Shown here one piece after another: positions 1 to 64,000 of a stretch of 64,000 nt of DNA. This DNA is from Branchiostoma floridae (lineage: Eukaryota; Chordata; Leptocardii; Amphioxiformes; Branchiostomatidae): positions 20,842,187 to 20,906,186 of the forward strand of contig NC_049987.1 of the NCBI RefSeq assembly GCF_000003815.2, written 5' to 3'. Made by a program: the position numbers and the translations under genes. The notes under the pieces are model-generated. The model was not told the DNA's origin and did no database searches. It saw only the letters and a list, made by a program, of their open reading frames with translations. The first letter of the stretch is position 1, and every line of letters starts with the position of its first letter.

Positions 1-370
1 CTGTGTGGTGAGTGGTGAGTGACTGTGTGGTGAGTGGCTGTGTGAGTGGCTGTGTGAGTGGCTGTGTGGTGAGTGGCTGTGTGAGTGAGTGGCTGTGTGG
101 TGAGTGGCTGTGTGGTGAGTGGCTGTGTGAGTGAGTGGCTGTGTGGTGAGTGGCTGTGTGGTGAGTGGCTGTGTGGTGAGTGGCTGTGTGAGTGAGTGGC
201 TGTGTGGTGAGTGGCTGTGTGGTGAGTGGCTGTGTGGTGAGTGGCTGTGTGAGTGAGTGGCTGTGTGGTGAGTGGCTGTGTGGTGAGTGGCTGTGTGGTG
301 AGTGGCTGTGTGGTGAGTGGCTGTGTGAGTGAGTGGCTGTGTGGTGAGTGGCTGTGTGTGGTGAGTGGTT
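1..370. repeat. GT-rich minisatellite, 15/16-bp units
   Basis: Tandem array of two interleaved unit types, GTGTGGTGAGTGGCT (15 bp) and GTGTGAGTGAGTGGCT (16 bp), running from the window edge to about 370. The units are almost identical to each other. It lies beyond the last SHPRH exon visible here, so it is probably intronic to that minus-strand gene. Any open reading frame through it is a by-product of the repeat. Confidence 0.95.
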
Positions 371-487
371 ATGCTAGACTTTCCTTTGTTACTTGGTCCA
401 TTCCTTCCTTTTTCAGTTCCTCCTTGCACTTTTTATGAGAAACAACTACCAACATTTCTTCTCACACATATCAACAGCACCCCCTAC

Positions 488-3400
488 CTTTGCAGTGGTA
501 CATTCCACCATCTGCGCCTCGTCCAGACACACCCTCCACCACTCCACGGATGGGAGGGGGCTCGGCACTGCCATGTACCGCTTCTGCTGCCGCAAACGGC
601 GACCCTCCGTACCTGGGTATGGAGAACATGTTTTGTTTATTGTTAGTCTTGAACAAGACGCAGTGGAGAGAGATGAAGAAAGACTGATTGCTGATGCAGA
701 GTGTCCAGACCAATGCATCAGCAGAACACAGTGGACTTCTACTAGTCTTGAAGAAGACTAAGAGAAAGACGGGCCTGGAGACAACTCTCCATCTTCATGT
801 CTACCTTGTCCCCACAACGACCAGGAGGTCAAGGGACTCGGTAGGTAGATAGGTAGTCTTGAAACTTTTGCAGCAGTTTTACTTTCACTGTAATCTCCTG
901 ACTGCTTAAAATTTACGACACAGCAGATATGCATTTGTGATGCTTACCATCATACAGAATCATTTCAACGGGGAAGTCGAAATACCATGAAAACTTCCAT
1001 TCCCCTTCTACCCCAAGTCTTCACAAAATAACTGAATTTATGGTATGTCTGCAGCCAGCATCTGTTGTACAAGGTGTAGATTGTATTCCCCTTTTGCCAC
1101 GGAAATTTTTAACATGCTATGTCTATGTATCAGTAAACCAATGTGATTGATTGATTGATTGATTGAAAGTGCCAACTGACTGTTGCTGTGAGGGATGTCC
1201 ACATAGTTCAGCTCCAGCCTCAGCACATCATACGTAGTGATGACGATGTCATGGTCTGCCAGGACCTTCGGCTGGAGGAAGCCTTGTTTCTTCACACCAC
1301 TGTACACCTGCATACAAAATGATATTTTATATTTTTATATACAAATGTTGAATAGCAATTTAATAGCCTCCTTTGCAGGCTTCAAGCGCTGTTTAGCTTT
1401 TACATCTTTGGGGGGGTACTGGTTTACAGATTTCAATATGGGCAACACGCACAGAAACTCCCTATCCCTAGCCTGGTATCCAGCCATAATATAGCTTCTG
1501 AGTCTCTTCCCTCCTCTCTGCAGAGAGAGGACAGAAGAGACTTGGGTCAGCTATAATACGGCTGAATACCAGGCTACCCTTTCCCAGCATTAGACACAGC
1601 TGAGCCAAAAAGCAAAATCCAGCACTGCTAGAAGTCTATGTTGGATTGATTTAAACCCTCAAGCAGATGGACAGTTTCAACAACTTGTCTGAGAACAACA
1701 AGATACATGTGTATGCTGCACAAACCAGCATCTTGATGGCGGCCTTCCTGACGTGCCTGTTGATCTCATCCACCCACTGGTGGCTGATGGGAGCCGGGGA
1801 GATGATGAGGGTAGCCCCTGAGGGAACCGCAGGCTGAAACAGGCAGTTGGGACAAATATATAGACAGATAAAAATGGAGAAAGTTGGCACAGTAGGGTAG
1901 TCAGGAGATTTTACCATGGCAAATGTTATTGGACAGGTATTGTGTGGGCCGACTACTCTTTCTTGGCAGTCAGGGGCCAAATTGCGAGGAGCCTACAATA
2001 GGCAGGGCTATATCGCAAGGGTCTGGAGCAAGCTGCCATTTGGCGCCACTCAGGTGACCTCAATACAACTGTCGCAAGTGTCTGGAGCAAGCTGCCATTC
2101 GGCGCCACTTAGGCGACCTCAATACAATGTTAATTGCCCCAGGTGTGGCTATTAGACTGTAGGGTTTAACCACTCACACTGGGAAGGAGCCGAAGGACAA
2201 ATGTTTAGACAGATAAAAATGAAGGTTGTGTTCTTGTGTTCTTGAATAAAATATCATTGACAATGATAATCACATGAAAATGTAATTAGCCTACAAGAAT
2301 AACAAGTCTGATTAATGAATAGTTGTACCACCTCTGTACTGTACTTCCTGCCACAAAATCAAATTTCACCTTTGCCGCCATATTCCTACTCACTGATTTC
2401 TAGCCACTGACAGGCTGTAAGTGAATTCAAACAACCAGAACCACATGCACACCAATGCAAACACACACACGGACAAAACCCGAAGACTATATATTCCGAG
2501 TCAATTATACTACATTGGCAGAGGTTTACATATTCTAGAGTTAATTCGTAAGAAGAACAATATTGCAGATGTTAGACTGTACGTATAATACATGTATCAC
2601 ATATGTTGACCATCCATGACTTAGTGACTGAGGCCCACATACCAAGCTGACAGAGCAGTGTGGACAGTGATAGGGTTCCGCCATCTTGGCAGGGTCAGAC
2701 TCAGACGTTGCCTTATAGTTGACACACTCGGCGTGCTGCCAGTTGCCGCACTGCCAGCACTGGAGCCGAGTCCTACCATCCACATGTGCGTCTGTCACAC
2801 CGCAGATGCACTCAAACCTATAGTGATGAAGAAAGGAAGTCTGAAGTCAAGAAATAAAGAAATGAACTCACCAAATCTTGTCTATGCAAACCTGATCTAG
2901 TCTCATGCTCTCTTGCGAGATCGAGACTAGGTCACTCTCCGTGAACAAGATGGACTATCAGCCATATAAAATTTGAAGGTATGTAGAGTACCTTTAAAAA
3001 CAGTCATTGCTTAAAGAAAAGTTGGAGTAATTGTCTTTGATGATATATTTTACCAAGACAAACTTGAAGGTAAACATGCAATGCTCAGCTTCAGGGCAAT
3101 ACTCAAAATTTAAAATCCATCATAAAGTTTTGAAGTCAAGAATCCTTCTACCTCATGATAAGGAGAAAGATACCATAATGTACTCTAATGTAGATCCAGT
3201 TGTACAAGTTAAAAGACAAGGCTTACCTTGGTGTGCTCTGCACATTGCAACTGTCTGGTGCTGGGATATACACTGGCTCAACAACGGCCACTCCTTTCTT
3301 AGACGTTTTGCTTTTACTCTTAGAAGCGGTCTTCTTAGATGATTTCTTTTGCCGTTTTTGTTGTCGGGCATCAGTGCTTGAGGTGCTTTGTTGTTGGTCT

Positions 3401-6400
3401 TTGATTTCTTCCTCTGGTTGTCCTTGTGCATGTGAAGTTGTTGAAGCAGCTATGCAAGAATCTATAGAGTCTTGAATGGTACATGTTATATCCTCTGAAC
3501 ATTCCATGCTTGCTACACAAGCTGCAGGGACAGTAGCGGACACTTCTTCTGTCTTTCTTTTCTCCTCAAGTCTACCTTGAACAGAAGCACCACCACCAAC
3601 CAACGTACTTTCAGGGACAATATCTGACACAGTAGGAGCATGTAACACTTCTGTTGCCTTTTCTTTCCCTTCAAGACTACCGTGAACAGAAGTGTCATCA
3701 CTAACTGAGGTACTTTCACTTCCATCTGAACCAAACACAGTAAGATCAGTCCTTTTACAGGCCGATGCCTTGCCATCAGAACTGTTTGGCTGTATTACAG
3801 ATGCGCTATTAGAACTGTTATGTGTAGAAGCCTGTTGAAAATCGGCAGCTGTTTTCTCTAAGCCGGCTTCTTCTGATACTTGATTAGTAACCTCTATTGC
3901 ACTTCCCCCTTCTTCTTTCGCCTTTGTACATAATAAAACATCTGTACTGTTTTCTGTAGAACTCCTGTTCACCTCTGTATGTGCATTAGACTTGACAGCG
4001 GTCATACCCGTTTGACTACTACTACTTTCCACATTGGTTTTGCTACATTTTGAGCCCTTACTGTCCTGTCCATTGCATTCCACTTTGAGATTCTGTATAT
4101 CTGTTGATGTGCTGTTCTTGTCTTGTAATGCACTGGTTATCCTGTCCTCATCCTGTAATGTACTAGCTGTAGTAGCTGCTGTCTTGTTTTCACCCTGAAA
4201 TATACAAGCAACTGATGTCCTGTCCTTGTCCTGAAGTATACAAGCATCATCTGGTGTCTTGTTCTCAACCTGTAACATACCTACTGCTGTCCTGTTTTTG
4301 TCCTGTTCTGTACACCCTGCAACACTGGCCGTCCTGATGAAGCCTGGCCGTGGATGGAGCAGCATCAGTGCCAGCGCCTCCACAGTCTTGCCCAGGCCCA
4401 TCTCATCTGCCAGGATCCCACCAGGAATGGGCACCAGGCCACACTGCTTCTCTTTACACAGGCTGGAGATAGGAAGGGAACACTTCAGTCAGAATGTAGA
4501 AAACATGGTTCACTTTGAATTTGAAGACATAATGTTGGAAGATCCACATTTCAATCTAGCTTTACATGTCATTTCAAAATGCACATCTTCTCTTACTCAC
4601 ATTTGGTATCTGGTTTGTCACTGATTGTTTTCCATCTCACAATAGTTAGACATGCTTGCACATACTTAGATGTTCTGCAGGTTAGCACTGTTTTTCCTTC
4701 TTTATGATTAGTATCTTTTGATTGAACAGTTGTCTTCCTCCCACATACATCATTTACAGTTTGCCATGCAAGAGAGGATTGTTGGTTGTCTGCAGCTACA
4801 TGGATAATATTTATCTGTTGTCGTATATATTTCTCCATCTCATTGTTGTAAACTTCATTGTTGTATCTAGCAGTGAGCATTGGTACCAGTCTGGTGGGTT
4901 AAAACTTGTAGTTACTGAAAGGATGAAAAAATGTGCTCCCACCTCCCTGTGTAGCTGTTGAAGAATAAAATCTGACCATCTGGCATCTGGACCTCCCTCC
5001 ACAGTAAGTGAAGCTCAGCAGCTGAAGGGAACAGAAAACTTGTTATAACACCTCATTCAAATCGAACTACAAAAATCTGGATTCCCCCAGGTACAGAATT
5101 GTTCTCTATTCCTGTAGCTGTAGCCTGCTATGTCCAGTCCAAATCCAGCTCCAAGAGGATCTCCAAAATCCACCCTCAGTGAAGGATCTGACAGATCTAA
5201 TCCAGATCAATCCCATACCTGGGTCAATCCAGATGTATGAAGCCAAGGTATGAACAGTCATTGAACACAGGGTTTTATACAGTCAAATACAGCACACTAA
5301 CTTATCAGATAAACTGATTATTTTGATGAGTATTCAGCAAAAGTCTTTCAAACTGCATCCAAAAATCTCAAGTCAAAATCCTTCCTACTTAGAGCTGTAC
5401 GATCAATTCGGTACACAGCTCTACTCCTACCTCGTCCCCTGCTTTCCTGCTGCAAGTCTTCCCCAAACTGCTCCATCTCCAACATCCACAGAACAGCCTC
5501 CTTTTGGTATGGCCTCAGGGAGGGGACCAACAGGTGATGCTGAGGGTCAAGGGTCAACGACCTGTCTTCACCCTGGTGTGCCTCCCTGACATAGCGGTAT
5601 AGTCCCTCCACATCCTGCCTTTTCTTGTGGATTACACTGTAGCTCTCTGTGAAAACAGAAGATGATTTAGACACAAAACAACACACAATATTCATTTAGT
5701 ATTTAGAGCAATAATTGATTAGATAGAGTGTCCACTTTGAATGTACGTGTATTAGGCAGTGAGTTTGATATCACAACCTAGTTACTGGGGTATACCAAAT
5801 ACCCCAGAAATGATACATACCGCTTCTCTGCTGATTAATCATCGCTTGCAAAGAAAAGAGTGACATAAAACATACAAATCTACAATACACACAACCAGTG
5901 GAATAGCCCATTCTGTCAGTAGTATTTGTGCTTGCACTAATATGTGGTCAATGGCTATATATATGTTTAGAAACAGAGATTGAAAAGTACTAGTAGCATA
6001 CCTGGAATTGGTATTCCGAGAAACCATTCCATCAACTCCTGCTGGGTTCTGTTCAGCTTCCTGGACACACCTTTACCTGTCAGGCCCTCGCTGGCAAACT
6101 GTGGTTTGCTCAGGGCTTCCTCAAGGAGGTACAGATGGAGGTCTAAGGTTCCTTGAAGAGGGTCATATTTTCCAAGTACCAGTCTTGCTGCCTTCTTCTT
6201 GTACATATGAGCTAACCCAGATAGTATGCTGACCCCAACGGTAGTTGTGGCATAAACATGTAAGTCCTGTTCCTCTAGCTCTGAATCATCACTCGTGTGA
6301 CCTTCCATTTCCTCAAGGTCAGGCAGAGATTCAAGATGGAGGACGTGTTTTTCTGTGTGTTCAAAGATGTACAGAACGGGAGATGCCATTGGAGGCAGGA

Positions 6401-7076
6401 CTTTGGGCAGCTTTCCTGAACCGTCAATGGAGAATAAGTTAAGCACAATAGTCCCAAGGCTGCAGTGCCATTTTGCATCATCAACAGAGTCAAAGAAAGT
6501 CAAGAAGAAGTCATGGCCATCGGCTGGATTGGTGAGAACAGTGCCATTCACAGCACTGACAACATCTGTGTCATCTATTCCGTACTCAAGGGATCCAACA
6601 TTTGGTGGACTGGATGCAATGTCAATTTCAACAACAGAGAACTCATCAAAACGAACAGACTTTGCTTCGTGGCCAACATCCAGCACATCACTTTTAAGTG
6701 ATTGGCTGGCATGTTGACCATTTGATTGGTCAATAATGCTCATAGATTTAAAGAAGCCATTTGATTGGCTGCTGATGTGTCCGTGTTCCATGATGACCTG
6801 TGATGGTTCGCTCCCAAGTGATTGGTCAGCATGTATGCCATTTGATTGGTCAATACTGCTCATAGAATCATGCAGAACATCTGATTGGCTGATGGTTTGT
6901 CTATGCTCTATGATGACCTGAGATGGTTCCTGACTACTGCTTGGCCCAGCAACCATCTGATCAGTGTCAGTTGTTGCAGAGTTGTTGATAAACATGTCCT
7001 GCATGTTCCATGCCAAGCACTGACGCTTCTGTTCGTCCGCTTTCCTCGGAGCCGACTGTTTCCTTTTACCAGGCAT
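488..7076 (-). CDS. SHPRH: SHPRH, SNF2-type helicase / E3 ubiquitin ligase (5' part, C-terminus off the left edge)
   Basis: Homologue of SHPRH, the nuclear RAD5-like ATPase and E3 ligase that polyubiquitinates PCNA in post-replication repair. Coding exons in transcription order: 7076-6002, 5646-5431, 5021-4943, 4462-3227, 2817-2643, 1833-1726, 1307-1181, 612-488. All junctions are GT-AG and phases agree, giving 1047 codons. The start is the first ATG after an apparent acceptor near 7100; the N-terminus MPGKRKQ fits the family. Visible parts are the SNF2 helicase motif [14 protein letters not shown] (residues about 472-484), a PHD finger (about 872-921), [20 protein letters not shown] (motif Ia region), [11 protein letters not shown], and the DEAQ box (1036-1039). 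The RING finger and second helicase lobe must lie left of position 488. Odd: between motif I and the PHD finger there is a long Ser/Thr-rich insert in one exon and no recognisable linker-histone (H15) domain. The family call is very secure. Confidence 0.95.
1144..1168. repeat. (TGAT)n microsatellite
   Basis: About six consecutive tgat/gatt tetranucleotides immediately downstream (minus strand) of the SHPRH exon that ends at 1181. Confidence 0.85.
1470..1578. mobile_element. Short palindromic MITE (tagcctggtat family), copy 1
   Basis: Termini are inverted: 'tagcctggtatccagcc' at the left and 'ggctgaataccaggcta' at the right, with an inner pair 'gagtctcttc'/'gaagagact'. About 109 bp, in a SHPRH intron. 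Related copies are at 18882-18971 and 35542-35657. It has no coding capacity. Confidence 0.75.
2015..2136. repeat. ~57-bp tandem duplication in a SHPRH intron
   Basis: The block 'tctggagcaagctgccat'...'gacctcaatacaa' occurs twice in succession with a few substitutions. It is not adjacent to an exon boundary and no function is apparent. Confidence 0.8.
3500..4330 (-). repeat. Degenerate coding repeats in the SHPRH insert exon
   Basis: Within the 1236-bp exon 4, the peptide after motif I carries several degenerate copies of a LQ(D/G/V)(K/E)(D/N)(R/K)T-type unit (DNA 'cctgtccttgtcctg' family). Further on there is a second repeat of the form [17 protein letters not shown] / [17 protein letters not shown]. 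The segment is Ser/Thr/Lys/Glu-rich and looks disordered. Confidence 0.6.
6715..6930 (-). repeat. In-frame ~36-residue tandem repeat in SHPRH exon 1
   Basis: The SHPRH N-terminal region contains two long units of the pattern EPSQVI(I/M)EH..., SQS(D/N), SM(S)IDQSNG.HA.QSL. In DNA this shows as alternating copies of 'tgattggtcaat' and 'ccatgatgacctg' motifs. The low-complexity acidic N-terminus probably tolerates the expansion; no domain is recognised. Confidence 0.75.
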
Positions 7077-7109
7077 TGTGACGGGTCAACAACAGTTTAC
7101 CTGTAATTC

Positions 7110-7852
7110 ATCAATCACAATCAGCATATAAATTTCATATTTACATAATTTAACACTGTCGAAGTTTTTTTCGAACAACAAATATTCACATATCATGTGT
7201 TCTACATTATTATCATTATACAGCTGACACATGAATGTGGGCTTTCATTGGAAGAACAGAGAAGAAGAGTGAGAATAGAGTAGACTTGTTGATGTTTTCA
7301 CAAACCAGCATGAATATTTGACCCCCCTCCCCCAACTTACGAAACGTGATTCACTCATGCCTACAGTGCGATCATAAATACATTTGTGTAAAACATTTTG
7401 TAACAGTAGTAAGTTGGTGATGCATACTTACATAGATATTCCGAAACCCGTCTAGTAATCGGGAAAATAAACAAAGTTTAAATCCCAAAGTTGTGACAAC
7501 TTCCGGACTCGAAGCCGGTTAACTACTGCGCAGGGCTTCTGCGCCGCTTATTTGGTTTTGCATATGTAATGAGGCGACTGCGCATCGCTTCTGCGTCGTT
7601 TGTTGATTCGAACCGAACCAGAGAGAAACAAACTGCAGAGGGTCGGATCGCTGTCGGGATTGTTGCCCAACATCCGTGTAATCCTCCTGCTACAACCCGA
7701 AGAGACGCCAAATTCTCACATCTGAGAGCAGGAGACATCTTTTGGAAGTTGTTTGTGGCGATATTTCGGGTGGCCGGTCGGTTTGTGTGACAGAAATCGC
7801 GCCCCGATTTCGAGGGGTCTTCGCCGGGGCCGGACTGATCATTTGATTCAAA
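7110..7852. promoter_or_regulatory. Shared SHPRH / Akirin bidirectional promoter region
   Basis: The two coding starts (SHPRH 7076 minus, Akirin 7853 plus) diverge from a 776-bp interval. It becomes CpG-rich from about 7500. The Akirin ATG itself sits in AAAATGGCG, a YY1-like element. Minus-strand 'aattacag' near 7102 looks like an acceptor, so SHPRH probably has an upstream non-coding first exon. Transcription start positions are inferred, not seen. Confidence 0.6.
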
Positions 7853-10800
7853 ATGGCGTGTGCTACTCTGAAACGGACTTACGAGTTGGACCCCTTGCAT
7901 AGCCGCCCGTCCAAGAGACCGAGGCGGTGTATGCCCATGGCGGGACACAGCCCGAACGTTTCTCCCCACAGCTCGGGCCTGGCCACACCACCGCGGCAGA
8001 AGCCGTCGTCCTTTCCCGAAGTGGAGCCCAAACTGACCTCAGGTAAAAACATGGCGTTTTTTATCTTTCAGACCACAGCTACCCGGCCGGTCAGTTCTTC
8101 GATCGGTACCTCTCTAGAATCATCATTTATGTGCTGTGTATTCCATGGTCTTACCTTTCTACTTTAACCAAAGCTGTGGTTTTTGGTTCTAGCTTTCTAG
8201 TTAGCGTGGGTACGGACAGCTGTGCGAGTGACCGGTTAGGTTTTTCTGACACCGGGGGTTCCACACAGGGTGTGAAGTTTGAAGTGTTGACCTTTCTTCT
8301 CGCCCGGCCCGACACAAAAGAACTCATCTGTACAGCCATTTCTCACCGATTTGTCTCGGGTGAAACGGACGCCGACGTGCATAAATTCACTCACCTCCGC
8401 GCCTTGAATAACCATGACTGTTCAAAGGAGTTGGTATTTAGCATAATCTCCATAAATATTATTCCCCTGATGGGCACAGTTTGGATAGACGGTTGTTATC
8501 ATCTGTGCTGCCAATCACCCGAGTAGAGCCCTGTGGTAAAGTGGTCATTCATTGGTCCATAGTATAAGCTGTAAATCTGAAGTTAACAAATCAGATTTAG
8601 ACTGGGAAAGTAAGTGTTTGTGTGAAGGGTTGATGTGGTGTGGTGTAACCAGTTCAGTGCAGTAGTATACCATAGTCAGTGGTAAACAAACGTAATTGTG
8701 TCTGTACTTTTAATTCTAAATTTTTGTACACTAGTTTCTGCCAGATCCCAGATTGCTGGAACAGAAGAAAGACTGAATTAGTCAACCATAGAGAGAGTCC
8801 ACTTTGGCAACATAGGACAATTATTTATCAGTCTGGCTGTTGAGTCAGTTCCTTCAGCACACTCGGTCAACAAAAGAAAGTCTTGAGATTTCAGCACCTA
8901 ACACTAACGGGATATTGTACAGAAAGGAGTTCCTACCCACGACCCCTGTACCTCTAGTCTGGCCATAAAAAATGATGGTATCTGCCACAGATAACAAGCA
9001 TGCCACAGTAAAACTGGAATTAGGGCAGGGTTTTGGCTCTGCTCCAAGGCCAGTATAACCCCATTTTAGCCTAACCTGGCCGTAAATTCCCCATGCTCTG
9101 TGAAAGTCACTAAAACTACAAACAACCAGTGATTGAAGCAATTGTTCCTACCCACGTGATGTCGTCGTCACTTTAAAACCCTTGTTTATCTTGCTATCAG
9201 CAAGAGCAGGATGTTAGTTGTTATACCTCATGCATATTCCATCCCTGGGTATGCTATCTTTCTCCTTTTGCAAAGTGTCACATTTTGAATAAATTACCGT
9301 GAAGATAGAAGATGCCTGGTACATGTTAGGTCTGGGTAAGGGAATGTTTGTAGATAAGCAATGAAAACACATCTCAGAAGAAAGTCTTGGAAACATGTGC
9401 CTTGCTAGTTTAAAATCAGGGATTGTTTTTTAAACTCGAGACTGTTTCATCTAAGGTTCCCAGTGCCGGATTTCCCCCAAACCATGCACAAATCCCCACA
9501 GTATTCTGGGTTGCATGTCCTATCTGTAAGTATGGCAACAGCTGTGTTGAAGTGTCATTTAAAACAAAATGGCTCACACTGCATGCAACTACATCAGAAG
9601 TCTTTTTACCCTCAGGACATCCCTCCATACCCAAACAGATACTCCCAGTCCAGTCAGGAATTTAACTTCGGTCTGGTGATTTCCCTCGCCAATTTCATAT
9701 CTTAGGGGCTTGTCAAAGCACAGCAGACCAATCTATCATGAGTCATTGTTATGCAGATTGGAGTGGCTGTGGTATAACATTGATCAAGGCGCAGAAAATC
9801 CTATGCCCTTCCTCCCAACCTTGGATAGTTTGCCAATCTTGAGGATTGATCAAGTTGTGTTTGTCTGTGTGCTTTTAAGTTTCACTCTGTCATCATTGTG
9901 CACCCAGCATCCTGGATCAATTCACACTTGGGAATATATGATAGTCAAAGGAAGGGCATTTTCTATATACCATTGTGAATGGCAGTACTGATACATATTA
10001 GAAGAGACTTGATAAAACTTGTATGTGAATAAATGGCAGGATAAAAGGGAAGCATGGTTGAATAGCGGTCATTGAAAAATAGACGATTAGGCTATGGTTG
10101 AGAATAATGGATGAAATGGGCCTCCAATACACTCAATGGGAAATCTGCCTTTCTGTCTAGTGCCATGCATAAAAAGTAACCTGAAGAATCATACAGAGAG
10201 TATTAATCTGTGAGTATGACTATTCAACGATCTCAGTGAGGCAGAACTAATGTAAGAGAGAAGTAATGAAGGGAGCAAGACTTGCAGCAGATGTTTGATG
10301 TGTCTGCCTAGCCAGGGGCCTTTCTGGTTGGTCATTACAGCTTTGGTGGCATTACCAAGGGAGTCCTGATATCTCAGAAAGGTGTCACACTACAAAGAAC
10401 CAGATGTACATTATGATAGCAGGTGTCTTGTTTAAAACTTAAAGGTTATTATAAATCCAAATACATTCTTTGAAACAAGAAACTAACAAGAGTACAAGAA
10501 ACAAAGTACTTATTTGAACCGTTTATATGCCCCCCTTTGGTCAGCAATGACCATGGTAAAATCCTTATAACTTGAACCATGTCTGAAATTTTCACATTTC
10601 CTATCCAGCTGACACCAGGAATGTAGCATGTCTAGTATTTTTGCATGGATTCTTTACTTCCCCCTACTTTGCAGACACTGATTCCTTTATAGATGCCCCT
10701 TTTTGTCAGGAAAACCCAAGTTGTCCTCTGTGGACATTCCCAGTTGTATTTTCCGATTTTCTCTGGTGTATGTTTTATGTGACATGGATTAAACTTCGTC

Positions 10801-13132
10801 CCTAGTGACCATACTTATTTCATTATCCTGAGTGCTCTGTGAAGTCAAACCCCTTGTTGGCCCCAGTCCATGAGATTCACATGACCAGTAAAGTATCCTT
10901 GAGTGACATGGAATTTGTCCACAGGATTTTTATGTTGTGCCCAAGGCTTCCGTCTTACCATAGCAATATTGTGGACTAGACCTGGGGTTGTTTCTGTTTA
11001 CATTGGGAATTGTTCAGATAGAGTCAGAGCATCCGCAAATAGTTTCATCAAATCAACACACTTTTCTTATGCATACCTTCAGATTGTGTGCCTGAGAAAA
11101 CTGTGTCAAATAGTCAGAACATATTTTGAGTGTTAGACATTTGCTTTTTGTGTATTGCATGCAACATGGCTAAGATTGCATTACAGATGATTAACCGTAC
11201 TCCTGTTTTCTCACCTTTCTCCAGAACAAATCTCCCAGTTCATCCGTGATGAGTACCGCCGCATGCACCGCAGGCGCCGGCTGTGGGGAGCTACAGACTC
11301 TAATGTGCAATCCGCCGCCTCGCCGAGCCACCACGGCTCGCTCTCCCCCATGCACGAAAGCTCCCACATGGCCGGCGGGTCGTCCCCAATGCATTATGGG
11401 GCATCACCGATGCATTATGGTACGCTGTCGCCGACGCACGGGAGCTCGTCGCCGATCCCGGGGACGCAGTCGCCCATCAACAAGGACAAGCCGCTATTCT
11501 CGATGCGCCAGGTCAGCATGATCTGTGAGCGGATGATCAAGGAACGAGACACCCAGGTTAGGGAGGAGTATGACAAGGTGCTGTCCTGCAAGCTAGCAGG
11601 TGAGTTCACTCTGCTGTTGGTTTTAGCTTGGAAGATCTGTGTTTATGGAATACATTATGAGGAAAGACCTTTGACTACTACTAGCTTAGCACAGGGATCT
11701 AGCCAGGATTTCATTTTAGCGTAGTGGGAATGGCATGGTGGTTAGGTGACCAATCAGGAGATTGGTGTGGAATGAGGGGTCTTGGTCCTTCTTGGCCCTT
11801 CTATGGTGAGATTTTGATGTAGAGTTAAAAGTTGGCACTCTGTTAACATCACTATCAGAATGATATAGACACAAATGACTAGGTTGCTCCGAGAAAGACT
11901 GGTAAAAATTTGTTTGCAAACAAGGAGGGCACTAAAGCTAAACATCTTCTATTAGTCTTGTGCAATATACAGACTGCGATTGACTAGCAGCCCATCAGCC
12001 CACATCATCGTTAGGCTCTGTGCAGCTTTAGGTTGAAAGGTTTTATCGTCCTGCACGGTATTATAAATCTCTAGTGGGTAGTTCTAGGCAGGCTGTTTCC
12101 TGATGGCCTAAATAATGCAGGGTACACCCGTAGTGCTGTGTTATCAATATTGATGCATGAAATTCAGGGTCAGCCATTATGCATAATACCAGACTGCTGG
12201 CTTGGTAGAGCCATTTGCAAAATTTATTTGGTTGCTTTACACTAATAATTACAGGGCTCGCAATACTTTTTTCTGCATACCTGAACTGGTGCAGGTAACA
12301 CTGAAAATTACCTGCACCAGACAAATTTTATCTGCACCACTCTGAATTTAGGAAGTATGGATCATACTAAAATTGTTCAGAAACCATCTCTATTTTTTTC
12401 TTTTATACTTTATAGGTAGTAACATTCAATGCAGCGAATAACAATCCCTATACACTTAACATCATATGACATTTATGTATAAACCCAGAACATGGACCAG
12501 TGCAGGTTAGGTGCTGGTAGACACCAGAAATACCTGCACAGCTCAAATTTCACCCGCACTAATCTGCATATGCAGGTGTTATTTCGAGCCCTGTTTAGTA
12601 GAATCTAACTTTTGTATTGAGTGTATATTTGAATCCTTTACTAAGAGTTGGTATCTTTTGTGGTTCCAGAGCAATATGATGCCTTCATCAGGTTCAACCA
12701 AGACTATTTGCAGAGGCGATTTGGGGAGACAGCCGCCAGCTGTAAGTTTTGACTTGTGTATTGATTGGTTCTAAATCCTTACTGATATTGCTAGTAATTA
12801 TTGCTTGTTAAACATTTAAGAACACACATCAGTCAAATTTCACTAAATGCAAATCAAAAGTCAGATGTCTCGAATGCCTTGTCTCTTTGCATCATCACAG
12901 TACTGTGAGTTTCCATTACATATTGAGCTGATAATAGGCATGCACTTTGCGTTAAATCTTATAACACAATGAACCAACAGTTTAATGCTTTAGCTTTTGC
13001 TTCTAGTGAATATACAGTAACAATGATATAATATTGTAGACTTTTTTGTCTAGCAAGAAATATGACATATGTTATGTCTTTGTTTCCACATCAGCATGAT
13101 TTTGTGTCCTTTATTTTCCAGATGTATCATAA
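7853..13132 (+). CDS. AKIRIN: Akirin, nuclear cofactor
   Basis: Homologue of Akirin, the small nuclear adaptor that links transcription factors to chromatin remodelling; vertebrate AKIRIN2 also brings proteasomes into the nucleus. Exons: 7853-8042, 11225-11599, 12670-12741, 13122-13132; total 648 bp, 215 aa. N-terminus MACATLKR is the family signature, followed by a KRPRR nuclear localisation motif (residues 21-25). The conserved C-terminal region is RQVSMICERMIKERD... then EQYDAFIRFNQDYLQRRFGE. The last exon codes only the end of SYVS and the stop; this terminal YVS is the proteasome-contacting tail known in AKIRIN2. Without that 11-bp exon the frame would end at a TGA in the intron. Odd: the middle has four SPMH/SPTH-type repeats (SPMHES, SPMHYG twice, SPTHGS) rich in Ser-Pro. 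Intron 1 is 3.2 kb. Confidence 0.96.
8043..11224 (+). other. Akirin intron 1
   Basis: 3.2 kb between a GT donor (gtaaaa) and the acceptor tttctccag. I see no exon, RNA gene or clear repeat in it; the short open frames have no recognisable protein. Confidence 0.7.
12252..12593. mobile_element. hAT-like MITE (cagggctcg family), copy 1
   Basis: Starts cagggctcgcaatac and ends atttcgagccctg, so the termini are inverted. Interior has repeated 'acctgcacca'-type motifs in both orientations. 342 bp in Akirin intron 2. The flanking 8-mers do not match, so no target-site duplication is proven. A related 351-bp copy is at 46618-46968. Confidence 0.7.
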
Positions 13133-13436
13133 ACCCAGTAGCACCCAACACAACCATTCAACCCTGTAGCAGTCACCACTGGCCAGCCAACACTTGCTCT
13201 GTTGTACCATCAGAGCTCACTTACCCACCCAACCTAGCCACCAGTAGAGGGAACAACAGAGAGTCACACTACAACACTGGCCACTTCATCTGTGCAGGAA
13301 GAAATCTCCAGAACTGGCTTTGGACTTTTCACCGAGAACAATTCTTTAATACGATCATTGTACTTCTTCAGTGAATAGTTTTACCATGTTGGTTGATCAC
13401 TGGTTAACAACTGTCTTTGTACACATACTTTGCATA

Positions 13437-13681
13437 TATCACCTGGTGGGTGTCTGTGTGGCGCAACGGCTAGAGCGTTGGAGTCAGAATCAGAAGGTCC
13501 TGAGTTCTAAACTCGCCATGCCCCTGCCCCCATGACGGTGGAGGGACGCCCACCGAGCCTCACGGCTAATCTGTCTAAAGGTGCCAAAAAACACCTACGG
13601 ATTTGGTGTTGCCAGTGTGTCAACATCTGCACACTTGCCACTAAGACCCGTGAATTTTTTATTTTTTTTTATCACCTGGTG
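13437..13681 (+). mobile_element. tRNA-derived SINE with target-site duplication
   Basis: Body 13449-13669 is flanked by identical 12-bp direct repeats tatcacctggtg (13437-13448 and 13670-13681). The body opens with a tRNA-like segment: box A-like TGGCGCAACGGCTAGAG and box B-like GAGTTCTAAAC. It ends in an A/T-rich tail. It is inserted just downstream of the Akirin stop codon, probably within the 3'UTR. Confidence 0.85.
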
Positions 13682-15344
13682 TAGCGGTTGTGTACAAAGA
13701 ATGTTGTGAACCTTTAACGTCTTCTTGTTATCTGAAGATGTAATCCCAACAGTTTGTGGAAAGCCTTTGCCCAGTTGTAGGGGTTTAGTTATCACATCAG
13801 TGTCAGTTACTAAGCCTTTATCAACAGGCAAATTTCAATTTTTGAAAGTCTTTATGTGAACTTCAGTGGAAGTCTACTTTGCTGGCATATTACATTTCCC
13901 GGGTTACTGCATGTACATAACAATGTCACTGCATCATTTAAACTAACATGCTTTCTACGGAGTTATGTTTTCTTTCACAACAGTATATAGTTGTAAAGAT
14001 GGCATTGCCAGAGACCCCAAATTACCAGAATTATTCCACTTATCCAGTGAACAGTGTTAATACCATTAATTACCTATTCTAGTCTAATTCTCATACAAGA
14101 TTCATGGCCTATCATGCCAATCTTCAATATATATTTAAGTATGGAAATGTCTCTGCCTTATGCAGCAGAAAGTAATGGTTTCTATTGTAAGGTTTTGCTT
14201 CAGAACAATATTTGGTACATCCTTGAATCTGAAGACAGTTTGCAGACATGTATTGGTTGAATAAACCCTGGCTTCTAATCCTGTACAGTTGTACAAAAGT
14301 TGTGTCTCGCTATTGTAAGCAGTTTGATGATGTATTTTGCCAAAGTTAGGCAGCATTGTTATCTAGGTTATTGTTTAAAAATTGTTGTTGTTTTTTGCCC
14401 CTTGTGTATGTAGGATGCTCTTGTTTACCATTCCAGATGTTCTTGTCTGCAGAAAGATGGCATACTAGAGTTTTAGAAACATAAGCTTCCTTCCTTTACA
14501 CATATGGTCCATATACCCCAGCAAGACAAGTGATCTGCATGATTCTTTTTGTGGAAATACTGGGCTAAAACAATTCAAGTCAAACACATAGCAGACTGTT
14601 GATAGTGTGCCGAAGAATACTAAAACTGCTGCTATCATCGAAGTAAATCAAAGTGAGAAACAGAACAACTGCCAAGGTACTATCTTACCTATTGGTAGAG
14701 CAAGCCTCGATGATGATAGTAATGTTATATACTTGGATTATTGTAGTTAAAATAAGAACATGTCTTGAACGCATTGAGTCGAGCCTTACAGTTAAGATTC
14801 AAACTAAAGACCTGTTTTGTATGGTCAATACTTTCTGCTTATTGTAAATAGTCGATTGTTCCATTGTTATTCCTTTGTTTATTATGATAGTACATGTAGT
14901 TGACGTAGTCCACTGTTTGGGATATTCCTCTGTAGGTATGCAGCTTAGTAAACACCCCCATGTGCCTGTGGGCTCTTCCACTATGGTGAAAGTTCCCACA
15001 GACGATGGAGCAACACCATTGCTACATGGGGGTGAACTCCTGCTACAAAGGTAGCTCGGTAGTCCCAGAATTGGTGAAACAGGGTTGTAGACAAGAAGCA
15101 GGATAATTTTTGGCAATGTTGATACTTGAAAGAAATAGCATGACGTTAGGAGTTTGTTACATTTTGTATCTAGGGGGAACTTGCTTATTACAGGCGTTGC
15201 AATGGACCTTCAAGGAATGAGGGCGTGGATAGAATTTGTACTTTCTGAATTTGCCATGTATTCCATCCTACCATACACATGGACAGGCTGTGTAAAACCT
15301 GCCTATTAACCTAACTAGCCTGGAATAAGCTTGGGAAAAGTACC

Positions 15345-15350
15345 AATAAA
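15345..15350 (+). promoter_or_regulatory. Poly(A) signal, Akirin
   Basis: AATAAA (taccaataaacag), the last plus-strand hexamer before the convergent IBTK 3' end; the assignment is by position. Confidence 0.5.
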
Positions 15351-15695
15351 CAGACAACAATGTTTAACTAAGAGTTCTGTGTTTTCTTTGTGTTGATAAC
15401 TGACAATTTGATCCATAAACACTAGAAAGGACCCTCTACTCTTCTCAATTAAGTTCTTATGTGTGCTTGAGCTGTGGCATTATGCATGAAATTTAATGTA
15501 CCACTGTTCTGAAGGATTGTATCAACTGCACTTAACAAAGCCTTTCCCAGGCTATAGCCAAAAAGTCATCACAGAATGTATTTACAGCATACAGTGAAAT
15601 TTTTACTTCATTCCAAGGACCCATTATTTGTACAAACATCCATCTAGTAATTGCATAAAACACTCAAAAATTTGTTCATTTCAAGATTCAAACAT

Positions 15696-15701
15696 TTTAT
15701 T
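15696..15701 (-). promoter_or_regulatory. Poly(A) signal, IBTK
   Basis: TTTATT on plus, AATAAA on minus, about 1.1 kb after the IBTK stop. It lies 345 bp from the Akirin signal, so the two genes are tail-to-tail. Confidence 0.5.
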
Positions 15702-16790
15702 AGACAAGGATATCACACTTCTTGCTTCTGTACAGCTTGTTCTACATTCTAACATTTCTCTATACGTGTAGAGACAGTCTCATAATCAACTTGCACATTA
15801 TATATACTGTCAGCAAGAAATCATGCTATTTAGCAATCAAAGTGGCTAAGGCAGCAGCATCATAAATGACTTAATTTAGTTAAATTCCTTCTGCTGCAAA
15901 AATTCTACATTTTTCTCATTTGTGTGCTGAAGCACACACTTTTCACTTTCATCAGTCTTATTTTCACAAATCGCATGCTACCGGTAGCTAAGAACATCTA
16001 GTCAGTCATGTATACACAGGCAATTTAGCCTAGAATGAATAGATGTAACTTAAGTCACTATCTTAAGATATGTTGGACACAAAATAAAGGAGATTAACCT
16101 GAGTAGATGAGAAGTCAGAGGTGAACAGTCATGCCAGTTGTTATACAAAGTATACATCTGAAAAAAGAGTCAAGTCTGAATTTGTACTGCCTGCCTGTAT
16201 ATCTATATACTGTTATGAAAAGAACACAAGTAGTATTGCACCACTTTTAACTTGGGGTTATTCGTATGGTTTCCTCTTAATTGCATCAAAACTTTGTCTT
16301 AAGTTGGATATAGTAGGTATATGTCAATATGTGACATAGTCTACAATCTCTACATGGTCCAATATTTAGTGAGAATTGCAATACATTTAAAAGCATTTGT
16401 CCATTTCCTCTGCCAGCATGTCACTTCATCAATTAGTACAAGTTAAACTGGCATATCTAATAAATTGTCTTTCAGTTTTCAAGGCCTTCAAGCCAAATAT
16501 TATACTACATGTAGTTGAGCCTACAGATATCTGCCCTGTAGCACTGTGCATTGAACAGAAGAATTTTAACCCATACATTGTACAATACCACACATTCATG
16601 GTAAGTTATAACACTGATCATGTATGACTATCCTCTACACACAAGAAACATAGAGCTTTTAACCAGATTTTTGCAAAATTGATGGAAATAATCATGGTTA
16701 ACTCTTTTTTGTTCAAAACCCGTCAGTCTAACTTCTCCACACTTTCTTTGTGTGACCTTTGACCTCCCAACATGTGCAACCTTTGACTTG

Positions 16791-19700
16791 CTAAGCCCTC
16801 CACACAGGGGCTGCGGTGACCTTGACCTCCCTCGCCACGGTGATGACCTCCTCGGGGTGACCTGCGGCAGCATAGTGCTCCAGCAGCTCCTGCATGGCTC
16901 GTTCCTCAATCTACAGAGAAAACACAGGAGTCCACAAAAATTAGTATGTTGGATAGAGTTAAAATCTTTCCCACACCTTTTTAGTGTAGTGGGTCAGTGC
17001 CAATTTTCATTTCAATAGCCCTTGGACCACATAAGCCACTAGAGCAGGGATCTAGTCACTACTAATCAACTGGTTGTATATTGTATTCAACTCTCTTTTT
17101 CTTGAGGACTGACAGTATTAAGCATAAAAAACAGTCTGTTCCAATTTTTAATGCAAGGCAAATCCTCTACGTACACCCCCGGCAATCGTCCTGGTCTAAA
17201 AAGGCATAGAATGTTACATTTAGTTTTCTAATTTCATTGGATGGTTACACTTTTTTCTAACACAAAGGAGTGGACTCATAACTCACACAATCGACAAGCT
17301 GTGAATAGTTTCATCAGGTTGGTAAATACTTAATTACTTCAAAACTTTTGGGAATGTGTTATCAAGGAACCCAGCAGAAGTATAATCAAATACTGGATGC
17401 TACTACTACTAACCTGAATAAGGGCGAGAGGCTTGTTAGCCGCTCTAACCAGATTCTCTCGCTGTTCCTTCTCCGACTCGATGATAGCTGACAGCTGGAC
17501 GGTGGATTGAGCAGGAGGGCTGGACGGAACCTTTCTCTGCCAAGGGCTGGGAGGGGAACACTCACCAAATTACTCACAGTTGCAATTAACGTTATCTGTG
17601 ACTGCTTATATGGGGCCTAACATGTGTTGAATAGAAGTCAGTGTTATCAGTTTGAAGGGCTAGAGGGCATAGCAATAGTCACATAGTACATGTGTAAATG
17701 TTTTTAACTGTAACCTAATTTGCATGTCCGTGACACTTTGCAGTGCAGCATTGTCCCTTAGATACTGTAAATGGTAGTGCTAACGTCAAACTTACATTTC
17801 TGTTTTCTAAATTCAGTATAGAAGGTTTCCTCCAGACTGGATCTTCAGCGTATCATTTGCAACAATTCTAGAATCTGGCTTGTCATTGCATAACACAAAG
17901 GAACATAATTCATAAGATGAATAATTACTTTTACATAAATTACCAATCAACAATAAATATCTTAATCTGTCTATTTCTTGTACCACCACACTCAGTAGCA
18001 AATAGTTGGGGAAACAAAGAAAGGGTAGTATAAGGCAGGGCTGTCTCCAGCTTTAAATCTTTTCTATCCCACTCATTGTTTGGGAGCCCATGTTGTTGAT
18101 TTGGTGGATGGGGTGAGATTTTTTCTGTCCAAACAAGCAAATTTCCATCTCAGAACGGAGGGACGGGTCCTGGAGACAGCCCTGGTGTAGGGTCCCTATC
18201 ACTAGATTCCACTCCAAAGAGACACGTACTTGGATTGTTCTGTTGGACTCTGGGGTGACCTGGGGGATTGTGGGGAATCTGCCTGCTTCTCTGGTTTGTT
18301 CCCATGATGCTTTGCTCCATGAACTGGTAAGCCCCAACTGCAGAAAATAAAAAAGTGTTTAATCTCATATGTTTTGTTTGGAAGCAACTGAAAAGGTAAC
18401 AATATGCATAATATGCATATGCTTTTAGTGTTGACTTTCTGTACTTTCTAAACATGACTAATTCAATAAATTCAGCTACATTTGGCAGGGACACTACCCA
18501 CCTGATTGTCTTCTCCTGACTGTGAGATGGGGGAGAGGTTGCCATGGTAACAGCAGCCCTGCCTCCTCCCTCCTCCTCCTGTAGGACCTGTCTGAAGGAC
18601 ATGGCAGGGGCAGCAGGGCTGGGGGTGGGGCCCCTGGGGAGAAAATACAAATACAGTCAAACCCTGACTGAAGAGCATACATCACATGTCCATTATCTTC
18701 ACTTTTTGGTGATTCCTTAGAAATTTTTCCCACTGAAGCAGAGAGAGAACACCTAAATAGTGTGTTGCAGTCATATGACTGTAAGTGTAACAGTTCAGCA
18801 TACACCATGTTTAGAGCCATCAGGTGGTAAATGTTCTAAACTGGTGTTCTAAACCACTCATGCCATGCAATGATGTACTAGGAGCCTGGTATCCGGATGT
18901 ATAATACCTCCTGAGTCTCTTCTGTCCTCTCCACAAATACGGGGAGGACAGACATCTGAATACCAGGCTAACAATGATGTTTGTAGAAAGTATCAGCCTA
19001 ACTGAGTAACTCTACACCCAGCTGAACAATGCAGACACAACTCCACTCACCATGGGTTAGATGCTGGTTTTCCTTGAGTGCGTGCTACTTGTTCCTTCTG
19101 TGCGTTGGAATCCTCCTGGAACTTCAGCTGTCTCTTCCGCTCCTTCTGAGACATCTTAGTGGTGATGACCAGTCCTTGAGGTGACGGAGACGGGGCACTG
19201 AAAGTGTACAGATAAAAAATGAAAAATTCAATGTATCGCAATATAGCTTATCTCACTATAGTTTAGATTGCTGGCTGGCTACTCTTCCACTTATAGTAAC
19301 AAAAGGAACAGATCCTACACGTATGTAAAGGTTTTACGATAACAGACAATGGACTAGAGTTTAAGGTCCCATTCATAAAAATCGTACAATTCTTTCCAAA
19401 GATGAAAACTGACCCACATAGACAGATTGTCAAGAAGTCTAATTTTACTTTGTAAGGGAACTTAAATAACTTAATCTGACAGTCTTTCTATGTTGTTCAG
19501 CAACAGAGTTGAGCCTTCATGCTAATACCTTGCTGGTTTTGTTGCAGGTGGAGTTCTAGGTGATACTGCTGCGGGCCTGAGTGCTGCAGCAGTTTTCTGA
19601 GCTGCGGCTGTTTTCTGCACTGCAGCTGTTTTCTGTGCTGCAGCTGTTTTCTGCAGCTGCAGGCTCGGCACCTTCCTGTGGGCTGCAGTCTGCTCAGCTG

Positions 19701-22700
19701 CCATGATCTGCCTCAGGTCAAAGGCTGACGATGGTGGACTACTGGGTCTGGACAATACAAAAGACTCTTAGTTAACCATATCCAGTTGCTTGAGTAACTA
19801 CTTTTTGGTGTATCTTATTACCTGGATGTCTAACCTACATCGACGTACTCTTAGTTTTAACCTGGTGATCCATGTAACATTTCAAATATTTGTGGCATAC
19901 AGTATTCAATTACTTTAATTTGCATTCTTCCTGCTGCCCAACCTTGTAATACTCACCTCACCTGTAATACTAATAGCAAGGTAAAGGTAAAGGTATTTTT
20001 GCATATGAACAGAAGCTATAAGGATAGTAGGTTGTATCTACGGTACAGTGTTGGAATGAAGAGCCCATCCCACCCTTCTACTGCTTTTTACCCCAACCAA
20101 AGTCAAGTGCCCATTTACCACGGACACTATGTCTAGCCAGGAATTGAATCTCGTGTCCGCCTAGCCACTTGACCATTCAAAGCCACAACCAAATTTGGAG
20201 CCAAAAGAGTATTTCATCAGGGAGAACATTAGATTAAGAAAGACAGTACAACTTTGCTGCTTCAAACAGATTCTAGAAGTCCAATATCTGTATGAAAATC
20301 TGTTGGACATCCACCTACATCTTCAAGTCTATTAGTTTGCAAATACCAATTTTCCTGTTTCAGCTTTAAGATGGAATAGAGACAAATACAATGTTAAGGT
20401 TTAGTCTTGAAGAACCATTTCAGTCCCTACCCTGCCCAAGTCCATGGTCCCTTCTTTGGCACAGCACCAGGTTGCATTGTGGGTGGGGGAGAGGTGCATT
20501 CTGGGATGGATCCATCCTGGCTGGATGTCTCGTGATGTGAGGAGGCATCACTCTCAGGAGGGGCTAGATTCTGTGGCACAAAATGGGTCTTAATTTCATA
20601 AAATAACTTGTTGTTGCCTTACACATGGCCTATAGAATGGCTGGTTACAAAAGCTGGGGAGCTGCAAATTTGAAACTTTGACACCTTAAGGACATACAAT
20701 TTCCAACATCATAAGACAGTGTCACTCATGAAAGATAGTGGATTCTGCCTGAAACGTCTGACCGTTTTCAAAAATCATATCCAGATGCTTGAGTAATTGC
20801 TATTGAGCATAGGACAGTTAGCCTGTGTTTACACAATCTCCCATGGTGTTTTAGTCAGGCTAATAGGACAGTCTTCTGAGACCTTTCCTTTGATATAGTT
20901 TTTAGGTTGTACTTATTTCTTGGTATCTTGTATCTTCGAATGTATTGTAATGTGTGGCACAAGACACCAGCATTTGACGTCTGTTTTTCCACATCGCTAA
21001 CCTCTTTCTCTGGATCTCCATGTGAACTTCTCCCATCATCCTCTCCTGCAGACAGGTCATGAACTCTGACCCCCTCAAAGCTCCTGCTCAGCAGGTCAAC
21101 GTCTTGCTGGTCACCTTTCTCTGGGCTGTATCCCGGCAAGAGGTCAGACAGGTTCAGGCCTTTGGTGCTGTCCGTTCTTTTACGTGTGCGTTTCTTGGGT
21201 TTAGCCTGCAAATAGAAACATGTAGCTTCAATTAACAAAAAAGCTTAACAGCACTAAGCTAGCAAAGAATTTCATAAACTATCACAACCATTACATAACC
21301 ATATCATTGACATGCCTGTAGATTGCAGTTTCTTCAAATAAGAAGAATATTGGGGGATCAGCCAAAAAAATCCACTCACTCCTGCCCAAGCCTACTCACA
21401 CAGCAAAAACTTGTGCTACAAATCCATCAATATCCAGCAAAGAACCTGCCAAATTCAGGGAAAAGGTCACTGAACACCTGAGGAACAAGCAATGACTGCA
21501 CAGCATCAGTTCCTGGGTGTTTTACCCAACAAGAGGGGTGTTGCATAGTATTAATCCAGATCCAGAACATATAGTAATAAAAAAATAAAGTTTCATCATA
21601 AGAATACAGTACAAACTGCATGTAGAAACCATACCTTGGCTTTCTTCCATGCTTGGCTGGGGGTCCCACTGACAGGCTCGTGGTTGCTGCTGGTGCTGTC
21701 TCTGTGTCTGCGCTGGGAGAACCCGCTGTCCTCAACACTGGACAGGAACAGGGAAAAAAGGAAAGACAGTGATCTTGATCCCGTTTTAGCACACTGTAGA
21801 AATAGTCTTCCACTGGTTGTGACAGAGAAGAAAAGATGCTTTTCATCCCATATGTGAGAACACCTTTACATGGCACATTTTCAGTTTGTCCTTTTTACAT
21901 GTTCTAAGACTTTAGAGCTTCTGTTTTGAGTAGTAACAGATGAAGAGGATCAATCCTAGCACTATCATTGCCAATCTCCCGTACCTCATGAATATGCCAA
22001 AAAAGAGTTACTCAAGCAACTTGATGTGATTTTGGAAATGGTCAGACAATTCAGACACCATCCGCTGTCTTTCACTGAAAAAAAGGCATTGGATGGTGGC
22101 TGAAACGTCTGACCCTTTCCAAAATCACATCCAGTTACTTGAGTAACTCCTTTTTAGCCAATCTTACGTCTAACCTTCATCGACGTACCTTATGAAAGGT
22201 TCATCAGTGAATGACTGGGACATCTCCATGCTGAACTCCTCCTCATCCAGACTGTCCTCCTCTGTTGCTATGGTGCTCAGGTCGGGACCGTCCATATAAG
22301 GAGTGATGACCCTGCGACACATGGCAGGGATGGACCCACGGTACGCAGCACCAAGCTCATCCAGCACATCCTCGCTTAACACCTCCAGGCACCTGGGGGG
22401 GTTGATGCTCGTATTTACTAAGGTTGAATCATAAGTCACAAAAAAATGAAATACAATAAATTTGCAATCTCTAGCGATGCAAGCTTGAGTCCGTCTAGAT
22501 AATGTAACTTGACAAACAAAAAAGTTTTAAAAAACAATCTGTGAAAAGTATTGTACAACCAGAAACAAATCTGAATTGGCAATGTGTCCAGTGCCGGAAA
22601 CCATAAAATATAAGCAAAAATGACCCTCTGCCTATGACTTGGCTCCTGACCTAAAACATGGCCTATGACCTGACCTATGCCCAATGACCTAGCCCTTGCC

Positions 22701-25700
22701 CTATGACCCGACCCTTGCCACATGACCTGACCTATGCCCTATGGCCTAGCCCTGCCCTATGACCTGGCCCTTGCCCTATGACCTGACCTTGCCTCCAGCA
22801 GAGGAGCCATGTTGAGACAGATGAACTGGGTACAGGCTGCCTTCAGCTGCTGGGAGTTGAACATGGAGGCAAACTCCAACAGCTCTGCAACGTTCCTCAG
22901 GGTGACTGGGGAGAGATGGGAATAGAGTTACTAGTAGTGCTTACCCTTAAACTGCCAAACCCAGATATATCCGGCACACATATACATGCCCTGTGTGCTG
23001 TGGGATATATCCGGGATAGCGTATTCCCCCGAAGTAGGAACTTTGTGTGCACATAGCGCACGAACCCCAGAAGTTAGGGACTTCGGCCTTGTTCAACTCT
23101 ACTAACTAACCAACAAACTGTGCTACCTTCTTTTTGGAGGTCAGCGGCCAACCCTGGCACTTACAGCATTTTATATGGCTGAAACTCTGGCAGTTTAAGG
23201 GTTAATCATTTATCACATCATTATGATGCCAGGGTGTCAGCACTCCTGAGGAGGAACCCTTCTTTTGATTGACCGACTTTTTCATTGTGCTTGTTCACAA
23301 AGAAGAAAATAAAGGGCAAACTCGTAAAATGTTAGAATGGACCCTTTTAGGGGGCTGAAAATTCCATTTTTTCTTTTGGCCCTTGCTTTGCGAAAGACAA
23401 CAGATGATGATGATTATGAATATGACCATTTTGAAAAATGACAATAATTGCATTGCTATGGTGTCCAAAGCTTGAAAGTAAAAAGTATCTTTCCGAAGCC
23501 CATCTACAAGTCATAAACATATCACTTTCAAGTTAGTTCAAGGTTAGGAGAAACTTGTGAACACATGCCTTCATACAAGTTCATAAGCATACATAAACAA
23601 AGAAACTTACTGAGGTTGACGAGTGAGACTTCGCACATCTCCTTCAGCCTGGTGATGAGCAGTCGGTCAGCTGTGGTCAGCACGTTACACAACAGCTCCA
23701 TGTTCTGGGACTCACGGACGGGCCGACAGTCGTCTGTGTACAGGAACTCTAACACATGGGACAGGACGTCTGAGGGGATGGGCAGTTCTAGTGGGGTGTC
23801 TGCAGACGTCTGGAATATGGCACAGTTTGTTGGTTAGTTAGTATGTTACACAGGATCCGACAGTCGTCTGTGTACAGGAACTCTAACACATGGGACAGGA
23901 CATCTGAGGGGATGGGCAGTTCCAGGGGGGTGTCTGCAGATGTCTGGAATATGGCACAGTTTGTTGGTTAGTTAGTAGAGTTTCATTCTCTGTGACTCCC
24001 GCACAGGACGACAGTCGTCCGTATACAGGAACTCTAACACATGGGACAGGACGTCTGAGGGGATGGGCAGTTCCAGGGGGGTGTCTGCAGAGGTCTGGAA
24101 TGTAGCACAGTTTGTTGGTAAGTTAGTACGCTACACAGGACTTTCATGTTCTGGGACTCGAGCACAGGCCGACAGTCGTTTGTATACAGGAAATCTAACA
24201 CAAGAGCTCCATGTTCTGGGCCCACTACAGACAGTCAAGTCCACTTACTCAGTGTTTTCCTTCCTTACTATTAGACTTGGTGATGGGAAGTCCCAAATTT
24301 GCTAAGAAAAATACATGTAGAAGTAAACTCAGTCCCATCAACCCCAGCTGCGACACCAACTAGATAGCTTTTGAAGTAGAGCCAGTCATTTCTGCACTGA
24401 TGAACTGAGGAAAGAGACAGAAGGTCACCGAAGTGTCAGCAATTGATCATGATTATAGACTGCTTAATTGTGTACAAAGAACTTTGCTATCCATGACAGA
24501 GAAGCATCAACCTGAATGAACTCTTAGGATCTGTTAGCATTTGTTTTACTAGTACTTGCCAAATGACCGTAACATATTGTATGTGATTAATCCTATAACA
24601 GACTTCACACAATCAGGGAGGCTTCAAGCTATTTCCTCTATACCTGGTATGTAAGTTTGACGTTGGTGAAATGAATAGATAAATAAGTTCTATTCCAGGT
24701 GAGAGAAGAAGAACACCCACCTCTAACCATCCTGACCCCAGCATACTGTGGAAGTACTCCAGCTGGGCCACCAGCACACACTTGTGACACGGCACCTCCT
24801 CCCCATCCACACACCTGATGGCCAGGTCGTACAGGTGGGAGCTTTTAGTCCGGGTGAATCTGAAGCGCTGGGTCTGTTTCTTCTCTGTGATCTCCACTTT
24901 GGAACCCACCAGCTTCACCCCTTCCAACCTGTTCAAAACAAAAGTGTCAACTTCCTGGCAATTCTTACATATAAAAGCTTTCAAATTTAAATTACCGGTA
25001 CTACAAGTTGTACAAATAATCATTTCATCGTAAGGACCACCCGGCCAATGCGACCACTTGTTGGTGGTTTGATAGGTAATTTTTCCTGTCAACAGTTGGC
25101 ACAAAAAAATAAAGAATACTGTCTATGATGACCATCTGTCCATATAGAACAAATTTCATTGTTCCCAAGTGGCTTGTTCAAGTTGTTGGGCAGTTTTGAC
25201 CATAAAATCATTAATGTAGCTCATACATCCCTGAATCCCGGACACTAAAAACTTACTTTTTTGCCAGATTTTGAACCCCAAACCTCTTGGCAGTGTTCTG
25301 CAGAACCTTGACAGGGTTTGACGAGTCGTCCTCAGCCTGCTGGTTGGACTTGGCCTCCTTAGACGGCTTGTTCTTCTGCTTCTGAGACTTCTTCCCTTGC
25401 GAGTACACACTGAAGGCTGACTGGTGAGCGATGTCGTCCAGAGAAAACTCCCCAAATTCTCCATTCTTCACGCCATTCAACATCCCTGTGTCTCCCCCAC
25501 CTTTGCCCTCTGACCCTTCAACTTTGATCTTGAACTTTGGCCTATAACCCTGGGTCAGCAGGTCACAGGTGTCAGAGTAGATGAACTGGAGCAGGTTCAG
25601 GAAGATGTGATGGTTGACTTTCTCAACCTTGACAACTTCTTTGTTGACCTTGAGGACTTCTGAGTTGTTGGAGTCGGAATTCTCAAGATTGTCGGAGTGG

Positions 25701-28700
25701 AAAAGTTTGCGGAAGTAGTCGCTACGGGAGGCGAGGATAAACTTGTGTGCTGGGATGGACTGGCCATGGAGCTAGGAAGGATAAAGATTACCTTTCTTGT
25801 TAATCCACACTATCTACTAGTATTTGAAAATCTGATACGTTTTAGATTCTTAGACAACATTCTGCAATTGATAGTACTTTCTGCTATGTACCCATACAAT
25901 GACATCATGGATGTTTTCACCTGTATGATAACATCATTAGTGGTGTAATGGCAACTGTAACCACCTGAATGAAGACATCATGGATTTTGTCTGGGCAACT
26001 GTACCCACCTGTATGATGACATCATGAATGTTGTTACGGCAAATATACCCACCTGTATGATGACATCATGGATGTTGTCATGGCAACTGGCCTCATCCAT
26101 GAGAGTCCTGAAGGTTTTCCCCATCTCCGATGGACTGATTGTCGGCACCTCAAGTAGGCTGCGGGGGAAATACAACACTCATGTATATCTAAAAGTTACC
26201 ATTTGTTGTATCAATGACTTCATTAAAGAAAAATCCTTTCTGAACAGTATACAGGGCATTTTGTAATTTCTCGTTTACAGGCATACAATCTGCGTTTAGC
26301 ATTGCAACTAAAATAGATTGATTGATTGAAAATCATTGGTAAGCTCAAACACAGCACCCCTGCATAATTACTGACTCCTCCCCTTACCTCGCCTTTGGGT
26401 CCACCTGCAGAGCAACAAAGTTCCTCCCCTTAGGGTCAGAGGTCACGCCCGTTGCACGGTGGATAAAGGGGATCCTCTCCAGCTGAACAGCGTCTTTTTC
26501 TTCCTTCTCGAACTTCTCAAGAACCGCCGCCAACGAGAAGGAGTCAAACGAGGACGAAGTCTTGTCTTTGGCTTCAGTGCCTGAAGAATGAAGTTGCAAG
26601 AAAGAAGACAGAAATTGTAACACAATGTTTGGTGATCTGAAAATGAAACTTCATCAAGACTTTGATGGAGCCCCTGGTTCTAGTTGAATACGAGGCATTG
26701 TCATTTTGGTTTGGCTAAAGTGCCACAGTGCCAAGGAAGTGGAACCTTTTTAGTGTCAAGCAAGATCAATTGTGTGTAAAATCTAAAGTAAAAAAAAATA
26801 AATTGTGTATCATGTCTTTCTTTCTGTCGTATAAAGGTTATACCGCTAGTGCTTAGTGACTAGCAACACAAAACAACTCTAACGTAGATGTTCCCCACAG
26901 CTCATTTGAAAAAGATGGTGAAGGAAACTTTCTTTCAGGTCATTTTAGCTGACTTATAATTTGATTACTTCTAAGTTTGCATACCAGCATGTCATTATCA
27001 TTATCTCTTGACTTTGTTATTTATTAGCGTTTTGTAGTCCTGTACGTGTGTCTTTATTTTGTTTATGAAGAAGACCGCAATAAGCAGTGCCTGCTTTCTG
27101 TCTAATCCTCTTTAAAAAAATGTGAATAAAAAAAAAAACTTTCTACATTTGCTACCTACATCATTACATGATGATTTTCAAACCCTCCATGCTATCCACC
27201 ATCCTCACCTTTTGCGGTTAAAGACTCCTGTTTTTTCTTGAGATTGACAAAGCTGCCCGTGAAGCCCTCCCCCTGCGGCGTGCACAGGACGATCCCGTTC
27301 TTGTGCACGCTCACATCCGTCACCAAGAGGTCTCGGTGGCGGAAGTTCCACGAACAGCGGTGGAAGGACGTGTAGGAAGGTCTCCAGACGTACACCTGGG
27401 TACAGGAGAACATCTTAGGCTAGACCAGGGCTCTTGCCAGCTCGAATTTTTTTCCGTCAGCCAATTCGCATTGTCGCAAAAACCGCGAAAATTAAGTTAG
27501 AAAGATGGAACTGAGACCTTGAAAATGGGCTTTTAATGAGATTATCGTATGCCAAAGGGCGCCGACACACATTGTCAACAATCATAACAATAGCAAGACA
27601 AACAGTGTGTGGCTTTTACGGCCGTGGACAGCGTCCCCAAGCTGCCTGTAGCTTCCACCAAGAATTTTTGTCCGTCAAGGTCGACGGATTGGTTAAAAAA
27701 AATTTGTCACATGCAGCAAATTTCCGTCAATTGACGGAAAAACGGACGCTGGCTAGAGCCCTGGGCTAGACCATCTGATAAATTACTTTTTAAACTGTGC
27801 CTGTTGATAACTTCAACTGACATCTCTAAGAGACTTCCTACCTGTAGACCCCTATTTTTTAAGGACTCTTTTTTCTTTCAAAGTTTTATTTTCCTGCAAG
27901 AGACATACATTAAGGTATGTCCAGCTAGCCAACTAGCCAAAGGCTATAAAAACGGGCTAGCTCTGGGGCCAGCTCAAGACTTAAAATCTTGGTAAAACAT
28001 AAGGTGAAATCAAGATGGAAATTAAGGGCTGGGAGTAAAACTTAAATCTGACTATATCAACAGAATCTGTCTTAAAAATGGCTGTTTACACCTGAAATAT
28101 GCCAATCTTATCACATAACAGATTACATTGGGAAACATTTCATTACACACACAAGGGAAAAGCTGGACAACTAGAAGACCAATGAAACAGCTCCTAGCGT
28201 GTTTAAACTATGCGATAAGTCATGTAAGGACTGACCTTATTGGCTGAGTTGAGCGCCAGCACAACTAGGTCATCGCCCCCCTGTTCCTGTAGAGTGTCTC
28301 TGTCCAGACTGGAGTCCAGGTGTCCACCAAACACTGCCAGCTGTGTCAGGTGTAACTGCCTGCAACAAACAATACCACTACATCAAGTACTGTACATGAT
28401 GTTTCAATGCATCTGCTGTGTATTTAGCACCAAGTGTATGATTAGAGGGAAAGACACCAGAAAAAGTAGAAATGTTGGTTTTCAAACAAGGTGCTCTCAG
28501 AACGTTGTTGTCCTCACATCACAAGACTGTTCAGCCAATGCTGTGTGGCTGGTATGAATTAGGATTTTACTATTATCAATATTGAACAACAGAAGCCAAC
28601 TCTATATCCTCCTAGAATTTAGGCCTTCCAAATGTACATATACTCCTAGAATATAGATAAGGGCTTTCCAAATTCAAAGTCACCACCAGTGAGTGATATT

Positions 28701-31700
28701 TGAAGGATTGACTGACTTTGAAGCGATCTTTCTGCACTGATAGTCTGTCAGCAGGAACACGTCATAGTTGTCTCCCTTCTGTGTCGCGATGACCGTCGCC
28801 CCGTCGCTCGCTGTTACCATGGCGATGTGAATGTCCTTCAGATTGAGGGCGGAGACCAGGTGAGGCTGCACCTGTGTCCTGTCACCTTTAGGCAGGCCTG
28901 GAGACATGGGCAGTATACTTGTTTTTATGAGCGTCATAAAATCACAATAATCTGTAAACTTTATATGACAACAAACCATCTGAGAGCTGCTATAGAGGTG
29001 GTGTTTTCATTGCGACCTATCACCTTTGGGCAGGCATGGAAACATGGGCAGTACAGTTAAGCTTGTTTATAAGAAGAACGTCATAAACTCACCACAATAG
29101 AGAGATTACAGGACAGAGTTCTGGGTTCTGTAAACTTTGGATAGACTCCTAAAAATAGGCCTCTAAGAAATGCTATAGAGTTGGTGTTTTCATTTGAATG
29201 ATCAACTGAAAAGATAACAAAAAGATTTTGGGGGAACCCAGAAATCTTGTCACATACAGTAAATTTTTATAAAGTTTGGGGAAAGATCTAGATTTTGTAG
29301 CAATCCAGTATTTGATTTTCATTACTAGTATATACTAGGTCTTGGCTTACCTTGTCTACAAAAAGTAAAAAAAAAATTTTCTGTTTTATCCTACCGAGAT
29401 GGCCAGCGTTAAGCCCGCAGGTGTAGACAGCATCATCTGTCCACAGTATTGTGTGGAACCGCCCTGCTGCCACACCCTTTATATGTTTGTTCCGCAGGTA
29501 CTTTGGGGCAACCTGCAGAGAAAACAGACATAGATTTTTACTCTATCAAGCATTATGACCTATATGGATATTCAAGAACTTGTCATTTTTGACACACTAT
29601 CCTGAGATGCTGATGCGCTACTGTCATTGACCAGTCAGGGTTACGTTAGTTTCAGTCCTTCCCACTCTAGATGGTGCATAGGGCAGCAACCATCTGTAGC
29701 CCTCGAGCCACACAGCTTTTGTGCAATTACTACCGAACGAGGGTAGTCCACTGTTGGTCTCGTTTTAATTACATGTAACATTCCCAGACTTTTACTTTGA
29801 CTTTCCCAGGTGCTGAACTGAGACAGCAGTATGTACCATGACTCAACTTACAACGTACTGAATGTGACACTGCGACACTCACCTGTCTGGGCGTGGTGGA
29901 GAATTTAGGTGCAGGCTGCACCCCCAGCTGGTGGCAGTAGTTCAGTCCAAAACTGAACACTGTGTTTCTGGGAACATAAAAAATATTATTACTGTGTTTG
30001 TTCATTTATTTGTACTACAAAAAATAGATGTGAATAGTTTAATCAGGTTGATACTTAATAATAATGAAACTCTTTTTACACAACCACAGCTTTATTTTCT
30101 TTATTTTGCGCCTGTAAGCAGTGACAGATATTGCTGCAGTACAATGTGAACGAGTCAGAATCGGTGAAAAATGCGGTGAAAATAAAGCTGTGGTTGTTGA
30201 AAGAGTCTCTTTATTCATGAAAATTGAAATGACATAGCTTAATGGACAGTATGAAAAAAACATGCTGTGTGGCTTATAGTAAGCCCTCCTTCTATTATTG
30301 ATTATGAAAATTGATTATATTCTAACTGACAAAATTGATGGACTAAAAAAATCCTCAAAACTTGACTAAAAGGACATCTATACATCAGTAATATACGACG
30401 AAGACTGCTACTGGTACTAAGGAACCAAGCATTTAGGTAGAAAATGATTTGTAACAGGGTTATAAGAAAGTTGTAAGAGTGAACATACTCATCCGTAAGC
30501 ACCACAGTATGATCCCTGGCTGCTGCTATCTGGATACACGTCTGAGAGGCAAGACCCTCTACTAAAGTGGGCACCTAGAGTACAAAATGTTGTGTTTAAT
30601 AAAGGTTTATGCACTACTGGATTTGATTTCAACACAAAAGATTCTATTGTCAAGTATTGATGCATGTATGACAAAATTTTAATTGCCTTTTATATCAAGT
30701 TATGTTCTATTTTTGTCATAACTTATTACATTGTAACTATATTTGAATTTAAAGAGATTACAAATTGTGAGTAACTGGTGTTGATTTCAGTTAGGAATCA
30801 AATGTTAGTATGGCCCACTTCGGTTAGTATTGACCATGGCTAAATCCTAATTGATATCAACCCTAAAGCTTTGACTATGACTAAACAGTCCTATATGAGA
30901 GTAACAATCTCTGCCACATAGGGCACATCTTAGTCAGTGTAACACAAACTCTGCTGTCCAGGGCTGTAACTGGCCCCTCCCCAGGGCCGGCAGATTGGGC
31001 GGGCTGCTATAAGCGAGATTTATTCAGGCTAGGCACATCTGTAAGCTGACTCAGGTCTGTTGCAGAGTTCAGGCCTGTTCAGAGAAATAAAATAAACAGC
31101 CTACATAACTTACCATGTAAGTCTGCTCACTGCCGTGGCCTAGCCTTCCACCCCGGCCATGCCCACAGGTGTACACCCTCCCACTGTGGGACAGGAACAC
31201 TGTGTGGAACTTGCACATGACAACCTGCAAAACACAGGGGGTGTCCATGATCATATCAACAACTATTTCCAAATGCCTTGCTGTTAAGGGGAGGTCAGGA
31301 AATGACATTTTTTTACCTATAAAGCTAAAATCCTACTTTTTAAAGGTAAACTGTCCCTTTCTGGTATATTTGGGGCAGACTGGGAAAACTTAGACTAAAA
31401 AAACAACTCAAACGTAAGGCCAGCTGTTTTGTTTTTCCAACTTGCAAGTGCTTGGGACTCTTTTAAGGATTTGTCTTCCACAAAATCAAATCTGTGCTTT
31501 TTATCTCTAGTTAGTCTCTAACAAGGAACTGAACTCACCTGAGCGACACTGACTCCCTCCTTAAACAGGTGTTCAACTCACCTGTGCAACACTAACACCC
31601 TCCTTAAACAGGTGTTCAACTCACCTGTGCGACACTGACTCCCTCCTTAAACAGGTGTTCAACTCACCTGTGCAACACTAACACCCTCCTTAAACAGGTG

Positions 31701-33225
31701 TTCAACTCACCTGTGCGACACTGACACCCTCCTTAAACAGGTGTTCAACTCACCTGTGCAACACTAACACCCTCCTTAAACAGGTGTTTAACTCACCTGA
31801 GCGACACTGACCCCCTCCTTAAACAGGTGCTCCACAGGTTCAGGATGTTGCCTGCTCTGCTGACTGCCGTGTCCCAGAGTGAAGTTAGTGTTGGTTCCCC
31901 AGCTGTAGGCATCTGCTGGGTCTGTCATGTACAAGTTTTAAAAATGAGATCAGACTTGGACAGGTTTCTTAGGGTTACATTTTCCCCAGTGCCCTGTGTG
32001 TAGCATCATCCTGCCAGACTGCCTGGTTAGGTGCTCAATTTTTTTTGTTAACTCAACTGATGCAAAACTTGTATCAGTCTAGAACTGGATGCCTCAAGTC
32101 CTTCACCTAAATTTTGCCTAAAATATGTAATTCATAATACATGTACTAAGCCTGAGTTGTTTCTGCCTGCAAACTTCTTTTCTTACTTTTTAAATCTAAC
32201 TTGGTTCAAATCTGTATGGTTTGTTGTTACTTTACTAACAGTGTTCTTTTAGTGTGCATGGTTTGTTAGTTAATTAGTTTGTAACATCACCTGTGGTTCT
32301 AAACTCCACATAGGCTGGCAGGTCTCTCCTGATGAGGTCAAGTGGGGTCATGTCTTCCTTGTCCTGGGCCTGCAGACTGGCAGAAGCCTGGACAACAAAC
32401 GAATATGTTATGTATCAATCAGTAGCACAAAAATATCTCTAGACAGATCTTTAGACAAACCACTCCCCTAAAATCGTAGAAATGAAAAATGCAATTTTTG
32501 CAAGAGGGCATCCTGAATTAAGTTTACAATTGCATGGCCTAAAATCATAGCTTTGTACCCATACCTAATACCATTGATACTAGTATATTCACTCCATCAG
32601 TCCATAGGTAGCCCTATCCAGTACTCCATCAAAGGAAATATGGATGGATACTTGGAGAGAAACGGGGAGAAAATAAGGCTGAAATCTGATGGTTACCAGG
32701 CCAATAAACACGCCACCTTACCCTGATGGTGGCAGGGCACATGCCACCTGCCCGTAGTACACAGCAGTTTACTTCATATCTAACTCATGTTAGCTTTAAG
32801 ATTTCTGAAAAGCTTGGCATTTTCAAAATTCAGCATGTTTGATCAAGGATCTGTAAGTTTGTGGTCATCTGAAATTACATAAAGTTGCAAATACAGCTTA
32901 CCCTGATAAGTGGCAGGGCACATGCCACCTGCCCGTAGAACACAGCCCTGTGCAGCGCCGTCCAGCCGGACTCCCAGTCCTTCCTCCCCACCTCCACACG
33001 GCGCAATCCCAGCAGCCACTCCACCACGCGCCACTTCCCGCAGGACGCCGCCACGTGCAGCGCCGTGCGACCGTGCTCGTCAAACACGGTCGCCGAGTTG
33101 TGGCAGTTTGCGAAGAACGACTTGACGTGAGCGAGGGTTCCCTGCGTGATCACGGAGAACAGGTCCCTCGCGTGCCGGAACGAGCGACATCTCGGCGTGC
33201 AGTCAGGCTCCAGGATCTTCTCCAT
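16791..33225 (-). CDS. IBTK: IBTK: ankyrin / RCC1 / double-BTB protein
   Basis: Homologue of the inhibitor of Bruton tyrosine kinase, in vertebrates also a CUL3 substrate adaptor. 26 coding exons in transcription order: 33225-32902, 32387-32291, 31921-31797, 31224-31114, 30574-30489, 29967-29883, 29512-29395, 28897-28717, 28359-28236, 27395-27209, 26581-26398, 26158-26053, 25771-25257, 24928-24721, 23809-23611, 22905-22788, 22392-22189, 21737-21635, 21205-20966, 20570-20431, 19747-19529, 19197-19051, 18633-18502, 18337-18230, 17546-17414, 16910-16791. The sum is 4314 bp, 1437 aa, with every junction in phase. Domains: ankyrin repeats about 47-108 (GRTALHVAASCG, SGWTALHRAVFYG), RCC1 repeats about 140-400 (YSWGTNTNFTLGHGS), BTB1 about 566-655, BTB2 about 776-885, VITPYMDGPD, KKRTRKRTDS, C-terminal IEERAMQELLEHY. 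An upstream in-frame ATG at 33279 is possible; 33225 fits the family N-terminus better. Exon 21 encodes a TAAAQK repeat. Confidence 0.96.
18036..18184. mobile_element. hAT-like MITE (cagggctgtctcca family)
   Basis: 149 bp with inverted termini cagggctgtctccag and ctggagacagccctg. Flanking 8-mers gtataagg and gtgtaggg agree at 6 of 8 positions, as expected for an old hAT insertion. It lies 45 bp from IBTK exon 24. A related interior ('gagcccatgttgtt', 'gtccaaacaagcaaattt') recurs at 48570-48815. Confidence 0.75.
18882..18971. mobile_element. Short palindromic MITE (tagcctggtat family), copy 2
   Basis: Begins agcctggtatccgga, contains gagtctcttctgtcctctcc and ends ctgaataccaggct. About 90 bp in an IBTK intron; same family as 1470-1578. 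Confidence 0.75.
19560..19670 (-). repeat. Coding tandem repeat TAAAQK in IBTK exon 21
   Basis: Repeated DNA 'ctgcagctgttttctg' blocks encode QKTAAAQKTAAVQKTAAAQKTAAA. This is a low-complexity, Ala-rich stretch in the poorly conserved C-terminal half of IBTK. Confidence 0.85.
19777..19848. repeat. Dispersed repeat (agttgcttgagtaact family), copy 1
   Basis: 'atccagttgcttgagtaact' followed by 'taacctacatcgacgtac'. The same two blocks close the repeat at 22008-22188. Intronic in IBTK. Confidence 0.7.
19975..20180 (-). mobile_element. tRNA-derived SINE, minus orientation
   Basis: On the minus strand it opens with a tRNA-like segment, box A-like AAGTGGCTAGGCGG and box B-like AGATTCAATTCC. It ends in a short tandem tail, acctttacctttacctt. 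It lies in the IBTK intron between exons 20 and 21. No target-site duplication was identified. Confidence 0.6.
22008..22188. mobile_element. Palindromic MITE (gttactcaagcaact family) abutting IBTK exon 17
   Basis: Inverted arms 'agttactcaagcaactt' with 'gattttggaaatggtcagac', and 'gtctgaccctttccaaaatc' with 'ttacttgagtaact'. After the right arm it continues to 'cttcatcgacgtac', whose last bases are the splice donor of IBTK exon 17. Other copies or fragments are at 19777-19848, about 20755-20810, 42926-42990 and 49449-49480. Confidence 0.8.
22620..22787. repeat. ~20-bp minisatellite starting at the IBTK exon 16 donor
   Basis: Roughly nine degenerate units of the type 'cccttgccctatgacctga'. 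On the minus strand the array starts at the exon 16 donor (gcaag^gtcaggtcataggg) and later units repeat the same junction-like motif 'caagggccaggtcataggg'. Confidence 0.85.
22944..23201. mobile_element. piggyBac-like MITE
   Basis: Termini CCCTTAAACTGCC and GGCAGTTTAAGGG are perfect inverted repeats. The right flank is TTAA and the left flank CTTA, a one-base departure from the TTAA duplication expected of piggyBac. 258 bp, non-coding, in an IBTK intron. Confidence 0.65.
23857..24215 (-). repeat. Three partial duplicates of IBTK exon 15
   Basis: Copies at about 23857-23977, 23980-24128 and 24141-24205 repeat the acceptor-side half of exon 15 (23611-23809) plus upstream intron ('tctggaatatggcacagtttg'). 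They retain attccag-type acceptors but lack the exon's 3' end and donor, and the copies have diverged. They are treated as exon debris, not functional exons. Confidence 0.85.
25897..26052 (-). repeat. Copies of the IBTK exon 12 tail plus splice donor
   Basis: Downstream of the real donor at 26052/26053 the intron contains three more blocks resembling 'atccatgatgtcatcatacag^gtgggt', at about 26011-26050, 25962-26010 and 25903-25960, plus a decayed fourth. Each keeps a GT donor-like motif and an open frame over the copied part. Confidence 0.85.
27418..27771. mobile_element. hAT MITE with perfect 8-bp target-site duplication
   Basis: Element 27426-27763 (338 bp) has inverted ends cagggctct.gccagc and gctggct.agagccctg. 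It is flanked by identical 8-mers ggctagac at 27418-27425 and 27764-27771. Terminal CAGGG plus an 8-bp duplication are hAT hallmarks. It is inserted 22 bp upstream (minus sense) of IBTK exon 10's acceptor region. No transposase is present. Confidence 0.9.
28878..29200. repeat. Tandem duplication covering the IBTK exon 8 acceptor
   Basis: The segment from 'tgtcacctttaggcaggcctgg' through 'ggtggtgttttcattg' (28878-28998) recurs in diverged form at 29022-29200 ('tatcacctttgggcaggcatgg' ... 'gttggtgttttcattt'). The second copy has lost the AG acceptor. Confidence 0.75.
30066..30209. mobile_element. MITE with ~32-bp inverted termini
   Basis: Left arm contains caaccacagctttattttc; right arm contains aaaataaagctgtggttg. 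The arms continue outward as 'gaaactctttt' and 'aaagagtctc'. 144 bp in an IBTK intron, superfamily not assigned. Confidence 0.8.
31539..31796 (-). repeat. Six extra 43-bp copies of the IBTK exon 3 tail plus donor
   Basis: Exact 43-bp periodicity: copies begin at 31539, 31582, 31625, 31668, 31711 and 31754, and the seventh is the real exon end at 31797. Each unit is 33 bp of exon tail (HLFKEGVSVAQ) followed by gtgagttgaa. Two variants alternate, so the higher-order unit is 86 bp. Confidence 0.97.
32712..32767 (-). repeat. Copy of the IBTK exon 1 tail plus donor
   Basis: 'cttaccctgatggtggcagg'...'cacctgcccgtagtacacag' copies the end of exon 1 and its donor at 32893-32947 ('cttaccctgataagtggcagg'...). 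It lies 180 bp downstream in intron 1 and retains the GTAAG donor. Confidence 0.85.
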
Positions 33226-34910
33226 GGTGACCTTTTGACCTTGAGTGAAGGTCGCTGATGTAGAATTCTCTCTCCCCACCCCCCTGTCCTACCACACAAC
33301 ACCGAGTCCTACCCCTACTGATTGTCCTCAGTATCATGGACAGTTTGGTTGAAGTCTTAAACAGTCCAACTTTTTTTTACTTACTTTTTGTTTATATAGA
33401 AAAATAGAGTGCTCTTCTGTATTATAATATAAACAATTTATGGCTTTACACAAAATCTTATTGGCACAGTTCTTTATTATATAATAAAGTCTTAACAGTG
33501 TTCAAGATTTTCCACAAAAATAATAGATTTTAAGGCAGTGAATAAACTCTTAGCAGTCTTTGGCAAAAGTCTGATCCCCTTTGCTTTTTCCCCAGAGTCA
33601 GAATAATGTTCACCCCCCTCCCCAGACCCTAGCACTGCTCCATGGTTCCCCCTCCTCTCAGGCAGCCATAATTGTGAAGGTGACACTGAAAAAAAATGTA
33701 CAAATGAGCCAATTATAAACCCTTTCAGAGAAGGTTAAAAAAAACATCATCTAGGCTCTATCCAGCTCAGTGCAATGAATATGATTGTGCAAATATGTGT
33801 ATTTGTTGTATGGATCTTTGTTTTTATCATGGTATAATTCAAATAATTTTTTTTTAACACCTCAACAGTGATGGGTAGATAAAGGCCTTGGTCATTGGTC
33901 AACAGTGTAACAGTGTTTTTTTTAAATAATTTCTACAACAGAAACAAAGGTTCAAATTATCTCGCTTACAAAGGTTCATTTTCAACTACATTCTGGGAGG
34001 CGATAATCCACACTGTGTACAAGTACCGTCACAAGTAGGCAAATATATCCACGAATGTTCATACCATAGAACCAATAGTGTAAATGACAAGCTAGACCCT
34101 ATATGTTGATTTATTCATACCTATAGATATCCATATATGTGTGTTTAGTTGTATTGTAAGTAGCTGTTATACGTGTAGACCTTACGAAAGTCGCTGTACT
34201 TTTGTCGTGTCTCAATAAAGATTTGGTATTTCTTGGGTCACCCGCCCACCCCCTGTGCAGAAAAAAAATTATGACACGCCCCTTCCCTATCCACCCCATC
34301 TAGCCCGTTATACATAATAAGGCATGCGAATAGATCGTATCGTGTCAACACTTGATCACGTTTTTTTATTGCCTGCAGGGTGTGACAACAAAGATCTGCC
34401 GTTTCAAAAATCTGCCTGTCTTCACGAGTTGATCACGTTCTGTTCTCATGTAACTTACGCAAACTACCACCCGCCCCCCTCCCACTTTCAAATTGGTTTC
34501 AACAACACTGTATAGTTTAGACGTACAAAATAGCTCAAATACCCATTCATTCGTCTTGATTATATTAAAGACCAGAGAGTATGATAGGCTAACAAGGGTA
34601 TAGGGGCTAAGTTGACAGCACAGATATGCCACGTATGCGGGCACCGCTTTCAGACACTATCGATTCCGGATGGAACTTCAGAGGGCCGGCTCAAGTAGCG
34701 GCAAAAAATACGCTGTAAAAGCAAAAGACGAGGATATTTTTGAACCAGCTTCAACTCACCCAAGTCTAGCTGAAAGAAGGCCCAGTGGGTGCAGAGAAAA
34801 CGGTGAAAGCGGACAGAAAACCGGAGAAATTTGCAGACATAGCTGATTTGCACGACATTTCACAACCACAGACCGCCATTTTGGACAAACAAGGGGATTA
34901 TGTAACATTA
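33226..34910 (-). promoter_or_regulatory. IBTK 5' region: presumed UTR intron and promoter
   Basis: No coding exon is recognised between the IBTK ATG and about 34910. At 34872-34886 the minus strand carries TCCAAAATGGCGGTC, a YY1-like element next to GC-richer sequence, a likely transcription start zone with a non-coding first exon. At about 34110-34230 the plus strand ends 'tgtctcaataaagattt', which resembles the 3' end of a degraded LINE. Confidence 0.45.
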
Positions 34911-36008
34911 GATTTCATTGGTCAACATTTTCCTTGATAGCCAATCAGAGGCTGGCTTTTTGGTCCCCCACTGATTGTTTGCAAGTAGCTGTACAATCGC
35001 TAGATGTCACTGCGTGAAACTTATCTCTCGGTCTTTGACCTTGACACACTTTACAAACAGATAACTTGCATTCGAAATTCGTGGCTTTTTCTGTCCCAAT
35101 TATTAGATTGCCATCTATAGTCGCGTTCCCGAACTAACAGAAAATGATAATAGTCATTCGTTCAAGTGACAAATGGTCGATAGCCACAATATGAAAACAT
35201 CAAAGCCACAATCAGTTGGTCTCTATTTATTTTTTTTCTTTCGGTCAAATATCTCATAATGATATGCATGTGATAAAAAAATAAATGAAATAACGGTTAA
35301 TACATGGTTCAAATGGACGTTTCCTTTCCTTCAGGATGATCCGATCACACTGCCGAGTACTCAACATTATTACTTGAAGACTCGTACTTCAACCACCAAA
35401 TATTGCATGTAGGAACAAAGTACATGAATGCACATTACTCCATTAAGTACCTGCTTCCTTCCTTCCTTATGCGTAATGCAGCATCTGTCAATAAAACGTT
35501 AACGCAAACCACCTGAAACCCTACGTGTTGTATAATTAACTAGCCTGGTATTCAGTCTATATTTCAACTCCGATGTTGTCTCTTCTCCGCAGAGTATTCG
35601 GCCAGAAAACGGTCGGAGGAACGAACCGGAGATAGAATAGCAGCATGATACCAAGCTGTTGTGTACCATAAACTATTTAACAGCCAGGAAACTATAAATA
35701 CATGTAACGTTATCTAACGTTATATGTTACATATTTGTAACATGTATCTCCTCATTTACAAATATGTGGTGCTTTACTTGACAGTTTTATTCAAATATAC
35801 AAGTATTGGATTTTAATGTGTTTATCATGTGTTCTATATGTATGTACTGGACAGAGATTGTGATTGATACAGAATTCAGCGTCTTGCTGCAGGACGTCTT
35901 GCTCAATTCCCTACGGTAAGACCTCCCTGTCCTTATCCTATCGTGAATAAACCATTCCTTCATTTTTAACTTTTAACTGTTTTCGTCATGTTCGTTGTAA
36001 CACAATGA
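34911..36008. other. Intergenic region, IBTK to LINE
   Basis: A/T-rich DNA without a recognisable gene. It contains a diverged copy of the tagcctggtat MITE at 35542-35657 and short tacatgtaacgtta-type repeats. Confidence 0.6.
35542..35657. mobile_element. Short palindromic MITE (tagcctggtat family), copy 3
   Basis: Starts ctagcctggtattcagt and ends atgataccaagct; interior 'tgtctcttctccgcagag'. The most diverged of the three copies. Confidence 0.55.
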
Positions 36009-37243
36009 ATCTTGAAATCTTGAAATCTTTATTAACATACCACGTTGCAGACATTTAGTTATGTCTGAATTGTGTAGGTATTTACATGTGCTCCTCCGAG
36101 GAGAAATACACTATAAGTTAAGTACATCAATTTAAAAAGACAGCATAGTTCAAAATCTTAATTGCTAACAATACGATTTGTATCACGAATAAGGGACGAT
36201 TGGTCTTAGACTACATATCACAATCAAGACAGGTGTTCGGTCATTATAGACTGACGTGCACAATATAATAGTCGATATAACTTGTTCAAAAAATGTGTTC
36301 AAAAGACACTCAATTCGTTCAAAAGTCACTCAGGGATCAGGCCATACTTGTTAATCAGTTGGCACATGTACGGTATTGGCGAGTTTCTATATCTGTTGGT
36401 TCGTGCTGCTGGGCAATCTAACTTCTCACTGTTTCTGGTAGTGCGGCCAGTTATCTGAAATCTTTGCGGAGGTAGCCAGTCTCTGTACTCAGATTTCAAG
36501 AGTGACTTAGCAAACTTAACACATAACAGTTCCCTTCTCTCGGATAGCCGTGACAGTCCTAGCCGTTGGAGTGCATGGTCGTATCCTACGTAGGAGTCAC
36601 CTAGAATAATGCGGCACGCCCGTCTTTGGATCCGCTCAAGGCTTCGTTCCTGGGTTTTAGTGAGACCGGGGGACCAGGCAGGAGCTGCATACTCCAGGAT
36701 AGGTCTGATATATCCTGTGTAGATGGTGGTGAGGTCACTATGGGAGAAGTTAAACCTTTTGAGTCGTTTAAGGAAGTACAGCTTCTTAGCTGCTCTCCCC
36801 TCCATGTAGTTCACTTGTTTGTCCCAGCGTAGGTTGTTTTGGACAAACACACCAAGCAGTTTCAAGCTAGGGACTGCGGACAGAGACACATCACCTATTT
36901 GTAGCGATGGCAGCAATGGGGGATTCCGGCTAAAGTAGACATGCATGACCATACACTTCCCACTGTTCAAGAGCATATGGTTAGTTTTAGACCAGGAGTT
37001 TAACTCATCCAGATCGCTTTGTAGAGTAGATGCCTGGTGTAGGGTTCTAGTTTCTAACATGTTCATATCGTCAACATATTTCCATACAGAACTGTTGGCG
37101 TCATTGCAGGCATCATCAATTAAGACGAGGAAAAGTATTGGTCCCAACAGAGTGCCTTGTGCAACTCCGCACGACAGATACTCCCATCCGGACAGAGACC
37201 CTCGGTAGCGTACAACTTGCCGTCTGTTGGTGATAAAGTCACT
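36009..37243 (-). mobile_element. 5'-truncated CR1/Jockey-type LINE, reverse-transcriptase fragment
   Basis: An open frame ending at 36326 carries the C-terminal part of a non-LTR reverse transcriptase. It has GVAQGTLLGPILFLVLIDD, the YVDD active-site motif, LLNSGKC and the thumb-like segment LKLLGVFVQNNLRWDKQV...KKLYFLKRLKRF. Homology starts about 37240 (DFITNRRQVV), so the endonuclease and the front of the RT are missing. The 3' end at 36009-36032 is an 8-bp tandem repeat (aagatttc units), typical of the CR1 group. The frame is intact over about 305 residues, so insertion is fairly recent, but the copy is dead on arrival. Confidence 0.9.
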
Positions 37244-37513
37244 ACATGTACATGTAACACAATGTATGTTACATGTATGTAGACTTGAGCACGCTATAAG
37301 CACGCGTGCAACACTAGTTCACATTTTTCCACAGGGTGACAGCGGTGGCTCTAGAGTCCCTCTAACCGCAAACTTTCTAATATTTTATACATTGAAAATA
37401 TTGTAATTTTAAACCACCATCCATCGATTCGATATCCCTAAATTCCGTTTTTAAAAACAAAATATATAGGCTAGGATAAAGGTGAACTAGCGTTATATCC
37501 AGTTATGTTTCCA

Positions 37514-40500
37514 TCACAAGCGCTGATTGTTGAGGAACCTATTGAACATGTCCAGCGCCCTGAGCGGCTGATATCCGGGAACTTCATGGCCGGCGTTCCG
37601 AACGGTGGCGAAGGTCAGCTTATCGTACATCACGCTGTAACCCCCAACCTGTGTGGTGTACAGAAGAAAACAAAGCGAACAAATTACTTCCTTCCAAAGA
37701 AAGAGCAAGAAACCGTACACATATACAACTACGGGATTCATTCTCGTAGTTGTATATGTGTAGGTACACAAGATGGTTAAAAACCCATGTCACACAACAT
37801 AAAGATCACTCGACTGACAGGTCTGCGAACTCAAAATGACATTTTCGGCAGAAATGCGCCCTGTGTTCTCTCCATCAGACAGGTAACCGTATACAGACCT
37901 GCTCGTCGGACGCGGTCCAGGCATGCCAACCCTCCGTCTCGGTAAGCGGCAGCACCCTGAGCCAGGCCCGGGTTCCCGTGACCGGTACGATGGCGTCCAC
38001 GTCCCCGCTGTACACCAGGATACGCAGACCGGCGGAGAACAGCTTCTCGTACACGGGCAGCATGGAGGTGAGCAGGTCCTTACGGGAGTAGTCCACGATG
38101 GTGGAGCAGGGCGTCCATCTGTGCAGAACACAGGAATATATACGTTGTATTAGTAACTGTAATACAGATCGTGCATGCCCACGGAAAGCTAGACCAGAGA
38201 AGAGCTTCACAAAGACGCGCCTGATTGGAAACAAAGGAAATGGGAAAAAATAGGAATCGAAATATCATTGTCACACACCTAAAGCTTTCATGGGGCGGAG
38301 TAGGTCTTTATAATTACTAGCCTTTACTGACCCGGGGAATCCAACCGCCAGTCTCTAGCTACCTAGTCCTATCAAAGAAACGTCCATCTGGTCCCTAGGA
38401 AGATCGACCGACCAACCAATAAATAAGCAAACAACTAGTAATAACAAATTATTAATAGAACTACAAATAGAATTGGCGACAAAGATGGTTACTACTCGTA
38501 CTTGTAAGGCAGCGTGGCGGCGTGAATGGTCGCGATGACGTCAGGCCTGTTCAAGTACTTCTCCATGTAGTCGTCCTCACACGGGTACATCTTCCCCACC
38601 TCCGCCCCCAGCCTGTGCTGAGCGAACTTCCGTAGGACGGACTCAGAACGGGCAAGCTGGCTCAGGAGCTGCCGCCCGTCCCGGTGTTTCAGGCACACGT
38701 CCACGTAGATGTTGTAGATGTTGATGTTTCCCATCTCGGTGTGAGCTTGACAATACAAGTATAAGTTGTCGTAAAATAAAACGAAAGTCAGCAGTAGAAA
38801 CAAATGCTCCTCGTCAGCCGTCAATTCTATTCTCCTGGATGTAACGTTATGTTGACCTTTATTTATCGCCATTTACTTGTCAAGTTGTAGAGTTTTCGTA
38901 TGCTCCATGCAACTCCGCGTTTCTGCATTGCCCTTCTTTGTTGACAATGAACAGGGGTTGATACAGTACTGTTTTGATTGCAACCGTATTCTGTCCATCT
39001 GCAGCCCCAGTAAAGGGCAGATAGACACCAAAAGCAAGACAGAAAGTAAAGGAAATAAATGCCGAGAAGAAACTGATGTCACGAGATGCTTCATCTAAAT
39101 CATCAAGTCTTACCTTCTGCCAGCAACAGCTCGCACTCATCTTTCAGACGACCTGGTGATGAGGACAGCAGCGCCTGCTTCTCATTGGCCAGCAGCGGCC
39201 CGATGTTGCTATAGTTACAGGCCTTGTTGATGTTGTTGTAGGTCCTGTCGGAGATGAGGGCGTGGCTCCACCAGAAAAACGCGGCACCGGCGTTATCAAG
39301 GGGAGGGTCCGTCCACGCGTTACCCACCATGAACCCTGGGAATTTGTCAAAATTCATAAAATTTCACCTTAAAATTGCACAGATGCACATTTTCTTCCAG
39401 TGCAACATTGTTTACCAGACTGGTATTTTTCTGAGCATATTCAAACTTATTTTGTGTCGTATTCTAATTTTCATGATTATCATTACAGTACTGTGTACTG
39501 CGTCTTAGCAAACTTAGTAAACTTTTTTTTCTGTTTTGTTACCGTGGTGCTGCTGTCAAAATATGCAGTAATTCTACTTCCATTACGTCTACGTGCTTCT
39601 TTGATATCATAATAAGAATAATAATAACCTGCCAAGTTGATACTGCCGGGTTTCTCGGTGTTATAATCCACGATGTGGCTGGCTAGGTTTGGGACGTAGT
39701 GCCCGGCGTACGACTCTCCCGTGATCCAAAACTTGTTCTTCTTGAACTGCGGATATTTCTCCAAGAACTTCAACATAAAGTTGAGACTGTCTTGAGCAGT
39801 CTGGCAGTCGCCTGTGGTGTAGTCGGATGTCGTGTCGGAGTAGGAGAACCCCACCCCGCTCGGCGACTCCAGGAAAATGACGCTGGCATTCCTGTTCCAG
39901 GAATACGGGTTCAGGTCCAGCGTTTTGCCGTCCTTGTTGGGGGAAAACGGTCCGTTCTCCTCAAATAAACCGTTAAAGGAAGAACAGCCTGGTCCTCCGT
40001 TGAGCCAAAGTACCTGGAGCGGAAGATTTTAACACTGGTAGATGTTGTCATATCACATGATGTAACCCATTTAATCACATGATGTAACCCGTAATCCTGG
40101 AGTGGCCTTCGCTTCGAGTCACACCTTCTAGATCCTTCTACGGTAATGACCTTCGGGTCAGAAGCAAGCAGTATGTGGTAACCAATAAAGTAACAAGAAA
40201 AAGGAAAAAAAAAATAGGAATCGAAAAAAATCTTACTGACCGAGGTAGCATGTGGCGGCGTATTCACCTTTGAGTTTCCGAATGATCCAAAAGCGTTTGC
40301 TCGCAATCGTCGGCGGTTCGAAATCTAGGATCTGTAACGTTACTTTTAAAGGAAAAATGTTATAGGGTGATATTTTTTCCTGCTTACTTAAGTTTAAGCC
40401 TGAAAAGTGACGTCAACCAGATCAGAGACTGGTTTAAACATATGGAAATACATCGTCAATAGATCATCTGTTGTGCAATGAAGCCAGCTATCAATTCTTT

Positions 40501-40841
40501 ACCAAACTGCAGGTGACCAATCGTTCAACGACCCAGATCTTAGGCCGGTGAAGCACTGTCACAAACCATACATGTCATCTTCCACCCTTTATGCCTCATG
40601 GGCAGTATCTTCTTACCAGTGGGTCTCGTTCCGGGTCGCTTTGGGACTCCACGAACCAGTAGAACAGTCTCCGTCCATGGGACTCGTTCACTGTGATGTA
40701 ACCGGCGTACTGAGAGAACGGGAGCGTCGCGTTCAGTCCCGGCAGCGACTCGATCTTGTCAGAATCCGTTTCGGGACGGGACAGAGACTGCCCGGGACAT
40801 ATCACAATAAATACGACGAGAAGACATACGTAAGGACACAT
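37514..40841 (-). CDS. Secreted S10 serine carboxypeptidase
   Basis: Peptidase family S10, which removes C-terminal residues at acid pH in lysosomes, vacuoles or secretions. Exons: 40841-40617, 40013-39629, 39335-39114, 38745-38502, 38118-37899, 37648-37514; 1431 bp, 476 aa, all in phase. Residues 1-20 ([20 protein letters not shown]) form a signal peptide. Substrate-site motif [11 protein letters not shown] is at 77-87; catalytic Ser176 in GESYAG; Asp in SGDVDAIVP (398-404); His453 in AGHEVP. The [11 protein letters not shown] and WTPCS motifs resemble plant and protist S10 enzymes more than CTSA, CPVL or SCPEP1, so I give no vertebrate symbol. I chose ATG 40841 over the in-frame ATG 40892 because the shorter form begins directly with the signal peptide, and CATAAAAGG about 45 bp upstream could be a TATA box. 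The length is normal for the family. Confidence 0.92.
37716..37762. repeat. Perfect 18-bp stem hairpin in a carboxypeptidase intron
   Basis: tacacatatacaactacg (37716-37733) and its exact reverse complement (37745-37762) are separated by 11 bp. It lies in the last intron; it could be a MITE core or simply a palindrome. Confidence 0.9.
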
Positions 40842-41184
40842 CTTTACGTGAGACTGCGCCCGTAGAAGCTCAAATGGACCTTTTATGTACAATCACGCTT
40901 GCGTCACGTGTTACTAACAAGTGCCTCGTGCTTTACTGGGTTAGTCCACTTATCATTACATGTAAATATAAATTTACAGATACAAACCACTAAATGCTCA
41001 TTTTTACTCCATTTTCAATATTGAATGAGTTATTACACGTTATGTCTTAGTTTCAAGATGATAGCCATACCATGATATAATCGTAGAAAGCTCTGATAAT
41101 AAATATACTCCTCCCCTTTCAAGAATGGTTTATTCCGTTCGTTGACCCGTTGTTTCCCAATGACGTCACTTCCCAGTTGAGAAG
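40842..41184. promoter_or_regulatory. Carboxypeptidase / SNAP29 divergent promoter
   Basis: Only 343 bp separate the two divergent start codons. Minus-strand CATAAAAGG near 40880 is a TATA-like box for the carboxypeptidase. The SNAP29 ATG is inside AAGATGGCG, a YY1-like element. Start sites are inferred. Confidence 0.55.
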
Positions 41185-42800
41185 ATGGCGTACGGAGGAG
41201 GAACGTTCGACAAAACCAACCCTTTTGCGGACGACGATGACGACCTAAACGGCGAGGATGGGGACGATGGAGGCTGGGACTTGATGCGAGACGAGCTAGC
41301 CACCCGCCAGGGTAATATTTCCCGGAGTACACAGCGCTGCCTGGGCGCTATCGCCGAGTCCGAAAGGTGAGTTCCGCTCTTTTGTGGCGTATTTTCGGGT
41401 TCTTGTACTTCCGGTATAATTTGCCGCCATGTATGGACGTTTTTGGAAGAGGTCATAAAGCCATTGGTCTACGTAACAGAACCTACTACAGACAGGGATA
41501 AAACAAGGTGCTGCGTCGATAGCATATGTCCCAAAATTGATGTTCAGCTTCAAATTAGATGGTTTATCTTTCCTTCAACAAAACAGACCAACTTCCCATC
41601 ACATAATTTGTGATGACGTCAGATCAAGATGATGATGAAGCAAGGACAAATTAAGGCATGATCACATCAAACATTTCATTTGAATTTTCACGGTGCAGAG
41701 TATGGTAGGAGTGTGAAAAAATAGCAAATTTTGATAAAAGCAAAATCGATCATTTCTGCAACATGTGTGTTTTCAAATAAAAACTCATCTGTGTTGGTAG
41801 AATCCATAGTTTGTGAGGGGTGTGAAGGAGGCAGTTTACATCAGGGCCCATCAACCCTTTCTGAACCATGACAGTGGTAGATTCCATTTTCTGTCTTCCT
41901 GCCACCTTTGATTCACTCGTGATGTCATCACACTTCCGGTTTCCAGAAAGTCAAGACAGTGAATCAGACATCTGATAAAGATTGGCAAGATTGACTGGTG
42001 AGACATGTAGTGTTCCCTTCTTTTTTTAACAAAATTCAGATTGTACAACTATAAATTTGTGTGTTTTACTTCCCCAGAGTGGGCGTGGCCACAGCAGAGG
42101 AGCTTCTCCACCAGCGAGAGCAGCTGGAGAGAACTGAGAAGAACCTGGACAAGATAAACAAAGACTTGGACGTTTCTCAGAGACACATCACGTCCATCAA
42201 GTCCATGTGGGGCGGGGTCATCAACTTCTTCAAGAAAAAACCTGAGGAGCCCCCACCAGTGGCAGCAGAACAGGAGACGAAAGGTGCGGCCAAACCTAGA
42301 AAATGTCTCATTTCTGGTATAAAATTGTAGATGAAGAACAACCTTGTTTTTATTATACATTTTCAGGCCTCATTACATGCAGCATATTGCTTGCACTATA
42401 CTTCTTGTAAGCATTCTATAGTCTAGGTTACATTTTGTTTCATTTCTAAAATTAGATATGCTTTGTCCCAACAGTCCAGGCTGCCCCTAAGCTCAGACAA
42501 GCCATGGAGGTATCGCAGAACCAGCCCAGGCCCGCCGGAGAACACCCAGCACTGCAGCTACGTGACGAGAGTCGCTACGCACGTGGATCCTCACAGAGCT
42601 TTCAGAAATGGAACGCGGAGTTTGAAGACGGCCTGGATGACATGTCAACCGGTCTGGGGACCCTCAAGTCACTGGCCCTTGGTCTGAATGAAGAGATTAC
42701 AGAGCAAAACGCGATGCTGGACAGATTAGGGGACAAGACGGACAAGTCGGAGTTTAGAATCCATGGTACAAACAAGGAGATGAGAAACATGCTCAAATGA
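41185..42800 (+). CDS. SNAP29: SNAP29, Qbc-SNARE
   Basis: Homologue of SNAP29, the soluble Qbc-SNARE that pairs with syntaxin 17 and VAMP8 in autophagosome-lysosome fusion and acts in other trafficking. Exons 41185-41366, 42078-42283, 42475-42800; 714 bp, 237 aa (human 258). An NPF motif at residues 12-14 (TNPFADDD), the EHD-binding signal, is followed by an acidic stretch. The first SNARE helix is about 70-108 ([19 protein letters not shown]), with the family's [17 protein letters not shown] just after. The second helix is about 175-235 ([19 protein letters not shown]...LDRL). There is no cysteine cluster between the helices, as expected for SNAP29 rather than SNAP25. The exon 2 donor is gtgcgg, weaker than consensus. 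Confidence 0.95.
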
Positions 42801-43224
42801 TAGAACTTTGTATGCCCAGCTTAATTGTATAGAACGTCCTGTTATTCTTTGAATGAAAAACTGGTAATACCTTGTTATGGAGGTAGACGTCCAGGTACTA
42901 ACTAGTAATAAGATATGTCGGATAGCAGTTACTCAAGCAACTGGATATACTTTTGGAAATGGTCAAGAGATTTCAGGTAGTATTCACTACCCTTCCTCGT
43001 GTTGTAACTGCTATTTGGTTTAAGAATAGGAAATATCTGTGTTACAACAAGGTGCAAAGTCTAATGTTATCTTTGCAAACTCTCTCATAATATACGTAAG
43101 CTGTACTTGGTGTCAATGGCAAGGAATGATAGCATTCTTGTGTTAGATGTAACTTAAACTTTTAAACTTTACCTTCCTTAGAATGAGATTCAAGTTGTAG
43201 ATGATCCTGGTAGTTGTGAGGTTC

Positions 43225-43230
43225 AATAAA
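43225..43230 (+). promoter_or_regulatory. Poly(A) signal, SNAP29
   Basis: gttcAATAAAatgcc, 425 bp after the SNAP29 stop. Confidence 0.5.
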
Positions 43231-44036
43231 ATGCCTGCAAAAGTATATAAAGACTAGAGGTAAATGTGAAGAGATGGATTCAAGATGTAACGTGTGTGTT
43301 GTTGCTTCATGAGGTGGTTTTAGTGTTAGTTTTTATTTTCTGTTAAGTCAGTGTGTAGCCTGGGTATCACGCTAATGGTTGCAAGTGTATGGAGCCCTGG
43401 TAGAAATAGGATGGTACCAAAGCTAGTGAGTGTGTACCTTTTGACAATCTTTACTTGTCTTGCCATTTTTTGGTCAGCTCTATAGCTTTAAGTTATTCTG
43501 GTGGTTCCTGAACTCAAACTAACTTATGGAAGGGAATTTCAGTTAAGACTTAAGATAACTATAAAAAGTATTTCTAATCCTAATTTTTCCACTTGGTTAA
43601 CTCAGTAACTAAACTAAACAACCTCAGCAGCTGAATATCAAAATAAGACATGAATAAATCAATAGTGTCACCAATGCTGCTATCTGCATGTATGTTCTTA
43701 TAAGCCATGCAAGAATCTGTTTGTGGTCATTTGAGCTATTTTTTATTCATTTTTTTCACAGTATCTCAATATCAAATGAATGTTGATTTAATTTGTTGGT
43801 ATGTTAACGTTACTGCCAGAAAGAAATACAAAATAGCAAATAATTGAGTTCTTGATTTGCCTTTTGTTAGATGGAGGAATGAGTAACATTAAAGCCAATC
43901 AAATGTCATCTGTTAAAGGTACATTTGTTTGCCTTTCATTGGTAAAATGACTGAACAAATGCCTTCTCAACTTTAATCTAAACCTGTATGGATTACCTAA
44001 TATAAGAGTGACATTCTTTCTTTACTGCAAAGTGAA

Positions 44037-44100
44037 TGCTTTGGTTTTATTCTAAATACATACATCTTAATGGTTTTATTCTAAATACATACATCTTAAT
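44037..44100. repeat. 31-bp tandem duplication
   Basis: 'tggttttattctaaatacat' plus 'acatcttaa' occurs twice head-to-tail with no differences. Confidence 0.9.
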
Positions 44101-44439
44101 ACCTTTTTGAACAGTAAATTTAACTTATGAAATGGCATATCAAAGCAACAAATAACGTTAAGTTCTTTCAACTGGAAGTCAACCATAATTTGTAAACTTG
44201 TCTACATGAAGTCACGTATTGAATTATAGTGACAACAAAATGGTGATTTGAGAGACAACTTTGCTACGGTTAAGTAAGGGTGTTATGCGTCCTTGGTACA
44301 ATTATAGATGTGCAAACTTTTTGGTTTAGTTGTTTGGATGGCAACGTCCTTGAGGTGGTGCCAAAAAATGGTGTGACTTCCCTACAGAACATGCGCAGTA
44401 AGAAATCCCGTGGTTTCTCGCTTCCAATGGTCACGTGTC

Positions 44440-44569
44440 GCGAGGTTTGGGCGCCATTTTGAATGTAATTTTTGTTTTTCCAAATTTGCAACTTCGCGTC
44501 GGTTTATTGCTCGTTGTGATGAATTGAGGAGCTTCAGAGCGCCCACATGTGACTAAACTGGAAGATCAG
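44440..44569 (+). promoter_or_regulatory. Probable TAB promoter and non-coding first exon
   Basis: GC-rich 'cgcgaggtttgggcgccattttg' contains an inverted YY1-like element, followed by a possible donor gatcag^gtattt at 44569/44570. The next 5'UTR exon would start at about 49520 after cattcccag and hold the ATG at 49625. Confidence 0.4.
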
Positions 44570-45889
44570 GTATTTATACACAAGTTGCGATCTTTTATTA
44601 GAGTGTGATTTCCACGGATTTGTTGCAAATCGGCGTGGATCGGGGGGAGGTACCTGCTAGAGATTGCCCCACTTCTGCATGTTGCACAAACCAATCAAGT
44701 TTCGCAACGTTTTCTTCTCGTATGTCTCAACTTTCACTTCTTTCACCTCGCCGATCGAACCAACTTTTCCTTTCACGAAAACGAACTCACAGCCAATTGA
44801 TAAACACAATCAAGTCTCTGTTTAGATAGCTATCATAACGTTATGTTTCTCCAAATGGTGCATGACTTGGCTAAACTAGAATGAAAATGTATCAAATTGC
44901 ACGTTACACATAAACTTCACTGACTTATCATCATACTTGGAGTTCCCATTTCAAAGAACTGGACTTTCCCGTCGTATTCACAAAGGCGTAATCGGAAATT
45001 TCCTGTCCCGAGTGGTGCATGCTACTGCTAGGGGAACTCCCCTGTACGTTGTGTGTGTATGGGTAGGCGAAGCGGTTTACATTTTTTGCGGTCTGGTGAT
45101 CTCGTGATCGCCTCCCCCGCCGTACGGTAAATAGTTCCTCCTTCCTTCTCTCCCCTCTCCGCGACTCCAGACCGTCGCTATCGCTGTTTGTTTGTTTGTT
45201 TGTTTGTCTGTGTGTATACTAAGGTGTTCCCGAGGTATTGAGTCACCCCCCTCAAGCACGTGTGTCCGGGTGTGTTATTATTTACACGTGCAGGGTGAGG
45301 TGTGAGTCATACCTTATTTTACACCTGTCGGACGGACGCTGTGATCATTGTACGTCATTCAGGTGTAACCTTAAGATCAAATCCTCAGGAATGACAGCCA
45401 CACATTTAGGTAGGAGCAGCTGTTGTTGTTGTTATTTTGTTACATCTTGAGGAATTACTAATCATTAATAATTTTGAGGATACCTCGAGGATGATAATCC
45501 ATACAATCTTCAATCAGAGTAATTATATGTTTCTATAAATAGTTTCATCATGTTGGTGACAGAATAACAAAGCTTGTAATTCACAGCCACATAGCTTGGT
45601 GAACATCTTTGATGATGATGATGGTGATCTGTCATCTTGGCACTAGTAGTTTGTTTGGATTGTGTTCAACATATTAGTTTCTTTTGGTATGCCATTCATA
45701 ATTTATTCCACTTAGCAAGAACCGCGTTTAATAAATTCAGACATTGAAGATCAGCGATGATGGTAAAGCTACCAAAATTTACTTTTTTTGTCATTTCCAA
45801 CCTCAGTCTTTTACTTATCTTTTTTTAGCACAGTTTGAGTAGGTTCCTGCTCTAAAATCAAAGGCAGCATGATTAGAAGTAATATAGAA

Positions 45890-46330
45890 TACAACAAGGT
45901 GTATTTCGTATCACCCGAGGTACCAGCCCGGCCGCGGGTTGGATCGCCCGAAGGCCGGAGGGTGATCCGACCTGTGGTCGGTCTGGGGCCGAGGGTGATG
46001 CGGAAAACACCGTGTTGTATTTTATTTATGTCATACCCACCTGAGAAAACCCATGTTTTTATGCGAAATGCGCCAGATGTTGAACAAATTTGGTGCCCTC
46101 GAACAAAAAGTGTTACAACAGCAATGTTCCAACGTCCGAATCAGGTTTTCGAATTGCCAACCATGCCGCACTCAGCCTGCTCGAAATGGTTCGATTTGCT
46201 CGAAGGAAACCTGTGTGATACAAACTTCGAGCCTATGTGATATGGAAGACCCGGGAAGTTACCACACGGTCTGGTACACCCATATCAATTGTTTTCGTGT
46301 CACAGGTATGACATAAAACCTGTTATAAAA
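45890..46330. mobile_element. GC-rich fold-back element
   Basis: Left arm 45890-45920 (tacaacaaggtgtatttcgt then atcacccgag) pairs with right arm 45990-46020 (gagggtgatg then cggaaaacaccgtgttgta). The 70-bp centre is rich in ccgg/ggcc. Beyond it, 'tatgtcatacc' (46027) and 'ggtatgacata' (46303) form a second inverted pair, so the element may extend to about 46330. The open frame across it has no recognisable protein. Confidence 0.6.
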
Positions 46331-46617
46331 CTTATATACTAGTGACATGATGTAAAGGGACCATGTGGCCTTTCGTCAGACTTGCTAGAATAATATTATA
46401 ATAGTGAGGTAGATGTACATGTATGTACATATTTTCTGTATATAAAATTTCTTCATATGAAAAGTTGGCTTTGTAGATATACACAGTGTCCTATATATAA
46501 CCCTGCATAATGTTCTGAAGGAACTTCCAGTAAAAAGTTGTAATCATAAAACTGTTGGATGGGACACTGCTCTTTTATTGTGTGCCCTCTATCTGTATCT
46601 GTATCTGTATCAATATA

Positions 46618-46968
46618 CAGGGCTCGAAATTCATCTTTGGGATTAGGTGCACTGGTGCACCCAGCTTAAAACATTGGGTGCACCAAAAATTTTTTGGGTG
46701 CACCACTTAAATTTAAGTAGAATGTAGAAAAAACCTAATAACAAAACTAAGTTACAAGTATCAAATTCTTCAACAAGTAACATGACAGACATTTTCATTA
46801 TCTTCCTAACACTTAGATGTCAAGAATATGTTGTATACTAGTTTACTTGATATCTTGCGATACATAACCCTAAGAAAATATTTGGGTGCACCCACTGAAA
46901 AAAATTGGGTGCACAGTTCCAATTTTGGGTGCACCTGGGTGCACATGCACCCAGTATTTCGAGCCCTG
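46618..46968. mobile_element. hAT-like MITE (cagggctcg family), copy 2
   Basis: Starts cagggctcgaaattc and ends gtatttcgagccctg; interior repeats 'gggtgcacc' many times. 351 bp. It shares termini with 12252-12593. Flanking 8-mers do not match. Confidence 0.75.
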
Positions 46969-46979
46969 ATATACTAGTA

Positions 46980-47110
46980 GCCGGTATAACCGCCCTTCCG
47001 CGTAGCACTCCAGCTTGCAGGCACGCAGCGCGGCAGCAGCTGGTTATATTACACTTAACGGCCTGTCACACCCAACTTTTGCACATCTATCAGTAAACGT
47101 TCTTTAAAAC
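46980..47110. repeat. Dispersed repeat (ggcataaccgcccttc family), copy 1
   Basis: 'ccggtataaccgcccttccg', 'gcagcagctggttatatta', 'cctgtcacacc...acttttgcacatct' also occur, diverged, at 58731-58865. No ends are defined. Confidence 0.6.
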
Positions 47111-48569
47111 TATCCAGAGAAGGCGTCACACTAAAAATTCAGATGTATAATTTTTGCTGTAAGTGTTATGTATTGGAAATCACTCTCACAATATACAGGA
47201 GTGGTTGTGTGAAAGTGAAAAGTCTGAAGCATTAGGAATAACGTGTACTGTTGCCATTTATTTGCTTTCATCAATTCATGTCATTTCATCTGTGTAACTG
47301 CCAACTGTATAGTATACTGCTGAAAGGCAAGTGTATGTTTGTGTGTTCAATGCAGTTTTGCAGGTGATTCATGATTCTTGAACTTCGTTGAAGGCAGGAA
47401 GCATTCAAGTTCTATTTGTTGGGGATGACAGCCGTAGTACCATGGTTTAAGATGGAACTAAAAAGAAATGTGCTTGTTTCAAAAGAATCTCAAATTATAA
47501 GTGGTATGTATAGACCCGTGAGATACAGCTTTGTATAGAGTGACGTGTACAGTTTTGTCCTGAAGAAGGATCAAACCTCAACCATTGTTTACTGTATCAA
47601 AAACACATACCCTTGACATACCCTAACTAGTGTGTCTGCTAGCATGCAGATATGATTCCCATATATGGTGTGTTGGAGGTATTGCACATGACCTTATTTG
47701 GTTCTTATTTGGAAGGTGTGTACATTGTATATGTGGGCGTGGCAGGAAGTGATGTGGTGAGGTGGGTTCTTCCTTGTTTGGTCATGGGGCAGTACTACTT
47801 AAACCTGCTGGTTATAAATACCTGAGGGTTACCAAAAACTGATGTTTAACCTTTTACTTTTTAGGCTATAAGTATAACGCTACCAACATCATACAGAAAC
47901 CCAAGCAGGCCCCAGTGTTGTTCCCTTGGGAAAGGTGCCTTACACCTATTTTTTCACTTGACTCAGGTGAAATGCTTCAGTTTAGGACATCCTCTTGGAT
48001 GGGATGTAAAGCCTGAGGTTCTCTGTTTGACTTTGAGAAAGGCCACACCTTAGGCATGTTTAAGAACCCATTACACTTACCAAAGAGAGTAGGTGTGAGT
48101 AAGTGTGAGAACATCATAGCTTACATAAGTTACAGTACCTACTGTACAAATCTGCTTGGCTTGTACCTATTTTACAAAACTGGTATGTTATGCCCAGAGG
48201 CAATTTACCAGGTATGCAAAGCAAACAAAGAAAATTTCATTGATGATTTCTAATGGTTACCTACATGCTGTAGACCATGGCTCCATAACTATTGAGCATT
48301 GCAAATTGGTCGACATTTAAAAAAACAAGCAAGACGGAATATGATCTAACAGTGTAGCAAAAATTAAATGTGAGGACATTTCTATTCACAATTAATCCTT
48401 TAGCTGTTTAAGTGGGAATTTTCAAGCCATTTTGTGATAGTCAGTTATTTATTAAAGGTCCACCCCAGCCTACATCAACTTATCAAGATGAAAATATCTG
48501 TCTGTCTGTCAGTTTATCTCTATGTTTGCCTTCCCTTCTTGCCTGTCTGTCTGTCTGTCAAACAGTGAG

Positions 48570-48815
48570 ATTTTTATGGGGTTGGACCAGGTCTTCAACT
48601 TGGAATATTGTTCTGTCCACTTCATTGTTTGTGAGCCCATGTTGTTAATTTCTGTAGTAAAGGTATCATTTGAAGCCAAAGAAAATACATTTTCATAAGT
48701 CACACATCAAGTTCAGATTTTGGGATTGATGGGGTAATTTTTTTTGTCTGTCCAAACAAGCAAATTTCTGTCCCGGGACAGAAGGTCAGATTCTGTAGAC
48801 AGCCCAGGGTAGGAC
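48570..48815. repeat. Relic of the cagggctgtctcca MITE family
   Basis: Shares 'cactcattgtttg.gagcccatgttgtt', 'tgtccaaacaagcaaattt' and the end 'gtagacagccc' with 18036-18184, with an extra 100 bp in the middle. Confidence 0.6.
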
Positions 48816-49624
48816 TAAAATCGATGTTTACAGATATCAGACAGATAACTGCACCCTGACTTACCTTTTTCACATGACTGAGTGTTGACACTATCAGTAA
48901 ACTACAGTTGATCAGTACCAGGGAGAAGTCGTGACCCTTACAAGTATCTGTCAGCAGAAACGTGATTGATCTCTGAGTCAGAGAATCCACCAGTTCTGTT
49001 TATATTTGTATGTTCTGTGTCCAGGATGTGACTTGAAAAGGATTCTCACGTTTATCTGTGACATCACGGAAACTTTTAGTCACTGTCTTAACTTAACTCA
49101 CCTGATTGAGCTTGGTGGGTCAGGAGTTTGAAATGACATAATTAAGCTTGTCCCTTTTTCTACCTGTTGTGTGCGTGTGTTCCCTGTATGTTTTTGTGAA
49201 TTTTACTTTCCATGTTTCTCCCATCTACCTTTACGATAGCCCAGCCATTTGCAATTTCTTACAAATACTGGTCGTTAGTGCCAGGTGCAGCCTGATATTC
49301 TGACACCCGTACATTCTGACCAACATCCCTGGGGTTGTCAGAATTAAGGGTTGTCGTAATATTGTCACAACACAGCTGCCTGTGTCCCACGTGTATTATC
49401 TTGTAACAAACTCGGTCGAATTAAATCAAACATAGATAGGGCTGTCCCCAGTTGCTTGAGTAACTTTTTATTGAGTGTCTTTCTCTTTCCTTAATATTTT
49501 GTATCTTTGTCATTCCCAGTTGCACCTGAGAGTCTCCAGCAAAGCCATTTGTAATGAGACAGTTTCCAGCGAGGTGAACCACCTCAGAACACACCACCAG
49601 TGTTAACTACCAGCAGCGGTCGCC

Positions 49625-52600
49625 ATGGCGCAGGGCGTGGCCAGTAGCCATGGCAACCTGCGCATGTTCGAGGAGCTGTGTCGGCGGTTCCAGGAGGTAC
49701 CGCAGGCCGTGGTCGTGGAGGTCATGAGGAAGGTAGGTTGGAACTTGTCGGCAGTTGATTATAGTGTACAGCTAACGGCTATAACTCAAACCTTTGTCAA
49801 ACCAGAACAAGATTGTTCTCACACGCTGTTGGCCTTCTGATGAAACAGCTGTAAAAAACACTTGCTAGCCTGATGATATCCTGGAGAGTGGTCAGGGCAG
49901 CCTCCAGCTGTTGAACAGTTCACAACAAACAGCTGTAATTCCATCTTTTACTTTTGTCAACCAGGAAACAACTTGTGAAGAAAAATCTTTTTCTCTCACA
50001 TTATTTTACTTTTAGAATGGAGCCTTTTTCATTAAAGGGGTAGTTGTAGACAATAGTTGCTAACCTGGTGTACATGCTATGCCAGAGAATGGTTATGCTG
50101 TTTAGCCGATACAGATTGTTTGGCCCATATATTCACTATGTTGTATTCACTTTGTAATAACTGTAATGATAGGCTTTCTGTCACTGATTCCCAACTTAAA
50201 ACTCCGTTTTTACTCTTCAGAACGGGAGCAACTTTGAGCTGTGCTGCCAGGACCTTCAGCAGGAGAGTGGGAAGTACCTGTACGGGGACTTCCAGATGGC
50301 GGGGGACAACGCCATGAGTAATCACATGAAGCAGTTAACCATAGGAAAACCTGACGACCACAGCCAGAGACACCCGTTGCACCACTGTGCAAGCACTCCG
50401 GCGTTCATGCCTACAGGGAACCAACAGGGAACTTTTCACGAGGACGTTCACACGGCGCCCGTCTTGCCGACGGGGCAGAATCCGTTTCTTGCGTCCATGA
50501 GATCGCCGCAGCACGTGCCGAGATACGGTCCGACGGTGCAAATGTACGCGGCACAGTTTCCTCAAGGAGGGAACCATTACGTAGGGACAATGCCTCCAGG
50601 GTACGGCCAGTCTTCAGGCAGGAGTACTCCGAGCCCTGCCCCCACCCCTCCTCCAGCCAACCAACAACAGATCTCCCCACAGACCCCACAGACCCCACCC
50701 CAGGTCCACTCCCCACCCCCCTCACAGATGCACACCCCCTCTCCCCAGGAACAGAGACCCTCCCGTAGTCAAACGAACTCTCCCTTTCCCCCCATGATGT
50801 ACCAACAGCTCACCTCTCCTCAACAACAACTTCCCATGTACTTCCAGCAACTACCCTACCCGATGATGTCCCCACCCCAGGGATACCCTCCCCAGGGGTC
50901 CTTCCCCTCCCCCCAGGGGCAGTATGGAGGGGTCTTCACCTCCCCGCAGGGGCAGCTCCCCCCACACCCCACGGTCGTGCCGGGATTTTACCAGCAGTAC
51001 GGACCTCCAGGGGGCCAGCAGGGGCAGTTCATGTCGGGTCAGTGGAACCAGGTTCCGCCTGGGTATGGCACCATGTACGACAGACGGATGTCCGGAGGGA
51101 GCGAGAGTTCAGGTCAGGGGTCACCTTCCCATGTTCCCCAGCTCCCGCCCTGGAACTTCCAACAGCAGCAGCAGCCGCCACAGCAACAGCAGCAGGCGTG
51201 GCACGGAGGTCAAGGTCAAATGTTTCCAAGGGCGCACAGCCCGTACCACAGAACGGACTCCCCGCGTGGCGGGCATTTGGACACCCACTGGTCGCCCAAA
51301 CATTCGCCAAGGAGCCAGAGTCCGAGCCCGGGTAGGGGAGGGTGGACGGGCGGACAATACGGCGCGACACAGGCGCACCAGTACACCCCTCCTGGGCAGC
51401 ACGGCCAAGGTCGCCACCACGGCCACTACCAGCGCTCGCCCTCCTCCCAGAACCAGTATTCCAGTCTGAACCTGGCGCACGGTTACCACCCGTCCCAGCA
51501 GCCCTCCAAAACACAGTCTCCGCGCAGCTCTCTCGTCTTCACCCAGCCTCTACACGTCCCCACGCAATCAACCTACTCCTCCCCCGGGCGACCGGCCATG
51601 TCAATAACAACACCAACGTCCAATAACTCCACACCGACCCCGACAAAAACGCCCAGTCAACCCAACCTGTTAACGCCGGAGCATCCGGAAGAGCTGCGCT
51701 CGGAAACGGGAACGCCCCCGCCCCCCATCCTCCCGGTGATCTCCCCTGCCTCCAGCCACAGTAGCCTGTCGTCAGCGGAGAGCAGAGACAGAGGACAGAG
51801 GCCCAGCACCAGTAATGACAACTATGCATACGAGCAGGGTAAGACTGGTGACGCTGATGCTCTGCTGGCATCTACAAGGTTTCTGTGGTACTGATACTTG
51901 ATTTAAGTTTGCAAGGAAGAAGGGGATGGGGTTGTTTTGAATTTTCAGTAGATAGCTCACAGCAAAATTGAATGTTTAAACCAGCACAGATATTTCTCAG
52001 TTTACAGCAGTTAATGAGCTGTACCAATTTTGATAGTCTATATAGAGTGTGCTCACAGATGTTATCTGTTATGTAGCAATAGACCCAGCATGGTTGTCCA
52101 TCAAATTGGCTGTTAAACCAATCAGAGTAAGAAAATTTTGCTTCGCATTTCTCCGCATTGTAGCTTTGACTACAATAGGCAGTATAAGGAAATCTGTCTG
52201 ATTGGTTCACAGCAGTTCAAAGCTCTCATTGGCTCCTGACAGAAAAAGAACAAAGAAGAAGGACACACCAGCAAAAACAATATGTTTTTCCGTATCAATG
52301 AAAACATAAATATAATCAATTGAACCACCTGAATTAGTTTCCTGGTATTTTCCTACCCCAGCATTGCTGCTGCACCAGAGAGCCAGGATGGAGAAGTTGC
52401 ATAAAGACTGGAACGGGGAGAAACAGAGACTAGCGCAGGTCCGCGCCGAGGTGGACGAGATGGAACGTGACCTGCAAGACCGCAGAAAACGTAACGCAAC
52501 CTCCAAATGTCCCACGGTAAGTAACGCAACCTCCAAATGTCCCACGGTAAGTAACGCAATATGAGATGCCTCAAGCACCCCTCCCTGTAAAAATATACCT

Positions 52601-55600
52601 GCAACAAGAGACTTGCTGCCCTGTGTGCCACTTCTTTACTACCAATGTCTTGACAAATGTTAACTACATTTGTGCCTACATTTTGTTGTCTTCTCCTCCC
52701 CTCCAGGTAGAAGAGATTGTGCGTAAGCGGGAGCACAACCGGCAGCTGCAGATAGAGATAGACTGTATGACAAAGGAGACTGACCTGCTACAACAGAGTA
52801 GATACTACGGTAAGTACTGTAACACCTTATCAGATAAACTGTATGACTTAGTACATACTACAGTAGGTAACACAAGCTTTGGTTTATAAACAACATAATG
52901 GTACAACATTTCCTCTTAGTAATACTCTGTTAGGACGTTCCTGTCCTTACTTTAGTGTACATTGAAAGGCATTTTGTATAACTTTGTTTGGTATTTCTGT
53001 GTCATGTATTGTAAGTGTTAATTTTTTTTGTATTTGCCATACAATTGTATGAATCAGTGTTATTCAGGTTGTTTTGTACATGCTGCGAGGCTGATTTTCT
53101 GAATAAAAACTATTCAAACTATTCATTCATATCATACAAGTTATACACCGTTTAATTCAACAGGCTTGTCTGTGTGTGTCTGTTGATCTTTATTCAGCAT
53201 TGTTGATCTTGATGTCATGTTGTTTTGTTTCAGTATCGGACCCAGTAGATGTGCCGAACTTCTACGCTAACCTTGGCGCCACGGGACAGCTGGGCCCCGT
53301 TCCCCCGCCTAGCGCCGCATCACAACACAGACGTGAGTACCAAAACATGCCTGTTAGTGTTATCTCATAATGTGTCACCATAGCCCGGTGTTCACCCTGT
53401 TCTAGCTTCCGTTCTCTCCTCTGATTTGTTCCCGTCCAGAATAGTCAGGTACCATTAATTAAGAAACAATTAGGCCACACCAATTTAATTTCTTGGTTCA
53501 CGGATTTTTTCATAAAGAATATGGAGCGAGAGGGCAAAATAAAAATGAAAATAAAAATTGTAAAATGGTTGGGGTAAAGGTAACGGCTAATCCAAAACAT
53601 AAAGAAAAAAAGTTTTCAGCTTGATAAAAGTACAAAAACACTATTTTTGTACAGTAACAGCACTGTCCTGTACCCACACTTTAAGGAGCTTATAATATAA
53701 AGGCCAATTTGCTACACCAGAAAGTTGGTGAATGGTTTCATTAATGGTGAAAATTTTCTGAGTGGTAATTTTTATTTTTATTTTTTTTGCCAAAAAATAG
53801 GAGCGAGCGAATCCGTGAACCAAGAAATTAAATTGGTGTGGCCTTATGGGCATTTGAATATTCACCTGAGTCATAGGCAAGAGTTTTGAGTGTAAGCAAG
53901 ATGTAAACATAGTAAGTGATTACCTATGTGTTTTTGATGATCATGTGTCAATGTGCCCACAGTGGTTAGAGCTCTCCAAGGTTTAGCTTGCTTACTCATG
54001 CCTTAAGTGATCTTGCCGTTCTTTCTTAGGAAACCTGTCGAGCTCCTCAGCACCCGAAGGTGGCGTTACAGAAAGGGAGGGGGAGGGGGGATGGCAGATG
54101 GTGAACTATACTGCAGGTACTACGGTAGCCTGGCTGAAGCATGCTTATACCAGCTAGGGGTGGGTACCGATACACCACAAAAATGTTTTTTCTTGTTGGA
54201 CCAGTCCAAAAAAAACGGATCTGAAAAAAATCAGTGGACCAGATGAACAGATTATACTGGCTGGCGTTGACATGTTTTGAGGCTTACAGATCCAAGAAAA
54301 GAACAAGAGCGAGGTAGAGAAGAGTTGATAGTAATTTTTGCCAGGCTTCTACAGTCAAACTTAGCTAAAGCAGAGGCAGTTAGTGTTGTTAACATGACCT
54401 GGAAAGGATTTTGGATGTCGCATACTCCACCAAACGGAATCCTTTGTTTTCACATATGATTAGGTGCAGGTCCAGGTCCGGAACTGGATCGTACCTGTAC
54501 CTAAATTTTCTGTACCGGTACCCACCCCTACTAGCAGCCTTTCCACTGGTTAGGCCTCAAGCTTGATGGCTTACACCTCTAAGTCAGGAGAATTGGGATT
54601 ACTTAATTCTGTTTACGTGCTCGCATGTGCTACAGTTGCATGGACCAATCATTGCCAAAGAACTGCCTGTCACCATGGTGTTGGAGGCTGTGACGACTAG
54701 TTTCCATAGTGACAGAGAATCCTGAGCTCCTATTGGACTGATTTTCATACTGATAAGAATCCTGAGCTCCTATCAGTAGTTCCATGAATGGAAATGGTTC
54801 TCTTGAGTTAGAGGTGTATGGGAGAGAAAGCCCCATCAGTCGTTGTCAGCAAGAGTACTTGAAATGGCCTCAGTTTGACTCCTTTGGTAACCATTGTTAA
54901 GGCAACCATGTTTAGGCAACCATGTTTAGGCAACCATTTACGACGATGTTGTATTATTTTTTGGTGTAATAATTTTCAGCAAGGCTATGAAAGAACTGAC
55001 TGTCAGCAGTCAGCAACAATCTACAACAACTTTTTTCATCGCAAGACGGCTTAATTTTTACAATACACCCAGGCCTGACTTATTGGCACAGGCTGACTTG
55101 TAAAATTCAAAATGATTTTTTTTTTCAAATTACATTTGTATCTGCATTATTGGGAGTCTGAGCAGAGATGATACCTCGTAGTTTTTGCATGTGAGGCCCC
55201 AGATTTCCCACTATCACTCTCACCCCAGACAGCTGCAATGTTTTTCTCTCCCGTGTGTTTCATCTGTGTTTCTCTCCTCAGCATTTCCATAGGGCCAGCT
55301 TTCCTGTGCAGTGTGGCAGCTTTTTTTTACATGCTTGTGGCTTCCTGAGTGTGATCAATATCATTAACATGCCATGACTACCTGCTTTTCCTCAGATAAA
55401 CTAACTGCGGCAGTGCCACAGTAGATTGTAGTACCGTTGCTTGATTGGGCTACACCAAATTTTGATCAGTTGTCTCTGGACTGTTTTCATATGATTTTTA
55501 AACCGGATAGGCAAAATGATGTAAAATACTTAGGAGTAGAAATTGGGATTTTGAAATTGAAACTCTCCCAGAAAATGAGTACATAACTCCTTGGGAAAAT

Positions 55601-56029
55601 GTTTTCAATAGTGACCATGTTTTAACTACTTAACTTATCAACCTTGTTAGAGATATAATTGTCTGAAGTGATCTGGGCCAAAGCTGAAGAATTGGAGCCC
55701 CAAAAAGAGACTTCAGATAGAAAAAAAACAGAGTAGGAATACTTTTTATGCAGATGCAAGAAACAACTGCAGGAACATGTGCATGTGTATGAAACAGGTG
55801 CTTGAAACAACCTGCGTAATTGTTATGGCTGTATCACAAGAAACCTTGTCTTGAGAGAATAATTTTTTGTATACAGCTGACCGATTTTTCTCTCTCCACA
55901 GAAGCACCCAACCCGAGCGCAGCCCCCGAGGAAGCGGAGGGTCCACAGTGGAACTGTCGAGCCTGCACCTTCCTCAACCATCCACAACTAGACAAATGTG
56001 AAATCTGCGAGATGCCCAGAGTTATATGA
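49625..56029 (+). CDS. TAB2: TAB2/TAB3 homologue, TAK1-binding ubiquitin receptor
   Basis: Homologue of TAB2/TAB3, which bind K63-linked ubiquitin through a C-terminal NZF finger and activate TAK1 (MAP3K7) in NF-kB/JNK signalling. Exons 49625-49732, 50221-51838, 52362-52516, 52707-52809, 53234-53332, (54030-54116 probable cassette), 55902-56029. 736 aa without the cassette, 765 with it; both close in frame. The start is in a good context (gtcgccATGG). Domains: N-terminal CUE about 10-52 ([20 protein letters not shown]), a 500-residue Pro/Gln/Ser-rich linker with polyQ tracts, a coiled coil from residue 576 ([20 protein letters not shown]) and the NZF finger [20 protein letters not shown] (C-x2-C-x10-C-x2-C) near the end. 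An invertebrate single-copy gene would be co-orthologous to TAB2 and TAB3, so the symbol is provisional. A second donor 30 bp downstream of exon 3 adds 10 codons in frame. Confidence 0.95.
51155..51200 (+). repeat. CAG/CAA polyglutamine tracts in TAB
   Basis: Encodes [16 protein letters not shown] from mixed CAG/CAA codons inside the Pro/Gln-rich linker. The interrupted tract suggests stability. Confidence 0.85.
52487..52552 (+). repeat. 30-bp tandem duplication spanning the TAB exon 3 donor
   Basis: 'gtaagtaacgcaacctccaaatgtcccacg' (30 bp) is repeated so that CCCACG^GTAAGT occurs at 52516/52517 and again at 52546/52547. Both donors are identical and in the same phase. Confidence 0.95.
53472..53844. 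mobile_element. MITE with 35-bp perfect inverted termini
   Basis: Left end aggccacaccaatttaattt continuing cttggttcacggatt; the right end is its exact reverse complement. 373 bp, A/T-rich interior, in the TAB intron after exon 5. Superfamily unassigned. Confidence 0.9.
54030..54116 (+). CDS. Probable cassette exon of TAB
   Basis: 87 bp (29 codons) between acceptor ttctttcttag and donor actgcag^gtacta, with the same phase on both sides as the flanking exons. Encodes a Ser/Glu/Gly-rich peptide ([20 protein letters not shown]). It can be included or skipped without frame change. It is not recognisably conserved, so its use is unproven. Confidence 0.5.
54155..54530. mobile_element. hAT-like MITE (taggggtgggtaccg family)
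   Basis: Inverted ends taggggtgggtaccg and cggtacccacccct(a). Flanking 8-mers ataccagc and ctagcagc match at 6 of 8. 376 bp, inserted 38 bp after the cassette exon donor. Confidence 0.75.
55007..55090. repeat. Dispersed repeat shared with 63200-63288
   Basis: 'cagtcagcaacaatctacaa' ... 'ttttttc.tcgcaa.ac.g' ... 'acaatacaccca' recurs at 63200-63288 at roughly 80% identity by eye. Confidence 0.75.
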
Positions 56030-57693
56030 AGACGCTCGCTGTAGCTAACAAAAATCCTTACAGACTCCACGAACTTGTGTGCAACAGGGGAAGGGGAATC
56101 TTCCCGCGGCTTTTAAGAAGAAAATGTGATAACATTTATTATGTACGTCTCTGTCTACATCTGCTCCAAGACCCAGCAAGCTGCGCTGAAGGAACGGAAT
56201 CGTCCCAACTTCGGAAGACACGTCCAAAGGAGACTGACTGATCGCGACAGGCTACCAGAACAGGGCTGGCACAGAAAGGCTGCTCCCCGGAAAGCAGTGA
56301 AAATGAAGCTGCCTTGCCTGCAGAATGTAAAATGCGTCTCTGTTGCAACGCAAGCAAAGATCATGGTCAACATACTAAGGAGCACACGTTCTTACAAGAC
56401 TGTCTTGTACACAAGAGGCTGCAATGACAGAAATGCTGCTGTAAGAAAGGCAAGTAAAACAAGCCTGGGACACGACAGAAAGCCAAGAAAGCTTGAACTG
56501 TATCGCAGCTGAAAGAGGAAGGCCAGACGATGACTTGTGCTAAAGGAAAAGACTTTGTTCGTCTGTAGACTGTTTTTGTGGTGCACAGATTAGAACGGAA
56601 ATGTCTTGTAACACAGAAACATGTGGGGATTTCTTCGCACTTCAGACAGGAGAAAATTTATTTAAATGTGGACCTGATAATTGGCTTCTTCTGGATTCTC
56701 CAAGGACGAAAAGAACTTTTATACGGCATATTACCCTGATGCGATTGAAAAGCTGAACTCAAACTTAACTGGTTTTAAAAGAAATTTTAGCCACAATGAC
56801 ACAATGCTGGTCTCTGTGTTGCCAAATACAGAACAATACCTGCAGAAGGGTTAACCTTCTTAATACTAGTTACAAAGCCTAGCGGTCAAACTTCAAAAGT
56901 TTAACGGATTGAAAGCCAATGGATTTATACCAAGTATATGTATGTCAACTGTGGGAGACCCAATACTCAGTGTAGTATCTACATGAATGATAGGTAACAC
57001 CATGGGGATTTTTTTTACTGATGTGCAGAAGGTCGTCCACTTTCTCATGCCAACTCTACAAAACTTCTGCTCAGTTTTGTTTGTGGGACTGGTTCAAACT
57101 GGATTGAGATGTGGAAGTGTGTTTTCAGGGTCTGTGTCTAAGTTAATGTTCCATGATCATTTCTGTACTCTCACCTTTTGCATGACACAGCTTTTGTTGT
57201 GTTATCAATTCTGTGTACAGGTATGTGATGTCACAGTGTACACACATTTGGCATGTGTCATCAATTTTGTACTCTGGTTTGGGTGTGTCATGGCATCCTG
57301 ACGAAGGCTTACTTAGTCTCCATTTTTCTCCACCTCTGATAAAGATCTGATGGGTTAAAATCTGCACCATTTTGGTTTTTCAGCTTCCCAAAACTTGCTG
57401 AAGGGGGTAAAGATTTAACAAAACACAGTATTTTCTTGTCAAATTTTGTTGCATCACATAAACTTGCAATAATTTATTTATGAATTAGCAAAATCTGTAA
57501 GCCCCCACCTTTCCATTATACACAAGCGGAAAGATGAAGTAAAGACCTCGCAGAAGAAAGATGCAAGACAAAATAGTTCATAACAGACATTGATCAAAGA
57601 CATGTCTGTAAAAAAGGAAAAATTAGTTGCTCCAATGTCTTTGCTCAGTGCCTGTTATTGAATGCCTGCCCATGAGTACAAGCAAGATAAAAT

Positions 57694-57793
57694 GGGTGAC
57701 ATTTGATTACTTCCAGGACTCCTATACTCACTGCCATGATGATTATGTCAAGGCATTGAGTATAGGAGCCCTGGTAGTAATTGGATGTCACCC
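57694..57793. ncRNA. Long hairpin in the TAB 3'UTR, pre-miRNA-like or MITE
   Basis: Arms 57694-57730 and 57757-57793 pair over 37 bp with three G-U wobbles and two mismatches around a 26-nt loop. Arm core: ctcctatactca / tgagtataggag. The geometry fits a miRNA precursor, but a short palindromic transposon would look the same. Confidence 0.4.
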
Positions 57794-58175
57794 AGGCTAC
57801 AAGCAAGAAGCTTTCCTTTTTGTTTGCAGAAATGTAGACTGAAAAATAAGATTCAGTATTTCCTTTATAACTTGACAATGACTCTACATGTGTTGCTGAA
57901 GAAGGTATTCTGTTCGCTCTTGCTGGGTCGAACGAAAAAAAACAACTTTCGTCTGGACAAAGGTATATTTTCTGGTAGTATAAGATCCTAGCTGTGTATG
58001 ATATGAATAACGACGCTGCTTAAGTATAACAAAATTGCTCAAAGTGAATTAAGTCTGGGGAAAGAATGTAAATCTATGAAGCCATCCTGGAGTCCAGGAT
58101 CTGAGTTTCCCTTGCTTGTATACATGTAAAGCTTGTACATGTACTTTCAATTTCTATACTAGGAGATAGATGTAA

Positions 58176-58181
58176 AATAAA
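58176..58181 (+). promoter_or_regulatory. Poly(A) signal, TAB
   Basis: tgtaAAATAAAgacattg, followed within 25 bp by the GT-rich stretch tgtgctgtgtgtc, a typical downstream element. Confidence 0.65.
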
Positions 58182-58730
58182 GACATTGTTTAGCTCATGT
58201 GCTGTGTGTCTTTTATTTTTGTTGTCACTTCAACTTATAAGGCACAGTAACAACTGTCCTGCCTTTATATAGCAAAGTGTGTTGACTGTAAAATCATGGA
58301 AAAATACAGTCAGGTTCTACATAGAAACAGATCACAAAGTCAATGCAATCACTTGGCTATCATACACTACCATCTAAATCACAAACCATCCACCTACCGA
58401 ACCCCAAAACAAATGCTCAGAAAAAAAACGCTTTCTGTGCAGAATGTCCGACACCTGTAATGGTGTTGTACATATTATTTTCCTGTGTGCCATAAAATTT
58501 GTGTCCAGTTGTATGTTGATAAGCGCTACAGGAACAATAGCTGCAGTGCAATTGTTAAGCCAATTGTGCATCTGAATAAACTCATACTCAAAACTCTATC
58601 TAGCTATCATATACAGGTATTTGATGGTGTTAGGATTTTTAGTTATACTTTGACAGAACCGACTGTCAACAAGGATCTATGACAACCTTTTCCATTAGAA
58701 GACAGATATCGTATCATCCAGGATTGTCTA

Positions 58731-58865
58731 TATGGCCGGCATAACCGCCCTTCGGCTTAACACAGCAGTTCACAAACACTCGGCGCAGCAGCTAGTTACA
58801 TTACCACTGAACCACCTGTCACACCTTACTTTGCACACCTCGCTGCAAGTGTTTTAAAACTCCAC
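58731..58865. repeat. Dispersed repeat (ggcataaccgcccttc family), copy 2
   Basis: 'ccggcataaccgcccttcgg', 'gcagcagctagttacatta', 'cctgtcacacc' match 46980-47110 in the same order and orientation. Confidence 0.6.
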
Positions 58866-59208
58866 CGAAACTATCTACTGTGGTGATAACAAATTCCATT
58901 CTACGATAGTTCTGGGAAAATATGAATCTTTTAAACACATCAATCCTAGGTTGGTGGTACTTGAATTGCGTAAGTACTCCTTGTTCTTTTTGAGCGGATA
59001 TCAGTCAGCACGCCTATCCGGTTTATGAGTCATTTTGTATATCATGCACGGTATGAACTATTCAAAGTCCACACACCTAATCGTGCTAATTGGTGCCAGA
59101 GTAACACGTTGTTGGCGCAAGGTTTTCTCCGGGAAGATTAAACGACAGGAGGATGGTCATTACTGTCTGCCAATGTCCACTCTAACATGTGCTCGTGTCC
59201 ATGAAGAA

Positions 59209-60118
59209 TACAGTCAAACCTGTCTATAGCGGCCACTCAAGGGACTGGTCAAAATTGGCCACTATAGAGAGGTGGCCACTATAGAGAATATGCTAATTAA
59301 TTGACCACAAGCAATAAGTTACACATGGTTTTAGTACCCACTGATCTTTATTCACATAATACAGTACTGTACATGTACTGCAATGATTTTACACTATATG
59401 TATTAAGAAAACAAAAGCTATAAAAAGTTTTAAATGTTCTACAGTTGATATTGTCTGAAGAGACCGGTATCGTCATATTTCTTTGATCTTTCGTCTTGTA
59501 TCCTTTGATGACTTCGCCGTCCGTGTGTTCCCTCCCGCGTTCACACGTCAGGTTCGCCCATTATGCTAATGTGGTACTCACAAGAAAAGTCTCGTCATTT
59601 TAGACCTATCTCTTAATAAATGTAAGAATAAAATCCACCATAGTCTGAAGTTCATATCATTTTGTCTTTGTAACAATTCATTTAGAAAGTTTTTGTGATA
59701 AAAATTAACCTAAGCGATAGTGTATTAGAACGTAACTTTAACGCAATTTACCTCTGTAATATTGGTGTCGTCTATTGACCTTATATGACCTCGCTTGTCG
59801 GCGGGTATGGGTAGCGCCAGTTTACGAAGTTTTGTTTTGAAAATAAATCAAAGAGGTTTTAAATCCGGCGTAGGGTGACGATACGGCAGCTGTATATGGC
59901 CGAACGCGTGCCGAAACATAGATCAGCGGTCCGCGTGGCCGTAATCGGCAGTGTTTTTGTACCTGCGGGACCGGAAATCGTGTGGCCGTGGCCGCGTTGG
60001 ACAGGTGGCCGCTAAGCCTATTTCTTAATCATTACGAATCCAAGGGACCGACAAAAAGTGGCCACTATGGGCAGGTGGCCGTTATGCAAAGGTGGCCGCT
60101 AATACAGGTTTGACTGTA
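59209..60118. mobile_element. pogo/Tc1-mariner-type MITE with TA target site
   Basis: Element 59211-60116 (906 bp) has inverted ends CAGTCAAACCTGT.(t)atAGCGGCCAC at both sides and TA dinucleotides at 59209-59210 and 60117-60118. Terminal CAGT and a TA duplication are typical of Tc1/mariner-pogo elements. Subterminal 'gtggccactat' is repeated. There is no transposase frame. The 3' end of the MYND gene runs into its right terminus. Confidence 0.9.
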
Positions 60119-62177
60119 TTGACCCGGCGTGCGTTGATTCGGTAGCGGAATGGACAGACGGTGTTCAGTTCCTTCAGGAAGTTCCGCATCTTCATCCCAC
60201 TGACATTCCGAACCTCGTACATCTTGGGCACGTCCTTGGTGCTGAGAACAGGGTGGGAGGACTCGGGACACCTGTGAGCCAACAGGGCAGCGCGGAGATA
60301 TTGGTTGAACACACCCCAGTTGTCGAAGTACTCTGCTATCGGCGAGACTCCTACACTGAGAAAGACAGGCATCATAGCCATGATACTGCACTGTCCGCTG
60401 ATCATACCGGCTTGTCTGCTGACCCAGTCGGGTCGGTCTGGCTCGTGCCGAAGGTCGTTTATTGCCTGTTTGAACAGTGACATGGCCAGCTGGTCATCAA
60501 GTTGTGGTGGTGTTGCTTCTTCGGGAAAACGCCTGGCCCAGTTCATGAACTCAGTGATGATGACAGACTTATTGTTGTCTTTCCTTAAGAGAGGGCGAAG
60601 CGTTTCCAGGAGAACGGGATAGTTGATGTAGTCGCTGACGTTACTGGTAAAGATGCGGTCAAACTGAATCTCGACCGGAAGGTGTGCCTGTAGATTGAGA
60701 CAGTCATCTAGAATCACATGGCAGGACACGCTTCCTTGGTTAAAACGGCAGGCGAACTTTTTCACAACGTCACTGATGTATTGAGAGTACATCTCCAGGA
60801 GATCATCCCCAGAACTTTGCGCTTTTACTTCAAGATAGTCCCACTCTGAGAAGGGCATCGCGTCACTATTAATGCCCGCTGCGATCTTTCCCACCTCCTT
60901 GGTGATAGCGGGCATGGGTGTCAAGCTAGGGTGATACCGCAAGACTTCGTCGTGAGCAGGGTTCCAGGCGGCCAGGGTGGCGTTGTCACGACAGGCACGT
61001 TTCCGTCTTGGGTCTGACTTGGGAAGGAGAAGCCCGGTCTTGAACCAGTCTTCTGCCGTTGCCCGATGACGGGGTGGTATGCCTCGCAGATACAGACCCA
61101 GGCCTTCTTTAGCCAGCTCATAGATTAGTCGGAGCTGTTCTCGTGGAGTCGTTTGCGCGGTCTTCTCTCCCGTCAGAAGAGATAACCACAGTTTGAACAC
61201 TGACCTCATCTGAGAGAACTGCTCCGCCGACATGGTCACCCTACCCCCGCACAGCGTGTTCGTATCGTCAGGCAGTGCTAGGAGCTCCGTCAGACACTCC
61301 TGTGCCATTGCAGCCTCTTCCTCCCCGATTTTAACAGAGTACCAAATCTGTGTAAGCTGTTGGGCGACCTTCTCTTCCTCTCCTTTGTATTTCCACAAGA
61401 TGTACAGGAAAAACACGTTCCTTGCCAAAACCTGTGGATCTTTATCATTGAGAACAAAATGGACGTTCCCGCCAAACGACTGCTTCAGTCCTGCCACAGT
61501 CGCCATCACGTTCCGGAGGTTGCCGACACCTGCCAACAGGACCGCCATCTTGTCGGGATACTCACCCTCATTTTGGTCTATCTTAATCAAGTCCTGGGCA
61601 GGGGAGTTCCCCCAGTAGTAGGGGAAATCACCCATCTTCTGTATGCCACTGAAGATTCTTCGTAGTTCCGTGGCAACGTTGACAATTTTCTCTTGAGTTT
61701 CTTGGCAGGTTGGTTTGTGGTTTCTCCAATCAGCTCTCTGACAGGTTGCATTGCAGTACCAGGTCTTCTCGCAATTGGCACACGTTTTGGTGTCTTCTGC
61801 AAACGTCCGGCAAACTGAGCAGGTGTGCTTTACGGTACAATTGGTGCACTCCACCTGTGATGATGTGTAAAAATTCCACAATGATTGTATACGACTTAAA
61901 AGAATGAAGTTGGCGAACCTTGTTAGTCACACCAAATATGATATCAGCATACATATAACGTTAAGTGCTTACAGTGTGCCCGAAATGATAGTAAGCATTG
62001 CAATGCTGGTGACGCCACGAAGTGATAGAGAGCGAAATTGGAAGAAATGCTGACCTCATGACGAAACTTGTCTCTCTCCTGGCATGCTGAGCTGCAGTAC
62101 ATCGCCAGCTCGCAACGCGCGCACTTAGTCTGGCCCGCGATACCACACCGCCAACATGCCCCCACTCTGCTGTCCAT
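60082..62177 (-). CDS. Double MYND-finger, DUF4470-type protein
   Basis: Two exons, 62177-62055 and 61854-60082, giving 631 aa. MYND 1 is about residues 8-47 (CWRCGIAGQTKCARCELAMYC...) and is interrupted by the intron. MYND 2 is 53-91 (CSVCRTFAEDTKTCANCEKTWYCNATC). Then a segment like the DUF4470 domain found at the N-terminus of DNAAF3 and in many invertebrate MYND proteins: MAVLLAGVGNLRNVMATVAG ... FVLNDKDPQVLARNVFFLYI (about 140-190). The rest is helical without a known motif. Function is unknown; MYND fingers usually bind proline-rich partners. The start at 62177 gives the first MYND cysteine at residue 8. Odd: the last about 11 codons and the stop lie in the terminal inverted repeat of the transposon at 59209-60118, and minus-strand AATAAA at 59351 in that element could serve for polyadenylation. 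Confidence 0.88.
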
Positions 62178-62290
62178 CTGCGGAAATCACAAGAAGCAAG
62201 AAATATAGATCAACTCGACTCGTACACAACATTTACGTTACAACGTTATAACGTTGTATTGGCATATTCTGCAAGCAGATGTTTAATACA

Positions 62291-63200
62291 GTCGGGACGC
62301 TAGTAGTAGCCACATTTCTTTCGCCCTCCATCCCTCAGACCAAGAAGGTTATATCTCTCCTTGCTCAGACCAAGGAGGTTAAAAAAATCTTTCTTTAACC
62401 TCCTTGCTCAGACGAAAGAAATCGCGGCCACTACATTAGCCCCCGCACATAACCTCTCCTTTGAGAATAGTAATGATCTTTCACGTTTCTTCTAAAAAGC
62501 AGTGCCTGCCAACTACTGACGGACACACTTCACACTGCATTTACGGTTGATATGGACCTGACGACTATCTAAACTTGAGACAGATTTGTACTACGGGGCG
62601 TGCCTTGGGTATTCACGTTGTCCATGAACTGTGGCGTCGTATCACAATGGCGCCGGCGACTTGTATGACACGGAAGGAATTGTGTTGACAGGCAATTAAG
62701 AGACCAATAGCCCACAATATCAATCAATAGATTACAGGTCTACTACTAGATTGTCGCTGCACACATGTTTGATTGGAAATCCCAAGATTAGGGAAGATCA
62801 TATATGAAATTAGGAGTAACAAGGTCTTCAAAATTCACACTGCACCCTGCAATGTCACCATGTTTACAGTACCCGGGTTCACCATACCGTGCACGCGTGA
62901 CGCAGATGGCACCTGTGTATGTCTTTTCACTCACCGTCGGACTATTTCTGGGTAAAGTCACTAAAGATGGCCTGTCGCCACAAGGAGCACTTTGTAAAAG
63001 TAACCAAGACCCGACTGTGACTGCATACGGGTTCCCACTGCAGGGTTCAAGCAAGAAGGTTAAATCTCCTTGGTTCAAGCAGAAGCCAAAACACCTCCTT
63101 TGTTTTGCGTTGCGCAGTTTGTTGGTAAGACGAGTTGATTTGATTATATGCATGACATCCTCTTGGAACCCTGGCATTTCGCCACTACTAGCGTCCCGAC
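62291..63200. mobile_element. DNA transposon relic with 17-bp inverted ends
   Basis: Ends GTCGGGACGCTAGTAGT (62291) and ACTACTAGCGTCCCGAC (ending 63200) are perfect inverted repeats. Near the left end is a fold-back 'aaggaggttaaa...tttaacctcctt'. The element starts 114 bp upstream of the MYND gene ATG, so it may border or form its promoter. The minus frame at 62788-63267 overruns the element's right end and shows no transposase motif. Target-site duplication is not evident. Confidence 0.7.
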
Positions 63201-63288
63201 AGTCAGCAACAACCTGCAACAACTTTTTTCTGTCGCAATACAGCAAAATTTTGTACAATACATCCACGACTGACCTATTTCTTGTAAT
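63200..63288. repeat. Dispersed repeat shared with 55007-55090
   Basis: Begins (c)agtcagcaacaacctgcaac directly at the right end of the transposon at 62291-63200; see the partner entry for the shared blocks. Confidence 0.7.
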
Positions 63289-64000
63289 AAATCTAACGTT
63301 ACTGTACAGGTTGCCTTGTGAGAGAGGACAGCAATCGCTGTATTATTTATAAAGCGCGATTAGATCAGGCTAGGTCAGTACTATAATGCACGTCACTATG
63401 TAGCTGCATCATGTTGGAGTCACAGTAGCAGAAGAGTCGACCACATCTGGATCTGGATAAATTTTGGGCAACACCTCTCTTGTTTGGTTAAAATGCCCAG
63501 GAACTGCAGTTATTCCTGGCTCCTCAGATGTTCAGCCTGTGACTTTCTCCCTGAACTTGGCAAGTTCTGATATTGCGGTTATAGTATATGGTAGTAGGTT
63601 AAATTTCTTGAACTGTTCCCGGAAAGTTCAAGTGTCTAGCAAGGGTTTACGGAAAAGGCTGGGCTGTCTACCTGGGCTGTCTACCTGGGCTGGCTATCAC
63701 GTCAGGCTACTTGGACCTACGAAAGCCCATTGGGACAAAAGCTGTTTAGCAGTAGGGGTTATTTGTGCTCGGCGAAAAAGCTGTGACTGAATGATCTGTG
63801 TGTTATTATGTGAATGAGCTGTGTGAAGTGGCAGTGTGTGAAGGAGCTGTTTGTAAAGCAGCTGTGTTTGAAGGAGCTGTGTATGTTAAATAACCCAGAG
63901 GTTCTGAGTTTGAATCAGTTGATATGCTACCAATTGTGTGCGCTTGGAAAGGGCTCTTAACACGACTTTCCTCCGGTTTCACTTCGGTAAGGGCCCTCCC
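63289..64000. other. Right-edge intergenic DNA
   Basis: No gene recognised. A 14-bp unit 'gggctgtctacct' is repeated at about 63660-63690, and 'gaaggagctgtgt' at 63838-63875. 'ggttctgagtttgaatc' at 63900 resembles a tRNA B box, so a truncated SINE may run off the window edge. Confidence 0.4.

Follow-up and report, generated by a model that had tools for sequence, protein, structure and literature searches.

Why should copies of a coding sequence that lie within an intron vary as though they were still translated? The question is raised by a minus-strand gene in a 64-kb stretch of the Branchiostoma floridae genome (the window), whose exons match Ank, RCC1 and BTB domains, a set that we take to mark IBTK. 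One exon in the RCC1 part of this IBTK-like gene is followed, inside its intron, by further copies of its own end together with the splice donor (array A, Table 1). An earlier note on this DNA had described seven copies with perfect 43-bp spacing that differed only at synonymous sites, and had offered three explanations: several equivalent donors, continual conversion with the real exon, or a very young array.

The repeat structure is as described. Array A consists of seven 43-bp units without indels at exact spacing (31532-31832, minus strand). TRF called 31532-31829 (43 bp x 6.9, 92% matches, score 512), and direct-repeat spacing was 43 bp six times over, giving the head-to-tail structure of a minisatellite. 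Each unit comprises 36 nt of exon and 7 nt of donor and straddles the authentic exon/intron boundary of a coding gene. The exon (31921-31797) ends in ...EHLFKEGVSVAQ/gtgagtt (slash, exon/intron boundary), and CAG/GTGAGTT is the same in 7/7 units. The exon beyond the intron begins at 31224 with GTT GTC ATG TGC AAG (VVMCK) and has an RCC1 match. No acceptor was evident by eye inside the unit.

The claim of purely synonymous variation holds in part. Across the 33 bp from CAC to CAG, the four variable codon positions (GGG/GGT/GGA, GTC/GTT, GTC/GTT and GCT/GCA) are all third positions and all silent. The first codon, which the earlier note had missed, is GAG in the exon; five copies have the silent GAA, and the one closest to the exon (31747-31789) has AAA (Glu>Lys). 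The full 36-nt exonic part thus has six silent changes and one amino-acid change, or 6/7 silent against 25% expected (P = 0.0013), a value to be read knowing that the array was picked for its silent property and that amplification makes its copies non-independent. The alternation of two variants, also claimed earlier, is present at the two GTC/GTT sites, where the order A-B-A-B-A-B-A makes an 86-bp higher-order unit. Separately, a CAGGTG-agttgaa-CACCTG inverted repeat lies at the unit junctions of 31532-31832 and could let each donor pair with the following unit, except for the distal donor, which is without it. RNA folding was tried and set aside, with a fold too weak to build on (z = -2.1 for 431 nt; four pieces of two units each gave -1.0, -1.4, +0.9 and -1.8).

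Table 1. Exon, intron and repeat units of array A, and the other boundary arrays of the window.
Feature	Position	Strand	Basis or remark
Authentic exon, RCC1 part of IBTK-like gene, 125 nt	31797..31921	-	open frame; acceptor acatgacag before 31921; RCC1 match, E = 2.4e-7; last CAG at 31797
Unit c1, true exon end (36 nt) and gtgagtt (7 nt)	31790..31832	-	sequence
Unit c2, variant B (GGT GTT GTT GCA), first codon AAA	31747..31789	-	sequence
Unit c3, variant A (GGT GTC GTC GCA)	31704..31746	-	sequence
Unit c4, variant B	31661..31703	-	sequence
Unit c5, variant A (GGA GTC GTC GCA)	31618..31660	-	sequence
Unit c6, variant B	31575..31617	-	sequence
Unit c7, variant A (GGA GTC GTC GCT), distal array end	31532..31574	-	sequence
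Intron holding array A, 572 nt	31225..31796	-	sequence; donor first, then six further copies
Second boundary array of IBTK-like gene (array B), acceptor and 29 codons of BTB exon	23723..24128	-	exon copy 23723-23809; intronic copies start 23943 and 24094
Third boundary array of IBTK-like gene (array C), 44-bp donor units x4, decayed	25918..26089	-	repeat scan
Fourth array of IBTK-like gene, 19-bp units at exon end (...MAPLLEA)	22662..22793	-	exonic part too short for scoring
Fifth window array, perfect 30-bp repeats, 2.3 copies	52491-52559	+	apparent exon end, donor ACG/GTAAGT

Arrays of this kind were reportedly named mirages in a 2002 paper on Adh. Array A belongs to this described amphioxus class, known from the Adh3, globin, PGBD5 and TnC genes (PMC3087553, PMC3902484, in the passages considered). 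Amphioxus mirages have in common with it a tandem minisatellite unit over the exon/intron boundary in which the splice signal is repeated, and in those passages they undergo concerted evolution and occur in both donor and acceptor forms, as do the arrays here. Unstable length, whether among individuals or among somatic cells, is a further mark of the class. The model of Rogers derives intron gain from tandem duplication of AGGT segments (as cited in PMC3087553). Every unit of array A likewise carries AG/GT, raw material for a new intron, but there is no sequence sign of any unit serving as a new exon. Tandem exon duplication with alternative splicing, as in Dscam, also repeats coding pieces within one gene; the units of array A differ in being frame-shifting 36-nt exon ends with a donor. 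They do not form exons of their own with the frame kept, as tandem duplicated alternative exons do.

Could the copies nevertheless be used? Downstream donors might be 5′ splice sites of equal standing or under regulation, and the copies might be translated or serve as poison segments. The seven identical CAG/GTGAGTT junctions would suit such a role, as would the respect for codons seen in many arrays (below). However, 43 mod 3 = 1, so the copies shift the frame and, as had been noted, cannot be read as continuous coding sequence. Read-through past the true donor gives V-S-stop (GTG AGT TAA), and whichever downstream donor of array A is used, the third added codon is an in-frame stop. In most other arrays, too, the unit length is not divisible by three (for example 23, 35, 38, 43, 44, 47, 58, 59 and 62 bp; exceptions are L024, 39; L030, 51; L033, 36; L036, 42; L055, 36; and F, TRF period 102), and there are copies with frame-shifting indels in L036, L039 and L047. 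Regular splicing is reported to be apparently undisturbed by the Adh3 and globin mirages (PMC3087553, in the part considered). Equivalent donors are disfavoured because use of a downstream donor adds GTG AGT TAA and because most other units are not multiples of three, and we consider any use of the copies very unlikely.

Array A is not the only boundary array in the region. Eight were recognised in 264 kb (the window plus L002-L021, with one scan limited to periods of at least 25); two of those in the window, D (short) and E (with identical copies), went unscored. For acceptor arrays B and H the scoring was manual: all distinct changes within the 29 codons of array B are silent (8/8), as is 1/2 in array H. 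Array C has 3 silent and 11 amino-acid changes by hand, and 3 and 10 by the automatic rule. Counting by hand gave 31/56 silent with A excluded and 18/42 (expected 9.9, P = 0.0045) with B and G excluded as well. The hand count, whose details do not all agree with the automatic one, is kept apart from it.

We then drew donor arrays from the whole genome (513,431,437 bp). Searching for three tandem CAGGTGAGT at a unit length of 29-59 bp gave 1045 overlapping places, and the reversed pattern gave 0; tandem CAGGTAAGT (units of 34-64 bp) gave 74 against 2, and tandem AAGGTGAGT 32 against 8. Many of the places listed in the CAGGTGAGT and CAGGTAAGT searches are accounted for by a dispersed foldback-like element of about 2 kb with an inverted terminal stretch of about 110 nt (by eye; L045:1-1980, G000:C1:29239600-29241580), whose arms are tandem arrays of a 51-bp unit bearing motifs that resemble an acceptor (TTACAG) and a donor (CAGGTGAGT, CAGGTAAGA).

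The CAGGTGAGT set comprised 11 arrays, among the places listed on contigs C1-C2, judged by eye to lie outside this dispersed 51-bp family; seven were counted, and L025, L026, L027 and L029, without a recognisable exon, were dropped. All 74 CAGGTAAGT places were listed, and 12 arrays outside the family were taken. Eight of these were counted, after L034 (exonic part about 8 nt) and L037, L038 and L040 (no exon seen on the strand read) had been dropped; for L042, inspection led to a reading of the opposite strand (2 silent, 0 other). All nine listed arrays of the AAGGTGAGT set were counted, with the first donor by rule and the longest open frame, whereas frames in the other two sets rested on open frame and protein likeness and were not the longest in L023 and L031. 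Copies were located by their last 7 nt and extended backwards without gaps, and each distinct change was counted once. The expectation is the silent fraction for that exon with transitions weighted twofold. The CAGGTAAGT and AAGGTGAGT listings displayed unit parts, including silent variants, before arrays were taken, and the CAGGTAAGT expectation was set down alongside retrieval. P values assume independent distinct changes; amplification and exchange within arrays make them somewhat less so.

Across the 27 donor arrays other than A, 71 of 119 distinct changes are silent where 29.8 were expected (P = 1.1e-15; 4.9e-13 with transitions weighted fourfold). Wrong-frame controls on the same arrays fall below expectation, at 23/113 (30.1 expected) and 21/114 (27.7 expected). 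By set, the counts are 12/28 for the census arrays C, F and G (expected 6.1, P = 0.0098), 6/11 for CAGGTGAGT (2.7, P = 0.033, or 0.056 with transitions fourfold), 32/46 for CAGGTAAGT (12.5, P = 2.7e-9) and 21/34 for AAGGTGAGT (8.5, P = 5.6e-6, nine arrays). Arrays without a silent excess (silent:other) are C 3:10, F 4:5, L023 0:1, L028 0:2, L047 1:3, L048 0:1, L049 2:3 and L054 0:1; of these, the decayed arrays C and F look nearly neutral. In the CAGGTGAGT and CAGGTAAGT sets, exons with Pfam matches (L022, L030, L032, L035, L039, L041, L042, L043 and L044, the matches of L032, L042 and L044 being under the curated cut-off) have 31/45 silent. Matches in array exons include DNA-PKcs, SMC, folate carrier, PI-transfer protein, dynein motor and BACK domains; a relevant match was absent in the scanned exons of L024, L028, L033, L036, G, L047 and L049 (L023, L031 and F lay outside the scan). 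Some silent changes sit at first codon positions (CGG>AGG, CTG/TTG), and therefore the constraint acts on the amino acid.

The codon-respecting pattern is thus neither chance nor private to array A. It appears to be a general property of mirages, with no earlier description found in the literature surveyed. The passages of PMC3087553 and PMC3902484 considered make no mention of codon-respecting variation in intronic copies, and no report of it was recognised among titles and abstract openings, most subscription papers being outside this reach. Another feature of these arrays concerns their origin: in L032, L039, L041 and L044, the donor (GTGAGTA or GTAAGT) and the exon stretch at the unit start have a few bases in common (for example GAGTACC, AAGTCTACC, AGTAC; by eye), as if the duplication had begun through this short homology of the 5′ splice site with the exon.

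If the arrays were simply young, the differences would be a few random mutations, and some arrays are indeed perfect or nearly so (52491-52559; L023, L024 and L025; L054). Youth, the third explanation offered in the earlier note, accounts for scarce amino-acid changes, though not for abundant silent ones. Random mutations would be about 25% silent, against the 71/119 observed and with the wrong-frame controls below expectation, and the divergence between copy and exon, pooled over 18 arrays (A and the AAGGTGAGT set left out), is 0.145 at silent sites and 0.015 for amino-acid-changing differences. We therefore regard youth as extremely unlikely. Array A itself has a mean silent divergence of 0.39, above simulated values. 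In the adenosylmethionine decarboxylase-like exon of L044, 6/6 intronic copies have GQD in place of the exon's GQN; these copies may preserve another state of the exon.

Changes were also sorted by how many copies carry them, at sites that at least three copies cover. The silent:other ratio is 25:4 for changes present in half of the copies or more, 13:6 for those in two or more copies but less than half of them, and 24:32 for those private to one copy (private against the rest, 38:10, Fisher P = 2.6e-4). Old variation is filtered, new variation much less so.

Strung-together alleles would respect codons too, and an assembly artefact of this kind might be expected in a highly heterozygous animal. 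Heterozygosity in two B. floridae parents was about 3% (PMC12862219, in the part considered), and one globin mirage was apparently aberrantly assembled in the genome draft (PMC3087553, likewise). That same globin mirage, rebuilt from trace reads, nevertheless still contains repeats (PMC3087553), and re-sequencing of the PGBD5 mirage is said to argue against assembly error (PMC3902484; both from the passages considered). The exact 43-bp period is kept over seven units without allelic flanks, and the same design recurs in many genes. The pooled silent divergence of 0.145 also exceeds the allelic value of about 0.04, silent diversity in B. floridae being given as 0.0397 in the section of PMC12862219 considered. 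We judge an artefact unlikely.

Mechanisms were compared by simulating a 12-codon exon end in which amino-acid changes were lethal and silent diversity was 0.04. With no exchange, the silent fraction was 0.26. Concerted evolution within mirage clusters is described in the passages of PMC3087553 considered, and the alternating variants of array A show higher-order amplification; both would suit sister exchange or intra-array conversion within one chromosome, combined with selection on the exon. Simulated two-way conversion within one chromosome, however, gave silent fractions of only 0.28-0.45, with a copy-to-exon silent divergence (pS) of 0.02 at the fastest rate, and letting 1% of events occur between homologues left the fraction at 0.44 and pS at 0.01. 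We find exchange confined to one chromosome rather unlikely. Our first candidate mechanism, a single-time capture of exon alleles, was poorly supported: unequal crossover alone moved in the right direction and reached a silent fraction of 0.40 at most. One-way flow out of the exon was likewise rejected, at 0.27-0.46. A copy that had been intronic since its split would have about half of its divergence unconstrained, a misfit with a ratio near 0.1.

Only with two-way exchange between homologues did the simulations yield a silent bias together with high silent divergence. With 2Nc = 200-800 and 6-7 units, the simulated silent fraction was 0.68-0.87, copy-exon pS 0.18-0.28 and exon piS 0.17-0.25, with shared changes mostly silent and private ones mixed. 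The observed silent fraction of 0.60, the pS of 0.145 and the contrast of shared 38:10 with private 24:32 fit this regime roughly, and not the others. Twelve units at 2Nc = 200 gave a silent fraction of 0.41, and one exchange in ten between homologues gave 0.66 with pS 0.038; these fall short, and therefore a fit requires that exchange be frequent and take place mostly between homologues. With an Ne of about 1.7 million, calculated from piS 0.0397 and u 5.89e-9 (PMC12862219), the model would require roughly 6e-5 or more exchange events per array per generation. As capture is poorly supported and one-way donation fails, two-way exchange between homologues is preferred. The conversion option of the earlier note is thus supported in this narrower form, while conversion within a chromosome and one-way outflow from the exon fail in the simulations. 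By eye, silent sites in arrays B (window 23723-24128) and G (L008:8670-9221) are more variable than the intronic parts of their units, a difference that the model does not predict.

The reading we favour, and think probable though by no means assured, is that array A is a mirage whose exon end and intronic copies form a two-way exchange pool, mainly between homologues; the exchange itself we infer from one assembly. The minisatellite would have arisen when the end of an exon was duplicated in tandem together with its 5′ splice site, the first donor presumably being the one used. Exon end and intronic copies would then behave as one pool in which short stretches are swapped both ways, mainly between homologous chromosomes, probably by unequal crossover or conversion. 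Protein-changing mutations arising in an intronic copy would be lost on reaching the exon, and silent ones would circulate. With about n pool members per chromosome, silent diversity should be several-fold higher than in a single-copy exon, and the copies should therefore resemble diverged but working coding alleles. Fresh mutations in a copy would still be nearly neutral, and old arrays that no longer exchange would decay.

Array A itself adds another member to the mirages. Of wider reach is the finding that codon structure persists in the intronic copies of many genes. This weakens the assumption that codon-respecting variation marks translated sequence. Whether mirages at large are exchange pools seems to us an evenly balanced matter; if they are, introns would act as reservoirs of silent variants, exon ends on the array side would be several-fold more diverse at silent sites, and dN/dS of the copies would be near 0.1 genome-wide. 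Mirage copies offer a read-out of exchange between homologues from a single assembly, and the exchange regime predicts inflated silent diversity at mirage exons; scans of amphioxus for dN/dS or diversity would be misled by it.
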